Source: Parapedobacter pyrenivorans
GTDB lineage: Bacteria; Bacteroidota; Bacteroidia; Sphingobacteriales; Sphingobacteriaceae
Direction of reading: 5' to 3'
Assembly (NCBI RefSeq): GCF_014636865.1
Contig: NZ_BMER01000001.1
Coordinates: 794,718 to 858,717 of the forward strand
Length of the DNA stretch: 64,000 nucleotides
Shown here: piece by piece, positions 1 to 64,000 of the stretch
Numbering within the stretch: position 1 is the first letter of the stretch
How the letters are laid out: each line of letters begins with the position of its first letter
Position numbers and translations under genes: made by a program
Notes under the pieces: model-generated
Told to the model about the DNA's origin: nothing
The model's input: the letters and a program-made list of their open reading frames with translations, nothing else
Databases searched by the model: none

Positions 1-2
1 AG

Positions 3-122
3 AATATCCCTCACCTTCACGTAGACGCCATCATATACAATTATCTAGACCATATGGATACGGGCCAATTAAGTTTTATCAAAGGGTTGCAGCGATTTTA
101 TAATTCGCCATCTACTCAATGA
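3..122 (+). CDS. C-terminal end of an unidentified protein (partial, cut by window edge)
   Basis: An open frame enters from the left edge and gives about 39 residues before a TGA stop at 120-122. The composition looks coding ([13 protein letters not shown] is followed by [12 protein letters not shown]). The last 11 nt overlap the 3' end of the convergent ybjQ-like gene. I do not recognise the family. Upstream sequence is needed to confirm it; a chance open frame is possible because the piece is short. Confidence 0.4.
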
Positions 123-432
123 CCACTGCTGTACCACTAGCCGTTACCATAAGCATGCTGCCCCCACTGCCAACGGTTTCATAATCGAGGTCAACACCTA
201 CCACCGCATTCGCTCCCATGGTGGCAGCATACTGTTGCATTTCATAAACGGCCGTCTCTTTGGCTTCGCGAAGCACTTTTTCATATGAGCCCGATCGGCC
301 ACCTACGATATCACGTATTCCCGCGAAGATATCCCTGAAGAAATTGGCTCCGATAATGGTCTCACCGCTGACCAAGCCAATATACCGTACAATCTTCTTT
401 CCTTCTACCTGTGGTGTTGTTGTAATAAGCAT
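112..432 (-). CDS. YbjQ/UPF0145 family protein
   Basis: This 106-residue protein matches the full length of the YbjQ (UPF0145, DUF74) family. Recognisable features are the N-terminal [21 protein letters not shown] segment, the central [12 protein letters not shown] helix and the [15 protein letters not shown] strand. The family forms small beta-rich oligomers with no firmly established function; a heavy-metal-binding role has been suggested from structure only. There is no signal peptide, so it is probably cytoplasmic. It is a single gene 55 bp downstream of the lipoprotein gene on the same strand. Confidence 0.85.
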
Positions 433-487
433 AACAATCTCTTTTCCATTTGGACGCCTGGAGAAAGAGAAAGTTACGCGTCGATCA

Positions 488-922
488 TCAGTCTATCCGA
501 AGGAAATTGCCGTTCTTATCAAACTTCAAATCCATACCATTGGAGAGTTTCACTTCCTGGCCACGGTCGTCCAGCTCCCAGTCGAGAATAAAAAAATCAG
601 GATAATTGGCAACGACATACGCCAAGATCTTCTCAGGCACCACACTATCCGGTAATTTACTGGAACCCTCGACACCGAGTATTTTACCTTTTTTGTCAAA
701 ATCAAGGTTAAACCCTTCGCTGAGGTACACATCATAACTGGTTTTCAAATCGTCACGCTCTTTTACAACTTGAAGGACTTCTTGATCGGGGAAATGTTGG
801 GTGATGTAAGTCTGTGCATCCTTTGGTAGGCCATCGGCAGAAACGACACTTTCTTTATCGCACGCTGTAAATGTTACTAAAACTACACCTACTACGATCA
901 TTAAACGAATTGCTTTTTTCAT
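488..922 (-). CDS. PepSY-like domain lipoprotein
   Basis: A 144-residue precursor with a type II signal peptide: MKK, a hydrophobic core, and a lipobox ending TFTAC with Cys21 as the likely lipidated residue. The mature part holds two related halves with the pattern [18 protein letters not shown] and [16 protein letters not shown], typical of the PepSY-like (BLIP-like fold) domain common in Bacteroidota. The fold is often described as a protease-inhibitor or periplasmic sensor module, but the function here is unknown. It probably sits on the periplasmic face of a membrane. The gene stands alone downstream of the arginine genes. Confidence 0.8.
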
Positions 923-1013
923 GATTATACTATTTTTTTGTTCTTGATTTCATACCAAGACAACCCAAAGGCAACTTACCCTTACTCACACCATGAAAAA
1001 AATTCCCTTAATG

Positions 1014-2078
1014 CTACTTTCTTACCACACGGTCGAGGATAGCGATATACAGGCGGATTCCCTCAGCTATTTCATCGACATGGATAAATTCATCGGCCAT
1101 GTGTGAGCGGGCGGAATCACCTGGTCCAAGCTTTAACGACGGGATATCGAGTAGCGCCTGATCACTGGTAGTGGGCGATCCATACGTAGTACGCCCAAGT
1201 GCAAGGCCGGCTTGTACTACCGGGTGGTCTTTAGGTATCGAAGAAGGTTTAAGCCGCATGGACCTCGGCTTTACTTCACAACTTACATGTTGGCGGATGA
1301 TATCAAGAACTTCCTCATTTCGGTATGCATCCGTTACCCGGATATCCACAACGAACTCGCAGGTCGCAGGCACCACATTGTGTTGCGATCCGGCTTGGAT
1401 AACCGTTACACTCATCTTGACGGTGCCAAACTCATCAGATTCTTTAGGAAAACGATAGCTGATGAACCATTCGATATCCTTAAGTGCTTTGTAAATGGCA
1501 TTATCTCCCTCCTCGCGGGCTGCATGCCCCGCTTTACCATGGGCTATGCAGTCCAATACCATCAGTCCGCGTTCGGCAACGGCCAATTGCATGAGCGTCG
1601 GCTCTCCCACAATGGCAAAATCTAACGGGCCCAAATCGGGAATGACCAGTTCCAATCCGTTGATTCCAGAGATTTCTTCCTCTGCTGTAGCCGCGATGCA
1701 TAAATTATAGGTGAGCCCTTCCTGTGAATAGAAATATAAAAAAGTGGCTATTAAGGACACTAAACACCCACCTGCATCATTACTGCCTAGTCCATACAAT
1801 TTGCTGTCGGTGATGTCGGGCGAAAAGGGATTACGGGTATAGCCAGTATTGGGCTTTACAGTGTCGTGATGGGAATTGAGCAGAATGGTAGGCTTTTTTG
1901 AATCAAAAAACTTATTAAACGCCCACACATTATTCACCTTTCGGTAGGTACGGACGCTTCGTTGCTGCAAAAATCGCTCAATCGTATCTCCGGTCTGGCT
2001 TTCCTCCCTACTGAAAGAAGGAATACGGATGAGGTCACGCAACAGGTCCGTACTATCCTGTATGAGCTTCTCAATCAT
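1014..2078 (-). CDS. argE: M20 family N-acylornithine deacylase (ArgE-type)
   Basis: Zinc-dependent M20 amidohydrolase of 354 residues expected to remove the acyl group (acetyl or, in this lineage, succinyl) from N-acylornithine to give ornithine. Visible metal-site motifs are SHHDTV (His71, Asp72), GSNDAGG (Asp101) and TAEEEISG (Glu133/Glu134, catalytic base and ligand). I start it at 2078, not at an in-frame ATG at 2159, because this ATG overlaps the proC stop in an ATGATTGA arrangement, which implies translational coupling, and the longer N-terminus does not resemble the family. It is the last gene of argD-argF'-argB-proC-argE. The exact acyl substrate is inferred from the neighbouring carbamoyltransferase. 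Confidence 0.85.
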   Translation of the reverse strand: MIEKLIQDSTDLLRDLIRIPSFSREESQTGDTIERFLQQRSVRTYRKVNNVWAFNKFFDSKKPTILLNSHHDTVKPNTGYTRNPFSPDITDSKLYGLGSNDAGGCLVSLIATFLYFYSQEGLTYNLCIAATAEEEISGINGLELVIPDLGPLDFAIVGEPTLMQLAVAERGLMVLDCIAHGKAGHAAREEGDNAIYKALKDIEWFISYRFPKESDEFGTVKMSVTVIQAGSQHNVVPATCEFVVDIRVTDAYRNEEVLDIIRQHVSCEVKPRSMRLKPSSIPKDHPVVQAGLALGRTTYGSPTTSDQALLDIPSLKLGPGDSARSHMADEFIHVDEIAEGIRLYIAILDRVVRK

Positions 2079-2874
2079 TATAAAGTCCTCCTGCTTTGCG
2101 CGCAGACAACTTGATCCCTTTGATAAAGGCCGAACTGAACCCGTTATGTTCCATTTCATTCAATCCCGCAATAGTACAGCCTTTAGGTGATGTCACCTTG
2201 TCTATCTCACCTTCGGGATGGCTTTGGGTTTGCAGTAAGAGGTCAGCGGCGCCCTTGGCCGTTTGTATCGCCATTTTTAACGCATCATGTGCATGGAACC
2301 CAATTTCCACGCCGCCCTGAGATGCCGCGCGAATACTGCGTAGAAAAAAAGCGATGCCGCAAGCACACAGTGCCGTTGCTGCCGTCATCAGGTCCTCGTT
2401 TATCGTGACCACCGCCCCAACCGTCTCAAACAACTGTGTCACCCGCTCAAATTGCTCATCGGATGCATTATCAGATGCGATACACGTCATGGATTGACCA
2501 ATGGCGATAGCGGTATTGGGCATGGCGCGGATAACCTGGATATCATTGCCCAGCTTATCTCGAACATCTGCACAGGTAACGCCAGACACCACTGATACCA
2601 CAAGTTGCTTTTCTGGCGATACCGTAGGGGCAATCTCTTCCAATACACTTTTCAGTTGTTGAGGTAAAACGGCTAGAACAATAACATTTGCATCATAAAT
2701 AGCCACATTATTATTGTCGCTTACCTTGAATCCTGCGGCCGCTTCTTCACTTAGCAGCTTGAGATTCCTCCGTGTTAACGTAATGTCTTCTGCTTGGCAA
2801 TAAGCCTTATTTACCAATCCTTTGGCCAAAGACAGGCCAATGTTACCGCTTCCGATGATGGTTATCTTATTCAT
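2071..2874 (-). CDS. proC: Pyrroline-5-carboxylate reductase
   Basis: Rossmann-fold reductase of 267 residues that converts 1-pyrroline-5-carboxylate to proline with NAD(P)H. The N-terminal dinucleotide motif GSGNIGLSLAKG is clear. RAMPNTAIAIGQSMT and the C-terminal VTSPKGCTIAGL match family signatures; the usual form of the latter is VTSPGGTTIAGL, so Lys-Gly-Cys here is a mild departure. It lies inside the arginine operon, as in other Bacteroidota, where proline and arginine pathways share glutamate-derived precursors. Its stop overlaps the argE start by 8 nt; 73 bp separate it from argB. Confidence 0.93.
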   Translation of the reverse strand: MNKITIIGSGNIGLSLAKGLVNKAYCQAEDITLTRRNLKLLSEEAAAGFKVSDNNNVAIYDANVIVLAVLPQQLKSVLEEIAPTVSPEKQLVVSVVSGVTCADVRDKLGNDIQVIRAMPNTAIAIGQSMTCIASDNASDEQFERVTQLFETVGAVVTINEDLMTAATALCACGIAFFLRSIRAASQGGVEIGFHAHDALKMAIQTAKGAADLLLQTQSHPEGEIDKVTSPKGCTIAGLNEMEHNGFSSAFIKGIKLSARKAGGLYND

Positions 2875-2947
2875 TTCTTCTGTCCTAAGTTGTAATTCGC
2901 AAGTAAATACTTACGGCTATTGTTTAGTGTCTGCGATCCTTGCCCGG

Positions 2948-3739
2948 TCATCTAATCATCCGTGTACCAAACTGCTGGTCGCGCAGCAAATGCAGGTCAT
3001 CCGCATGGCCGATACACACCTCGTCCACGCCCTTCGCTATCGCATCAAACGCATTATGTAATTTCGGAACCATGCCGTCGGCAACAATACCCGAGGCCTT
3101 CAAATCTTCAAACTCCCCGGCACGTATTTCAGCTATCGCCGAGTATTCGTCATTAACATCCCGGAGTACTCCGCGCTTTTCAAAACAATACACCAATGAC
3201 GTCCTGTATCGCGAGGAAAGTGCAACTGCCACGGCCGACGCGATCGTATCAGCGTTCGTATTCAGTAGCTGTCCATGTCCGTCATGGGTGATTGCGGAGA
3301 AAACAGGAACAAAACCAATATCCAATAATGCTGCGATGGCGTCCGCATCGACCGATCCCGGAAGTATATCCCCGACAAAACCATAGTCGATTTCATTTAC
3401 CGGTCGTTTCACCACTCGAATACTATTGCCGTCCGCACCGCTAAGCCCGATTGCATTGCATCCATATGCCTGTAAGCCGGCTACGACCTGCTTATTGGTC
3501 AGGCCAGCATACACCATGGTCACTATACGGAGCATGGGTTCATCCGTGATACGGCGTCCCGCAACCAGTTTGGCCTCGATACCTAGATCGGCAGCCATGC
3601 GTGTTGCGATTTTCCCGCCGCCGTGTACCAGAATCTTATCTCCCCGCAGGCTGGCAAAGCGCTCCAAAAAGCGATTCAGCCCTTCGGGATGGTCGATAAT
3701 ATTGCCCCCGATCTTGATGACAAACAATCTTTTCGACAT
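2948..3739 (-). CDS. argB: N-acylglutamate kinase
   Basis: Amino-acid kinase of 263 residues that phosphorylates N-acetylglutamate, or N-succinylglutamate in Bacteroidota that use succinylated intermediates. Diagnostic motifs are the N-terminal VIKIGGNII, the glycine-rich VHGGGKIAT and the C-terminal substrate/ATP region VPKLHNAFDAI. It is a typical short bacterial ArgB without the N-terminal helix of arginine-inhibited hexameric forms, so feedback control by arginine is less likely; that is an inference. It starts 4 bp after the argF' stop, so the two are probably co-translated. Confidence 0.92.
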   Translation of the reverse strand: MSKRLFVIKIGGNIIDHPEGLNRFLERFASLRGDKILVHGGGKIATRMAADLGIEAKLVAGRRITDEPMLRIVTMVYAGLTNKQVVAGLQAYGCNAIGLSGADGNSIRVVKRPVNEIDYGFVGDILPGSVDADAIAALLDIGFVPVFSAITHDGHGQLLNTNADTIASAVAVALSSRYRTSLVYCFEKRGVLRDVNDEYSAIAEIRAGEFEDLKASGIVADGMVPKLHNAFDAIAKGVDEVCIGHADDLHLLRDQQFGTRMIR

Positions 3740-3743
3740 CTCG

Positions 3744-4715
3744 TTATCGCTTGTTTAATTGTTCGAGCATTCGCTTCAATACCGCCTGTGCGGCCCATAC
3801 CCGATTGCTCGCCTCCTGAATGACTAACGAATTTGGCCCATCCAGCACCTCACTTGCCAATTCAACGTCACGGCGAACAGGCAGGCAATGCATTACCTTT
3901 GCTTGATTTGTCAATGCCAGTTTGCCGTTATCGAGCATCCATTTTTCAGATACGGGATGAATCTTGCCATAATCCTCATATGACGACCAGTTTTTCACAT
4001 ATACAAAATCGGCGCCCTGTAGCGCATCCTCCAACGTGTTTGTAACTGTCGCACCTGGTGTGAACGCTTCAGATAACGCATAACCCTGAGGATAAGCTAT
4101 GGTAAAATCGACGATGCCCTCCATTTGAGCCTTACACATCCATTCCGAGAACGAGTTGGGTACCGCCTGCGGCAAGGCTTTTACATGGGGCCCCCATGCC
4201 ATGACCACCTTAGGCTTTCTATCTTGTTGCCAATGTTCCCGGATGGTTATCAGATCGGTAAGACTCTGGAGTGGGTGGCGGGTCGCACTCTCCAGACTCA
4301 CCACGGGCACACCGCAAAAGCTGATAAATTTTTTGAATAAGCCTTCACTGTAATCCTCTTCACGATCCTGTAATTTGGGGAATGACCGAATCCCCAGCAC
4401 ATCGCAATATTGACCCATCACCGCCGCAGCCTCCCTAATATGCTCCACCGTCTTACCATCCATCGCTACTCCATCTCTTGTCTCCAGCGCCCAGCCATCT
4501 TTGTCCATATTCATGACCATTACGTCCATACCTAATTGGATAGCCGCTTTCTGCGTACTTAGACGTGTGCGCAAACTTGGATTCAGGAAAACCAAACCCA
4601 GGGTTTTCCGCTTGCCCAAGTCTTCAAACGCAAAAGGGTCTTTTTTCAACCTCAATGCTTCCTCCACGATACCGCGCAAGTCGTCTACATCCGCGACCGA
4701 AAAAAATTGCTTCAT
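3744..4715 (-). CDS. argF': N-succinylornithine (or N-acetylornithine) carbamoyltransferase
   Basis: Transcarbamylase of 323 residues acting on an N-acylated ornithine. The carbamoyl-phosphate motif is SLRTRLSTQ (residues 47-55), the form found in the Bacteroides fragilis succinylornithine enzyme and not the STRTR of ordinary ornithine carbamoyltransferase. Other motifs are ATRHPLQS (144-151), the PNSFSEWM loop and HCLPVRR near the C-terminus. At the position known to set acyl preference (Pro90 in B. fragilis, Glu92 in Xanthomonas acetylornithine enzymes, from memory) this protein has Val90, just before EHI. Published swaps of that Glu to Val favour succinylornithine, so succinyl specificity is likely but not proven. 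Confidence 0.92.
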   Translation of the reverse strand: MKQFFSVADVDDLRGIVEEALRLKKDPFAFEDLGKRKTLGLVFLNPSLRTRLSTQKAAIQLGMDVMVMNMDKDGWALETRDGVAMDGKTVEHIREAAAVMGQYCDVLGIRSFPKLQDREEDYSEGLFKKFISFCGVPVVSLESATRHPLQSLTDLITIREHWQQDRKPKVVMAWGPHVKALPQAVPNSFSEWMCKAQMEGIVDFTIAYPQGYALSEAFTPGATVTNTLEDALQGADFVYVKNWSSYEDYGKIHPVSEKWMLDNGKLALTNQAKVMHCLPVRRDVELASEVLDGPNSLVIQEASNRVWAAQAVLKRMLEQLNKR

Positions 4716-4734
4716 GAGTTTATTATCTAAAATC

Positions 4735-5871
4735 CTATATGCTTTTCAACCGTTCGTCTAATGCTTCCAGAAAGCGATCTGCATGGGCCTGCGTCAAATT
4801 CAACGCCGGCAACAACCGAATGACATTCGGTTTGGCCTCGCCTGTGAAGATACGGTTTTTGTCCAATAGATCCTTCTTTACCATCGATAGTTCTTCGGGT
4901 AGGTCTATCCCGATCATCAAACCTTCACCCCTAACCTCTGAAACTTTATCCATCTTATTCAGCTCATCAATTAAATACGTACCCATGTTAGCCGCATTTT
5001 CAATGAGATTATCCTTCTCAATCACTTCCAATACAGCCAATGCGGCCGCACAAGCTAAATGATTTCCACCGAACGTCGTACCCAACATGCCTATCCAAGG
5101 TTTGATTTTAGGCGAAATAGCAATACCACCTATCGGGAATCCGTTACCCATGCCTTTCGCCATGCTATAGATATCTGCTTCTATCCCTGCTAAGTCATGA
5201 GAATAAAAAGAGCCCGAACGACCGTATCCGCATTGCACCGAATCGGCAATGAAGATGGCATCATATTGCGAGGTAAGATTCCGTATTTGCTTCAGAAATT
5301 CATAAGAAGCTACTTTGATGCCCCCCACCCCTTGAATTCCTTCTACGATAACGGAAGAAATCTCATCTCCATAGGCCGCGAATGCGTGCTCTAGCGCTTC
5401 AGTATCATTAAAAGGCAAAAATATCACGTTATCGGTTTCGTTCACAGGGGCTACAATTTTGGCATTGTGTGTGGCGGCAACCGCCAGCGAAGTACGTCCG
5501 TGAAAAGCACCAGTAAAGGCAATGATCTTTTTCCTGTTATTATAGAAAGACGCTAATTTCAATGCATTTTCGTTCGCCTCAGCCCCCGAATTGCATAAAA
5601 ATAACTGAAAACCAAACTTTCCGGATACATTGCCAAGCAATTCTGCCAACTGTACCTGTACCGGAATTTCAACCGAATTGGAATAAAACCCTATTTTGTG
5701 TAGTTGGTCGGTAATTCGTTTGACATAGTGCGGATGTGTGTGACCGATGGAAATAACCGCATGCCCTCCATACATATCCAAATACTCATTACCATTGTTG
5801 TCCCAAACGATAGAGCCCTCGCCACGTGCGATTTCCACGGGATTAATGGCGTAAACATCAAATAGTTTCAT
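4735..5871 (-). CDS. argD: Acyl-ornithine aminotransferase (class III, PLP)
   Basis: Class-III PLP aminotransferase of 378 residues that makes N-acylornithine from the semialdehyde and glutamate. The PLP-phosphate motif CNSGAEANENALK, the Asp motif IFIADSVQCGYGRSG (usually DEVQ; here DSVQ) and the Schiff-base segment SMAKGMGNGFPIGG are visible. I place the start at the internal ATG at 5871 (MKLFDVYAINP), which matches family N-termini. The upstream ATG at 5937 lies only a few bases from a promoter -7 box at 5944-5951 and would leave almost no leader. It is first in the distal arginine operon and 19 bp before argF'. Confidence 0.92.
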   Translation of the reverse strand: MKLFDVYAINPVEIARGEGSIVWDNNGNEYLDMYGGHAVISIGHTHPHYVKRITDQLHKIGFYSNSVEIPVQVQLAELLGNVSGKFGFQLFLCNSGAEANENALKLASFYNNRKKIIAFTGAFHGRTSLAVAATHNAKIVAPVNETDNVIFLPFNDTEALEHAFAAYGDEISSVIVEGIQGVGGIKVASYEFLKQIRNLTSQYDAIFIADSVQCGYGRSGSFYSHDLAGIEADIYSMAKGMGNGFPIGGIAISPKIKPWIGMLGTTFGGNHLACAAALAVLEVIEKDNLIENAANMGTYLIDELNKMDKVSEVRGEGLMIGIDLPEELSMVKKDLLDKNRIFTGEAKPNVIRLLPALNLTQAHADRFLEALDERLKSI

Positions 5872-5943
5872 TTTTTTACTGAATAGCTCCTGCGATTTCC
5901 TTGATAGAGGGACAGGATTGTTAATGGAGTAAATCATCTTTCA

Positions 5944-5951
5944 CAAAGATA
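5944..5951 (-). promoter_or_regulatory. Bacteroidota -7 box for the argD operon
   Basis: On the minus strand this reads TATCTTTG, a full match to TAnnTTTG. No clear -33 TTTG is seen at 19-20 nt, so the promoter may be weak. It gives a leader of about 65 nt to the argD start at 5871 and lies just after the rplQ terminator, so the argD operon is probably transcribed independently of the ribosomal genes. Confidence 0.5.
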
Positions 5952-5983
5952 TAAACTTGAATTGAATTGGATAAAAACAAAAA

Positions 5984-6008
5984 AAACCGGCTTTGAGTAA
6001 GCCGGTTT
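5984..6008 (-). terminator. Rho-independent terminator after rplQ
   Basis: A perfect 10-bp stem (AAACCGGCTT at 5984-5993 with AAGCCGGTTT at 5999-6008) has a 5-nt loop. On the minus strand it is followed by a T-rich run. It starts 27 bp after the rplQ stop and closes the ribosomal transcript. Confidence 0.9.
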
Positions 6009-6034
6009 CCAATACCTTATCAACGTTAAAAAAC

Positions 6035-6661
6035 TCAGTCTTTCTTTTCTTTTTCGCCTTCTTCTTGGCCATCTTCTTCTTGAGTTTCTACTTCGTCAGC
6101 TACCGGAGCGGCTTCTGCTTCGGCTACCGCTTCTTCTACTGCTGTCTCTTCTACAACTGGTTCTTCCGCTGCTGGTGTCTTCTCGTCGATCACAGCTTCC
6201 GTTGTTTCGTCAGCAGCAGGGGCTGCAGCACCTGCGTTCTTCTTACCACCACGTCGTCGTGTAGATTTGCGTTCCGTAGCAACGCCGTCCTTCTTGTACA
6301 CCTCATTATAGTCCACCAATTCGATGAAAGCCATCTCGGCATTGTCACCCATACGGTTTTCTAGCTTAATAATGCGGGTATATCCCCCGGGGCGGTTGGC
6401 TACCTTCTCGGAAATCTCACGAAAAAGTATCGTTACGGCTTCCTTATCTTGTAGGTAGCTGAACGCAGTACGGCGAGAGTGCGTCGTGTCATTCTTAGAT
6501 TTGGTAATCAACGGCTCGACATATTGACGCAACGCCTTGGCCTTAGCCAATGTGGTGGTAATGCGTTTGTGCTTGATCAGCGAAGTAGCCATATTAGACA
6601 ACATCGCCTTACGATGACTTGCTGTGCGGCCTAAGTGATTGAATTTTTTTCCGTGTCTCAT
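6035..6661 (-). CDS. rplQ: 50S ribosomal protein L17 with acidic tail
   Basis: L17 core is at residues 1 to about 120 ([29 protein letters not shown], given here in two parts: [12 protein letters not shown] and [13 protein letters not shown]). It is followed by a basic linker STRRRGGKK and an unusually long tail of about 75 residues rich in Glu, Ala and Val, ending EEGEKEKKD. Standard L17 is about 120-130 residues; acidic extensions occur in Bacteroidota. It is the last gene of the alpha operon, 75 bp after rpoA and before a strong terminator. Confidence 0.95.
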
Positions 6662-6686
6662 TTTAATGTTAATTTGTGCATACCGT

Positions 6687-6704
6687 CCCCGATAACTATC
6701 GGGG
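6687..6704 (-). other. Hairpin between rpoA and rplQ
   Basis: CCCCGATA (6687-6694) pairs perfectly with TATCGGGG (6697-6704) across a 2-base gap. No T-run follows on the minus strand, so it is more likely an mRNA processing or stability element than a terminator. Confidence 0.5.
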
Positions 6705-6736
6705 GGAATTATGCAACAGGTCGCTAATTATTCTCT

Positions 6737-7729
6737 TTATTCCTCGTCCAGTTTGTATTTGGCTAGATTCATACCAAATGACAAACCCTTCGATTTAACC
6801 AATTCCTGGATTTCGCTTAAGGACTTCTTACCAAAGTTCCTGAATTTCAACATGTCTGCCACATCATACGTCACCAACTCAGCGAGCGTACGGATATCAG
6901 CTGCTTTCAAGCAATTCAGTGCACGTACTGACAGATCCAAGTCAACCAATTCGGTTTTCAAAATCTTGCGCATGTGCAGGATTTCTTCATCCACCACTTT
7001 CGTCTCTTCCTTGGCTTGGGATTCCAACAACATGTTTTCATCCGAGAACAGCATAAAATGCTGAATCAAGATTTTTGCGGCTTCCTTTAGTGCATCTTCC
7101 GGATGAATGGAGCCATCGGTAGATATATCCAACAACAGCTTTTCGTAGTCGGTCTTTTGCTCTACCCGATAGTTCTCGATGGTATATTTTACGTTCTTAA
7201 TCGGGGTAAATATAGAATCTACAGCAATCAAGCCCACCGGTCCGTCAGTAACCTTATTCTCCTCTGCGTTAATATACCCACGGCCTTTGGCCACATTGAG
7301 CTCCAGTTCCAACGTTACAGAGCTTTCCATATTGCAGATTACCATATCGGGATTCAACACGGTAAAGTTGTTGGAAAAATTGGTGATGTCGCCGGCAGTC
7401 AATTGATCCTGGCCGTTAATGACCATAAAAATCTTCTCAGAATCACCCATCTCACCCGTTTTCTTAAAACGCACCTGCTTGAGATTCAAGATGATTTCAG
7501 TGACATCCTCTACAACACCCTTAATGGTGGAAAACTCATGCGATACACCTGAGAAGCGAACCGACGTAATTGCATATCCTTCCAGCGAGGACAATAGAAT
7601 ACGGCGTAAAGCATTACCGATGGTCACACCGAAACCAGGCTCCAATGGTCGAAATTCAAACGTGCCATCGAAATCCGTCGATTTCTGCATGATAACTTTA
7701 TCAGGTCTTTGAAATGCTAAGATTGCCAT
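6737..7729 (-). CDS. rpoA: RNA polymerase alpha subunit
   Basis: Alpha subunit of 330 residues that dimerises to nucleate RNA polymerase assembly. The N-terminal domain shows the [20 protein letters not shown] signature near residues 33-52. The C-terminal domain (from about residue 255) shows [19 protein letters not shown] and [13 protein letters not shown], the DNA- and activator-contacting helix-hairpin-helix. It has the conserved position between rpsD and rplQ. Nothing is truncated. Confidence 0.98.
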
Positions 7730-7814
7730 TTACTTATTCTTAAGATTGTTTACAAAAATTGCTATACAACAAGAACAGCATATACCAATCGGCCATGCTC
7801 TTCCTGCGCGTTAC

Positions 7815-8423
7815 TTATTTGGAGTACAACTCTACAATTAAGTTTTCCTTGATATTCTCAGGAATTTCGGTACGTTCCGGGTAGTTAAGGAATTTACCGG
7901 TCAAACTGTTTGCGTCCCATTCCAGCCAGCTGAATTTGTTGATTTTGTGTCCAGCCACCGTAGTGGTAACGGCTTCTAGTGATTTCGAGCGCTCCCGTAC
8001 AGCTACGGTATCGCCAGGGCGGAGGCTATAAGATGGAATATTTACCACTTCGCCATTCACCATGATATGTTTATGTCCCACTAATTGACGAGCGGCTGAA
8101 CGCGTAGGCGCAATCCCCAAACGATAAACGGTGTTATCCAATCGGGCCTCCAACAATTTGAGGAAAACCTCGCCCGTAATGCCTTGCTTGGAAGACGCCT
8201 TTGCAAATAGGTTAGCAAACTGGCGCTCCAACACACCGTAAGTATATTTTGCCTTTTGCTTCTCAAGCAGCTGAACCGCATACTCCGACTGCTTGCCCCG
8301 GCGTTTTGAAACCCCATGCTGTCCGGGAGGGTAGTTCTTACGTTCTAATGCTTTGTCAGGTCCAAAAATAGGTTCCCTGAATTTACGTGCAATTTTGGAC
8401 TTAGGTCCTGTATATCTCGCCAT
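7815..8423 (-). CDS. rpsD: 30S ribosomal protein S4
   Basis: Full-length S4 of 202 residues. The N-terminus [17 protein letters not shown] and the S4 RNA-binding domain ([20 protein letters not shown], then [19 protein letters not shown]) are typical. It lacks the N-terminal zinc cysteines of C+ S4 forms. It is a primary 16S rRNA binder and, in many bacteria, the alpha-operon repressor; no S4-type pseudoknot was identified here. Confidence 0.97.
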
Positions 8424-8490
8424 ATATTGATTGGTTTTAAAGTATCTTTCGGCCTATAGCCGAAGAATCTTAGCTTTAAAAATTTGTGTA

Positions 8491-8880
8491 TTATACTCTT
8501 CTACGTTTCGGAGGGCGGCATCCGTTGTGAGGCAACGGCGTAATGTCCCTGATCGCGGTCACTTCAATCCCCGAATTCTGTAAGGTACGGATTGCCGACT
8601 CGCGCCCTGCACCGGGTCCCTTCACGAATACTTCCACCTTCCGCAATCCCAAATCGTGGGCTACTTTGCCACAATCCGATGCCGCTTGTGAAGCAGCGTA
8701 TGGTGTATTCTTCTTAGAACCCCGGAAACCCATTTTTCCTGCACTCGACCAAGAAATGGCCTGTCCTTGGTTGTTTGTAAGCGTAATGATAATATTGTTA
8801 AAGGTAGCGTTAATATGTGCCTGACCAACTGGCTCAATGGTAACAACACGCTTTTTGCTTACTTTCTTACTTTTAGCCAT
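8491..8880 (-). CDS. rpsK: 30S ribosomal protein S11
   Basis: S11 of 129 residues from the 30S platform. The motifs [21 protein letters not shown] (in part), [21 protein letters not shown]-like and [18 protein letters not shown] at the C-terminus are characteristic. It lies between rpsM (16 bp upstream) and rpsD. Confidence 0.97.
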
Positions 8881-8896
8881 TATATTTTCTCAATTA

Positions 8897-9274
8897 TTAT
8901 TTAGTAGCTTTTTTCTTGTTCGCGACAGTCTTTCGCTTCCCCTTGCGCGTACGCGAATTATTCTTCGTGCGTTGGCCACGAACGGGCAAATGCTTACGAT
9001 GGCGAAGACCCCGGTAACAGCCAATATCCATCAAGCGTTTGATATTCAATTGAACTTCCGAACGAAGCGCTCCCTCTACCTTAATCTCGTCATTGATGAC
9101 GCCGCGAATGGCCGCCAACTGGTCGTCATCCCATTCTTGCACCTTTACATCGTAATCAATGCCGGCTTTATCCAAAATGCGCTGCGCCGTAGAACGACCG
9201 ATTCCGTAGATGTATGTGAGGCCTATTTCTCCCCTTTTGTTTTTAGGTAAATCTATACCTGCGATCCTTGCCAT
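8897..9274 (-). CDS. rpsM: 30S ribosomal protein S13
   Basis: S13 of 125 residues, in the 30S head contacting the 50S subunit and P-site t[24 protein letters not shown] at the N-terminus (first 20 are diagnostic), [20 protein letters not shown] and a basic Lys-rich tail are seen. It follows rpmJ by 17 bp. Confidence 0.97.
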
Positions 9275-9291
9275 ATATTAATGAATGATTT

Positions 9292-9408
9292 TTATCCCTG
9301 ACGTTGTTTGTACTTCGGGTTTTTCTTATTGATTACAAATACTTTACCTTTCCGACGGATAATCTTGCAATCCGCACTGCGCTTCTTGATGGATGCTCTG
9401 ACTTTCAT
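9292..9408 (-). CDS. rpmJ: 50S ribosomal protein L36
   Basis: A 38-residue reading frame starts [20 protein letters not shown] and ends NPKYKQRQG. This is L36 of the alternative type: it keeps one Cys (residue 14) but lacks the zinc-binding Cys/Cys/Cys/His set, so it should not bind zinc. Its position between infA and rpsM is the conserved one in this phylum. Confidence 0.95.
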
Positions 9409-9444
9409 GATCTTATGTTACTAACTGAGCAGTCTATTTCCGCT

Positions 9445-9663
9445 CTATTTATATCGATACGTTATTCTTCCCTTTGTCAAATCATAAGGAGACATCTCCA
9501 ACTTAACCCGATCTCCGGGCAAAATCTTGATGTAATGCATCCTCATCTTACCCGAAATATGGGCGACAATCTCGTGCCCGTTCTCCAACTCCACACGAAA
9601 CATGGCATTGGAAAGCGCTTCTTTAATGACTCCGTCTTGCTCAATTGACGATTGTTTAGCCAT
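9445..9663 (-). CDS. infA: Translation initiation factor IF-1
   Basis: IF-1 of 72 residues, a single OB-fold (S1-like) domain. [22 protein letters not shown], given here only as its start [15 protein letters not shown], and [19 protein letters not shown] are signature segments. It binds the 30S A site during initiation. It is the first gene after the internal promoter at 9710-9739. Confidence 0.97.
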
Positions 9664-9709
9664 ATAGTCTTGATTATTATCTAATTATACCCCCGCACAA
9701 ACAGGGTTG

Positions 9710-9739
9710 CAAAGATAAGTAAAAAAAACTGAATGTCAA
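9710..9739 (-). promoter_or_regulatory. Near-consensus promoter for infA-rpmJ-rpsM-rpsK-rpsD-rpoA-rplQ
   Basis: On the minus strand TTG (9737-9739) is followed by exactly 19 nt and TATCTTTG (9710-9717). This matches the Bacteroidota consensus of -33 TTG/TTTG and -7 TAnnTTTG. The -33 element overlaps the map stop codon. The predicted leader to infA is about 40 nt, so the alpha genes can be expressed separately from the upstream spc genes. Confidence 0.75.
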
Positions 9740-10521
9740 TTCTTTTTACCCAAAACTTCTTCAACATATGCAAAAGTCGTCAGCACATCGGGCGAACCTT
9801 TGTGGATTGCGACCATATGCTCGTAATGCGCCGATGGCTTGCTATCCGCCGTACTCACTGTCCAGCCATCGTCCCAAAATTTAACTTGGGCTTTACCCAT
9901 ATTAATCATAGGCTCAATACAGATGACCAACCCTTCCTCCAACTTGGATCCCGTACCTCGTTTGCCGTAATTTGGCACCTCTGGCTTCTCATGCAGCTTA
10001 TATCCTACACCATGTCCCACCAACTCACGGACGATACCATAGCTGTACTTCTCAACATGGTCCTGCACGGCAAAGGCAATATCGCCCACCCGCTTACCGG
10101 CAACGGCTTGAGCTATACCCAAATTCAGTGATTCCAACGTTACATCGAGGAGTTGCTTCACGTCGTCAGACACATTGCCCACGGCAAACGTATAAGCAGA
10201 ATCACTGATGTATTTATCCAATTCCACACCCCCATCAACCGATACGATATCACCATCCCGAAGTTCGTAGTCGCTCGGGATACCGTGCACCACCTGATCG
10301 TTTACCGAAATACACAATGAATTGGGGAAACCGTTGTAATTAAGAAATGCCGGACGCCCTCCGTGATCGTGGATGTAATCGTACGCTAACTTATCTAAGG
10401 ACAACGTGGTGACACCGGGTCTGATTTCCCGAGCTATTTCACCAAGCAACTGCGAAAGTACGTTGGCCGACTTTCGCAGTTGTTCGATATCTTCCGCTGA
10501 CTTGTAATATACTTTAGACAT
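9736..10521 (-). CDS. map: Methionine aminopeptidase, type I
   Basis: Type I enzyme of 261 residues that removes N-terminal Met from nascent proteins. Metal-ligand motifs are VSVDGGVELDKYISD (two Asp), VGHGVGYKLHEKPEVPNYG (His), VICIEPMINMG (Glu) and the terminal Glu in AHYEHMVAIHKG. No N-terminal zinc-finger extension is present. It lies between secY (20 bp away) and infA, the usual spc-operon place. Confidence 0.97.
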   Translation of the reverse strand: MSKVYYKSAEDIEQLRKSANVLSQLLGEIAREIRPGVTTLSLDKLAYDYIHDHGGRPAFLNYNGFPNSLCISVNDQVVHGIPSDYELRDGDIVSVDGGVELDKYISDSAYTFAVGNVSDDVKQLLDVTLESLNLGIAQAVAGKRVGDIAFAVQDHVEKYSYGIVRELVGHGVGYKLHEKPEVPNYGKRGTGSKLEEGLVICIEPMINMGKAQVKFWDDGWTVSTADSKPSAHYEHMVAIHKGSPDVLTTFAYVEEVLGKKN

Positions 10522-10541
10522 GCCAAAGGCTAAGAGTTACG

Positions 10542-11879
10542 CTAAATGACTGATTGGGTAGGACCACCCGACGCAACCGGAGCACGCCCCCGAATACGAC
10601 CGGTTTTCATCAATCCATCATAGTGGCGCATCAGCAAATGACTTTCAATCTGTTGTAAGGTATCCAATACCACACCCACCAAAATAAGCAGGGAAGTACC
10701 GCCATAGAAATGAGCAAATTGATTGTTCACACCAAAAAGACTTGCAATTGCAGGAAATATAGCGACAATCGCCAAGAAAAATGCTCCTGGAAGGGTGATT
10801 TTAGAAATCACACTGTCGATATAATGATTAGTGGCGTGCCCTGGCTTTATACCCGGAATAAACCCGCCGTTCTTCTTCATGTCTTCAGACATCTGTTGCG
10901 GATTGACCATAATCGCCGTATAGAAGAAGGTGAATGCGATAATCAAAATCGCAAACGTCACATTATAAGCAACTGATGTATAATTGCTCAACGAGGTCAG
11001 GAATGACGACTGCAGGTCAGGAAAAAACTGACTAAGGCTCATTGGCACAAACATAATAGCCTGTGCAAAGATAATGGGCATTACCCCAGCTGCATTTACC
11101 TTTAACGGTATATACTGCCTCACACCGCCATATTGTTTATTTCCCACAATCTTCTTGGCATACTGAACAGGTATCTTCCGCACGCCCTGTACAATGAGGA
11201 TCGTAAAAATCACCACAAAAAACAGCGCAATAAACTCCAACAGCAATGGAATGGGCCCACCACCACCAGTACTCATTCTGGAAAACCATTCGGCAGTAAT
11301 ACCGCTTGGCAATTGCGCGATGATACCGACCATGATAATCAGCGATATACCGTTACCAATACCTTTGTCTGTAATTTTCTCGCCCAGCCACATGACAAAC
11401 AGCGTTCCCGCAGTCAGAACAAAAGCCGATAAAATCGTGAACATCGGATCAGCAATCATCTTGGCTCCTCCGTCTATCTGCGTACGAACATACGCCACAG
11501 ACTGCACCAGTGTAATCGCTAACGTAAGATAACGCGTAATCTGCGTCATCTTTTTGCGGCCGCTTTCCCCTTCTTTCTGCAGTTTCTGGAAATAGGGCAC
11601 GGCAATTCCAAGCAGTTGGACAACGATGGATGCCGAAATATAGGGCATCACCCCCAGAGCAAATATTGCCGAGCGAGAGAAAGACCCGCCGGCAAACATA
11701 TCAAGCAACCCGAGCAACCCCTCTTTGGCTTCGTGTTGAAGCGCGGCAGGATTAACTCCGGGTAGCACAATATGGCACCCAACGCGATAGATCAAAAGAA
11801 ATAAAAGCGTATTCAAGATACGCGTTCTTAGATCATCGATCTTCCAAATATTGGTTAAGGTTGTGATTAGCTTCTTCAT
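10542..11879 (-). CDS. secY: Protein translocase subunit SecY
   Basis: Inner-membrane channel subunit of 445 residues with about ten hydrophobic segments. Recognisable regions are the N-terminal LNTLLFLLIYRVGCHIVLPGV, the plug and second helix region MFAGGSFSRSAIFALGVMPYI (each longer motif quoted in part), GIGNGISLIIMVGI, and the C5 cytoplasmic loop with GFIPGIKPG. It is 3 bp after rplO and 20 bp before map. Confidence 0.97.
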   Translation of the reverse strand: MKKLITTLTNIWKIDDLRTRILNTLLFLLIYRVGCHIVLPGVNPAALQHEAKEGLLGLLDMFAGGSFSRSAIFALGVMPYISASIVVQLLGIAVPYFQKLQKEGESGRKKMTQITRYLTLAITLVQSVAYVRTQIDGGAKMIADPMFTILSAFVLTAGTLFVMWLGEKITDKGIGNGISLIIMVGIIAQLPSGITAEWFSRMSTGGGGPIPLLLEFIALFFVVIFTILIVQGVRKIPVQYAKKIVGNKQYGGVRQYIPLKVNAAGVMPIIFAQAIMFVPMSLSQFFPDLQSSFLTSLSNYTSVAYNVTFAILIIAFTFFYTAIMVNPQQMSEDMKKNGGFIPGIKPGHATNHYIDSVISKITLPGAFFLAIVAIFPAIASLFGVNNQFAHFYGGTSLLILVGVVLDTLQQIESHLLMRHYDGLMKTGRIRGRAPVASGGPTQSVI

Positions 11880-11882
11880 GTA

Positions 11883-12329
11883 TTAGAGTTTTACAATCGA
11901 GCCCCCTGCTGCTTCAATCGCTTTCTGTGCTGTGGCTGAAAATGCATGCGCTTTTACTTCAATCTTGGATGTCAACTCACCTCTACCCAAAATCTTCACC
12001 AAATCATTCTTGGATGCTAATCCATGTGACTTCAACGTATCGAGGTCCACAGCAGATAGCTTGAATTCCTCTACCAATCGCTGCAATACATCCAGGTTGA
12101 CGCCAACGTACTCGATACGGTTCGGGTTTTTGAAACCAAATTTAGGCACTCGGCGCTGCAAAGGCATCTGCCCACCTTCAAAACCGATTTTTCTGCTATG
12201 GCCTGAACGAGATTGCGCCCCCTTGTGCCCGCGAGTGGACGTACCACCGCGCCCAGAACCCGTTCCACGACCTATACGCTTCTTGCTCTTTACTGATCCT
12301 GCTGCTGGTTTTAGATTACTTAAGTTCAT
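11883..12329 (-). CDS. rplO: 50S ribosomal protein L15
   Basis: L15 of 148 residues, a late assembly protein of the 50S. The N-terminal KKRIGRGTGSGRGGTSTRGHKG and KIGFEGGQMPLQRRVPKFGF (in part) signatures are present. It has usual length and position between rpmD and secY. Confidence 0.97.
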   Translation of the reverse strand: MNLSNLKPAAGSVKSKKRIGRGTGSGRGGTSTRGHKGAQSRSGHSRKIGFEGGQMPLQRRVPKFGFKNPNRIEYVGVNLDVLQRLVEEFKLSAVDLDTLKSHGLASKNDLVKILGRGELTSKIEVKAHAFSATAQKAIEAAGGSIVKL

Positions 12330-12392
12330 CTTTGAAACTGATATTATGCTGTACCTTCGCTTTCACTATACAGGTACAACGATTAAACGTAT

Positions 12393-12572
12393 TTATACTT
12401 GTTCTATTGCCACAAGGTGGTTCACCTTGCGCACCATGCCGATAATCGATGGAGTTGCTTCCACTTCAACGGTATGGTTGATCTTGCGTAACCCCAATGC
12501 TTGGATGGTCCGCTTTTGGCGTTCACTCCGATCGATGACGCTTTTAATCTGGGTAATTCTGATCTTTGCCAT
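12393..12572 (-). CDS. rpmD: 50S ribosomal protein L30
   Basis: A 59-residue frame starts MAKIRITQIKSVIDRSERQK and ends HLVAIEQV. It has the short bacterial L30 pattern, including TIQALGLRKINHTVEVEATPS in the middle (19-residue core TIQALGLRKINHTVEVEAT). It starts 5 bp after rpsE and lies before rplO, the conserved order. Confidence 0.95.
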   Translation of the reverse strand: MAKIRITQIKSVIDRSERQKRTIQALGLRKINHTVEVEATPSIIGMVRKVNHLVAIEQV

Positions 12573-12577
12573 GATAG

Positions 12578-13096
12578 TTATCCGTTAAATACCTTGTTCA
12601 AATCCACGCCCCGTTGTTGGGCTACGGTATAAGCATCGCGCATTTTCAGCAACGCATCAATGGTTGCTTTTACCACATTGTGTGGATTGGATGATCCCAA
12701 TGACTTGGCCAATACATCGGTTACGCCGGCGCTCTCCAATACAGCACGCATCGCACCGCCAGCCAATACTCCCGTACCGTGAACCGCTGGCTTGATTAAG
12801 ACATTACCACCTGAATATTTACCACGTTGTTCGTGGGGTACCGTACCTTTGATGATTGGCACCTTAATCAGGTTCTTCTTCGCGTCGTCAATGCCTTTGG
12901 TGATGGCCTCGGTTACTTCCTTGGCCTTACCAAGGCCATACCCTACAACACCATGCTCATCGCCCACGACCACAATGGCTGAAAAACTGAATGTACGACC
13001 ACCCTTCGTTACCTTGGCCACGCGCTGGATGCTCACCAAGCGATCCTTTAATTCGATTTCGCTTGACTTTACTCTTTTTATATTGCTTAATGACAT
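12578..13096 (-). CDS. rpsE: 30S ribosomal protein S5
   Basis: S5 of 172 residues with the N-terminal double-stranded RNA-binding domain ([20 protein letters not shown]) and the C-terminal domain ([34 protein letters not shown]). It contributes to decoding fidelity at the mRNA entry channel. Confidence 0.97.
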
Positions 13097-13108
13097 GTTC
13101 TCGATTAA

Positions 13109-13462
13109 TTAAAAATCCAAACCAGCTTCCCGCGCACCTTCGGCAAGCGATTTCACGCGGCCGTGGTACAAATACCCATTACGGTCAAAAACTACCTTAC
13201 TAATTCCAGCTGCTAATGCTTTTTCGGCAATCAGTTTTCCTACGGCTTTAGACTGTTCTACTTTATTGCCTGATGCCGAAAAATCTTTACTTATGGACGA
13301 AGCCGATACCAAGGTGGTTCCGGCATTGTCATCGATCACCTGTGCATAGATGCCTTTATTGCTCCTGTATACCGACAAGCGCGGGCGCTCGGAAGATCCA
13401 GAAAGATGCTTTCTTATCCCCTTTTTTATCCGCTCCCTACGCGATACTTTATTTCCTGCCAT
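13109..13462 (-). CDS. rplR: 50S ribosomal protein L18
   Basis: L18 of 117 residues, a 5S rRNA binder. The basic N-terminus ([20 protein letters not shown]), [18 protein letters not shown] and the C-terminal [21 protein letters not shown] are typical. Confidence 0.97.
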
Positions 13463-13470
13463 GACGATTA

Positions 13471-14028
13471 TTATTTTTTAGCCGCTGATTTACCTGCTTT
13501 TCTGCGCAATTGCTCACCAGCAAATTTGATACCTTTTCCTTTGTATGGCTCCGGTGCCCGCAATGAACGGATCTTTGCCGCAACCTGTCCCAATAATTGC
13601 TTGTCGATAGACTCCAATGTAATGGTTGGGTTCTTTCCTTTCTCCGCCGTGGTAGATACCTTCACCTCCTTAGGAAGGATAAGCACCACCTGATGCGAAA
13701 ATCCCAGTGTAAGATCGAGGGTACTTCCTTGTGCGCTGGCGCGGTAACCAACACCTACCAATTCTTGCGTGGTCTTATAGCCTTCTGTAACACCAACGAC
13801 CATATTGTACAATAGTGAACGATACAGGCCATGAAGCGCCTTATGTCTTTTCTGCTCTGTAGGCCTTTTCACCAATAACTGACCTTCCTCTTGGGCCACG
13901 GCGATATCTTGATCCACTTGCTGTGTTAATTCACCTTTCGGCCCTTTGACCGTTACCAGGTTTTTATCCGATACGGTAATTGTCACCCCAGCGGGTATGG
14001 CAATAGGGGCTTTTCCAATTCTTGACAT
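13471..14028 (-). CDS. rplF: 50S ribosomal protein L6
   Basis: L6 of 185 residues with two tandem L6 domains near the factor-binding site. [17 protein letters not shown] is the start. The C-terminal signature [21 protein letters not shown] (19 core residues [19 protein letters not shown]) is intact. Confidence 0.97.
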
Positions 14029-14046
14029 TTCGTATGCTCCTCCTGA

Positions 14047-14445
14047 TTAATATACGTAACATAAAACTTCACCGCCAACGTTTTGAAGGCGAGCCTCCTT
14101 GTCCGTCATCACTCCTTTCGACGTCGAAAGGATGGCGATTCCTAAACCATTCAACACACGTGGCATACTATCCACCCCTGCATATTTCCTCAGGCCAGGC
14201 TTGCTCACGCGCTTCAAGGTACGAATGGCCGAAATTTTACTTACCGGATGATACTTCAGGGCAATCTTAATGTTGCCTTGCACGCCGTCATCGTCAAACT
14301 TGTAATTGGTAATGTAACCTTTATCAAAGAGTACTTTGGTAATCTCCTTTTTGAGGTTCGATGCAGGAATCTCAACAACCCTGTGGTTGGCCTTAATGGC
14401 ATTCCTTACTCGAGTAAGGTAATCCGCTATTGGATCTGTATTCAT
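14047..14445 (-). CDS. rpsH: 30S ribosomal protein S8
   Basis: S8 of 132 residues, a primary 16S central-domain binder and spc-operon repressor in enterobacteria. [17 protein letters not shown] at the start and [19 protein letters not shown] at the C-terminus are diagnostic. A 117-bp gap with hairpins precedes it, larger than most gaps in this operon. Confidence 0.97.
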
Positions 14446-14521
14446 TTATGATATTCATTGTGATAATGGTTTCCGCAAGCCACCCTGGCGTCGGACCTAC
14501 TATCGGTTAAAATTCTAATTC

Positions 14522-14554
14522 GCTCGTCGAGCAGTTCGTTTCGGTGAAACAAAC
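14522..14554 (-). promoter_or_regulatory. Pair of RNA hairpins in the rpsN-rpsH gap
   Basis: GTTCGTTTC (14534-14542) pairs with GAAACAAAC (14546-14554) over a 3-nt loop; all nine pairs form, one of them G-U. Next to it GCTC (14522-14525) pairs with GAGC (14529-14532). No T-run follows. The rest of the 117-bp gap shows no ORF. A ribosomal-protein autoregulatory site or processing signal is possible; function is inferred only from placement. Confidence 0.4.
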
Positions 14555-14562
14555 GCCATGTA

Positions 14563-14832
14563 TTACCAGGACGCCTTCTTTATCCCCGGTATCTTCCCGG
14601 CCAATGCCATTTCGCGGAAAGTCACCCGTGAAATGCCAAACTGGCGCATATAGCCTTTAGGACGCCCGGTTAACTTGCACCGGTTGTGTAAACGAACGGG
14701 CGATGCGTTCTTCGGCAATTTATCAAGTGCCTCGTAATCACCCGCTGCTTTTAAGGCAGCGCGTTTCTCAGCATACTTCGCTACCAACTTGGCGCGTTTT
14801 ATCTCGCGTGCTTTAATTCCTTCTTTAGCCAT
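14563..14832 (-). CDS. rpsN: 30S ribosomal protein S14, zinc-independent form
   Basis: S14 of 89 residues starting [20 protein letters not shown]. The ATG at 14832 overlaps the rplE stop as ATGGCTAA, which decides the start over an in-frame ATG 36 nt upstream. The long C-minus form has [20 protein letters not shown] and no CxxC zinc knuckles. The C-terminus [17 protein letters not shown] is canonical. Confidence 0.96.
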
Positions 14833-15394
14833 TACTTGTCGTATTTTGATTTTTGAATGGTAACCCAAATTGCTTCAACAATTCCAATGCTTCCACATCT
14901 GTCTTTGCTGAGGTCACAAAGGTAATATCCATACCTTGGATTTTATTGATTTTATCGATATCAATTTCAGGAAAAATAATCTGTTCGGTGATACCTAGCG
15001 TATAGTTGCCTCTTCCGTCAAAACCTTTGTCATTGATACCGCGGAAATCACGGATACGGGGAAGGGCCACAGCTATCAGGCGGTCCAAAAACTCATACAT
15101 CTTGCTGTCGCGAAGGGTCACTCGCACACCGACTGGCATTCCCTTACGGAGTTTGAAGTTGGATATATCCTTTTTTGACTTGGTCGCAACGGCTTTTTGA
15201 CCGGTAATCATCGTCATCTCGCCGATAGCGTTGTCAATAAGTTTTTTATCCGCTGTGGCTGCGCCGACGCCTTGGCTTACGGAGATTTTTTCCAACCGAG
15301 GCACCTGCATGACACTTTTATATTGAAACTTTTCTTTCAGCGTTGTACGGATTTCCTCCTTATACTTCGCTTTCAATCTTGGAATGTAAGTCAT
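14825..15394 (-). CDS. rplE: 50S ribosomal protein L5
   Basis: L5 of 189 residues, binding 5S rRNA and contacting P-site tRNA. Seen: [40 protein letters not shown] and the [20 protein letters not shown] segment (in part [18 protein letters not shown]). It overlaps rplX by 1 nt upstream and rpsN by 8 nt downstream, which implies coupled translation. Confidence 0.97.
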
Positions 15395-15744
15395 TAGTCG
15401 ATCTCCTCCCCTGATTTTTTTGCTATACGTACAATTTTCTTTTTGCCGTCCACTTCTTTCACTTTCCGTCCTACACGGGTTGGTTTACCCGATTTAGGGT
15501 CGATGAGTGTAAGGTTGGAGATATGAATCGCGGCTTCCTGCTCAATAATTCCACCATTGGGATTAGCCGCACTCGGCTTAGTATGCTTTTTGACGATATT
15601 AACGCCTTCAACAATAGCCCTGTTCTCAGCTATAATAACCTGTAGCACTTTACCTTGCGCTCCCTTAGAATTGCCGGAAATGACTTTCACCAAATCTCCC
15701 GTCCGGATCTTAATCTTATGTGTCGATGTCTTTGTCTGTCCCAT
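15394..15744 (-). CDS. rplX: 50S ribosomal protein L24
   Basis: L24 of 116 residues with the KOW motif [20 protein letters not shown] and [18 protein letters not shown]. It is an assembly initiator of the 50S. The TAATG overlap with rplE couples them. Confidence 0.97.
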
Positions 15745-15746
15745 AA

Positions 15747-16115
15747 TTACAATACCTCCGGTGCTAATGATACGATTTTCATGAACTGCTTTTCACGCAA
15801 TTCCCGCGCAACTGGTCCGAAGATACGTGTTCCGCGCGGCTCATCCTGATTGTTCAATAATACGGCGGCATTGTCGTCAAAGCGGATATAGGATCCATCC
15901 TTGCGGCGGATTTCTTTCTTCGTCCTTACAACCACTGCTTTGGAAACCGTTCCTTTCTTTACGTTTCCAGATGGCAATGCACTTTTCACGGTAACAACGA
16001 TCTTATCGCCAATCGATGCATAACGCTTGCCGGTACCACCCAATACACGGATAACTAATACTTCTTTAGCCCCGCTATTGTCGGCTACATTGAGTCTTGA
16101 TTCCTGCTGTACCAT
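15747..16115 (-). CDS. rplN: 50S ribosomal protein L14
   Basis: L14 of 122 residues, at the subunit interface. [20 protein letters not shown] at the start and the [20 protein letters not shown] signature followed by PVARELREK are typical. It is separated from rpsQ and rplX by 1-2 nt. Confidence 0.97.
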
Positions 16116-16116
16116 G

Positions 16117-16371
16117 TTACTTAGCCCTTTCTAAAATTTCTACTAATCGCCAATTCTTGGTCTTGCTCAGCGGACGAGTTTCCATAATCAACACCGTATC
16201 GCCGATACCGCAGGTGTTTTCTTCGTCATGAGCCTTGAATTTGGTAGTTTTCTTCACGAACTTACCATAAATCGGATGCTTCACTTTACGCTCCACAGCC
16301 ACTACGATGGATTTGTCCATCTTGTTGCTTACTACCAAGCCGATCCTTGTTTTTCTTAAATTTCTTTCCAT
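16117..16371 (-). CDS. rpsQ: 30S ribosomal protein S17
   Basis: S17 of 84 residues, an OB-fold primary binder of 16S r[23 protein letters not shown] and the signature [20 protein letters not shown] are present. Confidence 0.97.
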
Positions 16372-16385
16372 TTTCGACTTTTGAT

Positions 16386-16619
16386 TTATGCCTCAGCGGC
16401 TGTTTCGGCGGCTTCCTCAGCCGCCCTTTCGGCGTTCTTGCGTTTCGTCAACTCGGTCATCAGGCGCGCAACGGTTTTGCGCGTATACTTGATGCGATTT
16501 GGATTCTCTATCGCTGAAACAGCATGTGCAAACTTCAATTTGGTGAGGGCAGCCTTCTCTTCAGCGATTTGGGCCACTAAGTCCTCTGTTGATAATTCTA
16601 CGATTTCTGAATTTTTCAT
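16386..16619 (-). CDS. rpmC: 50S ribosomal protein L29
   Basis: L29 of 77 residues, two helices at the tunnel exit (SRP/trigger-factor docking region). [20 protein letters not shown] and the [20 protein letters not shown] core are followed by [11 protein letters not shown]. An Ala/Glu-rich tail ([14 protein letters not shown]) extends it slightly beyond the usual 65-70 residues. Confidence 0.95.
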
Positions 16620-16683
16620 TTTCTATTACTATTATACTGGATACCCCCATCAGCGTACTTCCACGGTTAAAACCCCATGGCGG

Positions 16684-16704
16684 CTTGCCGGTAACGGCGG
16701 CAAG
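16684..16704 (-). promoter_or_regulatory. Hairpin in the rplP-rpmC gap
   Basis: CTTGCCG (16684-16690) pairs with CGGCAAG (16698-16704) over a 7-nt loop. The surrounding gap is 117 bp, the same length as the rpsN-rpsH gap, with no ORF. No T-run follows. A regulatory or processing role is possible but unproven. Confidence 0.35.
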
Positions 16705-16736
16705 ACCAATGGCAGGCAGCGCCAGCGTGTTTATGC

Positions 16737-17153
16737 TTATACGTAGTCCCTACGTATCACAAACTTCGTTTGTACCGGCAGCTTTTGTGCAGCAAGACGC
16801 AACGCTTCCTTGGCAACCTCCAAGGGAACCCCCTCAGCTTCGAAAAGCATCCGCCCCGGACGCACAACGGCTACCCAGTATTCAGGCGCACCCTTACCTT
16901 TACCCATCCGTACCTCCGCAGGCTTTTTTGTCACGGGTTTATCCGGAAAAACACGGATCCACACCTGCCCCTCACGTTTCATAAAACGGGTTACTGCAAT
17001 ACGTGCCGCTTCAATCTGACGGCTGGTTATCCATGCCGGTTCCATTGATTTGATGCCAAAGGAGCCAAAGGCCAACTCCGACCCGCGGGTGGCGTTGCCT
17101 TTCATACGGCCTTTTTGCATCTTCCTGAACTTTGTTCTTTTTGGCTGTAACAT
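16737..17153 (-). CDS. rplP: 50S ribosomal protein L16
   Basis: L16 of 138 residues near the A-site tRNA elbow. [19 protein letters not shown], the internal [19 protein letters not shown] and [20 protein letters not shown] are canonical. Confidence 0.97.
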
Positions 17154-17218
17154 GTTCGTATCTTATTAAATTCCCTACCTAATGGGATTAATCGTTAATG
17201 CTTGTTTATTTATTGCTA

Positions 17219-18073
17219 CTATCTCCCACCACGGTTGCCGCCGCCGCGATTTCCGCCGCCACCGCCACTACGGTGCTGTCCGCCGTGCCCGCCACCGCGA
17301 CGCTGGTCACCACCCCCGCGACGATCATTACCTCTGCGTTCACCACCGCCGCCTCTACGGTTATCACCGCGGAAGTCGCCAGCACCGCCCTCAGTCCTTG
17401 GTTTCGCACCGGATGTTTGACCTCCAACGTTCGGAGACAGGTCACGCTTTCCGTAAACTTCGCCTTTGCATATCCATACTTTTACACCGATTTTCCCGTA
17501 GGTGGTCAAAGCTTCCACCAACGCATAATCGATATCCGCACGGAATGTGTGCAATGGTATCCTACCCTCTTTGTATTGTTCGGTCCGGGCCATTTCGGCA
17601 CCGCCCAATCGGCCTGAACACATGATTTTGATGCCTTCTGCTCCCATCCGCATGGTAGATGCAATCGAAGTCTTCATTGCCCTGCGGAAAGAGATGCGTG
17701 CCTCAAGTTGCTTAGCAACCCCCTCTGCAACCAAATGAGCTTCTAATTCAGGCCGTTTGATCTCGAAAATATTAATCTGAACGTCTTTCTTCGTCAGCTT
17801 TTTTAACTCCTCTTTGATCTTGTCAACCTCTTGCCCACCTTTACCGATAACAATACCAGGCCGTGCGGTATGGATAGTTACCGTAATGCGCTTCAATGTA
17901 CGCTCGATGACTACCTTGGCCACACCACCTTTGGCAATACGAACCGATAGGTATTTCCGGATTTTCTCGTCCTCTACTAATTTATCGGAATAGTTCTTGC
18001 CTCCGAACCAATTGGAATCCCAACCTTTGATGATTCCTAATCTGTTACCTATTGGATTTGCTTTTTGTCCCAT
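17219..18073 (-). CDS. rpsC: 30S ribosomal protein S3 with Gly/Arg-rich tail
   Basis: S3 of 284 residues. The core (1-220) includes [20 protein letters not shown], the KH-domain motif [18 protein letters not shown] and the S3 C-terminal signature [20 protein letters not shown]. From about residue 222 a 60-residue tail rich in Gly and Arg follows, with repeated [12 protein letters not shown] and GGNRGG units and almost no hydrophobic residues. Standard S3 is 210-240 residues. The tail resembles RGG RNA-binding regions and would lie near the mRNA entry site. Confidence 0.96.
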
Positions 18074-18084
18074 TACTTGATAAA

Positions 18085-18519
18085 TTAGTTTTGTGCTACG
18101 TTGTTCTTGCTGTCTACCACCAAAGTAACGTGGTTTGAGCGTTTACGGATACGGTATCCGCGGCCTTGTGGTGCCGGGCGCAATCTTTTCAGTTGGCGGC
18201 CCCCGCCTACGGATATTTCCTTGACGAACAATTCACTTTCTTCCACGGACTTATCTTCATTCTTCGCTTCCCAGTTCTTAATCGCTGATAGCAATAGCTT
18301 CTCCACACGGATAGCCACTTCTTTGTTGGTGTGCTTCAGGATGTACAGGGCGTGTTCTACTTTCTCACCACGGATAAGATCCACCACCAAGCGCATCTTA
18401 CGCGGCGAGGTGGGGCAATTCAATAATTTGGCAGTAGAAGCTCCTCCTACCTGAGCTTTCTCCTGCTCTTTGCGCTGCTTGATTATAACAGACTTCTTTA
18501 GTTTTCGTGTTGCTTCCAT
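18085..18519 (-). CDS. rplV: 50S ribosomal protein L22
   Basis: L22 of 144 residues, longer than the usual 110 because of a basic N-terminal extension ([20 protein letters not shown]). The core begins near [18 protein letters not shown]. The tunnel-lining hairpin [20 protein letters not shown] and HVTLVVDSK end are clear. Confidence 0.95.
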
Positions 18520-18525
18520 TGCCTA

Positions 18526-18792
18526 TTATTTTTTCTTTTCTGCGTGGCCCCTGAAGGTGCGCGTCGGCGCAAATTCACCAAGCTTATGACCAACCATATT
18601 TTCCGTTACATACACCGGAATGAACTTATTGCCGTTGTGCACTGCAAACGTATGGCCAACAAAATCAGGCGAAATCATGGATCTGCGAGACCAAGTCTTG
18701 ACGACTGATTTTTTGTTTGTTTCATTCATAGAAAGAACTTTTCTTTCTAAGTTGTGGTCGATATAAGGACCTTTTTTAATTGAACGAGCCAC
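18526..18792 (-). CDS. rpsS: 30S ribosomal protein S19
   Basis: S19 of 88 residues in the 30S head with S13. [19 protein letters not shown] and [17 protein letters not shown] are diagnostic. Its start overlaps the rplB stop by 1 nt. Confidence 0.97.
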
Positions 18793-19616
18793 TATTTCTT
18801 CCTTTTCTCAATGATGTAACGATTCGATGCTTTCTTTTTACTACGGGTCTTGTAGCCTTTCGCCAATAGCCCCTTGCGTGAGCGTGGGTGCCCGCCTGAA
18901 GCACGGCCCTCACCACCACCCATAGGGTGATCCACAGGGTTCATGGCTACACCACGAACACGTGGCCGACGGCCTAACCAGCGTTTTCTTCCCGCCTTGC
19001 CCAATCGTTCTGTGGCCTTCTCCGCATTGGATACCGACCCGATAGTGGCTAAACAGGTAGCCAATATCATGCGGCTCTCGCCCGATGGCAATTTGATAAT
19101 GGCATATTTGCCATCACGTGCCGAAAGTTGAGCGTAGGTACCCGCGCTGCGCGCTATCGAACCTCCCTGGCCAGGATTCAACTCAATGTTGTGAATAATC
19201 GAGCCCAATGGGATGTTCTGCAATGGCAACGTATTGCCGATTTCAGGGGCCACCTTATCACCTGATACAATCGTCTGTCCTACCTTCAATCCTGTTGGCG
19301 CGATGATGTAGCGTTTTTCGCCATCTACATAATGCAAAAGCGCAATACGCGCTGTGCGGTTGGGATCGTATTCTATCGTGGCGACTTTCGCGGGGACGTC
19401 TTTTTTATCGCGTTTGAAATCAATCAATCGGTAGGCTTTCTTATGCCCCCCACCGAGGTAACGCATAGTCATTTTACCGGAATCGTTCCTTCCACCCGAC
19501 TTCTTGATCTTCACGACCAACGACTTCTCAGGAACGTTGGTGGTGACGTCAGAATAGTCTCCTCCTATTCTGAATCGAGTGCCAGGGGTAACCGGTTTGA
19601 ATCTTTTAACTGCCAT
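18792..19616 (-). CDS. rplB: 50S ribosomal protein L2
   Basis: L2 of 274 residues, essential near the peptidyl-transferase centre. [15 protein letters not shown], the [20 protein letters not shown] segment and the C-terminal signature [17 protein letters not shown] with the conserved His are present. Confidence 0.97.
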
Positions 19617-19622
19617 CTCTTA

Positions 19623-19925
19623 TTATATAGTACTGTAAAAGTCAATAGTCTCGCCATCTTTAATTGTGATGATGGCTTTCTTGTACTTAGGGGTCCTTCC
19701 AGATACAAACCCAGCTTTAGTATAGCGATTTTTCGCCTTGCCAGCCACCACGATGGTATTCACTGCCAAAACGGTTACACCAAACATTTGCTCTACAGCT
19801 TGCTTAATCTGTATCTTGTTTGCCTTAGGGTCTACCTTGAAAGCGTAGCGGTTCAGCTTTTCAGTAAGCAACGACGCTTTCTCCGTCAGTATGGGTTTCT
19901 TGATAATTTCCATGTTACTTGGCAA
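19623..19925 (-). CDS. rplW: 50S ribosomal protein L23
   Basis: L23 of 100 residues at the exit tunnel. [20 protein letters not shown] and [20 protein letters not shown] are typical. Its start overlaps the rplD stop by 11 nt. Confidence 0.96.
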
Positions 19926-20544
19926 ATGCCTCCTCCAATGTTTTAACGGAAGCTGTGGTTAACAAAAGCTTGCCCGCGTTCAATACGTCATACGTATTCA
20001 ACTCACTTGCGGTGATGACCTTTGCTTTCTTCAAATTCCTGCTTGATAAATAAACGTTGTCGTTTTGAGCGGGCAGCACCAACAGCGTTTTCTCGTTCGC
20101 TATATTCAGGCTGTTTACCAAGCTCATGTAGTTTTTGGTCTTGATGGATTCGAAGTTTACTTCATCCAACACAACGATATTATTCTCCTTGGCTTTGTAG
20201 CTCAGCGCAGACTTACGAGCCAGTGATTTCAGCTTTCTGTTCAATTTAAAGCTATAGTCACGGGGCTGCGGGCCGAAAATACGGCCACCACCATTGAACA
20301 ATGGCGACTTGATACTCCCTGCGCGGGCACCACCTGTTCCTTTTTGTTTATGTAATTTACGGGTCGAACCGGCTATCTCGTTGCGTTGCTTGGATTTGTG
20401 CGTTCCCTGGCGTTGATTAGCCAGATATTGCTTCACATCCAAATAAATCGCATGGTCATTGGGTTCTACACCGAATATCGATTCAGGAAGTTGCACCTTG
20501 GCACCTGTTTCTTTACCTGATATATTTAAAACGTTAACTTCCAT
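19915..20544 (-). CDS. rplD: 50S ribosomal protein L4
   Basis: L4 of 209 residues with a tunnel loop. [40 protein letters not shown] and [15 protein letters not shown] are seen. L4 represses the S10 operon in enterobacteria; an equivalent leader site here is not proven, but see the hairpin at 21193-21210. Confidence 0.97.
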
Positions 20545-20548
20545 CTCC

Positions 20549-21166
20549 TTATTTATCTACGATTACGTAAGAACCTTTGGCTCCAGGGATGGAACCGCTT
20601 ACCACGATCAGGTTTTGCTCTTCGTAAACCTTCAGCACCTGCAAGTTCTGAACTTTCACGCGATCACCTCCTGTTCTACCCGCCATACGCGTACCTTTGA
20701 ACACGCGCGAAGGCCAAGATGAAGCTCCCAATGAACCGGGCGCCCGCAAACGGTTATGCTGTCCGTGAGTAGCCCCACCGACACCGCCGAAACCGTGGCG
20801 CTTCATTACCCCTTGAAAACCTTTTCCTTTTGAAGTGCCGACTACATCAATGTATTCGCCTTCTTCAAAAATGGTAACCGTCACCAAATCACCGAGTTGC
20901 TTTTCGTCGGGGAAGGTTTTAAATTCTACCAATTTACGCTTGGGCGTGGTCTTCGCCTTGGCGAAGTGCCCCTTTAAAGGTGCCGATGTGTTCTTCTCCT
21001 TTGCTTCATCGAAAGCGAGTTGAACAGCGGAATAGCCATCCTTTTCTTCCGTGCGTATCTGCGTTACCACGCACGGGCCAGCTTCAATTACGGTACACGG
21101 AATATTCTTCCCGTCCGCATCGAAAATGCTGGTCATTCCTACTTTTTTTCCAATAATTCCTGACAT
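20549..21166 (-). CDS. rplC: 50S ribosomal protein L3, first gene of the ribosomal block
   Basis: L3 of 205 residues. [39 protein letters not shown] and [20 protein letters not shown] (20 residues) are diagnostic. In most bacteria rpsJ directly precedes rplC. Here a promoter lies 77 bp upstream of the start, and beyond it an intergenic repeat and a catabolic gene, so rpsJ must lie elsewhere. Confidence 0.97.
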
Positions 21167-21192
21167 GTTTTTATTAATCTATTAACGTCCAT

Positions 21193-21210
21193 CGAAGCAG
21201 TAGGGCTTCG
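21193..21210 (-). promoter_or_regulatory. Hairpin in the rplC 5' leader
   Basis: CGAAGC (21193-21198) pairs with GCTTCG (21205-21210) over a 6-nt loop, 27 bp before the rplC start and inside the predicted leader of about 70 nt. It is a candidate ribosomal-protein feedback site, placed where the L4-responsive leader lies in other phyla; no sequence similarity to that leader is claimed. Confidence 0.4.
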
Positions 21211-21242
21211 TTCAAGACATACCATCCCCTCAAAAGGGACGG

Positions 21243-21273
21243 CAAAGATAGGAAACTTACAGTAAGTATCAAA
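21243..21273 (-). promoter_or_regulatory. Near-consensus promoter of the rplC-to-secY/map ribosomal operon
   Basis: On the minus strand TTTG (21270-21273), a 19-nt spacer and TATCTTTG (21243-21250) match the Bacteroidota consensus exactly. The predicted start is near 21238 with a leader of about 70 nt to rplC. Confidence 0.8.
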
Positions 21274-21340
21274 TACTTAGTAAATTATTTTTTTATTTTC
21301 CGGTTAGGCTACTTTCTACCCACTCTCTTTAGGTTTGAAA

Positions 21341-21516
21341 TTCTTTCGAGATTCCTTCGACATCCTAACACAGTACATGCAGGGTTAGTCCACCGTCAGT
21401 CCACGTTTTGCCGCATTAGTCGTGCTTTCAATATGGCCAGGCCGTGGCCAGACCGTGCGAATACATCGAGGCAATGTCGAGCAAGTGTCGAAGACATCTC
21501 AATGCGTTGTCGGAGC
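21341..21516. repeat. Degenerate array with strict 11-bp period (about 16 units)
   Basis: The 176 bp between the rplC promoter and the GH88 stop codon can be cut into 11-mers in one constant phase, and neighbouring units resemble each other while the motif drifts along the array. Examples are ttctttcgaga/ttccttcgaca (21341-21362), ttagtccaccg/tcagtccacgt (21385-21406), caatatggcca/ggccgtggcca (21429-21450), and tacatcgaggc/aatgtcgagca/agtgtcgaaga (21462-21494) with gttgtcggagc (21506-21516). There is no ORF or T-run. A second array with the same period but other words lies at 45098-45185. Function unknown. Confidence 0.65.
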
Positions 21517-21519
21517 AGC

Positions 21520-22791
21520 TTATCTGCCAGCAACATCTTCAAACAACAGCTTACCCTCCAACAGTCTCCGGTACCTCATCAACGCTTCGATGTAATAGTA
21601 ATCGGCGTAGGTAAGCGGCACATCGATTTCGCTACCATGGGGTATTGAACCCACGCTATGCCGCAGAATGAAGCCGCCATTGCTGCCGATTTCTGCTTTA
21701 TAAGCGGACGATGAAAGACTTTGTAATATCCGTTCGGCCGTGGCCAAATAAGTAGCACCGTCATCATCCTCGGTGTGGGTACTCAGTTCAATCAGTGCCG
21801 AGGCCAGTATCGAGGCCGTCGAAGCGTCGCGGTATGTTTTATATGCGTGCGCATAAGGGCTGCCGGCGGGCAAATCAGGTGCATCGAAATCCCAATAAGG
21901 CACGAAGTCTTCTGGCAGGTTGGGGTGATTGAGGATGAACGAGGCAATATGCTTCGCAAAATCAAGGTAGGTCTTGTCTCCCGTTTCACGGTACATCATT
22001 ACATAGCCGTATAGCCCCCACGCCTGCCCACGTGCCCATGCAGATTCATCAAAAGCACCTTGTGCGGTCTTTTTGCCGACAATGCTTCCATCCACGGGAT
22101 TATAATCTATCACATGGTACGAGCTATAGTCGGAGCGATAGTGGTTGACTATGGTGGTGTTTGCATGGATTACGGCGATATCGCGGTACTTCGGGTCACC
22201 GCCCAGTTTGGATGCTTGAGTAAGGAACTCCAAATTCATCATATTATCAATAATGACTGGATACGTCCAACCCTCCCAAGAGCGGATGGCTTTGACCGTA
22301 GGGCTGTACCTGCTGATCAATGATTCGGCCCCGGTGAGCAGTATGTCTTTATAGGCCGCTGTGTCACCGGTAAGCCTAAGCGCATTACCAAAGCTACAAT
22401 AGAGCATAAAGCCGAGATCGTGCGTACCTTTATTATACTTTTCCTTTTCGAGAATCTCCAACTTCGCTTTCGCCAATTGGAGCAGCTGTTCATCTTCCGA
22501 GTATTCATAAAGGTACAGCAACAGGCCGGGATAGAAACCTGATGTCCACCAACCGGTGTTAGAAAACACGCTGGTATCAGCCTGGAAGGTCCGGGGCATC
22601 TGGTCGGTCGGCACACTGTCTGCCAAAACCCTAACCTGAGAAATGGCGTCATCGAGCTGCCTATTAATAAACTCAGCGCTGAGCTGGAGCTTCTCCTGTT
22701 GTGGTGCGGATTGATTTTGGCATGCCAAAACAGTCGTCATCACACCCGCGAGAACAAATACAAAACGTTTCCGAAAAAAAATCATGATCAT
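21520..22791 (-). CDS. GH88 family glucuronyl hydrolase, secreted or lipid-anchored
   Basis: Protein of 423 residues with a signal peptide ending near VMTTVLAC (probable lipoprotein Cys24). The (alpha/alpha)6-barrel motifs of glycoside hydrolase family 88 are clear: TGWWTSGFYPGLLLYL, THDLGFMLYCSFG, DNMMNLEFL with the catalytic Asp, ARGQAWGLYGYVMMYR and LTYADYYYIEALMR. Characterised GH88 enzymes cleave delta-4,5-unsaturated uronic acids made by polysaccharide lyases; no lyase gene is in the window. It has its own promoter with a LacI-type operator over the -33 box, tying it to the inositol regulon. The natural substrate is unknown. Confidence 0.88.
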   Translation of the reverse strand: MIMIFFRKRFVFVLAGVMTTVLACQNQSAPQQEKLQLSAEFINRQLDDAISQVRVLADSVPTDQMPRTFQADTSVFSNTGWWTSGFYPGLLLYLYEYSEDEQLLQLAKAKLEILEKEKYNKGTHDLGFMLYCSFGNALRLTGDTAAYKDILLTGAESLISRYSPTVKAIRSWEGWTYPVIIDNMMNLEFLTQASKLGGDPKYRDIAVIHANTTIVNHYRSDYSSYHVIDYNPVDGSIVGKKTAQGAFDESAWARGQAWGLYGYVMMYRETGDKTYLDFAKHIASFILNHPNLPEDFVPYWDFDAPDLPAGSPYAHAYKTYRDASTASILASALIELSTHTEDDDGATYLATAERILQSLSSSAYKAEIGSNGGFILRHSVGSIPHGSEIDVPLTYADYYYIEALMRYRRLLEGKLLFEDVAGR

Positions 22792-22822
22792 GGGTTTATC
22801 ATATCCACATTGGTTAACCGCT

Positions 22823-22854
22823 CAAAAATATACATTCGGAAAGAAAAGTGCAAA
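22823..22854 (-). promoter_or_regulatory. Promoter of the GH88 gene
   Basis: On the minus strand TTTG (22851-22854) is followed by 20 nt and TATTTTTG (22823-22830, matching TAnnTTTG). The -33 element lies inside the operator at 22849-22862, so a bound repressor would block RNA polymerase. The GH88 gene is therefore a separate transcript from iolG upstream. Confidence 0.65.
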
Positions 22855-22862
22855 CGTTTACG
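22849..22862. promoter_or_regulatory. LacI-family operator A (GH88 gene)
   Basis: TGCAAACGTTTACG is a near-perfect inverted repeat with the central CG typical of LacI/GalR operators. It is 58 bp upstream of the GH88 start and overlaps the -33 element. Compare the CGCAAAGGTTTGCG sites at 32731, 43951 and 44976; site A differs at the centre. Confidence 0.7.
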
Positions 22863-22886
22863 CCAAATGGGTTGAGATGAGGAAAC

Positions 22887-23879
22887 CTAGCTGGCCACGG
22901 CTTCCACCCTTACCGGTACGTTTTCACTAAAAGATCGTTGTGCAGCCACTGCAATCATCGCTGCTTTCAACCCATCTGTCCCTCCCACCGGAACGCGCTG
23001 CTTCGCCTGCACGGCTTGGATGAAGGCCCGCATTTCGGTGAGGTATGAACCCGTATACCGTTCCATAAAAAAGTGTAGCGGCAGTGCAGATTCCACGCCG
23101 TCTTCGTGGTAGTATACATGGCTATCGGGTTTGTTATTTTCGACGTTGGCCATCCCTTTGGAACCGAAAACTTCTACCCGCTGGTCGTATCCGTATACCG
23201 CCTTCCGGCTATTGTCGATCACCGCGATAGAATCATCTTCAAATTTAAGCGTAACCACCGCCGTGTCAATGTCGCCGGCCTCTGCAACCGCCCCTCCGGT
23301 TAAAACTGATGCGGTAGCGTACACCTCCTTCACTTCTTTGCCCATTACATACCGGGCCATGTCAAAATCATGAATTGTCATGTCCAAAAAAAGTCCGCCC
23401 GAACGCATCAGGTAATCTACAGACGGGGGTGCAGGATCACGACTGGTAATCTTCACCAATTGCACGTCGCCGATTTTTCCTGCATCAACCAATGCTTTCA
23501 ATTTCATAAAGTTCGCATCGAACCGCCGGTTGAAACCCAACATCAGTTGTATGTTGTGTCGATGAACGACCCGGAGGGTCTCACGTATCCGTGCCAACGA
23601 TAAATCCAAAGGTTTCTCACAAAACACATGCTTGCCTGCCCGTGCGCATTGTTCAACGTATTGAGCATGTGTATCGGTAGGCGAACAGATCACCACCGCA
23701 TCGATAGCCGGATGGCCGATCAATTCATCCACCTCCCCCTGCTGCACGTCACTCGGCAACTCGTTCTTGTTGACATCGGAAACCATAACGATCTCCGCTT
23801 CCGGCAGCTGCTGACGGATGTGGTTGTAGTGTATCCTGCCTATCCTTCCGAGGCCGATGATCCCGATTTTCAATTGCAT
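22887..23879 (-). CDS. iolG: myo-Inositol 2-dehydrogenase
   Basis: Gfo/Idh/MocA oxidoreductase of 330 residues, oxidising myo-inositol to 2-keto-myo-inositol (scyllo-inosose) with NAD. The Rossmann motif is GLGRIGRIHYNHI (residues 9-21). HVFCEKPLDLS holds the catalytic Lys, and GGLFLDMTIHDFDMARY the Asp/His pair of the active site. Length fits IolG. It is the last gene of the iol run, 25 bp after iolE; the pathway context supports inositol as substrate over other sugars. Confidence 0.92.
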   Translation of the reverse strand: MQLKIGIIGLGRIGRIHYNHIRQQLPEAEIVMVSDVNKNELPSDVQQGEVDELIGHPAIDAVVICSPTDTHAQYVEQCARAGKHVFCEKPLDLSLARIRETLRVVHRHNIQLMLGFNRRFDANFMKLKALVDAGKIGDVQLVKITSRDPAPPSVDYLMRSGGLFLDMTIHDFDMARYVMGKEVKEVYATASVLTGGAVAEAGDIDTAVVTLKFEDDSIAVIDNSRKAVYGYDQRVEVFGSKGMANVENNKPDSHVYYHEDGVESALPLHFFMERYTGSYLTEMRAFIQAVQAKQRVPVGGTDGLKAAMIAVAAQRSFSENVPVRVEAVAS

Positions 23880-23904
23880 AACGTTTGTTTTAATAGCTAT
23901 GATC

Positions 23905-24810
23905 TTACAATCCCAATTGACTTAAATAAACCCTATTGTTGTGCGCACATGTTTTTGGTGTACCCATACCGGGCAAGACGTCCTGTTCCACCACAACCCA
24001 TCCACGGTAACGCTCCATACCCAACGTGTTTAACACGCTCTCAAAGTCGACATTTCCCTTACCCAGTTCGCAAAACACCCCTTGCTTCACCGATTCAAAA
24101 TAATCCCATCCCTTCGTACGAGAAAGTTGCCCGATGTGGGGATCATAATCTTTGAAGTGCATGTGCCAGATCCGACTGCCGTATTTTTTTACAGCCGCTA
24201 CTGGTTCTCCACCGCCAAAGGCATAATGTCCGGTATCAAAGCAAAGTCCAAGCAGTTGTGGATCGGTTAAGGTCATCAACGAATCGAGCTCCTCGGGTGT
24301 CTCTACATAGCCGGCACAATGATGATGGAACACCGTACGCATTCCGTATTCGTCTTTTACCGCCCGTGCTACCCGCATAGCACCGTCGGCAACGCGGTCC
24401 CATTGTGCTGTATCCAAACCCATATCCGCACGAACACGCCCCGCTTGGGAAGTCCGCTCCGGCACGGTACCGTTGTCATCAGCCAATACGACAAAGGCAT
24501 CCGGATAGCCCGCCTGTGCCATCAGTCCAGCCACGCGCAATGCGTCTTCCACGCCACGCTTATGTGCGGCCTCTTTCACCAATGGAACGGGCACGAAAGC
24601 CCCGATAAGATCCAGCTGGAATCGACTGACGACATCCCGCAACGCGATAGGGTCTGTAGGCATAAAACCCCAATCGCCGAGTTCCGTACCAACGTAGCCC
24701 GTTTCACCGATCTCACGCAATACCTGCAAATGATCGGGTGCAGCAGCTCCCAATTCGAATTCCAACGCTCCCCAAGAGCATGGTGCATTTGCAACCTTTA
24801 TTCCTTCCAT
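23905..24810 (-). CDS. iolE: myo-Inosose-2 dehydratase
   Basis: AP-endonuclease-2-type TIM barrel of 301 residues that dehydrates 2-keto-myo-inositol to 3D-trihydroxycyclohexane-1,2-dione. The N-terminus KVANAPCSWGALEFEL is the IolE signature. Metal-site regions are FHHHCAGYVETPEELD, LCFDTGHYAFGGG and WHMHFKDYDP. I start at 24810 (MEGIKVANAPCSWG); an ATG 42 nt upstream lies inside iolA and adds residues absent from the family. The start is 4 bp after the iolA stop. Confidence 0.93.
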   Translation of the reverse strand: MEGIKVANAPCSWGALEFELGAAAPDHLQVLREIGETGYVGTELGDWGFMPTDPIALRDVVSRFQLDLIGAFVPVPLVKEAAHKRGVEDALRVAGLMAQAGYPDAFVVLADDNGTVPERTSQAGRVRADMGLDTAQWDRVADGAMRVARAVKDEYGMRTVFHHHCAGYVETPEELDSLMTLTDPQLLGLCFDTGHYAFGGGEPVAAVKKYGSRIWHMHFKDYDPHIGQLSRTKGWDYFESVKQGVFCELGKGNVDFESVLNTLGMERYRGWVVVEQDVLPGMGTPKTCAHNNRVYLSQLGL

Positions 24811-24814
24811 ATCG

Positions 24815-26290
24815 TTAAAATTTTCTTGACCATTCCTTTGGCCAGCGCTCAATCACCACTTTGGTTTGTGTGAAAAATTCGATGGCATGTCGCCCTTGGC
24901 CATGCAGGTCCCCAAAAAAGCTATCGTTCCAGCCGCTGAAAGGAAATTGCGCCATAGGGGCGGCGACGCCGATGTTTATTCCCACATTCCCTGCCTTGAC
25001 CTCGTTTCGGAACTTGCGCGCATTGGCACCACTGCTCGTAAATAGGCATGCCATGTTGCCGTAAAGATTGCCATTGATAAATTCCAATGCGGCATCAACC
25101 GTCGGCAAGTTGACCAAGCTCATGACGGGGCCAAACAGCTCCGTCCGTATAATTTCCCCGCTCAGGGGTACATTTTCTAATATGGTAGGCCTAATAAAAT
25201 TACCGGTTTCGAATCCCTCAACCGATGCCTTCCGACCATCCAGCAGCAATTTCGCACCTTCATGCACTCCCAGATCGATGAGCCGCTCGATGCGTGCCTT
25301 GCTCTCGGTGGAAATCACCGGGCCCATCTCCACACCATCCACTAACCCGTATCCGGTTTTGCGGCTTTTGGCTGCTTCATATAAGGCATCTTTGACACGT
25401 CCTTGTTCATCGCCTATCAACAAAATATTAGAGGCGGCCAAACAGCGTTGTCCGGCACATCCATACACGCTATCGGTGATGATCCGCGATGAGGTTTCCA
25501 AATCCGCATCCGGAAGGATGACCACCGGGTTTTTCGCACCGCCCTGCGCCTGTACGCGCTTACCGTTTTGAGCGCCCTTAGCGTAGATATACCTCGCCAC
25601 AGAAGTGGATCCTACAAAACTGATCGCTTTTACCTCCGGATGTTCAAGCAAAGCATCTACCGATGCCCTATCCCCGTGCACCAGATTGACCACACCGGGG
25701 GGCAATCCGACTTGATCTATCAATCCCATAACCTTCTGCATGGTCAGTGGCACCTTCTCCGAGGGCTTTATAATAAAACTGTTGCCGCAAGCTATCGCAT
25801 AGGGGAGAAACCAAAAAGGAATCATTCCTGGAAAATTGAAAGGCACGATGCAGGCACAAACCCCCACGGGCTGCCGGATCATAAATTCATCGATGCCGCG
25901 GGTGATATTTTCCGAAAACTCACTCTGCAGTAACATGGGTGATGCACAGGCGGTCTCCACATTCTCGATGGCACGCTGCAATTCCCCGATCGACTCCGCT
26001 TTAGTCTTTCCGCATTCACGGGTAATGGTTTCCGCCAAATCCTCTAAGTGCGTTTCCAACAGTATCTTCAACCGGTATAAAGGTTGTACCCGTTGCATCA
26101 CCGGCATTTCCGCCCATTCTCGCTGGGCACGTGCTGCGGCTTCCGCGGCTTCCGCTACATCGATGGCCGTATCATTCCCACAGGGAACTTGCCCCATGCA
26201 CACCTGTGTCGCTGGGTTTATGATGTCAATGGTCTGTTTTTCCCGGCTTGCTTGCCAGCGGCCATTGATGTAATTCTGCAATACTTCCAT
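24815..26290 (-). CDS. iolA: CoA-acylating (methyl)malonate-semialdehyde dehydrogenase
   Basis: Aldehyde dehydrogenase superfamily member of 491 residues that converts malonate semialdehyde to acetyl-CoA and CO2, the last step of inositol breakdown. MmsA/IolA hallmarks are ACIVPFNFPGMIPFWFLPYA, FVGSTSVARYIY, the catalytic Cys in YGCAGQRCLAAS and the C-terminal FPFSGWNDSFFGDLHGQG. Methylmalonate semialdehyde is an alternative substrate in the family; the iol context favours malonate semialdehyde. It lies between the symporter and iolE genes. Confidence 0.93.
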   Translation of the reverse strand: MEVLQNYINGRWQASREKQTIDIINPATQVCMGQVPCGNDTAIDVAEAAEAAARAQREWAEMPVMQRVQPLYRLKILLETHLEDLAETITRECGKTKAESIGELQRAIENVETACASPMLLQSEFSENITRGIDEFMIRQPVGVCACIVPFNFPGMIPFWFLPYAIACGNSFIIKPSEKVPLTMQKVMGLIDQVGLPPGVVNLVHGDRASVDALLEHPEVKAISFVGSTSVARYIYAKGAQNGKRVQAQGGAKNPVVILPDADLETSSRIITDSVYGCAGQRCLAASNILLIGDEQGRVKDALYEAAKSRKTGYGLVDGVEMGPVISTESKARIERLIDLGVHEGAKLLLDGRKASVEGFETGNFIRPTILENVPLSGEIIRTELFGPVMSLVNLPTVDAALEFINGNLYGNMACLFTSSGANARKFRNEVKAGNVGINIGVAAPMAQFPFSGWNDSFFGDLHGQGRHAIEFFTQTKVVIERWPKEWSRKF

Positions 26291-26302
26291 GAATTATTCG
26301 TT

Positions 26303-27913
26303 TTAAACATTTCCCAATAAGATGTATATGGCGATGGTGATGATGACCAGGCTAACAGCGAATGGTCTGGTATAGCGCCACGCTTCCATCGGTACGGCCG
26401 TGGTATCCGACGGTACCATCGCTACCGGAGCCCGCGGTGGGTAAAACTTGGAAACGCCGAACATCACCGCCATATTCAGCAAAAATTCAATGCCCCAGAT
26501 GTGGATAAAGTGGATGTCCACTTTTAAGATAAACGTACACAGCACATAAAAAATCAATCCCGTAACTAATGCGGCCTTGGCTCCTGACGCCGATATGCTT
26601 TTGAAAAAGAAACCACCAATCATGATGGAGGCAATGGGGATAAAAAAGATGCCATTCAGCTCTTGCAGCAATTGGAACAGGCCTTCAGGTGCATTGGCTA
26701 CAAAGGGAGCTGCTATAATAGACGTTACGGCAAGTAATGTTGCCACGAGCCGACCCATGCTTACCAGTTTCCTTTCTGCCGCTCCCTTTTTTATCATCCG
26801 CTTATACACGTCTATGCTGAAAATGGTGGAAGCGCTGTTGAGAACCGCATTGAAGGTACTGAGCACCGCACCCATGATTACCGCAGCAAAAAGGCCCAGA
26901 AGCGGCACGGGAAGAATCCGCTTCACCAATTCGGGATATACCATATCCTGATTGTCGTAATAGGTGTCGCCGAAATAATAGTAGCCGATTACACCCGGCA
27001 GGACAATAATGAAGGGAACGAGGATTTTCAGCAAGCCGGTATACAGCAACCCCTTTTGGGCTTCCTTGAGGTTTTTTGCTCCCAACACCCGCTGTACAAT
27101 CGTTTGGTTCATGCACCAGAAATAAAGCTGGTTGATCACCAATCCCGTAAAAAGCGTGCTAAACGGCATCACCGAATCTTCACGGCCGATTACATTGAAT
27201 TTCTCTGGACTATGCTCAAATACACGGGCTAGCCCATTCAGCGGATTTCCCTGGCCGATATAAATAAGCGCTAATACGGGGATCAACAACCCGCCGAGCA
27301 GCAGGCCGTATCCATAAATCACATCCGATACCGACACTGCTTTCAATCCACCGATTATGGCATACGCCGCTCCGATACACCCCACCACTACAACCGTAAT
27401 CCAAAGGCCCGTCTCCCTGCTTACGCCCAGTGACTCGGAAATATTGAAAATGCTTTCCAGGTTGATGGCCCCGGTATACAATACGATGGGCAATAGGGTT
27501 ACGGCAAACGAAACCATCAAAAACAAGGCAATCAACGAACGGGTACTCTTATCAAATCGCCTTTCCAGGTATTCCGGAATGGTGGTGAGCCCCATCCGCA
27601 GGTACTTGGGCACAAAATACACCGCCGCTGCAATGAGCGCCAGGGCGGAGGTTACCTCCCAAGCAATAATAATGAATCCGTTTTTATAGGCGGAACCGTT
27701 CATGCCGACCAAATGTTCGGTAGAAATATTCGTCATGATCATGGACGCTGCGATTACCGGGCCCGTCAGGCTCCTGCCGCCCAAGAAATAGCCATCTTGC
27801 GTGCTGAGGTTATCCTTGCGCATGCGCAACCAGGCGTAGACGCCGACAAATAGGGTAAACCCCACGAAACTAGTTATGGCGATAAGAGATGAAGCGGATT
27901 CGAACATAAGCAA
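26303..27913 (-). CDS. Sodium:solute symporter, probable inositol importer
   Basis: SSS-family (APC/LeuT fold) inner-membrane transporter of 536 residues with about 14 hydrophobic segments. The N-terminus has TQDGYFLGGRSLTGPVIAAS followed by SMIMTNISTEHLVG, the sodium-site region of the family, and GAVLSTFNAVLNSASTIFSI is the TM8-9 signature. Close relatives import sugars, myo-inositol or galactose with Na+. The substrate is inferred from its place inside the iol run, 22 bp after iolD and 12 bp before iolA. Confidence 0.88.
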   Translation of the reverse strand: MLMFESASSLIAITSFVGFTLFVGVYAWLRMRKDNLSTQDGYFLGGRSLTGPVIAASMIMTNISTEHLVGMNGSAYKNGFIIIAWEVTSALALIAAAVYFVPKYLRMGLTTIPEYLERRFDKSTRSLIALFLMVSFAVTLLPIVLYTGAINLESIFNISESLGVSRETGLWITVVVVGCIGAAYAIIGGLKAVSVSDVIYGYGLLLGGLLIPVLALIYIGQGNPLNGLARVFEHSPEKFNVIGREDSVMPFSTLFTGLVINQLYFWCMNQTIVQRVLGAKNLKEAQKGLLYTGLLKILVPFIIVLPGVIGYYYFGDTYYDNQDMVYPELVKRILPVPLLGLFAAVIMGAVLSTFNAVLNSASTIFSIDVYKRMIKKGAAERKLVSMGRLVATLLAVTSIIAAPFVANAPEGLFQLLQELNGIFFIPIASIMIGGFFFKSISASGAKAALVTGLIFYVLCTFILKVDIHFIHIWGIEFLLNMAVMFGVSKFYPPRAPVAMVPSDTTAVPMEAWRYTRPFAVSLVIITIAIYILLGNV

Positions 27914-27935
27914 CGGCTATTAGCTAAAGTTTACG

Positions 27936-29792
27936 TTATATATGAAGGCGTTGTTTTGCCTTTTGGCTTACCGACTGCTGACGGGCTTGCCGCACACTGG
28001 CGCTTTCAGACACAGCGGCAAGGGGTACTTCCCACCACGCGTGGCCATAACCAGCCATTTTGCGCTCGGTCGCAGTTTCCACATAGATAACCGTGGTTTT
28101 ATCGTTGAGCTTCGCCTGTCTCAATGCTTCGCTAAATGAAACTGCGTTCGTTGTGCGAATCACGGCAGCACCCAAGCTTTCCGCATTTTTGGCAAGATCC
28201 ACAGGCAGCAGGTCGCCGTCCAACTGCCCCGAGCCTTCATCCCGGGCCCGGTACTGCGTACCGAAACCCTCGGTGCCCAGCGATTTGGACAGCCCACCTA
28301 TGCTCGCAAAGCCATTGTTATTGATCAGGATGATGGTCAATTTATGGTCTTCCTGTATGGAAGTCACAATTTCTGAAGACATCATTAGGTAGCTTCCATC
28401 ACCCACCATCACGTAAACCTCACGCCCCCGGTCGGCCATTTTGACGCCTAATCCCCCTGCAATTTCATAGCCCATGCACGAGTACCCGTATTCCAGGTGA
28501 AAACCTTTAGGATCTGCTGTACGCCAAAGTTTATGCAAATCGCCCGGCAGGCTGCCCGCAGCACATACCACCACGTCTTTTGGCGCGGAAAAATCGTTGA
28601 CCAGCCCGATGACTTCCGCCTGGGAGAGCCGTAGATCGCTTTCCGGATGGTAGGCCAATGTCACTTTTTCATCCCAGCTCCGGTTATAGGCCGCTACCTC
28701 GGCTTCATAGGCGGCACCTACGCGATAACCTTCCAACTTTTCCAACAAAGCGCGTAAGGTCGCCCGTGCATCGCCAGTCAGCGCCAGCCCAGCCTGCTTG
28801 TGGGCGTCGAACTCGGCAATATTAATATTGATAAAGGAAACCGCTGGGTTTTGAAATGCGGTTTTTGAAGCCGTCGTGAAATCGCTGTATCGCGTACCAA
28901 TGCCAATAACCAAATCTGCCTTTGCGCTAATCGCGTTAGCCCCTTCCGTACCCGTGGCCCCTACTGCACCCAACTGATGGAGATCATGATAAGGCAAGGA
29001 ACCTTTTCCAGCAAACGTTTCAGCAATGGGGATACCGGTCGCATCCACAAATGCCTGCAGGGCATCGGTGGCTCCTCCGTAGATCACTCCACCGCCGGCC
29101 ACAATCATCGGATGCCTAGCCGCGCGGATCCGAGCAACGGCACGCTGTATCAATTCCCCATCCGGCAACGGACGGGGAATATACCACACCCGCCTTTCGA
29201 ATAGCTCCTTAGGGAAATCATAAGCCTCCGCCTGCACGTCCTGAGGAAGGCAGAGGGTAACTGCACCGGTCTCTGCGGGCGAAGTAAGCACACGCATAGC
29301 TTGCATCAATGAGGCAATCAGTTGCTCCGGGCGGTTGATGCGGTCCCAATACCGAGAGACCGGCCGGAAGCAATCGTTGACGGACACATCTGCAGAAGTC
29401 GGATATTCGAGTTGCTGCAACACGGGGTCCACATGGCGACCGGCAAAAATATCTCCTGGAAGCAACAGCACGGGCAACCGGTTGATGGTAGCGGCTGCGG
29501 CGGCAGTTAACATATTGGTGGCCCCCGGCCCGATGGACGACGTACAAACAAAGGTAGACAACCGGTCCTTCATGCGGCTATATGCTGCAGCGGTATGCAC
29601 CATGGCTTGCTCATTACGCGCTTGGTAATAGGTGAACGCGGGATATTCAAACAACGCCTGGCCAATCCCCCCCACATTTCCGTGTCCGAAGATGCCAAAA
29701 CATCCTGCAAAGAATTTATGCTGTATGCCATCCCGTTCCACATACTGTTGATCGAGGAATCGGATAAGCGCCTGTGACGTAGTCAACTTCAT
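27936..29792 (-). CDS. iolD: 3D-(3,5/4)-trihydroxycyclohexane-1,2-dione hydrolase
   Basis: Thiamin-diphosphate enzyme of 618 residues that opens the trione ring to 5-deoxyglucuronate. The PYR domain carries the catalytic Glu in YYQARNEQAMVHTAAA; the IolD-typical start is FAGCFGIFGHGNVGGIGQAL (20 residues). The C-terminal PP domain shows MVGDGSYLMMSSEIVTSIQE then NNNGFASIGGLS, the Mg/ThDP motif GDGS..NNN. Length matches IolD and exceeds acetolactate synthase. It is 2 bp after iolC, so tightly coupled. Confidence 0.95.
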   Translation of the reverse strand: MKLTTSQALIRFLDQQYVERDGIQHKFFAGCFGIFGHGNVGGIGQALFEYPAFTYYQARNEQAMVHTAAAYSRMKDRLSTFVCTSSIGPGATNMLTAAAAATINRLPVLLLPGDIFAGRHVDPVLQQLEYPTSADVSVNDCFRPVSRYWDRINRPEQLIASLMQAMRVLTSPAETGAVTLCLPQDVQAEAYDFPKELFERRVWYIPRPLPDGELIQRAVARIRAARHPMIVAGGGVIYGGATDALQAFVDATGIPIAETFAGKGSLPYHDLHQLGAVGATGTEGANAISAKADLVIGIGTRYSDFTTASKTAFQNPAVSFININIAEFDAHKQAGLALTGDARATLRALLEKLEGYRVGAAYEAEVAAYNRSWDEKVTLAYHPESDLRLSQAEVIGLVNDFSAPKDVVVCAAGSLPGDLHKLWRTADPKGFHLEYGYSCMGYEIAGGLGVKMADRGREVYVMVGDGSYLMMSSEIVTSIQEDHKLTIILINNNGFASIGGLSKSLGTEGFGTQYRARDEGSGQLDGDLLPVDLAKNAESLGAAVIRTTNAVSFSEALRQAKLNDKTTVIYVETATERKMAGYGHAWWEVPLAAVSESASVRQARQQSVSQKAKQRLHI

Positions 29793-29794
29793 AA

Positions 29795-30817
29795 TTAAAA
29801 CCCTCCGTGTTTCTCAATAAATTTCAGGGACTCCTCCAGGGTGGGCATAAAATTAGCGCAGCCGGGCTGCAACACCACCTGTGCCCCGCTGGCATTACCC
29901 ATTCGGCATGATTTGTACACGTCCCAGCCGTTCAGGTAACCGTAGATAAATCCCGATGCAAATGCATCACCCGCACCGAGGATATTCAACGGTACTACCG
30001 GAAATCCAGGCACTTCTTCTTTATTGCCTTTATTATCGTACACTGTGGCACCTGTAGCACCCCGCTTCACCACCAATATTTCCACCCCTAGCGACAATAC
30101 GTTTGCAATAGCCTTATTGATATCACCGCTTACAGTAGGTGCCGAAATTTGCTGGTGTTCGATGGTTACCTGGGAAGCATCTTCCAACATCGCTGCAAGG
30201 AGTTCTTCCTCGGTGCCGATTGCAATCTTAATACTGGGGAGCAGCGCCCGGACCATGATACCGAATGATCGGATATCCGACCATTGATCGGCCCTGAAAT
30301 CGATATCGAGCAACGTTGTTACGCCGTGGCCGTTGGCCCGTTCCACAGCATGGAAAACCGCGCTCCGGCTCGGCTCGATATTCAAGGCAGTCCCAGACAA
30401 TTCAATCAGTCGCACTTCCCCCATGTCGATAGCATTGACATGGTCAATGGTAAGCTGCGAATCGGCAGCGTTGTTGCGATAAAACACCAACGGAAAGGTA
30501 TCGGGCGGTTGGATACCCAGTAGTACAGCGCTGCTCCTTGCTCCGGTTATACGGGGGATGAATGCTGTCTCTACTTTTTCCTGCCGTAGGAAATTTAAAA
30601 TAAAATCGCCCACCTTGTCATCGCCTACACCGGTAAGCAGTGCGGCACGGAGGCCCAGCCGACTACAACCTGTAGCAATATTCAATGGCGACCCGCCAAC
30701 AAAGGCATCAAACCCCTTGATGGCTGTAAATTCAGCGCCGATATTCTGTGAATAAAGATCGATTGATGATCGACCTACTGTGAGCACATCATATTTTTTG
30801 ACTTTGCCGTCCATCAT
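29795..30817 (-). CDS. iolC: 5-Dehydro-2-deoxygluconokinase
   Basis: PfkB/ribokinase-family kinase of 340 residues phosphorylating 2-deoxy-5-keto-gluconate at C6. The N-terminal VGRSSIDLYSQNIG is IolC-like. GGSPLNIATGCSRLGLRAAL is the PfkB-1 region, and LNILGAGDAFASGFIYGYLN carries the PfkB-2 signature with the catalytic Asp in GAGDAF. Its start overlaps the iolB stop by 4 nt. Confidence 0.94.
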   Translation of the reverse strand: MMDGKVKKYDVLTVGRSSIDLYSQNIGAEFTAIKGFDAFVGGSPLNIATGCSRLGLRAALLTGVGDDKVGDFILNFLRQEKVETAFIPRITGARSSAVLLGIQPPDTFPLVFYRNNAADSQLTIDHVNAIDMGEVRLIELSGTALNIEPSRSAVFHAVERANGHGVTTLLDIDFRADQWSDIRSFGIMVRALLPSIKIAIGTEEELLAAMLEDASQVTIEHQQISAPTVSGDINKAIANVLSLGVEILVVKRGATGATVYDNKGNKEEVPGFPVVPLNILGAGDAFASGFIYGYLNGWDVYKSCRMGNASGAQVVLQPGCANFMPTLEESLKFIEKHGGF

Positions 30818-31692
30818 CCATTCATTTTTGCAGTTACCATTGGAATTCGTTCATCCTGTCCCTTCCATGTGCCGAATATCCACGCATGGTCCGGATCGGG
30901 CGTGTTGGCCAACGACTGATCCGATCCCGCCAGGAAGTTGAGATAATATACATCATACCCATGCCCCGCTACCACGGGATGATAGCCCTTAGGCACCAGT
31001 ACCACATCGTTGTGCCGGGCCACCGCTATCTCGTCTAGGCTACCATCGGCCGTATAAACACGTTGTATCGCATATCCTTGGGGCTTGCTGATTTTGTAAA
31101 AATAAGTCTCTTCCAACCTTGCTTCCACCAATGTCCCATTTTCATCCACGATGCGCTCATCGTGCTTATGGGCGGGAAATGAGCTCCAGTTACCCGACGG
31201 CGTGTACACCTCCACGGCCACCAACCGATGGCATGGAAACCCCGGGCCGAGCAGGTCGTTGATTTGCCGGGTGGCATTGTCGCCTCCGCGGATTTCGATC
31301 TGTACCTCCTCAGGCCGCTTGAATACAGGCAAAAAATCGCGGTCGGTTTCACACCATCCATATGCAATGTCCAACACATCGCTTTCGGCAATCAGTTCGA
31401 ATGGGGTATGGCGCGGCAGGTAAAGTGAATGGGCCATGCCTGAAAAAACATCTTTCCGTCCGTTGACGGTTTGCCATGCCCCTTTATTCGTGTTCACCCG
31501 ATAATTACCCCCCAGCAAGATGATCGCATATTCATGGTCACCCGTATCTCCCTTCCATATTTCATCTCTCCGCATTACGCGCGCGGCGAAATTCAGGTAT
31601 TGCCATGCGCCGTCTTCCCTGCTGATATGCTGGTAGACGGCGGTGGCATCACTGGGTTTGGCTAAAAGCCGACATTGCTCGTCCTGCTTCAT
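30814..31692 (-). CDS. iolB: 5-Deoxyglucuronate isomerase
   Basis: KduI/IolB-type double cupin of 292 residues that isomerises 5-deoxyglucuronate to 2-deoxy-5-keto-gluconate. Metal-binding segment SSFPAHKHDERI has the paired His, with EETYFYKISKPQGYAIQRVY holding the Glu; the C-terminal HGYDVYYLNFLAGSDQ and DPDHAWIFGTWKGQD match IolB. It lies between iolJ (33 bp) and iolC (4-nt overlap). Confidence 0.94.
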   Translation of the reverse strand: MKQDEQCRLLAKPSDATAVYQHISREDGAWQYLNFAARVMRRDEIWKGDTGDHEYAIILLGGNYRVNTNKGAWQTVNGRKDVFSGMAHSLYLPRHTPFELIAESDVLDIAYGWCETDRDFLPVFKRPEEVQIEIRGGDNATRQINDLLGPGFPCHRLVAVEVYTPSGNWSSFPAHKHDERIVDENGTLVEARLEETYFYKISKPQGYAIQRVYTADGSLDEIAVARHNDVVLVPKGYHPVVAGHGYDVYYLNFLAGSDQSLANTPDPDHAWIFGTWKGQDERIPMVTAKMNG

Positions 31693-31725
31693 TTTAATAG
31701 GTACTTTTTATAATCAGTAGCGGCA

Positions 31726-32667
31726 TTACGCCCGAAAAGCTTCCGCTTTTCCGGCCGCCCCTAATTTTTCAAATTTTTCGATGCATAGCTTCTCCAGTTC
31801 CGCTACATACATCCTTCCAGGCACGATGGGGTCGAACTGTTCGGGATGCATAGCGAAAAACTCGCGATGTACCCGGGTCCAAAGCACCCGCAGATCTGTA
31901 GCAACGTTGACTTTGCAGATACCATAGGCCGTCGCCTGCAAAATCTCCTCATCCGAAACCCCACGTGCTCCTTGTCGCATTCGTCCGCCAGCCTGGTTAA
32001 TTCTGGCCAACTCATCTGGGTTCACGGAAGAGCCCCCATGTAAAACCAATGGAAAACCGGGCAGTCGCTGCTGGATATCCCGCAGGATATCGAACCGTAT
32101 CCCTTGATCGCCCGAAAATTTGTAAGCGCCGTGACTGGTTCCCACTGCTATAGCCAAACTATCGCACCCCGTCTGTTCCACAAAATAAGCAGCGTCTTCA
32201 GGCCGCGTATACGTCGATTCAGATTCCGCTACCGCTACCTGATCTTCGACCCCGCTTAACACGCCCAATTCGGCTTCAACGAACACGCCTCGTTCATGTG
32301 CCATCGAGACCATCTTACGCGTCCGGACGATGTTTTGCTCTATGGGATCATGCGAGGCATCGATCATCACGGAGCTGTACTTACCATATTGGAGCGCTTC
32401 GGTGATATGGGATTCGTTGCCGTGATCAAGATGGAGGGCAAACACGACCTCGGGATAAAACTGTGCGGCCGCCCCGATCATCGCCGTCAATACCGTCGGA
32501 CTTGCATACTCCCTAGCCACCGGTGTGGTTTGGATGATGACGGGCGATCGGCTAACACCGGCTGCACGGAAGACACCCAGTACCTGCTCCAGTGTAAAGA
32601 CATTGATGGCCGCTATCGCATAGTTGCCATAGCAGTGATTAAATAGCACATCGGGTCTTACCACCAT
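31726..32667 (-). CDS. iolJ: Class II aldolase, probable 6-phospho-5-dehydro-2-deoxygluconate aldolase
   Basis: Class II fructose-bisphosphate aldolase family protein of 313 residues. Zinc ligands appear in FALHLDHGNESHITEAL (catalytic Asp and first His), VEAELGVLSG (Glu), AVGTSHGAYKF (His) and LVLHGGSS (His). In the iol pathway it cleaves the kinase product to DHAP and malonate semialdehyde. Glycolytic Fba is the alternative, but placement at the head of the iol gene run, downstream of operator B, favours IolJ. Confidence 0.87.
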   Translation of the reverse strand: MVVRPDVLFNHCYGNYAIAAINVFTLEQVLGVFRAAGVSRSPVIIQTTPVAREYASPTVLTAMIGAAAQFYPEVVFALHLDHGNESHITEALQYGKYSSVMIDASHDPIEQNIVRTRKMVSMAHERGVFVEAELGVLSGVEDQVAVAESESTYTRPEDAAYFVEQTGCDSLAIAVGTSHGAYKFSGDQGIRFDILRDIQQRLPGFPLVLHGGSSVNPDELARINQAGGRMRQGARGVSDEEILQATAYGICKVNVATDLRVLWTRVHREFFAMHPEQFDPIVPGRMYVAELEKLCIEKFEKLGAAGKAEAFRA

Positions 32668-32729
32668 AAGGTCTTGTCAATTGGTCCTGCAATAAAACGA
32701 CAATTCAGGCTAACATGCAAGCCTTCGAA

Positions 32730-32745
32730 ACGCAAAGGTTTGCGT
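32730..32745. promoter_or_regulatory. LacI-family operator B (iol genes)
   Basis: ACGCAAAGGTTTGCGT is an inverted repeat whose only asymmetry is the central GG. It lies 63 bp upstream of iolJ and 14 bp after the susD stop. On the minus strand the TTTG in the operator is followed by 20 nt and TAGCCTGA, so it could overlap a weak -33, the arrangement seen at operator A. It suggests a regulated internal promoter for iolJ-B-C-D-symporter-A-E-G. Confidence 0.7.
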
Positions 32746-32758
32746 ACCGGTATCATGT

Positions 32759-34522
32759 TCAGTTATACCCTTCATTCTGCGTGAAAGCATCAGTCGCATC
32801 CATCGTGGCCTGCGGTATGGGATAGATGCGCCTAAACGGTTCCGACACTGGCTTGGCGGTATACGCATCCTCAAATTTCCCAAACCGGATCATCTGTTTG
32901 CGTCGGTTCATCTCCCAGTACATTTCATAGCCGATTTCATTGTAAAGGATTTCTTCGTTCAATGCATTAATGGGCTTACCGGGTGCATTGTCGAAAAGCG
33001 CCTCACGCGTCCTGCTGGTACGAAGCGCATTCACATCGGCCATTGCCTCGACGGTTAGTCCCTTACGGAAGTACGCCTCGGCGCGCATGCAATAAATACC
33101 TCCCAAACGATAGAACGGAACATCCACTCCCGTCGTGCCATTCCCATTCTCCGGATCAAATTCCCACTTGAATATGCGTGCCCCGCGGTTGATCTGCGCT
33201 TGGGTGAACACGGATTGCGCCGGATTATCAAAATCCAGCTCGGGCGTAAAGTCCATAGCAAGCGTGGTGTTTTTTTCGCAATAAAGCATATTCACCTTGA
33301 TCCGTCCATCAGCTGTCATCTCAAACGCCCCGCTAGACAGCAGCGTAGGGCCATATTGTTGCCCTGCCATGATACCTCGGTTAAAATGGAACCACGGCAG
33401 CCCATCACTATTGGGTACAATGCTCGTCGCCGGCATACTCACATCGGTGCCGTCGTTCATAAACCACGTCCCGTCATCGTATTGATAGTGCCGGTGAAAC
33501 CGTGGGTCGTCAAAATTACCTTCCCATGAATAATAGAATTCAGGAGTGATGCAAGACGCATTTGTTCCACGATTGGCAGGCGACGGTTTCTGATTCCGTT
33601 CCATCGGCATATAAGCAAAATCGTTATCGCTGCCACGCAACGTATTGTTATCCTGCGAAGCCACAAAAATCATCTCGGGGCGACCAGCATTGTCGATGTC
33701 AAAATTCCTGAAGTAATTGCTTTCAAGATGGAACTGACCAGACCCAATAAGTTCGGATGTATAGTGGATTACCTTATCCATATCCGTTCCGTTGCCGTCG
33801 ACGGCCTGTGCATTGAAATTGAAATCCGCGGCATAGCGATCCTTGAATACCGCACGATTCAGGTACATTTCGGCCAACAGACCATATGCTGCCTGCTTGG
33901 TGAAGCGCCCACTGTGGGTGGATTGCTCCCCCACGTTCGCCAGGTCGGGCACGATGGCCTCTACCTCTTGAATCAGCTCGTCGATCGCAGTGGCGGCCTG
34001 TAATACCTCAAACGGCGCGTCATCCACCAATGGGTCCCGGTAGGGTGCCTGCCCGAAGAGGTCCAGCGTATGAAACGTATAGAAGGCCAGTAAGCCCCGC
34101 GCTTCGGCAAGGAACAGTGCTTTTTCTGCAAAATCCTGACCGTTTATGGTGCCGATTGCTGTAAGCGATTGCGTGATACCATGCGTCAGGTTATTCCATG
34201 TATTTGCTATTACACCCTCATCCGGTCCCCATGTAAATTCGTGGAAAACCCGCCATCTGCCGCCATCACCCCAATCGCTGCCCCGTGTGGGCAACAACGC
34301 CTCATCGGTGGAATATTCCTGCAACGCGAAAACGTTTCCATGGTCAACAAACGTCGCATTGCTCAGCCTGTTGTAAGCTGCTGCCAATGCATTCTCTGGC
34401 TTCGCACTCTCCGAGCCCAGCACCTCATCGATTACCTTTTCTTCCAGGTTTGTGCACCCGGCCACGACGATTGCCAGCACTATGCAAACTAACTTCTTCG
34501 ATTTAACTATTATCGTTGTCAT
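32759..34522 (-). CDS. SusD/RagB-type outer-membrane lipoprotein, pair 2
   Basis: Surface lipoprotein of 587 residues with lipobox IVVAGC (Cys23). SusD-like helical (TPR) elements include the LAEARGLLAFYTFHTLDLFG segment (RALRAFYYFxLxxxxG pattern) and the C-terminal NEEILYNEIGYEMYWEMNRR, then KQMIRFGKFEDAY, standard for RagB/SusD proteins. It binds ligand as the lid of the adjacent SusC channel. It is 11 bp after its susC partner. Given the downstream iol genes the ligand is probably an inositol derivative; that is inference. Confidence 0.93.
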   Translation of the reverse strand: MTTIIVKSKKLVCIVLAIVVAGCTNLEEKVIDEVLGSESAKPENALAAAYNRLSNATFVDHGNVFALQEYSTDEALLPTRGSDWGDGGRWRVFHEFTWGPDEGVIANTWNNLTHGITQSLTAIGTINGQDFAEKALFLAEARGLLAFYTFHTLDLFGQAPYRDPLVDDAPFEVLQAATAIDELIQEVEAIVPDLANVGEQSTHSGRFTKQAAYGLLAEMYLNRAVFKDRYAADFNFNAQAVDGNGTDMDKVIHYTSELIGSGQFHLESNYFRNFDIDNAGRPEMIFVASQDNNTLRGSDNDFAYMPMERNQKPSPANRGTNASCITPEFYYSWEGNFDDPRFHRHYQYDDGTWFMNDGTDVSMPATSIVPNSDGLPWFHFNRGIMAGQQYGPTLLSSGAFEMTADGRIKVNMLYCEKNTTLAMDFTPELDFDNPAQSVFTQAQINRGARIFKWEFDPENGNGTTGVDVPFYRLGGIYCMRAEAYFRKGLTVEAMADVNALRTSRTREALFDNAPGKPINALNEEILYNEIGYEMYWEMNRRKQMIRFGKFEDAYTAKPVSEPFRRIYPIPQATMDATDAFTQNEGYN

Positions 34523-34533
34523 GTCTTTATGGA

Positions 34534-37518
34534 TTAGAATTTAATCGTTGCACCAACCATAAACGTCTTTGCCGGCGGATAAGTGGTATAATCCACACCC
34601 AGCGACTGATTTCCACCTACACTCTTGGCGGTGTTCACCATCGGGTCGTATCCGGAATAGCCGGTAATCGTGAGTAAATTTTGTGCACTGGCATAAATAT
34701 TCACGGATTGCAACCAACCAAGGCCCCTCGGTGCCAGCGTATAGCCCAAGCGAACGTTGTTCAATCGTACGAAATCGGATTTCTCCAAATACAGCGAAGA
34801 CAACTGCACGGCATTGGTGGTGGCGGCGCCAGCATCATAATAATCCGCCAACACGTTACGATCGGAGGCCAAGCTATTGATGTTAAGGTTGATTGCCGTG
34901 TTATTTACCAAATAGCCGCCCGTCTGCCCGATGATGGAAAACGAAAAGTCCAGTTGTTTATAGCGCATCTGGCTGTTCAAACCGAAGTTGAAATTGGGAA
35001 TCGCTCCTTCAAAAATTTGCCGATCATCCGCATTAATCGCCCCATCGCCACTCGCGTCTTCAAAAATATCTTTCCCCTCGCTGTCATATCCGAGGTGCTT
35101 CAACATGAAAAAAGAACCTGCTTCGTAACCGCTTTTATAAATATTGGCATAAACGGAAGACAAGCCCGGACCAGAAATACTGCCCGAATAGAGTTCGGAG
35201 ACGGGCAAATCCTCAATCGTATTGGACAATGTCGATCCATTCACGTCTACTGACCAGTTAAACAGCTGTGTGCTTAAAAGCTGCGAACCCAACGTCAATT
35301 CAACCCCCTTGTTAACCAATCGCGCATCTACGTTCTTCCATACCGTTGTCGTGGGGCTTAGCGGTTCGGATGGGATGTTCAATATCGGGTCCTTAGTGGT
35401 CTTGTTATAGTATTCCAATGCGCCATAAAGCTTGCTGTTCCAAAAGTCGAAATCCAACCCGATGTTAAATTGTTCTACCACTTCCCATTTCAGCCCCGGA
35501 TTGGCAGTCCGGTTCACGTCGGTGCCATTGATCAACGCGAGGTCGCCATAAAGGTAATAACCAGATGATGGGGACAGCGAATAACTGGCCTGTGTAATCT
35601 TATTGGGAACTTCCTGATTCCCCGTCTGCCCCCAGCTGGCCCGTAGTTTCAGCTCCCGGACGCCGCTGACGTCACTCAGGAACTGCTCGCGGGAGAGCAC
35701 CCAACCCAGCGCGAACGATGGGAAATATCCATACTTATTGTCTTCCCCGAAACGTGTCGAACCGTCCGCGCGAAGTGATGCCGTAACCAGATACCGGTTA
35801 TCAAAATTGTAATTTGCACGGCCAAAAAACGATTGCAGTTCATTTTCCTGTGCAAACCCACCCGGGTTGGTGGGAATGCCCGAATAACCCGGATTGTGTT
35901 CGGGAGCAACCCCCTCACCCTGATTAGCGATATTCTCCATACCAAACGACGTACCTGAGAATTTGAACTGCTGGTAGGAAAACCCGCCGAGAAGTTCCAC
36001 TTGATGCCGGTCCGCAGTGATGTTGTACGTCAGGTAATGGTCCAGCAAGGTGGTTAATGACGATCGGTTGTTCTGCACATATGCACCCAACGGCGTACGG
36101 TCGGTCACATTCGGGTAGATCGTTGAACTCCTTTCGGATGTCGATTTATCGATACCGTAGTTAAACCGATATTCTAAACCCGGTAAGATGCGCAGTGTAG
36201 CTTCTACGTTACCCAATACACGGAACGTATTGGTCTTATCGTCAAACACCTCCAAGAGGTAAGCCGGATTGTAATGCGCATTCATGTTGAAGTTGGTGTA
36301 GTCACCGTTCTCATCACGCACATTGCGTGTTGGGTTGGCCATCAGCGCATGGATGATGAGCTGACCGTCTGATCCCGCGGTATTGCCGTTCGGCACACCC
36401 GTTTCCCCGATGTCACTTGCGGTCAGGTTCATTTTCACTTTCAGTCGTTCGTTGTCGAAAAACGACTCCTCGGCATTCAACCGCGCGGTCGTGCGCCTAA
36501 AATCGCTCGATTGCACGATTCCTTCTTGATCCATATAGGATAGTGAAGCCATGTAATTTCCCGATGCAGTAGCTTTGGCGAACGAGACGTTGTGGTTTTG
36601 TGTCAACGCATTCCGATAGATCACGTCCTGCCAATCCGTATTCCCACCATGGTCGTAAGCCGGATCAGGGAGCGCTGCCCGGTAGTCAGCGGCAGACAGC
36701 ACATCCAGCTTCCGGATTACCGAAGACGATCCGATATACATGTCATAGGTGAGTGTCGGCTCGCCGCTCTGTCCCCGTTTGGTCGTAATCAGAACCACAC
36801 CATTCGATCCCCGTGCGCCATAGATGGCAGCTGCGGACGCATCCTTCAGTATGGTTACCGTCTCAATATCACTGGTATTTAGAAAATTAAGCGGGTTCTT
36901 CGCTTCCGAACTACCCAATCCAAAATTCGCTCCCCCCGCACTCACGCTTTCGTTGCTCAGGGGCACGCCATCCACGACAAAAAGCGGTGTACTGCCGCTA
37001 CGGATAGATCCCACACCCCGGATAAACACGTCGATTCCCGCTCCCGGCTCACCACTTGATTGGGCGATGCGTACCCCAGCTACTTTGCCTTGAAGCAGGT
37101 TGTCTACCGAAACACTTACCCCTTGCTTCAGGGCTTCACCTTTCAACTGGGTCAATGCGCCCGTCACGTCAGATCTCGCTTGGCTACCGTAGCCGACCAC
37201 GACAATTTCTTCCAGCGAGTTGCTTGCCGCTATTAGTGTTACACGCAACGACACATCAGCTACCGCAACTTCCTGAGTCACATAGCCCACGTAGGATATC
37301 GTCAGTTTTTCCCCATCTGCGGCTTCGAGTGTAAATTCACCGCGTTCGTTGGTTGTTGTCGCGCGATCAGTGGAGAGTGATTTCACCGTGGCTCCCACCA
37401 CGGGCGTACCATCAGTGCTGACTACCACGCCGTTGATTGGCCGTTGCTCGTTTGTCAACGAAAAGCCACTCAATGAAAACCATAGCATGGCAGCAATTAC
37501 GAAGATTTGCTTTTTCAT
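34534..37518 (-). CDS. SusC/RagA-type TonB-dependent receptor, pair 2
   Basis: Outer-membrane importer of 994 residues: signal peptide, carboxypeptidase-regulatory-like domain (about 25-105, INGVVVSTDGTPVVGATVKS), TonB-box-like EEIVVVGYGSQ, plug domain with DASAAAIYGARGSNGVVLIT, and a beta-barrel ending PAKTFMVGATIKF with the aromatic terminal residue. It is driven by TonB-ExbBD. It follows the EEP phosphodiesterase gene by 30 bp, so it is probably co-transcribed with it and with pair 1. Confidence 0.94.
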   Translation of the reverse strand: MKKQIFVIAAMLWFSLSGFSLTNEQRPINGVVVSTDGTPVVGATVKSLSTDRATTTNERGEFTLEAADGEKLTISYVGYVTQEVAVADVSLRVTLIAASNSLEEIVVVGYGSQARSDVTGALTQLKGEALKQGVSVSVDNLLQGKVAGVRIAQSSGEPGAGIDVFIRGVGSIRSGSTPLFVVDGVPLSNESVSAGGANFGLGSSEAKNPLNFLNTSDIETVTILKDASAAAIYGARGSNGVVLITTKRGQSGEPTLTYDMYIGSSSVIRKLDVLSAADYRAALPDPAYDHGGNTDWQDVIYRNALTQNHNVSFAKATASGNYMASLSYMDQEGIVQSSDFRRTTARLNAEESFFDNERLKVKMNLTASDIGETGVPNGNTAGSDGQLIIHALMANPTRNVRDENGDYTNFNMNAHYNPAYLLEVFDDKTNTFRVLGNVEATLRILPGLEYRFNYGIDKSTSERSSTIYPNVTDRTPLGAYVQNNRSSLTTLLDHYLTYNITADRHQVELLGGFSYQQFKFSGTSFGMENIANQGEGVAPEHNPGYSGIPTNPGGFAQENELQSFFGRANYNFDNRYLVTASLRADGSTRFGEDNKYGYFPSFALGWVLSREQFLSDVSGVRELKLRASWGQTGNQEVPNKITQASYSLSPSSGYYLYGDLALINGTDVNRTANPGLKWEVVEQFNIGLDFDFWNSKLYGALEYYNKTTKDPILNIPSEPLSPTTTVWKNVDARLVNKGVELTLGSQLLSTQLFNWSVDVNGSTLSNTIEDLPVSELYSGSISGPGLSSVYANIYKSGYEAGSFFMLKHLGYDSEGKDIFEDASGDGAINADDRQIFEGAIPNFNFGLNSQMRYKQLDFSFSIIGQTGGYLVNNTAINLNINSLASDRNVLADYYDAGAATTNAVQLSSLYLEKSDFVRLNNVRLGYTLAPRGLGWLQSVNIYASAQNLLTITGYSGYDPMVNTAKSVGGNQSLGVDYTTYPPAKTFMVGATIKF

Positions 37519-37548
37519 ATTAGGTCTATTCTAAATGTTGCACATATA

Positions 37549-38397
37549 CTACTCGATTAAATGAACATCCGCAACCACGGGTAAATGATCCGATGGATAC
37601 CGTTGGTCCTTTGCATCGGTTAATACCGCATACTTTGCCACCTCAAAATCCTTACTTACAAATATGTAGTCGATGCGATTCTTCATTGGAGCTGTAAACC
37701 GGAAGGAATTAGTGGTACCGACCGGACCGTACGGCGGCTGTTTGGTTATTGTATAGGCATCGTTCAGTATGGCCGACATACCTTTGATCTGCTCGGTCTC
37801 CGGTGTTGAATTAAAATCCCCCATACAGATGACCGGAGCGTCCTTTGCGATTTCCTTAATTTTTGCAACCATCAGTTTTCCGGATTCCTTACGGGCAATC
37901 ACGCCTTGATGATCAAAATGTACATTGAATACGTAAAACTCCTTTTTCGTCCCCTTATCTGCGAATTTTGCCCACGAACAGATTCGGTTGCAACAGGTAG
38001 CGTCCCAGCCGAGTCCCGGCTCTCCGGGTGTCTCGCTCAGCCAGAAATTACCAGAGTCAACGATACGGAAACGGTCTTTTTTATAGATGATTGCCGAATG
38101 TTCTCCGGCTTGTTTTCCGTCGTCGCGACCTGCACCAAAGTATGCATACTCCGGCAGTTCAAGGATATCGGTCAACTGGTGTACAAATCCTTCCTGCGTA
38201 CCGATGATATCAAAATCATGGTAGCGGATCAATGCTTTTACATTTTCTTTCCGGTTTGGCCAGGCATTCAGGCTATCTCTAGGCGTATCCATCCGGAGAT
38301 TGTAACTGGCCACGCGGATTTCAGCTACATCCGTTTTTTGCGAAAAGGCAGCAGCACTATAGAAACAGAAGAAAAGAATTAGAAAATACGATTTCAT
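37549..38397 (-). CDS. Secreted endonuclease/exonuclease/phosphatase (EEP) family protein
   Basis: DNase I-like fold protein of 282 residues with a signal peptide (MKSYFLILFFCFYSAAAFSQ). Catalytic motifs are ASYNLRMD (Asn), DIIGTQEGF (Glu), VHFDHQGV (His in the NVHFDH strand), CMGDFNSTPET (Asp/Asn), and PSDHLPVVADV (Asp-His). The superfamily includes DNases, sphingomyelinases and inositol-polyphosphate 5-phosphatases. A location between two SusCD pairs and beside inositol genes suggests a phosphodiester or phosphate bond of an inositol compound as target, but sequence alone cannot exclude a nuclease. Confidence 0.88.
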   Translation of the reverse strand: MKSYFLILFFCFYSAAAFSQKTDVAEIRVASYNLRMDTPRDSLNAWPNRKENVKALIRYHDFDIIGTQEGFVHQLTDILELPEYAYFGAGRDDGKQAGEHSAIIYKKDRFRIVDSGNFWLSETPGEPGLGWDATCCNRICSWAKFADKGTKKEFYVFNVHFDHQGVIARKESGKLMVAKIKEIAKDAPVICMGDFNSTPETEQIKGMSAILNDAYTITKQPPYGPVGTTNSFRFTAPMKNRIDYIFVSKDFEVAKYAVLTDAKDQRYPSDHLPVVADVHLIE

Positions 38398-38420
38398 GAT
38401 GATTATATTTAGAATGAATA

Positions 38421-38447
38421 GGGCAGTTGCAGATCGTGCAACTGCCC
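38421..38447. other. Strong hairpin between susD (pair 1) and the EEP gene
   Basis: GGGCAGTTGCA (38421-38431) pairs perfectly with TGCAACTGCCC (38437-38447), 11 bp with a 5-nt loop. No long T-run follows on the minus strand (TATTCATTC). It may stabilise the 3' end of a susCD message or partly terminate, giving high susCD and lower downstream expression. Confidence 0.6.
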
Positions 38448-38457
38448 CAGATCCCCA

Positions 38458-40230
38458 TTACCAGTCGGGGTTCTGACTTAAGTTTTCATTTACATCCCGC
38501 GCCGCTTGGGGGATGGGGTACAGATACTTTTTATCCAACCATTCCCGTTCACCTGGGTTCCAGATTACTTCTCCGGAGGTACCATTTGAAAGCTGTATCC
38601 TTCCCACCGCCGCTGAAGATGATACATCTACGAATGCGATAGAAGGATTAGACGGTGTGGGTCGTGTGCCCTGGTAGAAACAAACGTCCATCACGCCGTC
38701 GCCATTCAGATCCTGTTCGCCCAGCTCAGGCACGTAGATACCGTTCATGGGAGCCTCTTGGAAAAGCTCCCCGATATGCCATCGCCTCAAATCGTCAGGG
38801 CGAAGCCCTTCAAACACCAATTCGACTGCCCGCTCGCGCATGACTTCCAGCAGTACGGGATTGGTAAACTTACCTAAGTAATAGTCCACCAAATACGGAT
38901 CAGCAGCAGTCGGCATGGTGGTCAATGTGGAGCCTGTGATACCTGCACGCTGGCGCAGTGCACCGATGGTAGCGGTCCATTCTGTATTGTTCATCGTACC
39001 GAATTCGGCCAGTGCTTCGGCTTTGTTGAGCAACACCTCACCCCACCGCATGACGATGTGCGCATTGTCGTTCCGACTTTCGTCATCATAGGGGAACCGC
39101 TCGTCATAACACCATTTGATGGGCTGATAACCGGTAAATGTTTGATTGAAGTTGGGGGCCGCCACTACCGGAACTGCGTTTTCTGTACGCTGGTAATCTC
39201 CCAAACGGACGGTCTGCTTTAAGCGCAGATCGCGATCCTTGACCTCATCGACAAAAGGCGTCATTTCATAATTCGGATCATCGGTAAAACGCGTCCCATC
39301 CAACTTAAGGTAAGTATTCACGAAATTACGGGTCAGGCTTGGCCGGTTGCCATAGGTAGGGCTGATGAACCGGCGGTTTGCCGAGCTGAATACCTGCAAA
39401 CTGGCATCCAGGGCCACAGCGAGAATCGTTTCATCGGCGTACGGGACTTTCGTTATAAATAATTCGCGGTAAGACCGGTCTGATGCTGCTGATTGGTGCA
39501 GCGTATAGCCGGTAACCGCGTTGGCGGCATCCACCACGTGCTGGAACCAGGCATCGGCTGTCGATTGCATATCATACCGGGTGTGGTATTTCCTGAATGA
39601 AGCCTCAAAAAGGCATATCCGCGTCTTATAAGCCCGTGCTACATTTTGGGTAATCCGTGTGCAGGATGGGTCGCTTGTCAGTGTAATGTTGGCAATGGCA
39701 TAGTCCAAATCGGCCAGCACGTTATCCATGACCTCAAAACGGCTCGTCCGTTCGCCATATAACATCGCCTCATCGCCCACTTCGATGGTTTTATCGATCC
39801 AAGGCACATCGCCGAAGCGCCGCACCTTCTCGAAATAAAACAAGGCCCGGAAGAATCGTGCCATGCCGATGTAGTGGTTCTTTTCGGGCACCGCACTCTT
39901 TTCTGCATTTTCGATGAAATAGTTAATATTCCGCAGATCGTCCCAATCTGTCGTATTCCACCCCGAACTGGTAATCGGGCTCAGCGCACCGGGGGCCAAT
40001 AGGTCATCCACGCCGTTGCGAGCGACCAGGTCCGAATTGTCGTCACCTTGAAACACCCCTACATCCGTGCCGGGCAGGATGTCATAAAATGAATTGGCGT
40101 AAAGGTCCATCCCGCTTGCCGAACCGAATATGGCTTGATTCGTTGCGGTATCCACGGGCATCTCGTCCAAATCACAGGCGGCAAAGGGTAAGATGGCCAC
40201 CAATGTTAAGATATAATGAAATTTCTTCAT
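38458..40230 (-). CDS. SusD/RagB-type outer-membrane lipoprotein, pair 1
   Basis: Lipoprotein of 590 residues with lipobox LPFAAC (Cys19). SusD features are YIGMARFFRALFYFEKVRRF followed by GDVPW, the HIVMRWGEVLLNKAEALAEF segment, and the C-terminal VMRERAVELVFEGLRPDDLR then RWHIGELF. It should form the substrate-binding lid of the 1090-residue SusC encoded 20 bp upstream. Confidence 0.94.
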   Translation of the reverse strand: MKKFHYILTLVAILPFAACDLDEMPVDTATNQAIFGSASGMDLYANSFYDILPGTDVGVFQGDDNSDLVARNGVDDLLAPGALSPITSSGWNTTDWDDLRNINYFIENAEKSAVPEKNHYIGMARFFRALFYFEKVRRFGDVPWIDKTIEVGDEAMLYGERTSRFEVMDNVLADLDYAIANITLTSDPSCTRITQNVARAYKTRICLFEASFRKYHTRYDMQSTADAWFQHVVDAANAVTGYTLHQSAASDRSYRELFITKVPYADETILAVALDASLQVFSSANRRFISPTYGNRPSLTRNFVNTYLKLDGTRFTDDPNYEMTPFVDEVKDRDLRLKQTVRLGDYQRTENAVPVVAAPNFNQTFTGYQPIKWCYDERFPYDDESRNDNAHIVMRWGEVLLNKAEALAEFGTMNNTEWTATIGALRQRAGITGSTLTTMPTAADPYLVDYYLGKFTNPVLLEVMRERAVELVFEGLRPDDLRRWHIGELFQEAPMNGIYVPELGEQDLNGDGVMDVCFYQGTRPTPSNPSIAFVDVSSSAAVGRIQLSNGTSGEVIWNPGEREWLDKKYLYPIPQAARDVNENLSQNPDW

Positions 40231-40249
40231 GATTGTCGTCCTCGCTAGA

Positions 40250-43200
40250 TTAAAAATTAACAGTTAGACCCATCGATATGGTTTTGAGCATCGGATAGTT
40301 ATATCCATCGCCGCTTGTCCCACCACTCAAATCCCTGTCTGAACCGTAGATATTGGTCACATCGGTGTCTTTGGTCCATTTGTACATTGGCGACCAGGTC
40401 CACAGATTCTCCGCAGAGACATACAGCCGCAGATCGTTGGCGTGCAGTTTGGAAATCAACCGCTTCGGCAGCGAGTAACCAATTTGGAGGTTACGCAAAC
40501 GGATATAGGCCGCATTCTGCAAGTAGCGGTCGTTCGCTTCCCTTAACGCACGTCCACTACCCTGAGCGACGTAGCCTACCAATCGTGGTAGGTAAGCATC
40601 GAAGTTGCCCAACTCCGGTCGGAACATGTTGTCTTCATGCCAGCGGGGGTACTGGTTGTACGGACGATTGTATTGCCCCCAAAACCGTGCCTCTGCCGAA
40701 GGGTAGTAATCCTGCTTCAGTACCCCTTGGAAAAAGGCCGAGAGGAAAAAGCCATTCCAGTCCCCGTTCAAATTAAATCCGTAAGTATAGCGCGGCTCCG
40801 AGTTACCGATAATGGATTTATCGCCAGGGTTGAATACCGTATTATCACCTTGATAAATGATATCATCGCCATCCAGGTTTCTAAACTTCAAGTCTCCAAC
40901 ATAATTTTTCCGCGTGTTGGTATTAGGGACATTGGCTTGGGAAGGTGAGTTAGCGATTTCCTCTTCCGATCGGAACAATCCCTCGACTTGATATCCCCAA
41001 ATCTCGCCTACCCGCATACCTGCATATGGATCCGTCAGCCGTTTCTCTTCGTTGTTGAATTTTGTAATCGTCGCCCGGTAGTCAGCCATCGTTACCCGGA
41101 CATCATACGTAAACGGCTTTTCGGCCATGGCAAACTGATCGCGCCATGTCAGGGAAACTTCCCATCCGGTCGTTTCTAAATCGGCGTAGTTGCCTTTTGG
41201 CACGGTAGTCCCGTAAATTGCCGGCAGCGTAGGCCCAACGGTAAACATATCGCTCGTCCAGCGTCGGTACAGATCCCCCACAAACTGGAGCCGGTTATTC
41301 AAGCTGGAAAATTCGAGTCCCAGGTTACCCGTAGTTGATGTTTCCCAGGTTAGCCCTGCGGGTATTACCCCAGGCTGCCCGGTGCGCTGCGGCCGTACGC
41401 CGTTGATAATGCGACCCGATTGCGAAATCGCAAAGTTTTCGGTAAATGAATACGGATTGATATTCCCGTTCCCCAGCGAACCGTAGGACGCACGGAACTT
41501 CAGGTTAGACAAAGCTGTTGGGTTTACGTTCCAGAACGGCTCCTCCGAAATCCGCCAACCGATAGACGCCGATGGGAAAAATGCCCACTGCTGATCATTC
41601 GGAAACTTAGACGATCCGTCGTACCGGCCGTTGACTTCCAGCAAGTAACGTTCTTTGAAATTATAGTTTACCCGAAAGAATCCACCGGCTATTGCCCATT
41701 TCTTATTCCCGCCGGTGGTGACAATACTCTGCCCCAGCGCCAGGTTGATGTCATCCGCATCGGCATATACAATACCATTACGTCGCGCGGTCAGGCTTTT
41801 CTCCAACGACTGCTCGTAGTTGAAGCCAGCCAATAAGTTAAGGTTATGGGCATCATTAAATGATTTCACATAGTCGGCATAGACATTCGTTGCCAGGTAA
41901 TCGGTCGTCTGTCTGAATTCCTGCAGGTCATTGGTGTTCGTGCCGGTATAGCCAATTACACCCTCATACCGGCTATAAGGCACCTGTACCCGATTTTGCT
42001 GCGCCCCGATGTCCGAACTTTGAAAAGTAAAGTCGCTACGTAGCGTCAAACTCTTATCCAAAAATGTCGCGGTAGCCGCCACCCGATTTTTCAGGAAACG
42101 GCGTCCTTCATCCTCGGCGTTTCTTCCAATGTATTGATCGCCTACCGTGTAAGCCGCTGGGAACGACAACGTACCATCGGGATTCAACAACGGCGCCAGG
42201 GGGTGCCCCTCGTCTGCCATATTACGCCAGATACCACTTCCTTCACCCACATTGAGCGGTTGGTGGTATTCCATCCGTGAGTATTCGGTGTTATTTTCCA
42301 ATTGCAACCAAGGCGTCAGCTGGATGTTTCCTTTGGCACGTAGGTTATACATGCTGTACGTATCTGAGTTATAGCGAAACAGTCCATCCTGACCATTATA
42401 ACGGCCACTCACATAGAACGCGGCCTTATCGTTACCGCCTGAAAGCGCCAGGTTGTGATCCTGAGCGAAGAATCGTTCCTTATACAATTCCCGATACCAA
42501 TCCGTGCTGTAAAAGTACTGGTACTCACCGGTAGAGGGATTTACCTCAATCCGTGGCAATGAGGGGTCCTCCCATCTTCTTTTGATCTCGGCTAGGTAAG
42601 CTGGTGAAAAAGGCAAGGTCTTATTTACCGCTGTCGGGGTGTTACCATTATCGTTCCACCGCGACCATGCATCGCTGAATCCCTGTGCCCATGGGTAGGA
42701 ATCCGTGATATTATCCGGGATTGTCGTCGGTGATTTTGAGGACAGGTTAGTCGAATACGTGATCGAGGTCTTCCCTTCCACCGCAGCTTTGGTCGTAATC
42801 AAGACAACGCCGAATGCAGCCCGTGCCCCGTAAATGGATGCCGAAGATGCGTCCTTCAATATCGATATGCTCTCGATATCATTGGGATTCAGCATCCTTG
42901 GGTCGCCTTCTACGCCGTCGATTAAGATCAGTGCGCTACCACCCTGGCCAATCGAGGTTGTTCCCCGGACATTGAATTCGGGCGACTGGGTCGGCTTTCC
43001 ATCAAACATTTTAATATTTAAGTTGGGTACGACGCCCACCAGTCCTTGTGAAATATTTGGAATGGGTCGATTCTGAAAAACTTCAGCCGTTACTTGGTCT
43101 ACAGCGCCGGTTAGGTTAACTTTCCGCTGTGTACCATAACCCACAACCACGACCTCGCTCAGTGCATCGGCTTCTTCGGTCAAAACAAAATTGGCATCTA

Positions 43201-43522
43201 CACTGGCACCTTCGCGTACAGTCACGGTCACCTGTTGTGTACCGTAAGAAATATAAGAAGCCTCAACGATGTGTTCACCCGGTGCTACAACCAAGGAGAA
43301 TTGGCCGTCATCGTCCGTGGCAACACTTTGTTGTTGGCCGGCAATGCGTACGCTCGCACCCGACAAGGGCGAACCTTGCGCATCAGTCACACGGCCGACG
43401 ATACGGCCTGTCTGCTGGGTTTCATAGTTGGTTGATGCATGCAGCAAAGGCCCGTCTGCTGCGATAATAAAATAAAGTAAAGCTATTCTTACATACCATT
43501 TACCTCGTAATAAATGATTCAT
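40250..43522 (-). CDS. SusC/RagA-type TonB-dependent receptor, pair 1
   Basis: Outer-membrane importer of 1090 residues: N-terminal signal region, carboxypeptidase-regulatory-like domain (about 38-115), EVVVVGYGTQRKVNLTGAVD, plug motif DASSASIYGARAAFGVVLIT, and a barrel ending MLKTISMGLTVNF. It is about 100 residues longer than the pair 2 receptor. It has a long 5' region (about 345 nt if the promoter at 43873-43902 is used) with a small ORF and hairpins. No anti-sigma/ECF sigma pair is nearby, so control is probably by the LacI proteins. Confidence 0.94.
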   Translation of the reverse strand: MNHLLRGKWYVRIALLYFIIAADGPLLHASTNYETQQTGRIVGRVTDAQGSPLSGASVRIAGQQQSVATDDDGQFSLVVAPGEHIVEASYISYGTQQVTVTVREGASVDANFVLTEEADALSEVVVVGYGTQRKVNLTGAVDQVTAEVFQNRPIPNISQGLVGVVPNLNIKMFDGKPTQSPEFNVRGTTSIGQGGSALILIDGVEGDPRMLNPNDIESISILKDASSASIYGARAAFGVVLITTKAAVEGKTSITYSTNLSSKSPTTIPDNITDSYPWAQGFSDAWSRWNDNGNTPTAVNKTLPFSPAYLAEIKRRWEDPSLPRIEVNPSTGEYQYFYSTDWYRELYKERFFAQDHNLALSGGNDKAAFYVSGRYNGQDGLFRYNSDTYSMYNLRAKGNIQLTPWLQLENNTEYSRMEYHQPLNVGEGSGIWRNMADEGHPLAPLLNPDGTLSFPAAYTVGDQYIGRNAEDEGRRFLKNRVAATATFLDKSLTLRSDFTFQSSDIGAQQNRVQVPYSRYEGVIGYTGTNTNDLQEFRQTTDYLATNVYADYVKSFNDAHNLNLLAGFNYEQSLEKSLTARRNGIVYADADDINLALGQSIVTTGGNKKWAIAGGFFRVNYNFKERYLLEVNGRYDGSSKFPNDQQWAFFPSASIGWRISEEPFWNVNPTALSNLKFRASYGSLGNGNINPYSFTENFAISQSGRIINGVRPQRTGQPGVIPAGLTWETSTTGNLGLEFSSLNNRLQFVGDLYRRWTSDMFTVGPTLPAIYGTTVPKGNYADLETTGWEVSLTWRDQFAMAEKPFTYDVRVTMADYRATITKFNNEEKRLTDPYAGMRVGEIWGYQVEGLFRSEEEIANSPSQANVPNTNTRKNYVGDLKFRNLDGDDIIYQGDNTVFNPGDKSIIGNSEPRYTYGFNLNGDWNGFFLSAFFQGVLKQDYYPSAEARFWGQYNRPYNQYPRWHEDNMFRPELGNFDAYLPRLVGYVAQGSGRALREANDRYLQNAAYIRLRNLQIGYSLPKRLISKLHANDLRLYVSAENLWTWSPMYKWTKDTDVTNIYGSDRDLSGGTSGDGYNYPMLKTISMGLTVNF

Positions 43523-43538
43523 TACACACTAATTTTTG

Positions 43539-43580
43539 CCTCCAAAGTGTCAAGTCTATTCCTTTTCCTATCTTTGGAGG
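43539..43580 (-). promoter_or_regulatory. Hairpin just upstream of susC start
   Basis: CCTCCAAAG (43539-43547) is the exact complement of CTTTGGAGG (43572-43580), a 9-bp stem with a 24-nt loop in the susC leader, its proximal arm 17 nt before the ATG. It could control ribosome access. On the plus strand TATCTTTG (43569-43576) inside it resembles a -7 box. Confidence 0.45.
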
Positions 43581-43581
43581 T

Positions 43582-43690
43582 AAGGTGATACCATATCGTG
43601 TTACTCGTCGGGGAAGCAATCACAGATGTCCAGTCTAAGTGCATTCCCAAAATCAGACCGGTGCGGCACTTTGCCGCACCTATCTTTTTT
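43582..43690 (+). ncRNA. Candidate cis-antisense small RNA over the susC leader
   Basis: On the plus strand a TAnnTTTG box (TATCTTTG, 43569-43576) is followed about 85 nt later by a 9-bp GC-rich hairpin (GGTGCGGCA 43660-43668 with TGCCGCACC 43672-43680) and a T7 run (43685-43691), a good rho-independent terminator in the plus direction. The resulting RNA of about 105 nt would be antisense to the susC leader. Antisense RNAs at susC starts (for example DonS) are known in Bacteroides. No good -33 box is seen, so this is tentative. Confidence 0.3.
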
Positions 43691-43691
43691 T
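43660..43691 (+). terminator. Rho-independent terminator-like hairpin on the plus strand in the susC leader
   Basis: The stem is GGTGCGGCA/TGCCGCACC (9 bp, 3-nt loop CTT) followed by TATC and seven T on the plus strand. On the minus strand the same hairpin sits between the small ORF at 43704-43799 and susC, followed only by ATTTTG, so it could also act as a weak attenuator in the susC transcript. Confidence 0.5.
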
Positions 43692-43703
43692 CCGGTATTC
43701 GTG

Positions 43704-43799
43704 CTATCGCCCTCCTTTTTTAATCGTTACGTCATCGAATAAATTCAGCAAATTTCTGGTAATAATCGCATTGCGGTTGGTACTTGTGGTTAACTCCAT
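43704..43799 (-). CDS. Candidate 31-residue leader ORF upstream of susC
   Basis: ATG to TAG frame encoding MELTTSTNRNAIITRN and LLNLFDDVTIKKGGR. It would be the first ORF in the transcript from the promoter at 43873-43902. Its composition looks protein-like, and it ends just before the hairpin at 43660-43680. I do not recognise a family. It could be a regulatory leader peptide, a small membrane-free peptide, or chance. Confidence 0.35.
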   Translation of the reverse strand: MELTTSTNRNAIITRNLLNLFDDVTIKKGGR

Positions 43800-43872
43800 G
43801 TTATCTTTGTTTTAATGGTCCATCATTGCCACGGTTCCCCGACTTCTGGGGTTGGTCTTCATACCCGCTAGT

Positions 43873-43902
43873 GGTTAGTATATTTATAATTGCAACAACA
43901 AA
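43873..43902 (-). promoter_or_regulatory. Probable promoter of the susC (pair 1) operon
   Basis: On the minus strand TTTG (43899-43902), 18 nt, then TACTAACC (43873-43880), a partial match to TAnnTTTG. The block around it is a near-duplicate of that upstream of the GDPD gene (44898-44927), with operator C at an identical distance upstream. Confidence 0.5.
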
Positions 43903-43946
43903 CTAATCAGTTTTTCACCAATAAATCAAGCCGTTGAGCAGCTATC

Positions 43947-44753
43947 TCAACGCAAAGGTTTGCGTTCTTTGAAGAACTCGGTACAACATTCAATCTGGTC
44001 GGTATTGATGATATCTACACCCATTTCATAAAGTGTATTCCACGCCGTAGGCCCGTCGGGCGTGCCCCAAAACCGAAATTTCTTGCCCATTCCATGTGCC
44101 TGATCGATAGCTTCCGTAACCCGTTCGAAATCCTTGTCGGTCAACGAATCCTTCCCATTCCATGTTGCATAGCCGGAAAACGACGCACTGACGAATGCCA
44201 CACGTTCCAACTGGTCTTCGGTGTAGTCAACACCAAGTCGTCCGTCAAACTGGATGTAGCCTGGAAAGTCAGCAAACGCTTTTGGTTCTGGCATCGCTCC
44301 GGAAATCACCACAGTTACTGCATGGGGGTTTACGGTCTCGTCAAATACAGCGGAGTGATTGGCAATGAGATTAATCACCTGCTGCAACGTGTTAGCGGCC
44401 GGTGTTTTCAGATCGATTAGGAGCACGAATCGATTGTCCGAAGCCACCCAAGCCCTGCCGCCGTTCGACGCAAACGTGTCCACGATAGGCTTGATGTACA
44501 ACGCCTCCAGTGTCCGATGAGGTTGCAGTTCCTCCCGGTCGTGCCCCACCAATAGTAGCCCGTCGACGGCAAATACGTCCGCTTCAATCGTATAAGCCCG
44601 TTGCGCATAAGCCTGATAAAAAGGCATTCGCTGGTGATAGTCGTTATGCGCATGGATTAACACACGGCCTTCCTGAGCTGCTACCCAGTGTATTGATCCG
44701 CAGTAAACACCAATCAATAACGCATATAATTTGAAACTGAAAATGCTACTCAT
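43947..44753 (-). CDS. Secreted GDPD/PI-PLC-like phosphodiesterase
   Basis: Protein of 268 residues with a signal peptide ending near HWVAAQ. It belongs to the PLC-like TIM-barrel phosphodiesterases: LIHAHNDYHQRMPFYQAYAQ corresponds to the first His motif, TIEADVFAVDGLLLVGHDRE to the GDPD metal Glu-Asp and second His, and WGTPDGPTAWNTLYEMGVDI, then NTDQIE, to the last strands. Substrates in the superfamily are glycerophosphodiesters or phosphoinositides. Next to inositol catabolism, glycerophosphoinositol or phosphatidylinositol is a reasonable but unproven target. Its last five codons (Arg-Lys-Pro-Leu-Arg) form operator C. Confidence 0.87.
   Translation of the reverse strand: MSSIFSFKLYALLIGVYCGSIHWVAAQEGRVLIHAHNDYHQRMPFYQAYAQRAYTIEADVFAVDGLLLVGHDREELQPHRTLEALYIKPIVDTFASNGGRAWVASDNRFVLLIDLKTPAANTLQQVINLIANHSAVFDETVNPHAVTVVISGAMPEPKAFADFPGYIQFDGRLGVDYTEDQLERVAFVSASFSGYATWNGKDSLTDKDFERVTEAIDQAHGMGKKFRFWGTPDGPTAWNTLYEMGVDIINTDQIECCTEFFKERKPLR
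43951..43964. promoter_or_regulatory. LacI-family operator C (susC pair 1), inside the GDPD coding end
   Basis: CGCAAAGGTTTGCG is an inverted repeat identical to sites B and D. It lies within the last codons of the GDPD gene, 48 bp upstream of the susC -33 box. The start of the CAATAAATCAAG block is 20 nt away, exactly as at site D. Confidence 0.7.
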
Positions 44754-44897
44754 ATCAACTATTCCAGACTAATGCATGGTTTTATTTCCAACGCAAGTAT
44801 ACCACTACCACTCAAACTTGCCATTAATTCGGTGTTACTTTTCTAGTGTAGATTAAAACCAGATCAGCAAAATCCGCTAAAACCAGCGTGGTAAGCA

Positions 44898-44927
44898 TGT
44901 ATGTATAATTTATAATTGTATAGCAAA
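44898..44927 (-). promoter_or_regulatory. Probable promoter of the GDPD gene
   Basis: On the minus strand TTTG (44924-44927), 18 nt, then TACATACA (44898-44905). It belongs to the duplicated module (compare 43873-43902). The leader to the GDPD start is about 140 nt with no further feature seen. Confidence 0.45.
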
Positions 44928-44975
44928 CTAATCGCTTTTTAGCCAATAAATCAAGGGGTTCCAGCGGCACCCAAG

Positions 44976-44989
44976 CGCAAAGGTTTGCG
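44976..44989. promoter_or_regulatory. LacI-family operator D (GDPD gene)
   Basis: CGCAAAGGTTTGCG, identical to sites B and C, lies 223 bp upstream of the GDPD start and 48 bp upstream of the proposed -33 box, the same geometry as site C. Confidence 0.7.
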
Positions 44990-45013
44990 TAAGGTGCGAC
45001 AGAGCAACCACAT

Positions 45014-45091
45014 TTAAAAATAACCTAAGATTTGCTCCCTAAAGGCATCGTTGAGCAAAGTGCTGATCATCTTTCCGTTCTTGGTCGCCAT
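45014..45091 (-). CDS. Possible 25-residue small ORF or gene remnant
   Basis: ATG-to-TAA frame MATKNGKMISTLLNDAFREQ plus ILGYF. The frame stays open about 20 codons further upstream before a stop within the 11-bp repeat array, so it may be the end of a decayed gene. It has protein-like composition, but it is too short for a family call. Confidence 0.2.
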   Translation of the reverse strand: MATKNGKMISTLLNDAFREQILGYF

Positions 45092-45097
45092 GTGGAT

Positions 45098-45185
45098 GGT
45101 ATCTCGGTATATATCCGGTATAACTTTAATAGCTATCCAGTAGTTGTCCAGTAGCTATCCAGTATGACTCCAGTATATATTCAGC
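45098..45185. repeat. Degenerate array with strict 11-bp period (8 units)
   Basis: Eight consecutive 11-mers in one phase: ggtatctcggt, atatatccggt, ataactttaat, agctatccagt, agttgtccagt, agctatccagt, atgactccagt, atatattcagc. The core CCAGT recurs at the same offset. It shares the period, not the sequence, with the array at 21341-21516. It lies in the gap between the GDPD gene and the plus-strand lacI gene. Function unknown. Confidence 0.75.
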
Positions 45186-45529
45186 TTTTAGATATTATAT
45201 AGCTACTGGATATCCGTTGAGCGATAACTTAAAATTACCCGTATTTTAGGGGACTATCCCCTAAGCGTGATTACTGCCTCATTATTCATTGTTACGTGAC
45301 AACAGGAAACCAAGCCCCGTAAGGCTCGGTGAATTGGAAACCTCCAAATATAACGGCATGAGGCCGGCCCGCGAAGGCTATCTGCGGCCAACAACCAAAT
45401 CAACTATCAGTAAATCAGTGAGTTTTAAATACAGTTATCCTAAAGGCACAACACTCATTTGGTTATCCGGCATATGTTAACGAACTTAGGGACATCATAA
45501 CGATACGACTACCAATTTAATAATCCCTA
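45186..45529. other. Intergenic region upstream of the plus-strand LacI gene; no confident feature
   Basis: These 344 bp contain an open frame of 63 codons on the plus strand (45289-45480) whose middle reads ELETSKYNGMRPAREGYLRP. I recognise no family, and its composition (Arg, Pro, Ser, Thr) does not look like neighbouring proteins. The stretch 45310-45400 is more GC-rich than the flanks. The lacI promoter should be near 45480-45525, but no clear TAnnTTTG was found. It may hold a mobile-element remnant; that is a guess. Confidence 0.3.
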
Positions 45530-46561
45530 ATGCAGAAAAATCGTCAAACGACTATTATTGACATCGCAAAACAACTGGGTGTATCACCATCTACCGTGTC
45601 CCGCGCACTTCACAACCACCCGTCGATCAGCGCGGAGACCAAAAAGAATGTATTGGCGATGGCCGAAAAACACAGTTATCAGCCCAACCTGCTCGCATTA
45701 AGCCTGCTTAACAAAAAAACCGGTATCATTGGCATTGTGGTACCTGAGATTACCAGCTACTTCTTTGCTACGGTTATCAGTGGCGTACAGGACATGGTAT
45801 CGTCGGCCGGTTATAAATTACTGATCTGCCAATCTAACGAGTCGTTTGAAGAAGAAAAAAAGCTATTGCAAGATATGACGCTACTGCGTGTTGACGGGGT
45901 ATTGATCTCACCAACCTTCCGCACGAAAACCTTCGGCCACTTTGAGCGGCTCCAACGGGCGGGTATACCTATGGTTATTTTCGACCGCGACTGCCCTCAC
46001 TTCGAGGCAGATAAGGTATTGGTAGACAGTTATGATGGCGCTTACCAAGCGGTGGAATACCTCATTAAGACCGGCTGCCAGCATATTGCCCATATCGCCG
46101 GACCGATTGCTTTCCCAACGTTTAAACAACGACTGGACGGCTACCTCAACGCGCATTACGACAATAACATTCCGATCCGATCCGAGCTAATCGTATACAG
46201 CAATGGCTTTTCGTCCGACTACGGTGTCGATGCAGCTATGCAGCTTATGGCCAATAACGACCGGGTTGATGCTATATTTGCCGTTAATGATGCAGTAGCC
46301 ATCGGTGCCATATGCGTCATACGCGAAAAAGGTTACCGCGTCCCGGAAGATATCTCGGTGGTTGGATTTGATGACGAATCGTACGCTCAATACTATTATC
46401 CACCCCTTTCTACCGTGTGGCAGCCCGTATACGAACTGGGTATGCTTTCAGCCAAAATCGTGCTCGACCATTTTGCCAGTAAAGAACAACGGGAAAACTA
46501 CCGTTATGAAGTGCTAAAGCCGGAGTTGGTTATCCGTGAATCATCAATCTCCATCGATTGA
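45530..46561 (+). CDS. LacI/GalR-family transcriptional regulator 1
   Basis: Regulator of 343 residues. Helix-turn-helix at about residues 8-28 (TIIDIAKQLGVSPSTVSRAL) and hinge helix near NLLALSLLNKKTG, then a periplasmic-binding-protein-like effector domain (IGIVVPEITSYFFATVISGV; DAIFAVNDAVAIGAICVIRE). It lies at the edge of the inositol island, convergent with a second LacI gene. It probably represses or activates the operators A-D in response to inositol or a pathway intermediate; the ligand is unknown. Confidence 0.93.
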   Translation: MQKNRQTTIIDIAKQLGVSPSTVSRALHNHPSISAETKKNVLAMAEKHSYQPNLLALSLLNKKTGIIGIVVPEITSYFFATVISGVQDMVSSAGYKLLICQSNESFEEEKKLLQDMTLLRVDGVLISPTFRTKTFGHFERLQRAGIPMVIFDRDCPHFEADKVLVDSYDGAYQAVEYLIKTGCQHIAHIAGPIAFPTFKQRLDGYLNAHYDNNIPIRSELIVYSNGFSSDYGVDAAMQLMANNDRVDAIFAVNDAVAIGAICVIREKGYRVPEDISVVGFDDESYAQYYYPPLSTVWQPVYELGMLSAKIVLDHFASKEQRENYRYEVLKPELVIRESSISID

Positions 46562-46562
46562 A

Positions 46563-47597
46563 CTAGGTGGTCATCCGCCTCACCAAATCAACCGGGCAGA
46601 CCAACGGTTCACCAATGGCATGAAAAACCGTAGGATGAGCCTGTAATGCATGAATTAACGTGTCGGCCACTTTATCGGCCATTTCACTCGGATATTGCTC
46701 AATGGACGTGATGGCCGGTGTGACGATGGCTGTTCTTGGATCGTTGGAGTAACCGATAATTTTCAAATCGTCCGGAATCCGGATGCCGCGTTCGCGTGCG
46801 AATTCGACGGCAGCGATAGCCGTGGTGTCGTTGGCTGCAAATATTCCATCGGGTAGCTGCTCGCCTTCAAACAACCTGCGCAAACTATTCCACGCGTTTT
46901 CCACCGTCAACTCATGGTGATAAACCCAGTCTTCACGCATTGACATGCCCTGTTTAGCCAATGCATCCAAGAATCCGCGGGTGCGCTCTTGGTAAATACT
47001 ACTTGACATCGGCCCGCTGATGTAAGCCATGTGCACACAACCCGCCTGCATCAAATGGTTACCGGCCAATAGCCCACCGCGATAGTCATCTCCCTTGATG
47101 ATGTATGCAGGCGCACCCAATACCGGCACACGGTCATAGAATACCAAAGGTATCCCCTGTTGTAGAAACCCTTCAAAATGCGTAATATCTTTCGTATATA
47201 AGGTAAGCGAAACGACCAATGCGTCTACCCGTGCGGAATACAGTGTATTAGCCAACTCCTTTTCTAGATCTACGGAATCATTAGACTGACAAATCATCAG
47301 GTTATAACCCGCTGCCTGTAACTGCCGCTGAAGCGATGTGATAAAGAATGAATGGAAATACATGGATATGCGTGGCACAATCAGCCCGATTATATTTGAC
47401 CGGCGGTTCCGAAGGGAAGAGGCCATGCTATTGTGGCGATAACCCATTTCTTTGGCGGTCTCCTTAACCCGCTTACGGGTGGCTTCACTGATCCGCGGGT
47501 TGTTATTGAGCGCTCTGGAAACTGTTGCCGGGGATATGCCCAGTACCCTCGCAATATCCACAATACTGTTCTCAGACTTTGACTTCTTCGTTGTCAT
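46563..47597 (-). CDS. LacI/GalR-family transcriptional regulator 2
   Basis: Regulator of 344 residues, paralogous to regulator 1. HTH at about 12-32 (SIVDIARVLGISPATVSRAL), hinge NSMASSLRNRRSN, and effector domain (LIVPRISMYFHSFFITSLQR; DGIFAANDTTAIAAVEFARE). Its stop is one base from the stop of regulator 1, tail to tail. The two HTH recognition helices differ (VSPSTVSRAL against ISPATVSRAL), which might match the two operator types (central CG at site A, GG at sites B-D). Confidence 0.93.
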   Translation of the reverse strand: MTTKKSKSENSIVDIARVLGISPATVSRALNNNPRISEATRKRVKETAKEMGYRHNSMASSLRNRRSNIIGLIVPRISMYFHSFFITSLQRQLQAAGYNLMICQSNDSVDLEKELANTLYSARVDALVVSLTLYTKDITHFEGFLQQGIPLVFYDRVPVLGAPAYIIKGDDYRGGLLAGNHLMQAGCVHMAYISGPMSSSIYQERTRGFLDALAKQGMSMREDWVYHHELTVENAWNSLRRLFEGEQLPDGIFAANDTTAIAAVEFARERGIRIPDDLKIIGYSNDPRTAIVTPAITSIEQYPSEMADKVADTLIHALQAHPTVFHAIGEPLVCPVDLVRRMTT

Positions 47598-47657
47598 CTT
47601 ACAAAATGCCGCAAGCTCAAAGCAACATTATTTTGTTGGAAAAAGCAAATCACTCCG

Positions 47658-48023
47658 TCAATACTGCCCCGTGCTCAGCAGCACTAATGTACAGGCAGCC
47701 AACGTTTCAATACCATGCTGGTGGGCTAGCATTTCCAGTTCAGGGTTTTCCGTGCCGGGGTTAAAGACCAGACGTTTCGGATTGGTTTTAATGATGTAGT
47801 CATAATATTGCGGTTGCCGTTGCGGACCAATATACAGCGTAATGGTATGAATACCAGGCAGTATACTTCCGGCTTGTTGGATCGGTGCTCCCGCTACTTC
47901 CCCGTGCTTAATACCGACATTTACAATTTCATGCCCCGCAGCCAACAAACGGTGGGCAGCTAGGTAGGCGTAGCGTGCGGGATTCGGTGTAGCCCCAAGT
48001 ACAAGTGTTCGTTTATTCTCCAT
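47658..48023 (-). CDS. CoA-binding domain protein
   Basis: Small Rossmann-like CoA_binding_2 protein of 121 residues: KRTLVLGATPNPARYAYLAA at the N-terminus, GHEIVNVGIKHGEVAGAPI, and KRLVFNPGTENPELEMLAHQ, then GIETLAACTLVLL. I start at MENKRTLVLG; an ATG four codons upstream is possible. The family is small, cytoplasmic and of uncertain function. It lies 60 bp upstream of lacI 2 on the same strand and 32 bp after the serine hydrolase gene. Confidence 0.85.
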   Translation of the reverse strand: MENKRTLVLGATPNPARYAYLAAHRLLAAGHEIVNVGIKHGEVAGAPIQQAGSILPGIHTITLYIGPQRQPQYYDYIIKTNPKRLVFNPGTENPELEMLAHQHGIETLAACTLVLLSTGQY

Positions 48024-48067
48024 GCTCTCAAACAACCACTAAATAAGAAAAAAGTTTCACATCCTAG

Positions 48068-49279
48068 CTATTCGGCCATGAACTCTCCGGAAGCGGAATA
48101 CGCTGCCTGTCGGATGACAGGCATTTCGAGTATTTGATAAAGCTCATCGAGATGGAGCAAGCTGCCATTTGCCAGATTGGCTAGTAATACGATTGTAATA
48201 TCTTGCTCCAAATCACGCACGTAAATATTCCGGAATCCATGCCACCAGCCGGTATGATATACGACCTTATGGTTTCCGGGATCAAAAGTGCGCCAGCCAT
48301 ATCCGTAATTGAAAAGCTCCTTGGTCGGCTTACTATAACCAGCATAAGCCGAATCCAGGGTTTCCGGTTTAAGCAACCGGCCCTCGTCCAATGCACGGTC
48401 AAACAAAAACAAATCCTGCACGGTGCTGTAGATGCCTTTGTCGCCCACCGGTCCGTCCTGAAAATTCTGTACCACTGACCGCCGCCATATCCGGTCATGC
48501 CCGATGACACCCGTCGGGATTTTTTCGTAAACCGCCGTGGAGTATACGGCGGTGTTTTTCATCCCTGCGGGAGCAAAAATGTGCTCTTGCATATATACAG
48601 CAAAATCCTGACCGGTTACCTTTTCGATAATCGCTGCCAAAACCATGTAGTTCGTATTGTTGTAAAAGAACCGTACATCCGGATTAGCGTATTTATCCGG
48701 CTTATGCTTCGCCAACAACTCCATCACCTCCGCATTGGACATCCCTTTACGCTTGTCGGGCCATATTTCCTTTTTATCCGTAAAGTAGAGGTAATTGGTT
48801 AACCCCGATCGGTGGGTAAGCAGCAGTTTTATCGAGACGCCCGGATATGGAAAATCCGGGAAAAATTCATCCACCGTCTGCTCGAGCTTGATTTTTCCGG
48901 CTTCAATCAACATAAGCACACCTGTCGCGGTAAGCGGCTTGGAAACTGATGCCAGCTCAAATTGAGAGTTAATTTTCAAACTGTCTCTCATCAGGTAATC
49001 AGCCCAGCCGAACGTATTTTGGTAAATGATCTTACCATGCTTTGCGACCAGCACATTACCGTTGAAGCCCGATCGACTATGCAGCCGCTGCATGAATACG
49101 TCGATTCGTTTATCAGCGTTCGCGGTATCATAAACGAGTGCTATACTATCCTTTTCATGTTGTTTTCGTTCGGCTCTGACCCGCTTTTCCGCTGAGGAAC
49201 CACACGATGCGCCGATGATGGTGATCAATAACGCAAAAAAATAAACACGCTTAAACAACCGCTTTCCGATAACTGTCAT
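48068..49279 (-). CDS. Serine hydrolase of the beta-lactamase class C / PBP family, lipoprotein
   Basis: Protein of 403 residues with lipobox IIGASC (Cys26). The active-site SxxK motif is Ser111-Val-Ser-Lys114 in FELASVSKPLTATGVLM; the YxN motif appears as Tyr-Asn-Asn in FFYNNTNYMVLAA; the third motif is HTGWWHGFR (HTG in place of KTG). This pattern fits class C-like esterases and D-Ala-D-Ala-type hydrolases; antibiotic resistance cannot be inferred. It is likely periplasmic. No operon partner of obvious linked function. Confidence 0.88.
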   Translation of the reverse strand: MTVIGKRLFKRVYFFALLITIIGASCGSSAEKRVRAERKQHEKDSIALVYDTANADKRIDVFMQRLHSRSGFNGNVLVAKHGKIIYQNTFGWADYLMRDSLKINSQFELASVSKPLTATGVLMLIEAGKIKLEQTVDEFFPDFPYPGVSIKLLLTHRSGLTNYLYFTDKKEIWPDKRKGMSNAEVMELLAKHKPDKYANPDVRFFYNNTNYMVLAAIIEKVTGQDFAVYMQEHIFAPAGMKNTAVYSTAVYEKIPTGVIGHDRIWRRSVVQNFQDGPVGDKGIYSTVQDLFLFDRALDEGRLLKPETLDSAYAGYSKPTKELFNYGYGWRTFDPGNHKVVYHTGWWHGFRNIYVRDLEQDITIVLLANLANGSLLHLDELYQILEMPVIRQAAYSASGEFMAE

Positions 49280-49453
49280 ATTACGGCGCTAAGGTATTGC
49301 AATCGACTTGCAATGGCAAATGTTTTTGACCTTATAGCGGAAGTTCAGCATATTTATTACCAACAAATCTCTATCAGAATCATATCTAATTTATAACCAT
49401 TCTAAATATCTGTGTTTTACACAGTTCTGACATAGGTCAGCTAAGAGATGTTG

Positions 49454-49461
49454 TACTTTTG
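49454..49461 (+). promoter_or_regulatory. -7 box of the hemA operon
   Basis: TACTTTTG matches TAnnTTTG. It lies downstream of an in-frame ATG at 49448, so transcripts from here cannot use that ATG, which supports the TTG start of hemA at 49493. Confidence 0.55.
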
Positions 49462-49492
49462 TTACCGGAAATTAAGTGAGCATAGTACAACC

Positions 49493-50734
49493 TTGAAGAA
49501 TCTCAAAGTCATAGCATTTACGCACAAATATGTGGATCTTAAGGATTTAGGAAACCTTGTGATTTGCAACGAGGAGTTGGAGAGTAGGCTAATCAATCTC
49601 AAAAATAGCTTTGACATTCCCGAAATATTCTATGTAGGTACCTGCAACCGTGTGGAATTTGTCTTCTATGGGGCGCACGAATTGACTCCCGAGTTCATTA
49701 AGGATTTCATGCACAGTCTCAATTTCTGTGTTCCTTCTGAGCGGCTGGATTGTTTTTTAGATCAGGTCAATACGTATGAAGACATCGATGCGCTCAACCA
49801 TCTGCTGCGGATGTCCTGCTCGTTGGAAAGCTTGGTAGTGGGCGAAAAAGAAATCCTAGCCCAAGTGCGTAGAGCTTATGAGCGCTGCCGTAAATGTGGA
49901 TTCACCGGTGATTTCCTACGAATGGTTATGGATCGCCTTGTCAAAACGGCCAAAGAGGTGTACACACATACACGCATTTCCCGCAATCCGGTTTCCGTGG
50001 TTTCACTGGCCTATCGCAAATTACGGGAAATCAAATTGCACGATACACCCCGCATTCTGATCATCGGTGCAGGGGAAACCAATCAAAACATTGCCAAATA
50101 TTTACAAAAGCATCGATTTTCCAACTTTGTGGTATTCAATCGCACGCTGGAAAACGCTCGAACATTGAGCGCTGACCTCAAAGCCAATGCTTATCCATTG
50201 AGCGAGTTACCGCATTATAAAGGTGGCTTTGATATCATGATTACTTGTACAGGTTCGCCAGAGGCGATTGTCGATACAGCACTGTACGAATCACTCCTTA
50301 ACGGTGACACAGACAAGAAGGTAATTGTGGATCTGGCAATACCAAATGATGTACATCCGGATGTACTTCAGCATCATCCGGTATATTATATAGAAGTAAG
50401 CAGTCTACAGGCGATTGCTTCTAAAAATATACAAGAGCGCTATGACGAACTGGCTCATGCCGAACAAATTATCGCTGACAACATCCGTGATTTCCTTCCT
50501 CTCCTTAAACAACGGCGCGTGGAATTGGCCATGCGTGAGGTGCCTGAAAAGGTAAAAGAAATACGGTCATTTGCGCTCAACGAGGTATTTGCCACCGAGG
50601 TAGGAGCGCTGGATGCCAATTCGAGGGAGGTGTTGGAAAAGGTGATTGACTATATGGAAAAAAAGTACATTAAAGTACCCATGGTAATGGCTAAGGATAT
50701 TTTGGTTAAGACCAACCATTACGATATCAATTAA
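49493..50734 (+). CDS. hemA: Glutamyl-tRNA reductase
   Basis: First enzyme of C5 heme synthesis, 413 residues, reducing glutamyl-tRNA to glutamate-1-semialdehyde with NADPH. YVGTCNRVEFVFYG carries the catalytic Cys. LVVGEKEILAQVRRAYERC is the catalytic-domain signature, and LIIGAGETNQNIAKYLQKH the NADPH motif. I choose the TTG at 49493, giving the typical N-terminus (M)KNLKVIAFTHK, because a promoter box lies between it and the upstream ATG. It is the first gene of hemA-hemCD-hemB-hemL. Confidence 0.93.
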   Translation: MKNLKVIAFTHKYVDLKDLGNLVICNEELESRLINLKNSFDIPEIFYVGTCNRVEFVFYGAHELTPEFIKDFMHSLNFCVPSERLDCFLDQVNTYEDIDALNHLLRMSCSLESLVVGEKEILAQVRRAYERCRKCGFTGDFLRMVMDRLVKTAKEVYTHTRISRNPVSVVSLAYRKLREIKLHDTPRILIIGAGETNQNIAKYLQKHRFSNFVVFNRTLENARTLSADLKANAYPLSELPHYKGGFDIMITCTGSPEAIVDTALYESLLNGDTDKKVIVDLAIPNDVHPDVLQHHPVYYIEVSSLQAIASKNIQERYDELAHAEQIIADNIRDFLPLLKQRRVELAMREVPEKVKEIRSFALNEVFATEVGALDANSREVLEKVIDYMEKKYIKVPMVMAKDILVKTNHYDIN

Positions 50735-50930
50735 CGTTTCGTCGCCCGCCGTTAGGCATAGTCTTTTTAACATATCCGCTCGGATAATGCTTTTATTCGC
50801 AAGATTTCCGTTAATAGTTAAACAGTGCTCAACGGTAGTGGAGAAACCGACAAACAGCGGAGCCTTCATTCGTGCCGATATGGGAAAGTCTGGAATGAAT
50901 AATTGCTTTTATATGCAAAAACAAGTTATA

Positions 50931-50962
50931 TTGCACATATAAAGTGAATTTATCTAAGTTTG
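50931..50962 (+). promoter_or_regulatory. Promoter-like element at the start of hemCD
   Basis: TTG (50931-50933), 21 nt, then TAAGTTTG (50955-50962), a full TAnnTTTG match. It ends 4 nt before the hemCD ATG at 50966, so a transcript from here would be nearly leaderless or would use a later start such as GTG at 51017. The rest of the 225-bp gap after hemA shows no other feature. Confidence 0.5.
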
Positions 50963-50965
50963 TGT

Positions 50966-52603
50966 ATGCTAACAGAGGAACCTTTGACTAAAACAGTTGC
51001 CCCCAGCACGAAAAAGGTGGATCGGATACTCATCATAGGCACCCGTGGGAGCAAACTGGCCTTATGGCAGGCCAACTACATTAAAACCAAATTGGCTGAC
51101 ATCGGCGTAAACGCCGAATTGAAGGTCATCAAGACTCAAGGGGATATCGTGCAGCACTTGCGGTTGGACAAGTTGGAAGGGAAAGGGTTTTTTACCAAGG
51201 AACTGGAAGAAGAGCTTTTAAGCGGCGGCATCGACCTCGCTGTGCATTCGCACAAAGATCTTCCCACCGTACACCCTCCCGGGCTGACCATTGCGGCAGT
51301 GAGTGCCCGTGAAGACCCATCGGAACTGCTCATCATCCATAAAGACTGTGTAGACCTCAAAAAGCGGCTTGCACTCAAACACAACGCGATTGTGGGCACT
51401 TCGTCCAATCGTCGAAAAGCACAGTTGCTTGCCCTGCGGCCAGACCTGGAGTTTGATGACCTACGTGGCAATGTGATAACACGTATTGAAAAGCTCCGTG
51501 ATGAAAATTTCGACGCAATCATGTTGGCTAAGGCCGGAATAACCCGCGTCGGCGTGGATTTGAGTGACTTCCATATTGAAGAGCTTCCGCCTGTCGAAAT
51601 TATTCCCGCCCCGGCACAAGGCGTGTTGGCCGTGCAGATCCGTGAAAATGACCAGCAGCTCCATGAATTGCTTCAGGCGATCAATGACGTCGACGTAATG
51701 GACACCATCGCTGTGGAACGCAAAGTCTTGAATCTTTTTGATGCAGGCTGCCATGCCCCTTTGGGTTGCTATTGCCGCAAACAGGAAGGCCTCTACGAAG
51801 TGTGGACCTCTAAATCCGACAGTGATGAAGAGTTTCCCGATCGTCTTTATCTTTCTGCAACCGATACCGAGGGACTGGCCGAACGAATAGCAAGCAAGTA
51901 CGACAAAAACAGGAAACTGCCATCCCATATATTCATTACGCGCGACTTATCGGAGGCCAGCTATTTTCATCGGGCAATGGCCAAACACGGCATCGCCGTC
52001 GAAGGACGGTCGTTGATCCGGATATTTCCCATGATCAATAAGCTAGATCCGTATATCCTTAAATATGTCGACTGGATTTTCTTTGGCAGTAAAAATGGCA
52101 TTGAGAACTTCTTCAAACTCCAACCTAGGCTTAGCAAACGGACAAAATTCGCAGTTATCGGTCGGGGTTCCGAGGAAATGTTAAGGCAATTTGGATATGC
52201 TCCCGATTTTACAGGGGAGCGACTCGGAATCAACATGGAGGAAATTGCACAGGAATTCGGTAAAATTGCTTCGGGAACAACTGTCTTGATACCAAGAGCG
52301 AAAGACTCATTGGAAACCATACAGCAATCATTGACGGCGGATACCAAAGTTATTAACCTGCCAATTTATCAGACACGTATCGATACCGATGTATCCAAAT
52401 CAAACGCCGACGTACTTATCTTCACCAGCCCTTCTAACGTAGAAGCGTATTTTGTGGACAACCTTGTCGACCCTGGCCAAAAGATCATCTGTATCGGGCG
52501 CTCCACCGGTAAGAAAATTGAAGAGCTGGGCCTTACTTATACCCTTCCCTATTCTCCGGATGAGATTGGGTTGGCTGAAGCTGTTTTCGGATTGGATTAT
52601 TAG
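50966..52603 (+). CDS. hemCD: Fused hydroxymethylbilane synthase and uroporphyrinogen-III synthase
   Basis: A 545-residue fusion. The N-terminal HemC part (about 20-310) has LIIGTRGSKLALWQANYIKT (20 residues), VHSHKDLPTVHPPG, GTSSNRRKAQLLALRPDL and the dipyrromethane-cofactor Cys in DAGCHAPLGCY. The C-terminal HemD part (about 315-545) has HIFITRDLSEASYFHRAMAK, FFGSKNGIENFF and LIFTSPSNVEAYF. It makes hydroxymethylbilane and cyclises it to uroporphyrinogen III. The start is uncertain: ATG 50966, TTG 50960, or the downstream GTG at 51017 are possible. Confidence 0.93.
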   Translation: MLTEEPLTKTVAPSTKKVDRILIIGTRGSKLALWQANYIKTKLADIGVNAELKVIKTQGDIVQHLRLDKLEGKGFFTKELEEELLSGGIDLAVHSHKDLPTVHPPGLTIAAVSAREDPSELLIIHKDCVDLKKRLALKHNAIVGTSSNRRKAQLLALRPDLEFDDLRGNVITRIEKLRDENFDAIMLAKAGITRVGVDLSDFHIEELPPVEIIPAPAQGVLAVQIRENDQQLHELLQAINDVDVMDTIAVERKVLNLFDAGCHAPLGCYCRKQEGLYEVWTSKSDSDEEFPDRLYLSATDTEGLAERIASKYDKNRKLPSHIFITRDLSEASYFHRAMAKHGIAVEGRSLIRIFPMINKLDPYILKYVDWIFFGSKNGIENFFKLQPRLSKRTKFAVIGRGSEEMLRQFGYAPDFTGERLGINMEEIAQEFGKIASGTTVLIPRAKDSLETIQQSLTADTKVINLPIYQTRIDTDVSKSNADVLIFTSPSNVEAYFVDNLVDPGQKIICIGRSTGKKIEELGLTYTLPYSPDEIGLAEAVFGLDY

Positions 52604-52647
52604 TCGGTTTGAAGTGGTATCGATTTGATAATTTTGATGATTTGAAG

Positions 52648-53619
52648 ATGTTAATAAGACCAAGAAGGAACCGCAAGTCTGCGGTGATAAGGGATATGGT
52701 GCAGGAAACCCAAATTAGGGCTTCCAACTTAATCTTCCCATTGTTTATTGTCGAGGGGGATAATGTCAGATCTGAAGTTGGTTCGATGCCGGGAATTTAC
52801 CGGTACTCGATAGATAACCTGCTCCGAGAAGTGGAAAGCTGCATGGAATTGGGGCTTCGTGCGTTTGATCTATTCCCCAATATCGATGAGACGCTCAAAG
52901 ACAAATACGCTACAGCGAGCACAAAAGAAGGAGGATTATACCTTCGCGCCATCGCCGCGGTCAAAGCTCGTTTTCCCGAGGCGTGTGTCATCACCGATGT
53001 TGCCATGGACCCCTACAGTAGTGACGGCCATGACGGCATTGTGGAAAACGGCGAGATCCTCAATGACGAAACGCTTGTCATTTTGGGCAGGATGGCAGTG
53101 GCTCACGCTCAAGCCGGGGCAGATATCGTTGCCCCTTCCGATATGATGGACGGGCGCATCGGCTATATCCGCAATGTATTGGACGAAAACGGATTCACTA
53201 ACGTGTCGCTCATGTCCTATACCGCTAAGTACGCAAGTGCATTCTACGGCCCATTTCGCGACGCACTCAATTCGGCACCGAAACACGGTGATAAAAAGAC
53301 CTATCAAATGAATCCGGCAAACCAGCGGGAGGCCCTGATTGAAGCCGAATTGGATAGCCGGGAAGGGGCGGACTTCCTGATGGTGAAACCTGCGTTGGCC
53401 TATTTAGATATCATCAAATCACTGAATGATGATTTTGACCTCCCAATAGCCGCATACAACGTCAGCGGCGAGTACGCCATGATAAAAGCGTCCGCACAAA
53501 ACGGCTGGATCGACGAGCAACGCGCTACGATGGAAGTGCTTACAGGCATCCGACGAGCGGGCGCCACCGCCATCCTCACCTACCATGCTAAAGAAGTGTT
53601 AGCAAATAAATGGCTATAG
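52648..53619 (+). CDS. hemB: Delta-aminolevulinic acid dehydratase (porphobilinogen synthase)
   Basis: Enzyme of 323 residues joining two 5-aminolevulinate molecules. Schiff-base lysines are in MSYTAKYASAFYGPFRDA and DFLMVKPALAYLDI. The metal loop reads DVAMDPYSSDGHDGI, with Ala/Asp/Asp in place of the three zinc Cys, so it is a Mg-type enzyme. The start MLIRPRRNRKSAVIRD fits the family; an upstream in-frame ATG at 52609 adds 13 residues. It follows hemCD by 44 bp. Confidence 0.94.
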   Translation: MLIRPRRNRKSAVIRDMVQETQIRASNLIFPLFIVEGDNVRSEVGSMPGIYRYSIDNLLREVESCMELGLRAFDLFPNIDETLKDKYATASTKEGGLYLRAIAAVKARFPEACVITDVAMDPYSSDGHDGIVENGEILNDETLVILGRMAVAHAQAGADIVAPSDMMDGRIGYIRNVLDENGFTNVSLMSYTAKYASAFYGPFRDALNSAPKHGDKKTYQMNPANQREALIEAELDSREGADFLMVKPALAYLDIIKSLNDDFDLPIAAYNVSGEYAMIKASAQNGWIDEQRATMEVLTGIRRAGATAILTYHAKEVLANKWL

Positions 53620-53666
53620 AATAGCTAAACGACAGGTATTAGAACAAAGATTTAGATTGACGAAGC

Positions 53667-55037
53667 ATGTTAGATGCAATAAAAAAAGCCTTTACCAGCA
53701 ATGAAGAACATCAACCATCCGGCAAAAAAGGAGACATCTCCCGAGAAAAATCAGCCGAGTTGTATGCAAAGGCTCAACAGTACTTTCCCGGAGGCGTCAA
53801 CTCCCCGGTTCGGGCATTTAAATCCGTTTACGGTACTCCCCTGTTTATCGAACGTGGCGACGGTTGCTTTCTGTGGGATGCTGACGGCAACAAATTTATC
53901 GATTTCTGTTGCTCGTGGGGTCCGTTGATATTGGGTCACAACCATCCCAAAATACGTGAGAAAGTATCCAAAGCCCTTGAAAAGGGTTTAAGTTTTGGAG
54001 CGCCCACGGCACTGGAAAATGAACTCGCGGAGCTCATTCTCAAAAACAACAAATGCATTGAAAAAATCCGGTTCGTCAGCTCTGGCACCGAGGCCGTAAT
54101 GTCGGCCATCCGGCTTGCCAGGGGATATACTGGTCGTGATAAAATCATCAAATTCGAGGGTTGCTATCATGGCCACTCTGATTCCTTGCTGGTAAAGGCC
54201 GGATCCGGGCTTGTCACCTTCGGTGAGACATCTTCTGCAGGTGTCCCGCAGTCGTTTGCCGATGAGACCATTGTCATTCCGCTGGATGATACCAAAGCCG
54301 TAGAAACTGCCTTTGCACAATTTGATGGGCAGATCGCCGCCATCATCATCGAGGGTGTACCGGCAAATAACGGATTGCTGATCCAAGAGCCAGCATACAT
54401 CCAATTCCTACGGGACATTACCCGTAAACACCGTGCATTATTGATATTCGATGAGGTAATCACTGGCTTTCGCCTCGGATTTGAAGGGGCTGCTGCCTAT
54501 TACGGAATCCAGCCCGATATCATTACCTATGGCAAAATCATCGGTGGGGGCATGCCCGTAGGCGCATATGGGGCGTCGTCAGAGCTGATGGGCCATATCT
54601 CGCCCGACGGCGGTGTATACCAAGCCGGCACCCTTTCGGGTAATCCCGTGGCAATGGCGGCGGGCATTGCCCAGCTCAGCGAGCTGAAAAGTAGCAGTTT
54701 CTATAAAAGCCTTCATACCAAGAGCAACGAATTTGTTGAAGCAATCCGACGATATACTGCGGCCAAAAATTACAAGCTCAAACTTTTCAGTGTTGGCTCT
54801 ATTTTTTGGTTCGCATTTACGGATAAGGAGCAAATAAGGGCCGCAAGCGATATCGATCACCATAGCATGGAATACTACAAGGCATTCCACCGCGAACTGC
54901 TTAATCGTGGTATATATTTCGGACCCTCGGGCTATGAGGTAGGTTTTGTATCAGCCGCTCACACCAAGGTAGAACTTGAAAAAGCCAAGCGTGCTATTTT
55001 TGAGAGCTTAGATGAGGTGTTTAGGCACAAAAGTTAG
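53667..55037 (+). CDS. hemL: Glutamate-1-semialdehyde 2,1-aminomutase
   Basis: PLP enzyme of 456 residues making 5-aminolevulinate from the HemA product. FPGGVNSPVRAFKSV (about 40-54), SSGTEAVMSAIRLARGYTGR, IFDEVITGFRLG and the Schiff-base Lys290 in TYGKIIGGGMPVGAYG are diagnostic. About 25 residues before ISREKSAELY are longer than usual, so a downstream non-ATG start is possible. Its stop overlaps the convergent argC stop by 4 nt. Confidence 0.95.
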   Translation: MLDAIKKAFTSNEEHQPSGKKGDISREKSAELYAKAQQYFPGGVNSPVRAFKSVYGTPLFIERGDGCFLWDADGNKFIDFCCSWGPLILGHNHPKIREKVSKALEKGLSFGAPTALENELAELILKNNKCIEKIRFVSSGTEAVMSAIRLARGYTGRDKIIKFEGCYHGHSDSLLVKAGSGLVTFGETSSAGVPQSFADETIVIPLDDTKAVETAFAQFDGQIAAIIIEGVPANNGLLIQEPAYIQFLRDITRKHRALLIFDEVITGFRLGFEGAAAYYGIQPDIITYGKIIGGGMPVGAYGASSELMGHISPDGGVYQAGTLSGNPVAMAAGIAQLSELKSSSFYKSLHTKSNEFVEAIRRYTAAKNYKLKLFSVGSIFWFAFTDKEQIRAASDIDHHSMEYYKAFHRELLNRGIYFGPSGYEVGFVSAAHTKVELEKAKRAIFESLDEVFRHKS

Positions 55038-56053
55038 AACCCTACACTTTTCAACGTCAGTCCTGCCTTTTCTTCCAATCCAAACAGCAGGTTCATATTC
55101 TGTATAGCCTGTCCACTAGCGCCCTTGAGCAGGTTATCAACGATACTAACGACGAATAGCTTATTACCATGCTTTTCCAAATGGATCAGACACTTATTGG
55201 TATTTACGACTTGCTTCAAATCAATATTCGGCTTGCTGATGTGTGTAAAAGGATGTGTAGCATAGTAAGCCTCGTATAACCCGTTGGCTTCGTCTTCGCT
55301 CAGGGAACTATCTACGTAGATGGCAGACAGAATCCCCCTCGGGAAATTGCCCCGCTGCGGAATAATGTTGATACGCTCCATGGCGCGTTGTAGCAACGTG
55401 CCCTCATCCGCGGGAAGGAAACCCGGCTGCAACTGTTCCAATGACTCGCTGATTTCCTGCAAATGTTGATGCTCAAAGGCCTTATAGACGGAAAGGTTAT
55501 TGCTCCGCCAACTAAAATGTGAGGTGGCGGAAGGCTTCTGCCCAGCCCCGGTGGAACCTGTGGTGGCGTTGATGTGTATTTCTCCGGCAAGCTGGCGCTT
55601 GTTGGCCAACGGCAACAGAGCCAGCTGGATACCCGTGGCAAAACAACCGGGATTGGCAACATATTGCGCAGACCGAATAGCTTCGCGGTTCAATTCGGGC
55701 AGGCCGTAAATAAATGATTTTCCTTGGTACTCCCGATTGGCGGCAAGCCTATAATCCTGCGAAAGATCGATGATCTTTACATGCGGATCAATCGCGTTGG
55801 CTTCCAAAAATTTCCGCGCGTCGCCGTGGCCCACACAAAGGAACAACACATCGATATCGCCTTGATAAGTTTCTGAAAACCGCAGATCGGTATCGCCCAA
55901 TAAGTCGGTATGCACTTCAGCCACGCTATTGCCCGCATTACTGGCGCTATGGGCAAACACGATGTCTACATGGGGATGATAGATGAGTATGCGAAGCAGC
56001 TCCCCGCCTGTGTACCCCGCAGACCCGATGATCCCTATTTTGATTTTGCTCAT
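55034..56053 (-). CDS. argC: N-acyl-gamma-glutamyl-phosphate reductase
   Basis: Reductase of 339 residues. The NADP motif GIIGSAGYTGGELLRIL is at the N-terminus, and the catalytic Cys lies in YVANPGCFATGIQLALLP. It reduces N-acylglutamyl phosphate to the semialdehyde. Its start overlaps the argG stop by 4 nt. The operon stops here against hemL, and argD, its usual next gene, is 49 kb away. Confidence 0.94.
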   Translation of the reverse strand: MSKIKIGIIGSAGYTGGELLRILIYHPHVDIVFAHSASNAGNSVAEVHTDLLGDTDLRFSETYQGDIDVLFLCVGHGDARKFLEANAIDPHVKIIDLSQDYRLAANREYQGKSFIYGLPELNREAIRSAQYVANPGCFATGIQLALLPLANKRQLAGEIHINATTGSTGAGQKPSATSHFSWRSNNLSVYKAFEHQHLQEISESLEQLQPGFLPADEGTLLQRAMERINIIPQRGNFPRGILSAIYVDSSLSEDEANGLYEAYYATHPFTHISKPNIDLKQVVNTNKCLIHLEKHGNKLFVVSIVDNLLKGASGQAIQNMNLLFGLEEKAGLTLKSVGF

Positions 56054-57240
56054 TTTCCGCCTCCGTTTACCTTGTGCCAGATCGACACCTGGTTGCCGAA
56101 TATCTTAGAAAAGCCCTTTACATCATCGCCGCTCCAAGTATTATTCATTTCGCCGTAGCTGCCGAATTTATTGGACATCAAATCGTGCGGCGACTCGACA
56201 CCGATAACGGTGAACCGATAGGGATTCAATTCTACGACAACCTTACCGCTCACCGTTTGCTGGGCACTTTGCAAAAACGCTTCGATATCGCGCATTACGG
56301 GGTCGTGCATCTGCCCCTCGTGCATCCAGTTGCCATAGAAAGCCGCCAGTTGATCTTTCCAGCTCAGCTGCCATTTCGTGAGTGTATGTTTTTCCAGGGT
56401 GTGATGCGCCTTGATGATGATTAGCGGTGCAGCCGCCTCGAAGCCCACCCGACCCTTGATACCGATAATGGTATCACCCACGTGGATGTCTCGCCCAATG
56501 CCATACGGTTGTGCGATAGCCTGCAATGCCTGGATGACCTGAACCGGGCCCAGTTTCTCGCCATCTAACGCTACCGGCTCTCCCTGTTCGAAATCAATGG
56601 TCATCCGACGCGTCTCGGTGGAAGTTGCGGGTGTGGGCCACGCCCCTTCGGGAAGCGTTTCATGGGAAGTCAGTGTTTCTTTTCCACCCACGGATGTACC
56701 CCAGATTCCTTTGTTGATCGAGTATTTCGCCTTTTCGGCGTTAAACTCAACACCATGTTTGTGGAGGTATTCGATTTCGGCCTCGCGGCTCAACTTCAAA
56801 TCCCGGATGGGGGTAATGATTTCCACTTCGGGAATGAGCGTATTGAATATCATGTCAAACCTCACCTGGTCGTTGCCTGCCCCCGTACTGCCATGGGCCA
56901 CGTACTCTGCACCGATTCTCTTGGCATAGTTGGCAATGGCCGTGGCCTGGCTCACGCGCTCAGCACTCACCGAAAGCGGATAGGTGGCATTTTTAAGCAC
57001 GTTACCGAAGATAAGGTACTTGATGCTGCTGTCGTAATAGTTTTGGGTTTCATCCACTACAGCGTGTGATTTCACACCAAGGGAATAAGCGCGCTTTTCA
57101 ATTTGAGCCAGCTCCACCTCCGAAAAGCCACCCGTGTTGACGATCACAGAGTGTACTTCCAAACCTAAATCCTTGGATAGATAAATACAGCAAAACGAGG
57201 TGTCCAACCCACCACTGAATGCTAACACGACTTTCTTCAT
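56050..57240 (-). CDS. argG: Argininosuccinate synthase
   Basis: Enzyme of 396 residues joining citrulline and aspartate with ATP. The P-loop-like LAFSGGLDTSFCCIYL, AHGSTGAGNDQVRFD and TPIRDLKLSREAEIEYL are diagnostic. It is 16 bp after the GNAT gene and overlaps argC. The matching argH is not in the window. Confidence 0.95.
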   Translation of the reverse strand: MKKVVLAFSGGLDTSFCCIYLSKDLGLEVHSVIVNTGGFSEVELAQIEKRAYSLGVKSHAVVDETQNYYDSSIKYLIFGNVLKNATYPLSVSAERVSQATAIANYAKRIGAEYVAHGSTGAGNDQVRFDMIFNTLIPEVEIITPIRDLKLSREAEIEYLHKHGVEFNAEKAKYSINKGIWGTSVGGKETLTSHETLPEGAWPTPATSTETRRMTIDFEQGEPVALDGEKLGPVQVIQALQAIAQPYGIGRDIHVGDTIIGIKGRVGFEAAAPLIIIKAHHTLEKHTLTKWQLSWKDQLAAFYGNWMHEGQMHDPVMRDIEAFLQSAQQTVSGKVVVELNPYRFTVIGVESPHDLMSNKFGSYGEMNNTWSGDDVKGFSKIFGNQVSIWHKVNGGGK

Positions 57241-57256
57241 TTGACTTTTATTCTGA

Positions 57257-57967
57257 TTATACTGCTTTTGGGTGCCTGGCTATGAATGCCGTCACCATTT
57301 TCTTGGTCGATTTCCACAACTTTGCTTCGATACGCTTTAAGAGCGACGATTTCTTTGTGATCTGTTTCAACCGTTCTTTTGCCTTGGCCTTCATCTCTAT
57401 CCGTTCACGCAATTCCTTCTCTTTCTCCACGGGATCCCAAAGCATCGCTGTGCACATGCAATTCTTGCGTTGCTTCATGGTTAAGATGTCATAGTTTACG
57501 CAACTCTGACAGCCTTTCCAAAACTCTTCATCCTGTGTCAACTCCGAATAGGTAACAGGCTCGTAACCCAAATCCGAATTGATTTTCATCACGGCTAACC
57601 CAGTGGTGAGCCCAAAAATCTTCGCCTTCGGATATTTTTCCCTAGAGAGGTCGAAGATACGTTTTTTTATGGCCTTGGCCAAGCCCACTTTCCGAAAATC
57701 AGGATTGACCACCAATCCCGAATTGGCCACGAAATCACCGTGGCTCCATGTCTCGATATAGCAAAATCCTGCCCATACACCATCCGATTTGCGTATAGCA
57801 ATAACTGCTTTGCCCTCACGCATCTTATTTGCAACATATTCCGGGCTGCGGCGCGCAATACCGGTGCCACGGGCTTTGGCCGATTCTGCCATTTCATCGC
57901 AGATCTGCTGTGCATAACCGATGTATTGCTCGGTTGCGGGGATGATGTTAAAATCTGAAAGTTCCAT
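57257..57967 (-). CDS. GNAT-family acyltransferase with C-terminal Cys cluster
   Basis: First gene of the argG-argC operon, 236 residues from the ATG at 57967 (an ATG six codons upstream is possible). The GNAT acetyl-CoA fold is at about 10-145, with NSGLVVNPDFRKVGLAKAIK as the CoA-binding motif (RKVGLAKA). After it comes CQSCVNYDILTMKQRKNCMC, giving C-x2-C-x13-C-x-C, a possible metal site, then a coiled, charged tail. By position it is a candidate for the missing N-acylglutamate synthase (acetyl or succinyl donor). Confidence 0.85.
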   Translation of the reverse strand: MELSDFNIIPATEQYIGYAQQICDEMAESAKARGTGIARRSPEYVANKMREGKAVIAIRKSDGVWAGFCYIETWSHGDFVANSGLVVNPDFRKVGLAKAIKKRIFDLSREKYPKAKIFGLTTGLAVMKINSDLGYEPVTYSELTQDEEFWKGCQSCVNYDILTMKQRKNCMCTAMLWDPVEKEKELRERIEMKAKAKERLKQITKKSSLLKRIEAKLWKSTKKMVTAFIARHPKAV

Positions 57968-58033
57968 TGGAATATACGACCCCAAAAATTGAAAACAAAC
58001 AACCTTAAGTTGTGTTTGATATACTAAATAACT

Positions 58034-58138
58034 TTAAAAATAGCTGGTCATGCACGGCTTCGGACTCCTTGCCGTACGTTTTCGGAGAGGGATGCCCCTT
58101 ATTAAGCCCGGGGCAATATGGGTCGTCGGAGCCGAAGC
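58034..58138 (-). promoter_or_regulatory. Candidate attenuator: alternative RNA helices before the arginine operon
   Basis: Minus-strand RNA can form hairpin 1, GUACGGC with GCCGUGC (plus coordinates 58071-58077 and 58052-58058), followed 9 nt later by UAUUUUUA (58035-58042). It can instead form an 11-bp helix with one bulge between GCUUCGGCUCC in the leader ORF (58128-58138) and GGAGUCCGAAGC (58057-58068), which overlaps the loop and 3' arm of hairpin 1. A third hairpin UGCCCC/GGGGCA (58110-58115 with 58093-58098) holds the leader stop codon. The mutually exclusive pairing is typical of attenuators; the direction of control is not resolved. Confidence 0.45.
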
Positions 58139-58236
58139 ACCGGCCTTTCGGCTGTTGAAATTTCACAAAAAAAGCCCATCGTGTGGTGCTGAAAGCACGA
58201 CACTGTAGATACCGCTATTATATTTTTTGTGTTCAT
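58102..58236 (-). CDS. Candidate 44-residue leader peptide of the arginine operon
   Basis: ATG-to-TAA frame: MNTKNIIAVSTVSCFQHHTM, GFFCEISTAE, then RPVLRLRRPILPRA. Five of the last 14 residues are Arg, with AGG, CGG, CGA, CGA, CGG codons, and they overlap one arm of the alternative helix. A promoter -7 box lies 38 bp upstream. The middle of the ORF also encodes a 10-bp hairpin (one mismatch) at codons for TVSCFQHHT. Not a member of a family I can name. Confidence 0.45.
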   Translation of the reverse strand: MNTKNIIAVSTVSCFQHHTMGFFCEISTAERPVLRLRRPILPRA

Positions 58237-58273
58237 CGTGTAAGCTATTGCAGCTCTAATACAATTAAGGTGC

Positions 58274-58281
58274 CAAATATA
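58274..58281 (-). promoter_or_regulatory. -7 box of the arginine leader/GNAT operon
   Basis: The minus strand reads TATATTTG, a full TAnnTTTG match. No clear -33 TTTG is seen. The predicted start is near 58268, about 30 nt before the leader ORF and 300 nt before the GNAT gene. Confidence 0.55.
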
Positions 58282-58428
58282 GCGAAAAAATTGTTATCAC
58301 GACCCATTTATTTTATGTTTTTCCTGTTCACTTTTTTGTAAACTGCATTTCCGAGGTGCAACAGCAGGGACGACTAGGAAAAACAAAAAAACAGCGAAAC
58401 AGCGCTACAAATTTACGACCTTTGTAAC

Positions 58429-58662
58429 ATGACAGGGACCAGTTGGTTTTTTATCTTGATTTTTGCCGTTCCGCTCATCGCCTTTCTCATTTGGCTGATG
58501 AAGCAAGACCGCCGCAAAGGTATCTGGGGCATTATCATTGTTACGCTCCTTGTAATCGGGGCCGTGTTTGCCTCGGTGCGCGCTAGCAAAAATGCGGTAC
58601 AGAATTTTGAGGAACGGAAAAAGGAATCACAGGAAAAAAATGTCCCCGGTCCTACTCCGTAA
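58429..58662 (+). CDS. Small membrane protein of unknown function
   Basis: A 77-residue protein with two predicted membrane helices (WFFILIFAVPLIAFLIWLM and GIWGIIIVTLLVIGAVFASV) joined by a short basic loop KQDRRK, and a charged C-terminal tail (NFEERKKESQEKNVPGPTP). The basic loop suggests it faces the cytoplasm. It is convergent with, and overlaps by 11 nt, the S9 peptidase gene. No family recognised. Confidence 0.65.
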   Translation: MTGTSWFFILIFAVPLIAFLIWLMKQDRRKGIWGIIIVTLLVIGAVFASVRASKNAVQNFEERKKESQEKNVPGPTP

Positions 58663-60805
58663 TCCCCTCCAATACGCATAAAAACGAATACTCCAAAGCC
58701 ACATCCTGGAGATAATCAAACCGGCCGGATGCCCCGCCGTGTCCATAGTCCATCTCCGTTTTAAGGAGTAATACGTTATTATCCGTCTTCGTAGCCCGAA
58801 GCTTTGCCACCCATTTTGCTGGTTCAAAATACTGGACTTGGCTATCGTGCAGACCCGTGGTAACCAATATGTGGGGATAAGCTTTGGCTTCGATATTCTC
58901 ATAAGGTGAATAGCTTTTGATATATTCATACGCCTCTTTGTCATTCGGATTACCCCACTCATCGTACTCATTGGTTGTAAGCGGAATGGTTTCATCCAAC
59001 ATGGTATTTACTACATCCACAAAGGGCACCTGCGCAACGATGCCGTGCCACAGCTCGGGCGCCATATTGCTCACCGCCCCCATCAGCAGTCCGCCGGCGC
59101 TGCCTCCCTGGGCATATAAATGTGCAGGGGTTGTATACCGCTGGTCTACCAAAAATTGACCACAGGCTATGAAATCTGTAAACGTATTGATTTTGTTCAT
59201 CATCTTCCCATCGTCATACCACTGCCTGCCCATTTCCTGCCCACCCCTGATATGTGCAATGGCATAAACGAAACCCCGGTCAAGCAAGCTTAGCCGACCA
59301 GAACTAAACGATGGATCCATCGTAGCACCGTAAGAACCATAACCATACAGGAGTAATGGCGCATTCCCGTCTTTCTTGAATCCCTTTTTGTACACCAGCG
59401 AAATGGGTACCCGGGTGCCGTCTTCGGCAGTTGCATATAAACGTTCGGTGGTGTAATCGGCAACGTTGTACCCGCCCACGACTTCTTGTTGCTTCCGCAG
59501 GGTCTTTTCGTGGGTATTCATGTCATAGTCATAAGTAGACGAAGGGGTTGTAAGTGAGGTGTATCCGTAGCGCAATATCGTTGTGTTGTACTCGGGATTG
59601 GTCGCAGGATAGGCCGTATAGGCCTCCTCGCCAAAATCGAGGTAATGTTGTGAGCCTTCTCTTAAGTTACGGATAGCCAATTGGATCAGGCCGTTCTTAC
59701 GTTCGGATATGACTAGAAAATCCTTAAACTCGTCTACGTCTTCCAATAGGACATCCTCGCGGTGAGGAATCACCTCTTTCCAATCCGCTATCCCGGTATG
59801 GTCAAATGGGCATTCCATAAGTTTAAAGTTTTTGGCATGCTGGTTAGTCACGATCAAAAACCGATCTTCCAGAGCGGTAACGCTGTATAACACATCCGTC
59901 ATGCGAGGCTGAAAGACCTTGAAAACACCGGTCGGATCATCGGCATTCAGGTAATGGACTTCTGATGATAAGGTGCCCCCGGAGTAGAGGTAGATGAACT
60001 TGCCAGACTTGGCTTTACCAACACCGATATAGTTGGTATTGTCTGATTCATGGTAAACTACTGCATCCACCTTGCTATCCGCGTGCAGGGTATGCCGCAT
60101 GACCTTTTCGGTAAGTAATGTCGCAGGATTATTCTTGGTATAAAAAAGCGTACGGTTGTCATTGGCCCAAACCGATCCACCAGATGTGCCCGGAATTGCA
60201 TCCGCTAATATCGTCCCCGTCTCGAGGTCTTTGACATGAATGGTGTACTGCCGTCTGGAAACGGTATCCACGCCATAGGCAAGCAGTTTATTATCCGGGC
60301 TTATATTGAATCCTGTGGCGTTGTAGTATGGATAGCCTTCCGCCATCTTATCCACATCAAGGAGCACCTCTTCCGGGGCATCCAAGCTCCCCTTTTTCCG
60401 GCAGAATTTGAAATATTGCTGACCTACTTCCGTACGGGTATAGTAATAATATCCGTTTTTGAGGTAGGGTACAGACTCATCCTGTTCTTTAATACGGCCT
60501 TTCATTTCAGCGAATAGCTTACTTTGGAGCGACTCCGAACCCTTCATCATGGTGTCCGTATACTTGTTTTCGGCTTCGAGGTAAGCGACTACCATCGCCG
60601 AGTCCGGGCCTTTTTTAAAATAGTCATTCAACCAGAAATAATTATCGACCACCGTATCGCCATGTAAGACCCTTACATGTGGCTTTGTCAACGCGATGGG
60701 GGCGGCGGCTTTTGGCCATTCGAAAGCGGCTTGGCTCGGCTTTTCCTGCGTGCAGGCGGTAGTGACAGTACTCATCAACAATAGGTAATAAAATTTATGA
60801 TCCAT
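58652..60805 (-). CDS. S9 family prolyl oligopeptidase / oligopeptidase B-like lipoprotein
   Basis: Protein of 717 residues with a lipobox TVTTAC (Cys18), so an exported lipoprotein. The N-terminal beta-propeller (about 70-430) is followed by an alpha/beta-hydrolase domain with Ser569 in GGSAGGLLMG, Asp654 in GLHDSQVQYFEP and His689 in DYGHGGASGRF. This pattern, and GSYGATMDPSFSSGRLSLLD, fits oligopeptidase B (cutting after basic residues), but prolyl specificity is possible. It is divergent from the S8 peptidase gene. Confidence 0.9.
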   Translation of the reverse strand: MDHKFYYLLLMSTVTTACTQEKPSQAAFEWPKAAAPIALTKPHVRVLHGDTVVDNYFWLNDYFKKGPDSAMVVAYLEAENKYTDTMMKGSESLQSKLFAEMKGRIKEQDESVPYLKNGYYYYTRTEVGQQYFKFCRKKGSLDAPEEVLLDVDKMAEGYPYYNATGFNISPDNKLLAYGVDTVSRRQYTIHVKDLETGTILADAIPGTSGGSVWANDNRTLFYTKNNPATLLTEKVMRHTLHADSKVDAVVYHESDNTNYIGVGKAKSGKFIYLYSGGTLSSEVHYLNADDPTGVFKVFQPRMTDVLYSVTALEDRFLIVTNQHAKNFKLMECPFDHTGIADWKEVIPHREDVLLEDVDEFKDFLVISERKNGLIQLAIRNLREGSQHYLDFGEEAYTAYPATNPEYNTTILRYGYTSLTTPSSTYDYDMNTHEKTLRKQQEVVGGYNVADYTTERLYATAEDGTRVPISLVYKKGFKKDGNAPLLLYGYGSYGATMDPSFSSGRLSLLDRGFVYAIAHIRGGQEMGRQWYDDGKMMNKINTFTDFIACGQFLVDQRYTTPAHLYAQGGSAGGLLMGAVSNMAPELWHGIVAQVPFVDVVNTMLDETIPLTTNEYDEWGNPNDKEAYEYIKSYSPYENIEAKAYPHILVTTGLHDSQVQYFEPAKWVAKLRATKTDNNVLLLKTEMDYGHGGASGRFDYLQDVALEYSFLCVLEGITE

Positions 60806-60924
60806 GGCGAAGCATGCTAGTTATTCCAGCACAAATGAAAGAATTATAATCCTTCCATTAAACCTTTTGTCTCGATATTTATCAAACATTCGGACAAGAA
60901 ACGCTTACTTCATAGCAATAATAG

Positions 60925-60932
60925 TATATTTG
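60925..60932 (+). promoter_or_regulatory. -7 box of the S8 peptidase gene
   Basis: TATATTTG is a full TAnnTTTG match, 28 bp upstream of the ATG at 60960. It lies inside a longer open frame that starts at 60804, which argues against that earlier start. Confidence 0.6.
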
Positions 60933-60959
60933 TCTGCACACTTAAAATTAGATCACTAT

Positions 60960-62591
60960 ATGGCGTTCTGGAAATTGCGAAACGCATTCTTCATCATCCT
61001 ATTTCCCCTACTTTCATTCGGACAAGCAAAAGATACCCCTCCTGCCAATTGGTTTAACCTCGATTATGAGCGGGACGGTGTAATGGGAATCAGCACGGAA
61101 AAAGCATATGACCTCTTACTGAAAGGCAAAAAAAGCACCCCTGTAATTGTAGCGGTAATCGATGGTGGTGTAGACGTAAACCACGAGGACCTCAAGGATG
61201 TGATCTGGATCAACGAAAAAGATAGCATAGCCACCGGAACGGATGAGGATGGCAATGGCTATATCAATGATAAATATGGATGGAATTTCCTGGGTAACGC
61301 CGACGGCGAAAATGTCCATTACGACAACCTCGAAGTGACGCGGTTGGTGCGAAAATTAGAACCGAAGTACGTATCCGTATTGCCTACCACCCCCATGGAT
61401 GGTGAAGAGCGCAGGGAATTCTCGGAATACCAAAAAATGGTTACCTACTACGCCAGCAAAATGCAGGAAGCCCGGTTCGGACAGGTCAGTTATACCGGGC
61501 TGAAGCGCGCAGTGGATACCATGGTAGCCCGGATAGGTAAGGAAAAACCGACACCAGCCGACTTTGATAAGTACAAAGCTGAAGGCGATCTCGAAAAGAT
61601 GGCCTTGAGAATTGTAAAGAAAGAACTGAAAGATGAACCCGATTTCGGCAAATTCTATAAAGACCTCGAAGATGGCGTGGAGCATTTTAACAACCAGGTC
61701 AACTACCACCTCAACAAAGAATACGATTCGCGATCCATTGTTGGCGATGATTATGAAAATAGCCACGAGCGCTATTATGGCAATCCGGATGTAGTAGGCC
61801 CCGATGCTGATCACGGTACGCACGTGGCAGGAATAATCGGTGCTACACGCAACAATCATATTGGCATTAAAGGTGTGGCCGACAATGTCCGTATCATGGC
61901 GTTGCGCACTGTACCCGATGGCGATGAGCGCGACAAAGATGTAGCCAACTCCATCCGTTACGCGGTGGAGAATGGCGCAAAAGTCATCAACATGAGCTTT
62001 GGTAAAGCGTTCGCCAAAGACAAACAAGTGGTGGATGATGCGGTAAGGTTTGCCTTGGAACATGATGTCCTACTTATCCATGCAGCGGGAAATGAAGGTC
62101 AGGACAACGATGCACATCCGAATTTCCCCAACCGCAACTATGTGGACAGCCTGGGCATTAATAAAGGTGAGGCCGGCGCATGGATTGAAGTTGGAGCAAC
62201 CCAGTGGAAAAATGATGGCGAGTTGGTCGCTTCCTTTTCCAACTACGGCCGCCGGTCGGTCGACGTGTTCGCCCCCGGTGTCGCTATTCATTCTACAATG
62301 CCCGGATCGACCTACGAAGACCAACAGGGCACCAGTATGGCCTCGCCCGTGGTTGCTGGCCTTGCCGCATTGATACGCTCCTACTATCCACAGCTGCCTG
62401 CTTTGGAAGTAAAACGTGTAATCATGCAATCCGTCACAAGGGTAGACCAACGCGTGAAGGTAACAGGACCTGATGGCCGCAATATGCGGGTGTCCATGAA
62501 TGACATCTGTGTAACCGGGGGAATCGTGAATGCATATAAAGCCTTGCAGCTGGCCGAACAAAAAGCGTCCGAACTGGCCAAGCAGAAGTAA
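60960..62591 (+). CDS. S8 family (subtilisin-like) serine peptidase
   Basis: Exported subtilase of 543 residues. The signal peptide (MAFWKLRNAFFIILFPLLSF, cleaved near GQA) fixes the start at 60960. Catalytic triad: Asp68 in VAVIDGGVDVNHEDL, His285 in DHGTHVAGIIGA, Ser459 in GTSMASPVVAG; the oxyanion Asn is in HAAGNEGQDND. Between Asp and His there is an insert of roughly 180 residues, much longer than in subtilisin. There is no C-terminal sorting domain (type 9). Substrate unknown. Confidence 0.92.
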   Translation: MAFWKLRNAFFIILFPLLSFGQAKDTPPANWFNLDYERDGVMGISTEKAYDLLLKGKKSTPVIVAVIDGGVDVNHEDLKDVIWINEKDSIATGTDEDGNGYINDKYGWNFLGNADGENVHYDNLEVTRLVRKLEPKYVSVLPTTPMDGEERREFSEYQKMVTYYASKMQEARFGQVSYTGLKRAVDTMVARIGKEKPTPADFDKYKAEGDLEKMALRIVKKELKDEPDFGKFYKDLEDGVEHFNNQVNYHLNKEYDSRSIVGDDYENSHERYYGNPDVVGPDADHGTHVAGIIGATRNNHIGIKGVADNVRIMALRTVPDGDERDKDVANSIRYAVENGAKVINMSFGKAFAKDKQVVDDAVRFALEHDVLLIHAAGNEGQDNDAHPNFPNRNYVDSLGINKGEAGAWIEVGATQWKNDGELVASFSNYGRRSVDVFAPGVAIHSTMPGSTYEDQQGTSMASPVVAGLAALIRSYYPQLPALEVKRVIMQSVTRVDQRVKVTGPDGRNMRVSMNDICVTGGIVNAYKALQLAEQKASELAKQK

Positions 62592-62666
62592 ACGTCGGAA
62601 AACGTACTGTCAGGTATACTAATCGCCTATTTACGGCGTTATATACGGTATACACAATAGCTGAAC

Positions 62667-62876
62667 ATGCTTATGATAGAAACTTATACGCTAAAGAACT
62701 CCCCCCGAGGGGCCATTAAGAAATTAGATAAAGAGGGTATTCGACTAGATGTCGATGATCAATTGTTTTACGATTTTCTTAAAAACGAGATGGATGCCCT
62801 GCTGCGCCAACCGCGATCGGGAAGCATCACCAAGATCACCTCGTATTCCAAAGCTTGGCGCATGCCGTTGATTTAA
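62667..62876 (+). CDS. Hypothetical 69-residue protein
   Basis: Small protein beginning MLMIETYTLKNSPRGAIKKL (ATG 62673 is an alternative start) with a DKEGIRLDVDDQLFYDFLKN segment and a basic C-terminus. It is acidic in the centre and without signal or membrane helix. It lies 10 bp before nth on the same strand and may be co-transcribed with it. Function unknown. Confidence 0.6.
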   Translation: MLMIETYTLKNSPRGAIKKLDKEGIRLDVDDQLFYDFLKNEMDALLRQPRSGSITKITSYSKAWRMPLI

Positions 62877-62886
62877 AGACTGGGCC

Positions 62887-63537
62887 ATGCTCAAAAAGGA
62901 ACGCTATCAGGCTTTTGTGGCGTATTTCTCTACGCACAGCCCCGATGCCCAGACTGAACTGAATTACAGCAACCCTTTCGAATTACTCGTTGCGGTTATC
63001 CTATCTGCACAATGCACAGACAAGCGGATTAATCAAGTTACGCCACGTTTGTTCAATCGATTTCCTGACGCGGAAAGCCTTGCGGCTAGCACGCCCGATG
63101 AAGTGTATACCTATATCCGCAGCGTAAGCTATCCCAACAATAAAGCCAAACACTTGGTAGGCATGGCCCAAAAGCTGATCAGTGACTTCGGTGGTATTGT
63201 TCCCGAGCGCGTGGACGACCTCCAGAAATTACCCGGTGTGGGCCGTAAAACCGCAAATGTAATTGCATCAGTTGTATATCATGCACCCGCCATTGCAGTA
63301 GACACACACGTCTTCCGTGTGGCCAACCGTATCGGACTAACTAGCAATGCCAAAACGCCCCTCGCCGTTGAGAAGCAACTGGTGAAATATTTACCTGAAG
63401 ATACTTTGGCAATTGCCCATCATTGGCTAATTTTACACGGCCGATATACCTGCGTGGCGCGTAGGCCCAAATGTGAGGAGTGCCCGATTACATGGATGTG
63501 CAAATATTTCGAGCAAGTCGTGAGTCGTACGTTGTGA
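62887..63537 (+). CDS. nth: Endonuclease III
   Basis: DNA glycosylase/AP lyase of 216 residues that removes oxidised pyrimidines. Helix-hairpin-helix LPGVGRKTANVIAS with catalytic Lys121, catalytic Asp139 in AVDTHVFRVANRIG, and a [4Fe-4S] cluster site C189-x6-C196-x2-C199-x5-C205 near the C-terminus. Full length. Confidence 0.96.
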   Translation: MLKKERYQAFVAYFSTHSPDAQTELNYSNPFELLVAVILSAQCTDKRINQVTPRLFNRFPDAESLAASTPDEVYTYIRSVSYPNNKAKHLVGMAQKLISDFGGIVPERVDDLQKLPGVGRKTANVIASVVYHAPAIAVDTHVFRVANRIGLTSNAKTPLAVEKQLVKYLPEDTLAIAHHWLILHGRYTCVARRPKCEECPITWMCKYFEQVVSRTL

Positions 63538-63627
63538 GCCGGCTAATCGGAGGAAGGCAAATATGGGCAACCGCAAACTGGCTGGAATAAAAAGCGAAAA
63601 TAATTAGTAAAATAGAATTAAATAATT

Positions 63628-63635
63628 TACCTTTG
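63628..63635 (+). promoter_or_regulatory. -7 box of recA
   Basis: TACCTTTG matches TAnnTTTG, 21 bp upstream of the recA ATG. No recognisable LexA box was seen in the 118-bp gap after nth. Confidence 0.55.
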
Positions 63636-63655
63636 GCCGAATAATTACTAAATGT

Positions 63656-64000
63656 ATGAGCAACCAAGAAAGACTAAAAGCTTTACAGCTTACGTTAGAT
63701 AAACTAGAGAAGTCCTATGGCAAAGGTACCGTCATGAAATTGGGCGATTCAGCGGTAGAACCTATTGACGCTATTTCCACAGGATCCATCGGATTGGATA
63801 TCGCCTTGGGGATCGGTGGCGTACCAAAGGGTCGAGTTATCGAAATATACGGTCCCGAATCTTCGGGAAAGACGACATTGGCTACCCATATCATTGCGGA
63901 GTCTCAGAAAAAAGGAGGCATTGCAGCGTTTATCGATGCAGAGCATGCATTTGACAAGTATTACGCCAAAAAACTGGGTGTGGACATTGAGAATCTATTG
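63656..64000 (+). CDS. recA: RecA recombinase, N-terminal part (cut by window edge)
   Basis: The first 115 residues of RecA are present: [20 protein letters not shown], then [31 protein letters not shown] and the Walker A motif GPESSGKTT (about 65-73). [20 protein letters not shown] matches the family. The ATPase drives strand exchange and the SOS response. The frame runs off the right end, with no stop. Confidence 0.97.

Follow-up and report, generated by a model that had tools for sequence, protein, structure and literature searches.

It was found that the array of eight 11-bp units located at 45101-45188 (plus strand; core TCCAGTA) of the window, a stretch of 64,000 nucleotides from Parapedobacter pyrenivorans (genome G000, an 11-contig assembly in which the window is C1:794718-858717), is a real 11-bp array. 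Similar arrays are dispersed in the intergenic DNA of this genome, and their words come from a small vocabulary that recurs across arrays, species, and genera. The sequence-only reading had proposed, from this array (A45) and another one with different words (A21), a class of elements defined by period. A definition by period alone is not supported, given the recurring words and the fact that the best arrays hold a core of 5-7 bp while the rest varies. The arrays may be DNA recognition sites lying on the same face of the helix, with one core per helical turn, and may grow by duplication of units. This reading is ranked first here, with somewhat less than even confidence.

Across 45090-45190, the lag-11 identity is 0.58, and the identities at lags 22, 33, and 44 are 0.54, 0.50, and 0.53, respectively. 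The remaining lags up to 47 give 0.16-0.33, and lag 48 gives 0.40. TRF reported two period-11 rows (45100-45122 and 45130-45164) and one period-22 row (45112-45175) at this place. The period-11 score of the A45 spacer is 31.0, as against a maximum of 14.6 in 500 dinucleotide shuffles of the spacer, and the maximum for any period from 5 to 30 was 16.8 in 60 shuffles. Thus, the register of eight in-phase 11-mers described by the sequence-only reading stands, but the CCAGT core is exact in only four of the eight units (45134, 45145, 45156, and 45167). The unit at 45112 has CCGGT, and those at 45101, 45123, and 45178 have diverged further. The description should also include an inverted copy of the A45 word, TACTGGATA, which was revealed by an inverted-repeat search on the minus strand 3′ of the array (45204-45212). 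The 24-nt arms at 45134-45157 and 45189-45212 are 75% complementary. The unevenness of adjacent-unit matches over the columns of A45 is not significant (p = 0.15). As judged by Pfam, A45 lies between a divergent glycerophosphodiester phosphodiesterase-like gene (43947-44753, minus strand; a short C-terminal match) and a downstream LacI-family regulator gene (45530-46561, plus strand).

The other array, A21 (21328-21513, plus strand), also has a period of 11 but contains the mixed words TTCGAG, AGTCCAC, GGCCAG, and TCGAG. Its period-11 score is 31.7, and its shuffles reach 12.4 at most. Short words follow one another in A21 and change along the chain, and identity falls with distance. It lies on the 5′ side of the ribosomal protein L3 gene (20549-21166, minus strand), and its other neighbor is a glycosyl hydrolase family 88-like gene (21520-22791, minus strand; both by Pfam). 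The two arrays do differ in words, as had been pointed out, but the words of A21 are not private to it; AGTCCAC is also present in one array of the related genome G001.

Is this period common in the genome? I scanned 1,258,717 contiguous bases of contig C1 of G000 for degenerate periodicity. Eleven period-11 arrays scoring at least 20 were found on this 1.26 Mb, and all of them are intergenic, the coding fraction predicted for each being at most 0.07; the simple codon-usage predictor used here predicted 90% of the stretch to be coding. Coding repeats were thus rejected as the source of the period. For comparison, 12 of the 19 listed hits at periods 9, 10, 12, 15, 18, and 21 were coding. In the intergenic set (377 stretches, 118,780 bp, AT below 0.8), ten arrays of period 11, two of period 7, four of period 22, and three of period 33 were found, and none at the remaining periods from 5 to 33. 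No period-11 array appeared in 20 shuffles of the intergenic DNA, as against the ten observed. Thus, the arrays are commoner than in shuffled intergenic DNA, and the ten period-11 arrays versus two of period 7 bear out the suggestion of a class with a preferred period.

The period was also sampled in other genomes (about 2.8 Mb overall, G000 included) with an intergenic filter similar to that used for G000. The ratio of period-11 to period-7 arrays was 4:0 in G005 (360 kb) and 2:1 in G003 (100 kb). It was 0:1 in G001 (100 kb), whose period-11 array fell under predicted coding sequence. Samples of 100 kb from each of G006 and G007 gave 0:0, the sole period-11 call of G007 being AT-rich. Outside the genus, samples of 200 kb gave 1:3 in G009, 0:2 in G010, and 0:0 in G011. 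G013, which belongs to a different family, gave 0:13 in 200 kb, together with three arrays of period 9, two of period 5, and single others. Several of the period-7 arrays in this sample (G013:C20:1-200000; L167-L176) have opposed arms, for example AGTTTTG units followed by ACCCGAA units. The pooled Parapedobacter ratio of 16:4 differs from the 0:13 of G013 with a Fisher p of 5e-6, a value that assumes independent arrays, which copied arrays are not. From these small samples, Parapedobacter appears to lean to 11 and G013 to 7, and the 7-bp type is present in Parapedobacter as well. Heptamer repeats are described in the literature, and no 11-bp class in Bacteroidota was found in the available portions of the papers searched (PMC4060949 included), which is not to claim its absence from print.

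The columns of the arrays were compared in a set of 25 rows, in which L077 repeats the array at 1073385, so that one array is counted twice. The unevenness of adjacent-unit matches over the eleven columns reaches p = 0.0005 in seven rows. In all, 11 rows have p up to 0.05, and the unevenness is not significant (p above 0.05) in the other 14, A45 included. In three GGTAA/TTACC arrays (G000:8175, G000:224699, and G003:33232), core identity is still 0.64-0.71 eight units apart, while the spacer columns give 0.22-0.46 against a background of 0.27. In a fourth array of this type, G005:85534, which has one register shift, the core falls to 0.38. When 22 arrays were pooled, the core columns went from 0.67 to 0.41 and the spacers from 0.43 to 0.33, where the first-lag value of the core is biased upward by the choice of the best block as the core. 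In many arrays, core identity reaches background within about four units. Of the 15 gaps that interrupt GGTAA arrays, 13 are exact multiples of 11; single-base register shifts account for the other two and also occur in some 28-base GGTAA matches. Some arrays contain higher-order copies of 22 bp.

Inverted copies of the core number 49 in the 25 rows, compared with about 17 expected under equal base frequencies and with the one array counted twice; seven rows have none. They lie mostly in one 11-bp phase, as in L086 (six of six) and L095 (five of five). L095 (L095:2922-3171, G001) is a large GC-rich array with a TTCGGG/TTCGAG core, five one-phase inverted copies, and a folding z of -6.3. The sequence-only reading had named DNA curvature as a candidate property of such arrays; curvature caused by A-tracts is unlikely to be common to them. 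Short A/T tracts are found in only one of ten units of A45 and in none of 22 units of L095, while they are frequent in others, such as the array at 577185 (15 of 21 units) and G005:85534 (8 of 14).

The words that recur among the arrays are GGTAA, AGTCCA, and TACTGGA. GGTAA arrays are found at six loci of G000 (C1:8231, 224745, 1337583, and 2057975, C2:45939, and C4:128363). Two of them, 8231 and 1337583, have several units in common in the same order, and both lie beside a DUF6266 gene; thus, the block seems to have been copied. A GGTAA pattern that allows steps of 10, 11, or 12 bp matched in 61 of 121 genomes of the family. Outside the genomes rich in matches, the numbers resemble those of a reversed-pattern control, so that single matches there are mostly background. 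Eight genomes, chosen mainly because the 121-genome search had given several matches in them, contain 92 matches, of which 84 span two 11-bp steps; these matches overlap within arrays, and the loci are fewer. The 11-bp step was found in Parapedobacter (G002, G004, and G006) and in two other genera, g21 (G073 and G097) and g23 (G030 and G075), and in none of the three matches of another g21 genome, G102. A stricter pattern of four copies at 11 bp matched only G000 among 148 phylum-wide genomes. A long GGTAA run was noticed in G006 (C7:136630-136876), in which GGTAAGGAAAT and GGTAAGCCTGT units alternate; this suggests duplication of blocks of two and three units.

The search for AGTCCA required three spaced copies with steps of 10-12 bp allowed. 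There were 14 matches at nine loci in 6 of 61 family genomes, and all 14 are at 11-bp steps. These genomes belong to three genera, namely Parapedobacter (G004, G006, and G008), g23 (G051 and G065), and g28 (G068). G000 has no match because its copies have diverged. Among 149 genomes of the class, one from another family (G347) matched, also with an 11-bp step. Pairs of TACTGGA with a free step of 10-12 bp gave ten matches in 5 of 21 genomes, eight of them at 11 and six of them in G000.

Some arrays occupy the same place in related species. The TTACC array at G000:224699, linked to ileS (identified by Pfam and inspection), is matched by an array at the corresponding place of G005 (85534); the word and the opposed arms are kept, while the spacers and the unit numbers differ. 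The spacer upstream of the L3 gene was aligned in six genomes by a leader pattern, which G001 and G007 lack. Period 11 has the top score there in G000 (29.2) and G008 (17.0), with different words. G005 has a weaker period 11 (13.6), which scores below periods 6 and 13, and no array was found in this spacer in G003, G004, and G006.

A regulon logic was rejected, since the genes next to the 11 arrays are for the most part unrelated. The exception is a pair of arrays on the 1.26 Mb, differing in words, that are located 5′ of DUF6266 genes. I counted this association over 30 GGTAA loci in G000, G002-G006, G073, and G097. Five loci, two in G000 and one each in G003, G005, and G097 (two genera), are located 5′ of a DUF6266 match at a distance of 294-623 bp, four of them at 294-323 bp, and all five have one constant word orientation relative to the gene. 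A sixth locus (G004) is 2 kb from a DUF6266 match, and the other 24 are not near one. The array/DUF6266 pairs are located at L013:7276-7950 and 8175-8377, L105:17185-18161, G000:C1:1337583-1338600, G097:C1:754911-755921, G003:C18:11800-12719, and G005:C31:191988-193257. The gene and the array may have been inherited together as a block, or the two may be linked in regulation. A literature search on DUF6266 found no paper.

A45 itself is housed in a decayed insertion sequence. The insertion as a whole spans 44993-45440; its flanks (44907-44992 and 45441-45539) are contiguous in G005 (L002), and the orthologous spacers of G005, G006, and G008 all lack it. Its left end (44999-45084, plus strand) is 81% identical to L075, and its right end (45295-45440, plus strand) is 77% identical to L075 over 45295-45436. 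L075 is an element in G008 that encodes a DDE transposase of 357 amino acids (DDE_Tnp_1_assoc and DDE_Tnp_1 by Pfam), and its ends are inverted repeats of each other; I take its family to be ISAs1. No transposase-matching stretch was found between 45085 and 45294, and A45 with its tail occupies the place of the lost transposase gene. Target-site duplications of ISAs1-type elements are 8-10 bp in length. The borders of the insertion are AAGGTGCGA on the left and AAGGCACAA on the right, equal at six of nine positions. Most of A45 plus the tail (45134-45259, plus strand) is 79% identical to G000:C1:2229601-2229725 (L076), and this second place borders a fragment that, by inspection, resembles an ISAs1-type transposase gene. 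A 17-bp inverted repeat, TAGGGGA-CTA-TCCCCTA (45247-45263), overlaps the end of the shared tail.

The simplest reading of these alignments is that an insertion on the G000 branch brought A45 to this spot or preceded its arrival. In G005, both flanking genes are present, about 28 kb apart. The sequence-only reading had remarked that the two arrays flank a putative inositol island, perhaps by chance. Since A45 sits inside an insertion that three related species lack, its position relative to the island looks coincidental.

Several observations were made around these elements. The ISAs1-type element of G008 (L075:3087-4456) is separated by about 110 bp from a preceding tRNA-Leu gene (2893-2975), and the end of a short contig (L087) matches the same element end. 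A 30-bp motif, CTATCCCCTAAGCGTAATTTTTGCTTCATT, is repeated across related genomes (L081-L086), preceded by ATAG in five of the six loci, and has 84-87% identity to 45254-45283 of the window beside A45. The repeated motif CTATCCCCTAAGCG, found beside A45, L084, and L086, looked like an element boundary, but L081-L083 and L085 carry the motif without an above-threshold array.

What maintains the period? In the preferred reading, a DNA-binding protein, or related proteins with differing words, would read a core of 5-7 bp per 11-bp helical turn, and its subunits would line up along one face of the DNA, perhaps cooperatively. The 4-6 bp between the cores would be free to vary. The arrays would often consist of two opposed blocks between which the word orientation flips, would grow or shrink as 11- and 22-bp units are duplicated or lost, and would sometimes be copied as a block into new intergenic places; A45 would be one such array within a decayed insertion sequence. 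Binding might affect nearby genes or nucleoid structure. Recognition of one core per turn explains the core-limited conservation, the stable register, and the words common to several genera. It is consistent with the class-wide register in intergenic DNA, with GGTAA and AGTCCA each at the 11-bp step in three genera, with the ileS arrays, and with the constant orientation of the DUF6266-linked loci. There is also a precedent in CarH, a protein whose 11-bp direct repeats are read from one face of the DNA according to the available part of PMC9304148. However, the binding protein is hypothetical, the several words would call for several proteins, and the neighbors show no obvious theme save the two DUF6266 genes. 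The many rows that are not significantly uneven or have no inverted copy, the cores that decay within about four units, the low value at G005:85534, the single-base register shifts, and the orthologous places that have no array or hold other words all count against it, and the period-7 arrays of G013, several of them similarly opposed, are at odds with a site at every turn of the helix. Slippage comes second, and the two are close. If no protein reads them, mostly neutral arrays could have arisen as a unit of fixed length was duplicated in tandem during replication or repair, with the inverted arm made by hairpin-templated switching and the unit length set by the replication or repair enzymes of the lineage, 11 bp here and 7 bp in other families; I regard this as a serious but somewhat less probable account. 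It explains the chain-like arrays such as A21, the 22-bp copies, the gain and loss at orthologous places, and the parallel 7-bp class of G013, with a few such arrays in G009 and G010. The intergenic bias would be expected as well, if frameshifts are purged from genes, and PMC4692102, in the part available, cites the hypothesis that heptamer abundance stems from the DNA segment contacting the polymerase active site. Slippage alone does not explain kept cores with varying spacers, the same words at an 11-bp step in several genera, or the constant orientation of the five GGTAA arrays to the DUF6266 genes. A mixture is likely, in which duplication makes the units and recognition keeps some of them.

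The surroundings of A45 raise the idea that the arrays come from decayed mobile elements, either as subterminal repeats for transposase binding or as internal debris. A45 does lie between two ISAs1-type ends whose transposase gene is gone, and L076 adjoins a transposase-like fragment; yet the complete-looking L075 has no above-threshold period-11 array, and no remnant was noticed beside the other arrays in a non-systematic view of their flanks. This origin is improbable for the class. Still less probable is that the opposed arms pair in a transcript as a terminator, attenuator, or stability element. The excess of inverted cores in one phase would suit such RNA hairpins, and 10 of the 25 rows fold at z of -2 or lower (five at -4 or lower), but the other 15 do not fold as much as two standard deviations more strongly than shuffles, permutation of whole units matters (z of -2 or lower) in only three, and A45 has no Rfam match up to E 5 in 44750-45540. 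RNA hairpins were rejected as a general function on this weak folding signal. An artifact of chance or composition, for which only the modest TRF scores speak, is hardly credible in view of the 20 shuffles without a period-11 array and of A45 beating all of its 500 shuffles. Beyond the favored reading of same-face recognition lies a broader and rather doubtful possibility, that Sphingobacteriaceae chromosomes carry dispersed arrays for once-per-turn assembly by a family of reader proteins, each with its own word and with a period that differs by lineage (11 versus 7). If so, the family would share the period, and the arrays would be the equivalent, on the chromosome, of plasmid centromeres or of operator arrays.

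CarH is a B12-dependent protein of the MerR family. Its operators are tandem 11-bp direct repeats, nnnnTnnACAn, as given in the available part of PMC9304148. A45 likewise consists of tandem 11-bp direct repeats, and the arrays share with the CarH operators a core of about 6 bp plus free bases and, as proposed here, reading on one face. In contrast, the CarH operators, as far as that source goes, have three to five repeats at a promoter, a TnnACA core, and a link to carotenoid genes, while the present arrays have up to about 18 units and other cores and number 11 on 1.26 Mb. By inspection, TnnACA is not found in the recurrent cores GGTAA, AGTCCA, and TACTGGA, which do not cover every array. The parC unit of plasmid R1 is also 11 bp. 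The parC centromeres of type II partition systems are tandem repeats, continuous or in two blocks, that are bound by a centromere-binding protein, according to the accessible text of PMC5016525. The arrays are similarly continuous or in two blocks, but parC is one plasmid site beside a par operon, while the arrays are many and lie on a chromosome-sized contig. The Pfam-identified neighbors of A45 and A21 (L3, GH88-like, phosphodiesterase-like, and LacI-family genes) include neither parM nor parR.

Cyanobacterial STRR sequences are heptameric tandem repeats. In the parts of the papers available, TAACTGA repeats of bacteria (PMC4679880) and GGGAATC and GGGGA(C/T)T repeats of Xanthomonas and Nostoc (PMC4692102) are also heptameric. 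The arrays resemble them in that short degenerate tandem units occur many times per genome, mostly in intergenic DNA (11 of 11 on the 1.26 Mb), and in that several words share one unit length, are sometimes inverted, and vary among related genomes. In the P6b stem-loop of the Nostoc trnL intron (PMC3488679, in part), degenerate heptanucleotide repeats likewise pair into a hairpin and differ in copy number among genotypes, but they have a 7-bp unit at one intron locus, and their pairing is a known feature. The unit of the arrays is 11 bp instead of 7 bp, and the best of them have a core of 5-7 bp plus a varying rest. Judging from these sequences, the arrays resemble the known seven-base repeat arrays but appear to have a different preferred spacing. 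The bacterial intergenic tandem arrays known to prefer one unit length are mainly heptamers. A lineage that leans to 11, with words that span genera and with best arrays whose core is distinct from the spacer, offers a natural comparison; whatever causes the period, a DNA-binding protein or a property of the polymerase or repair enzymes, should differ among these related bacteria.
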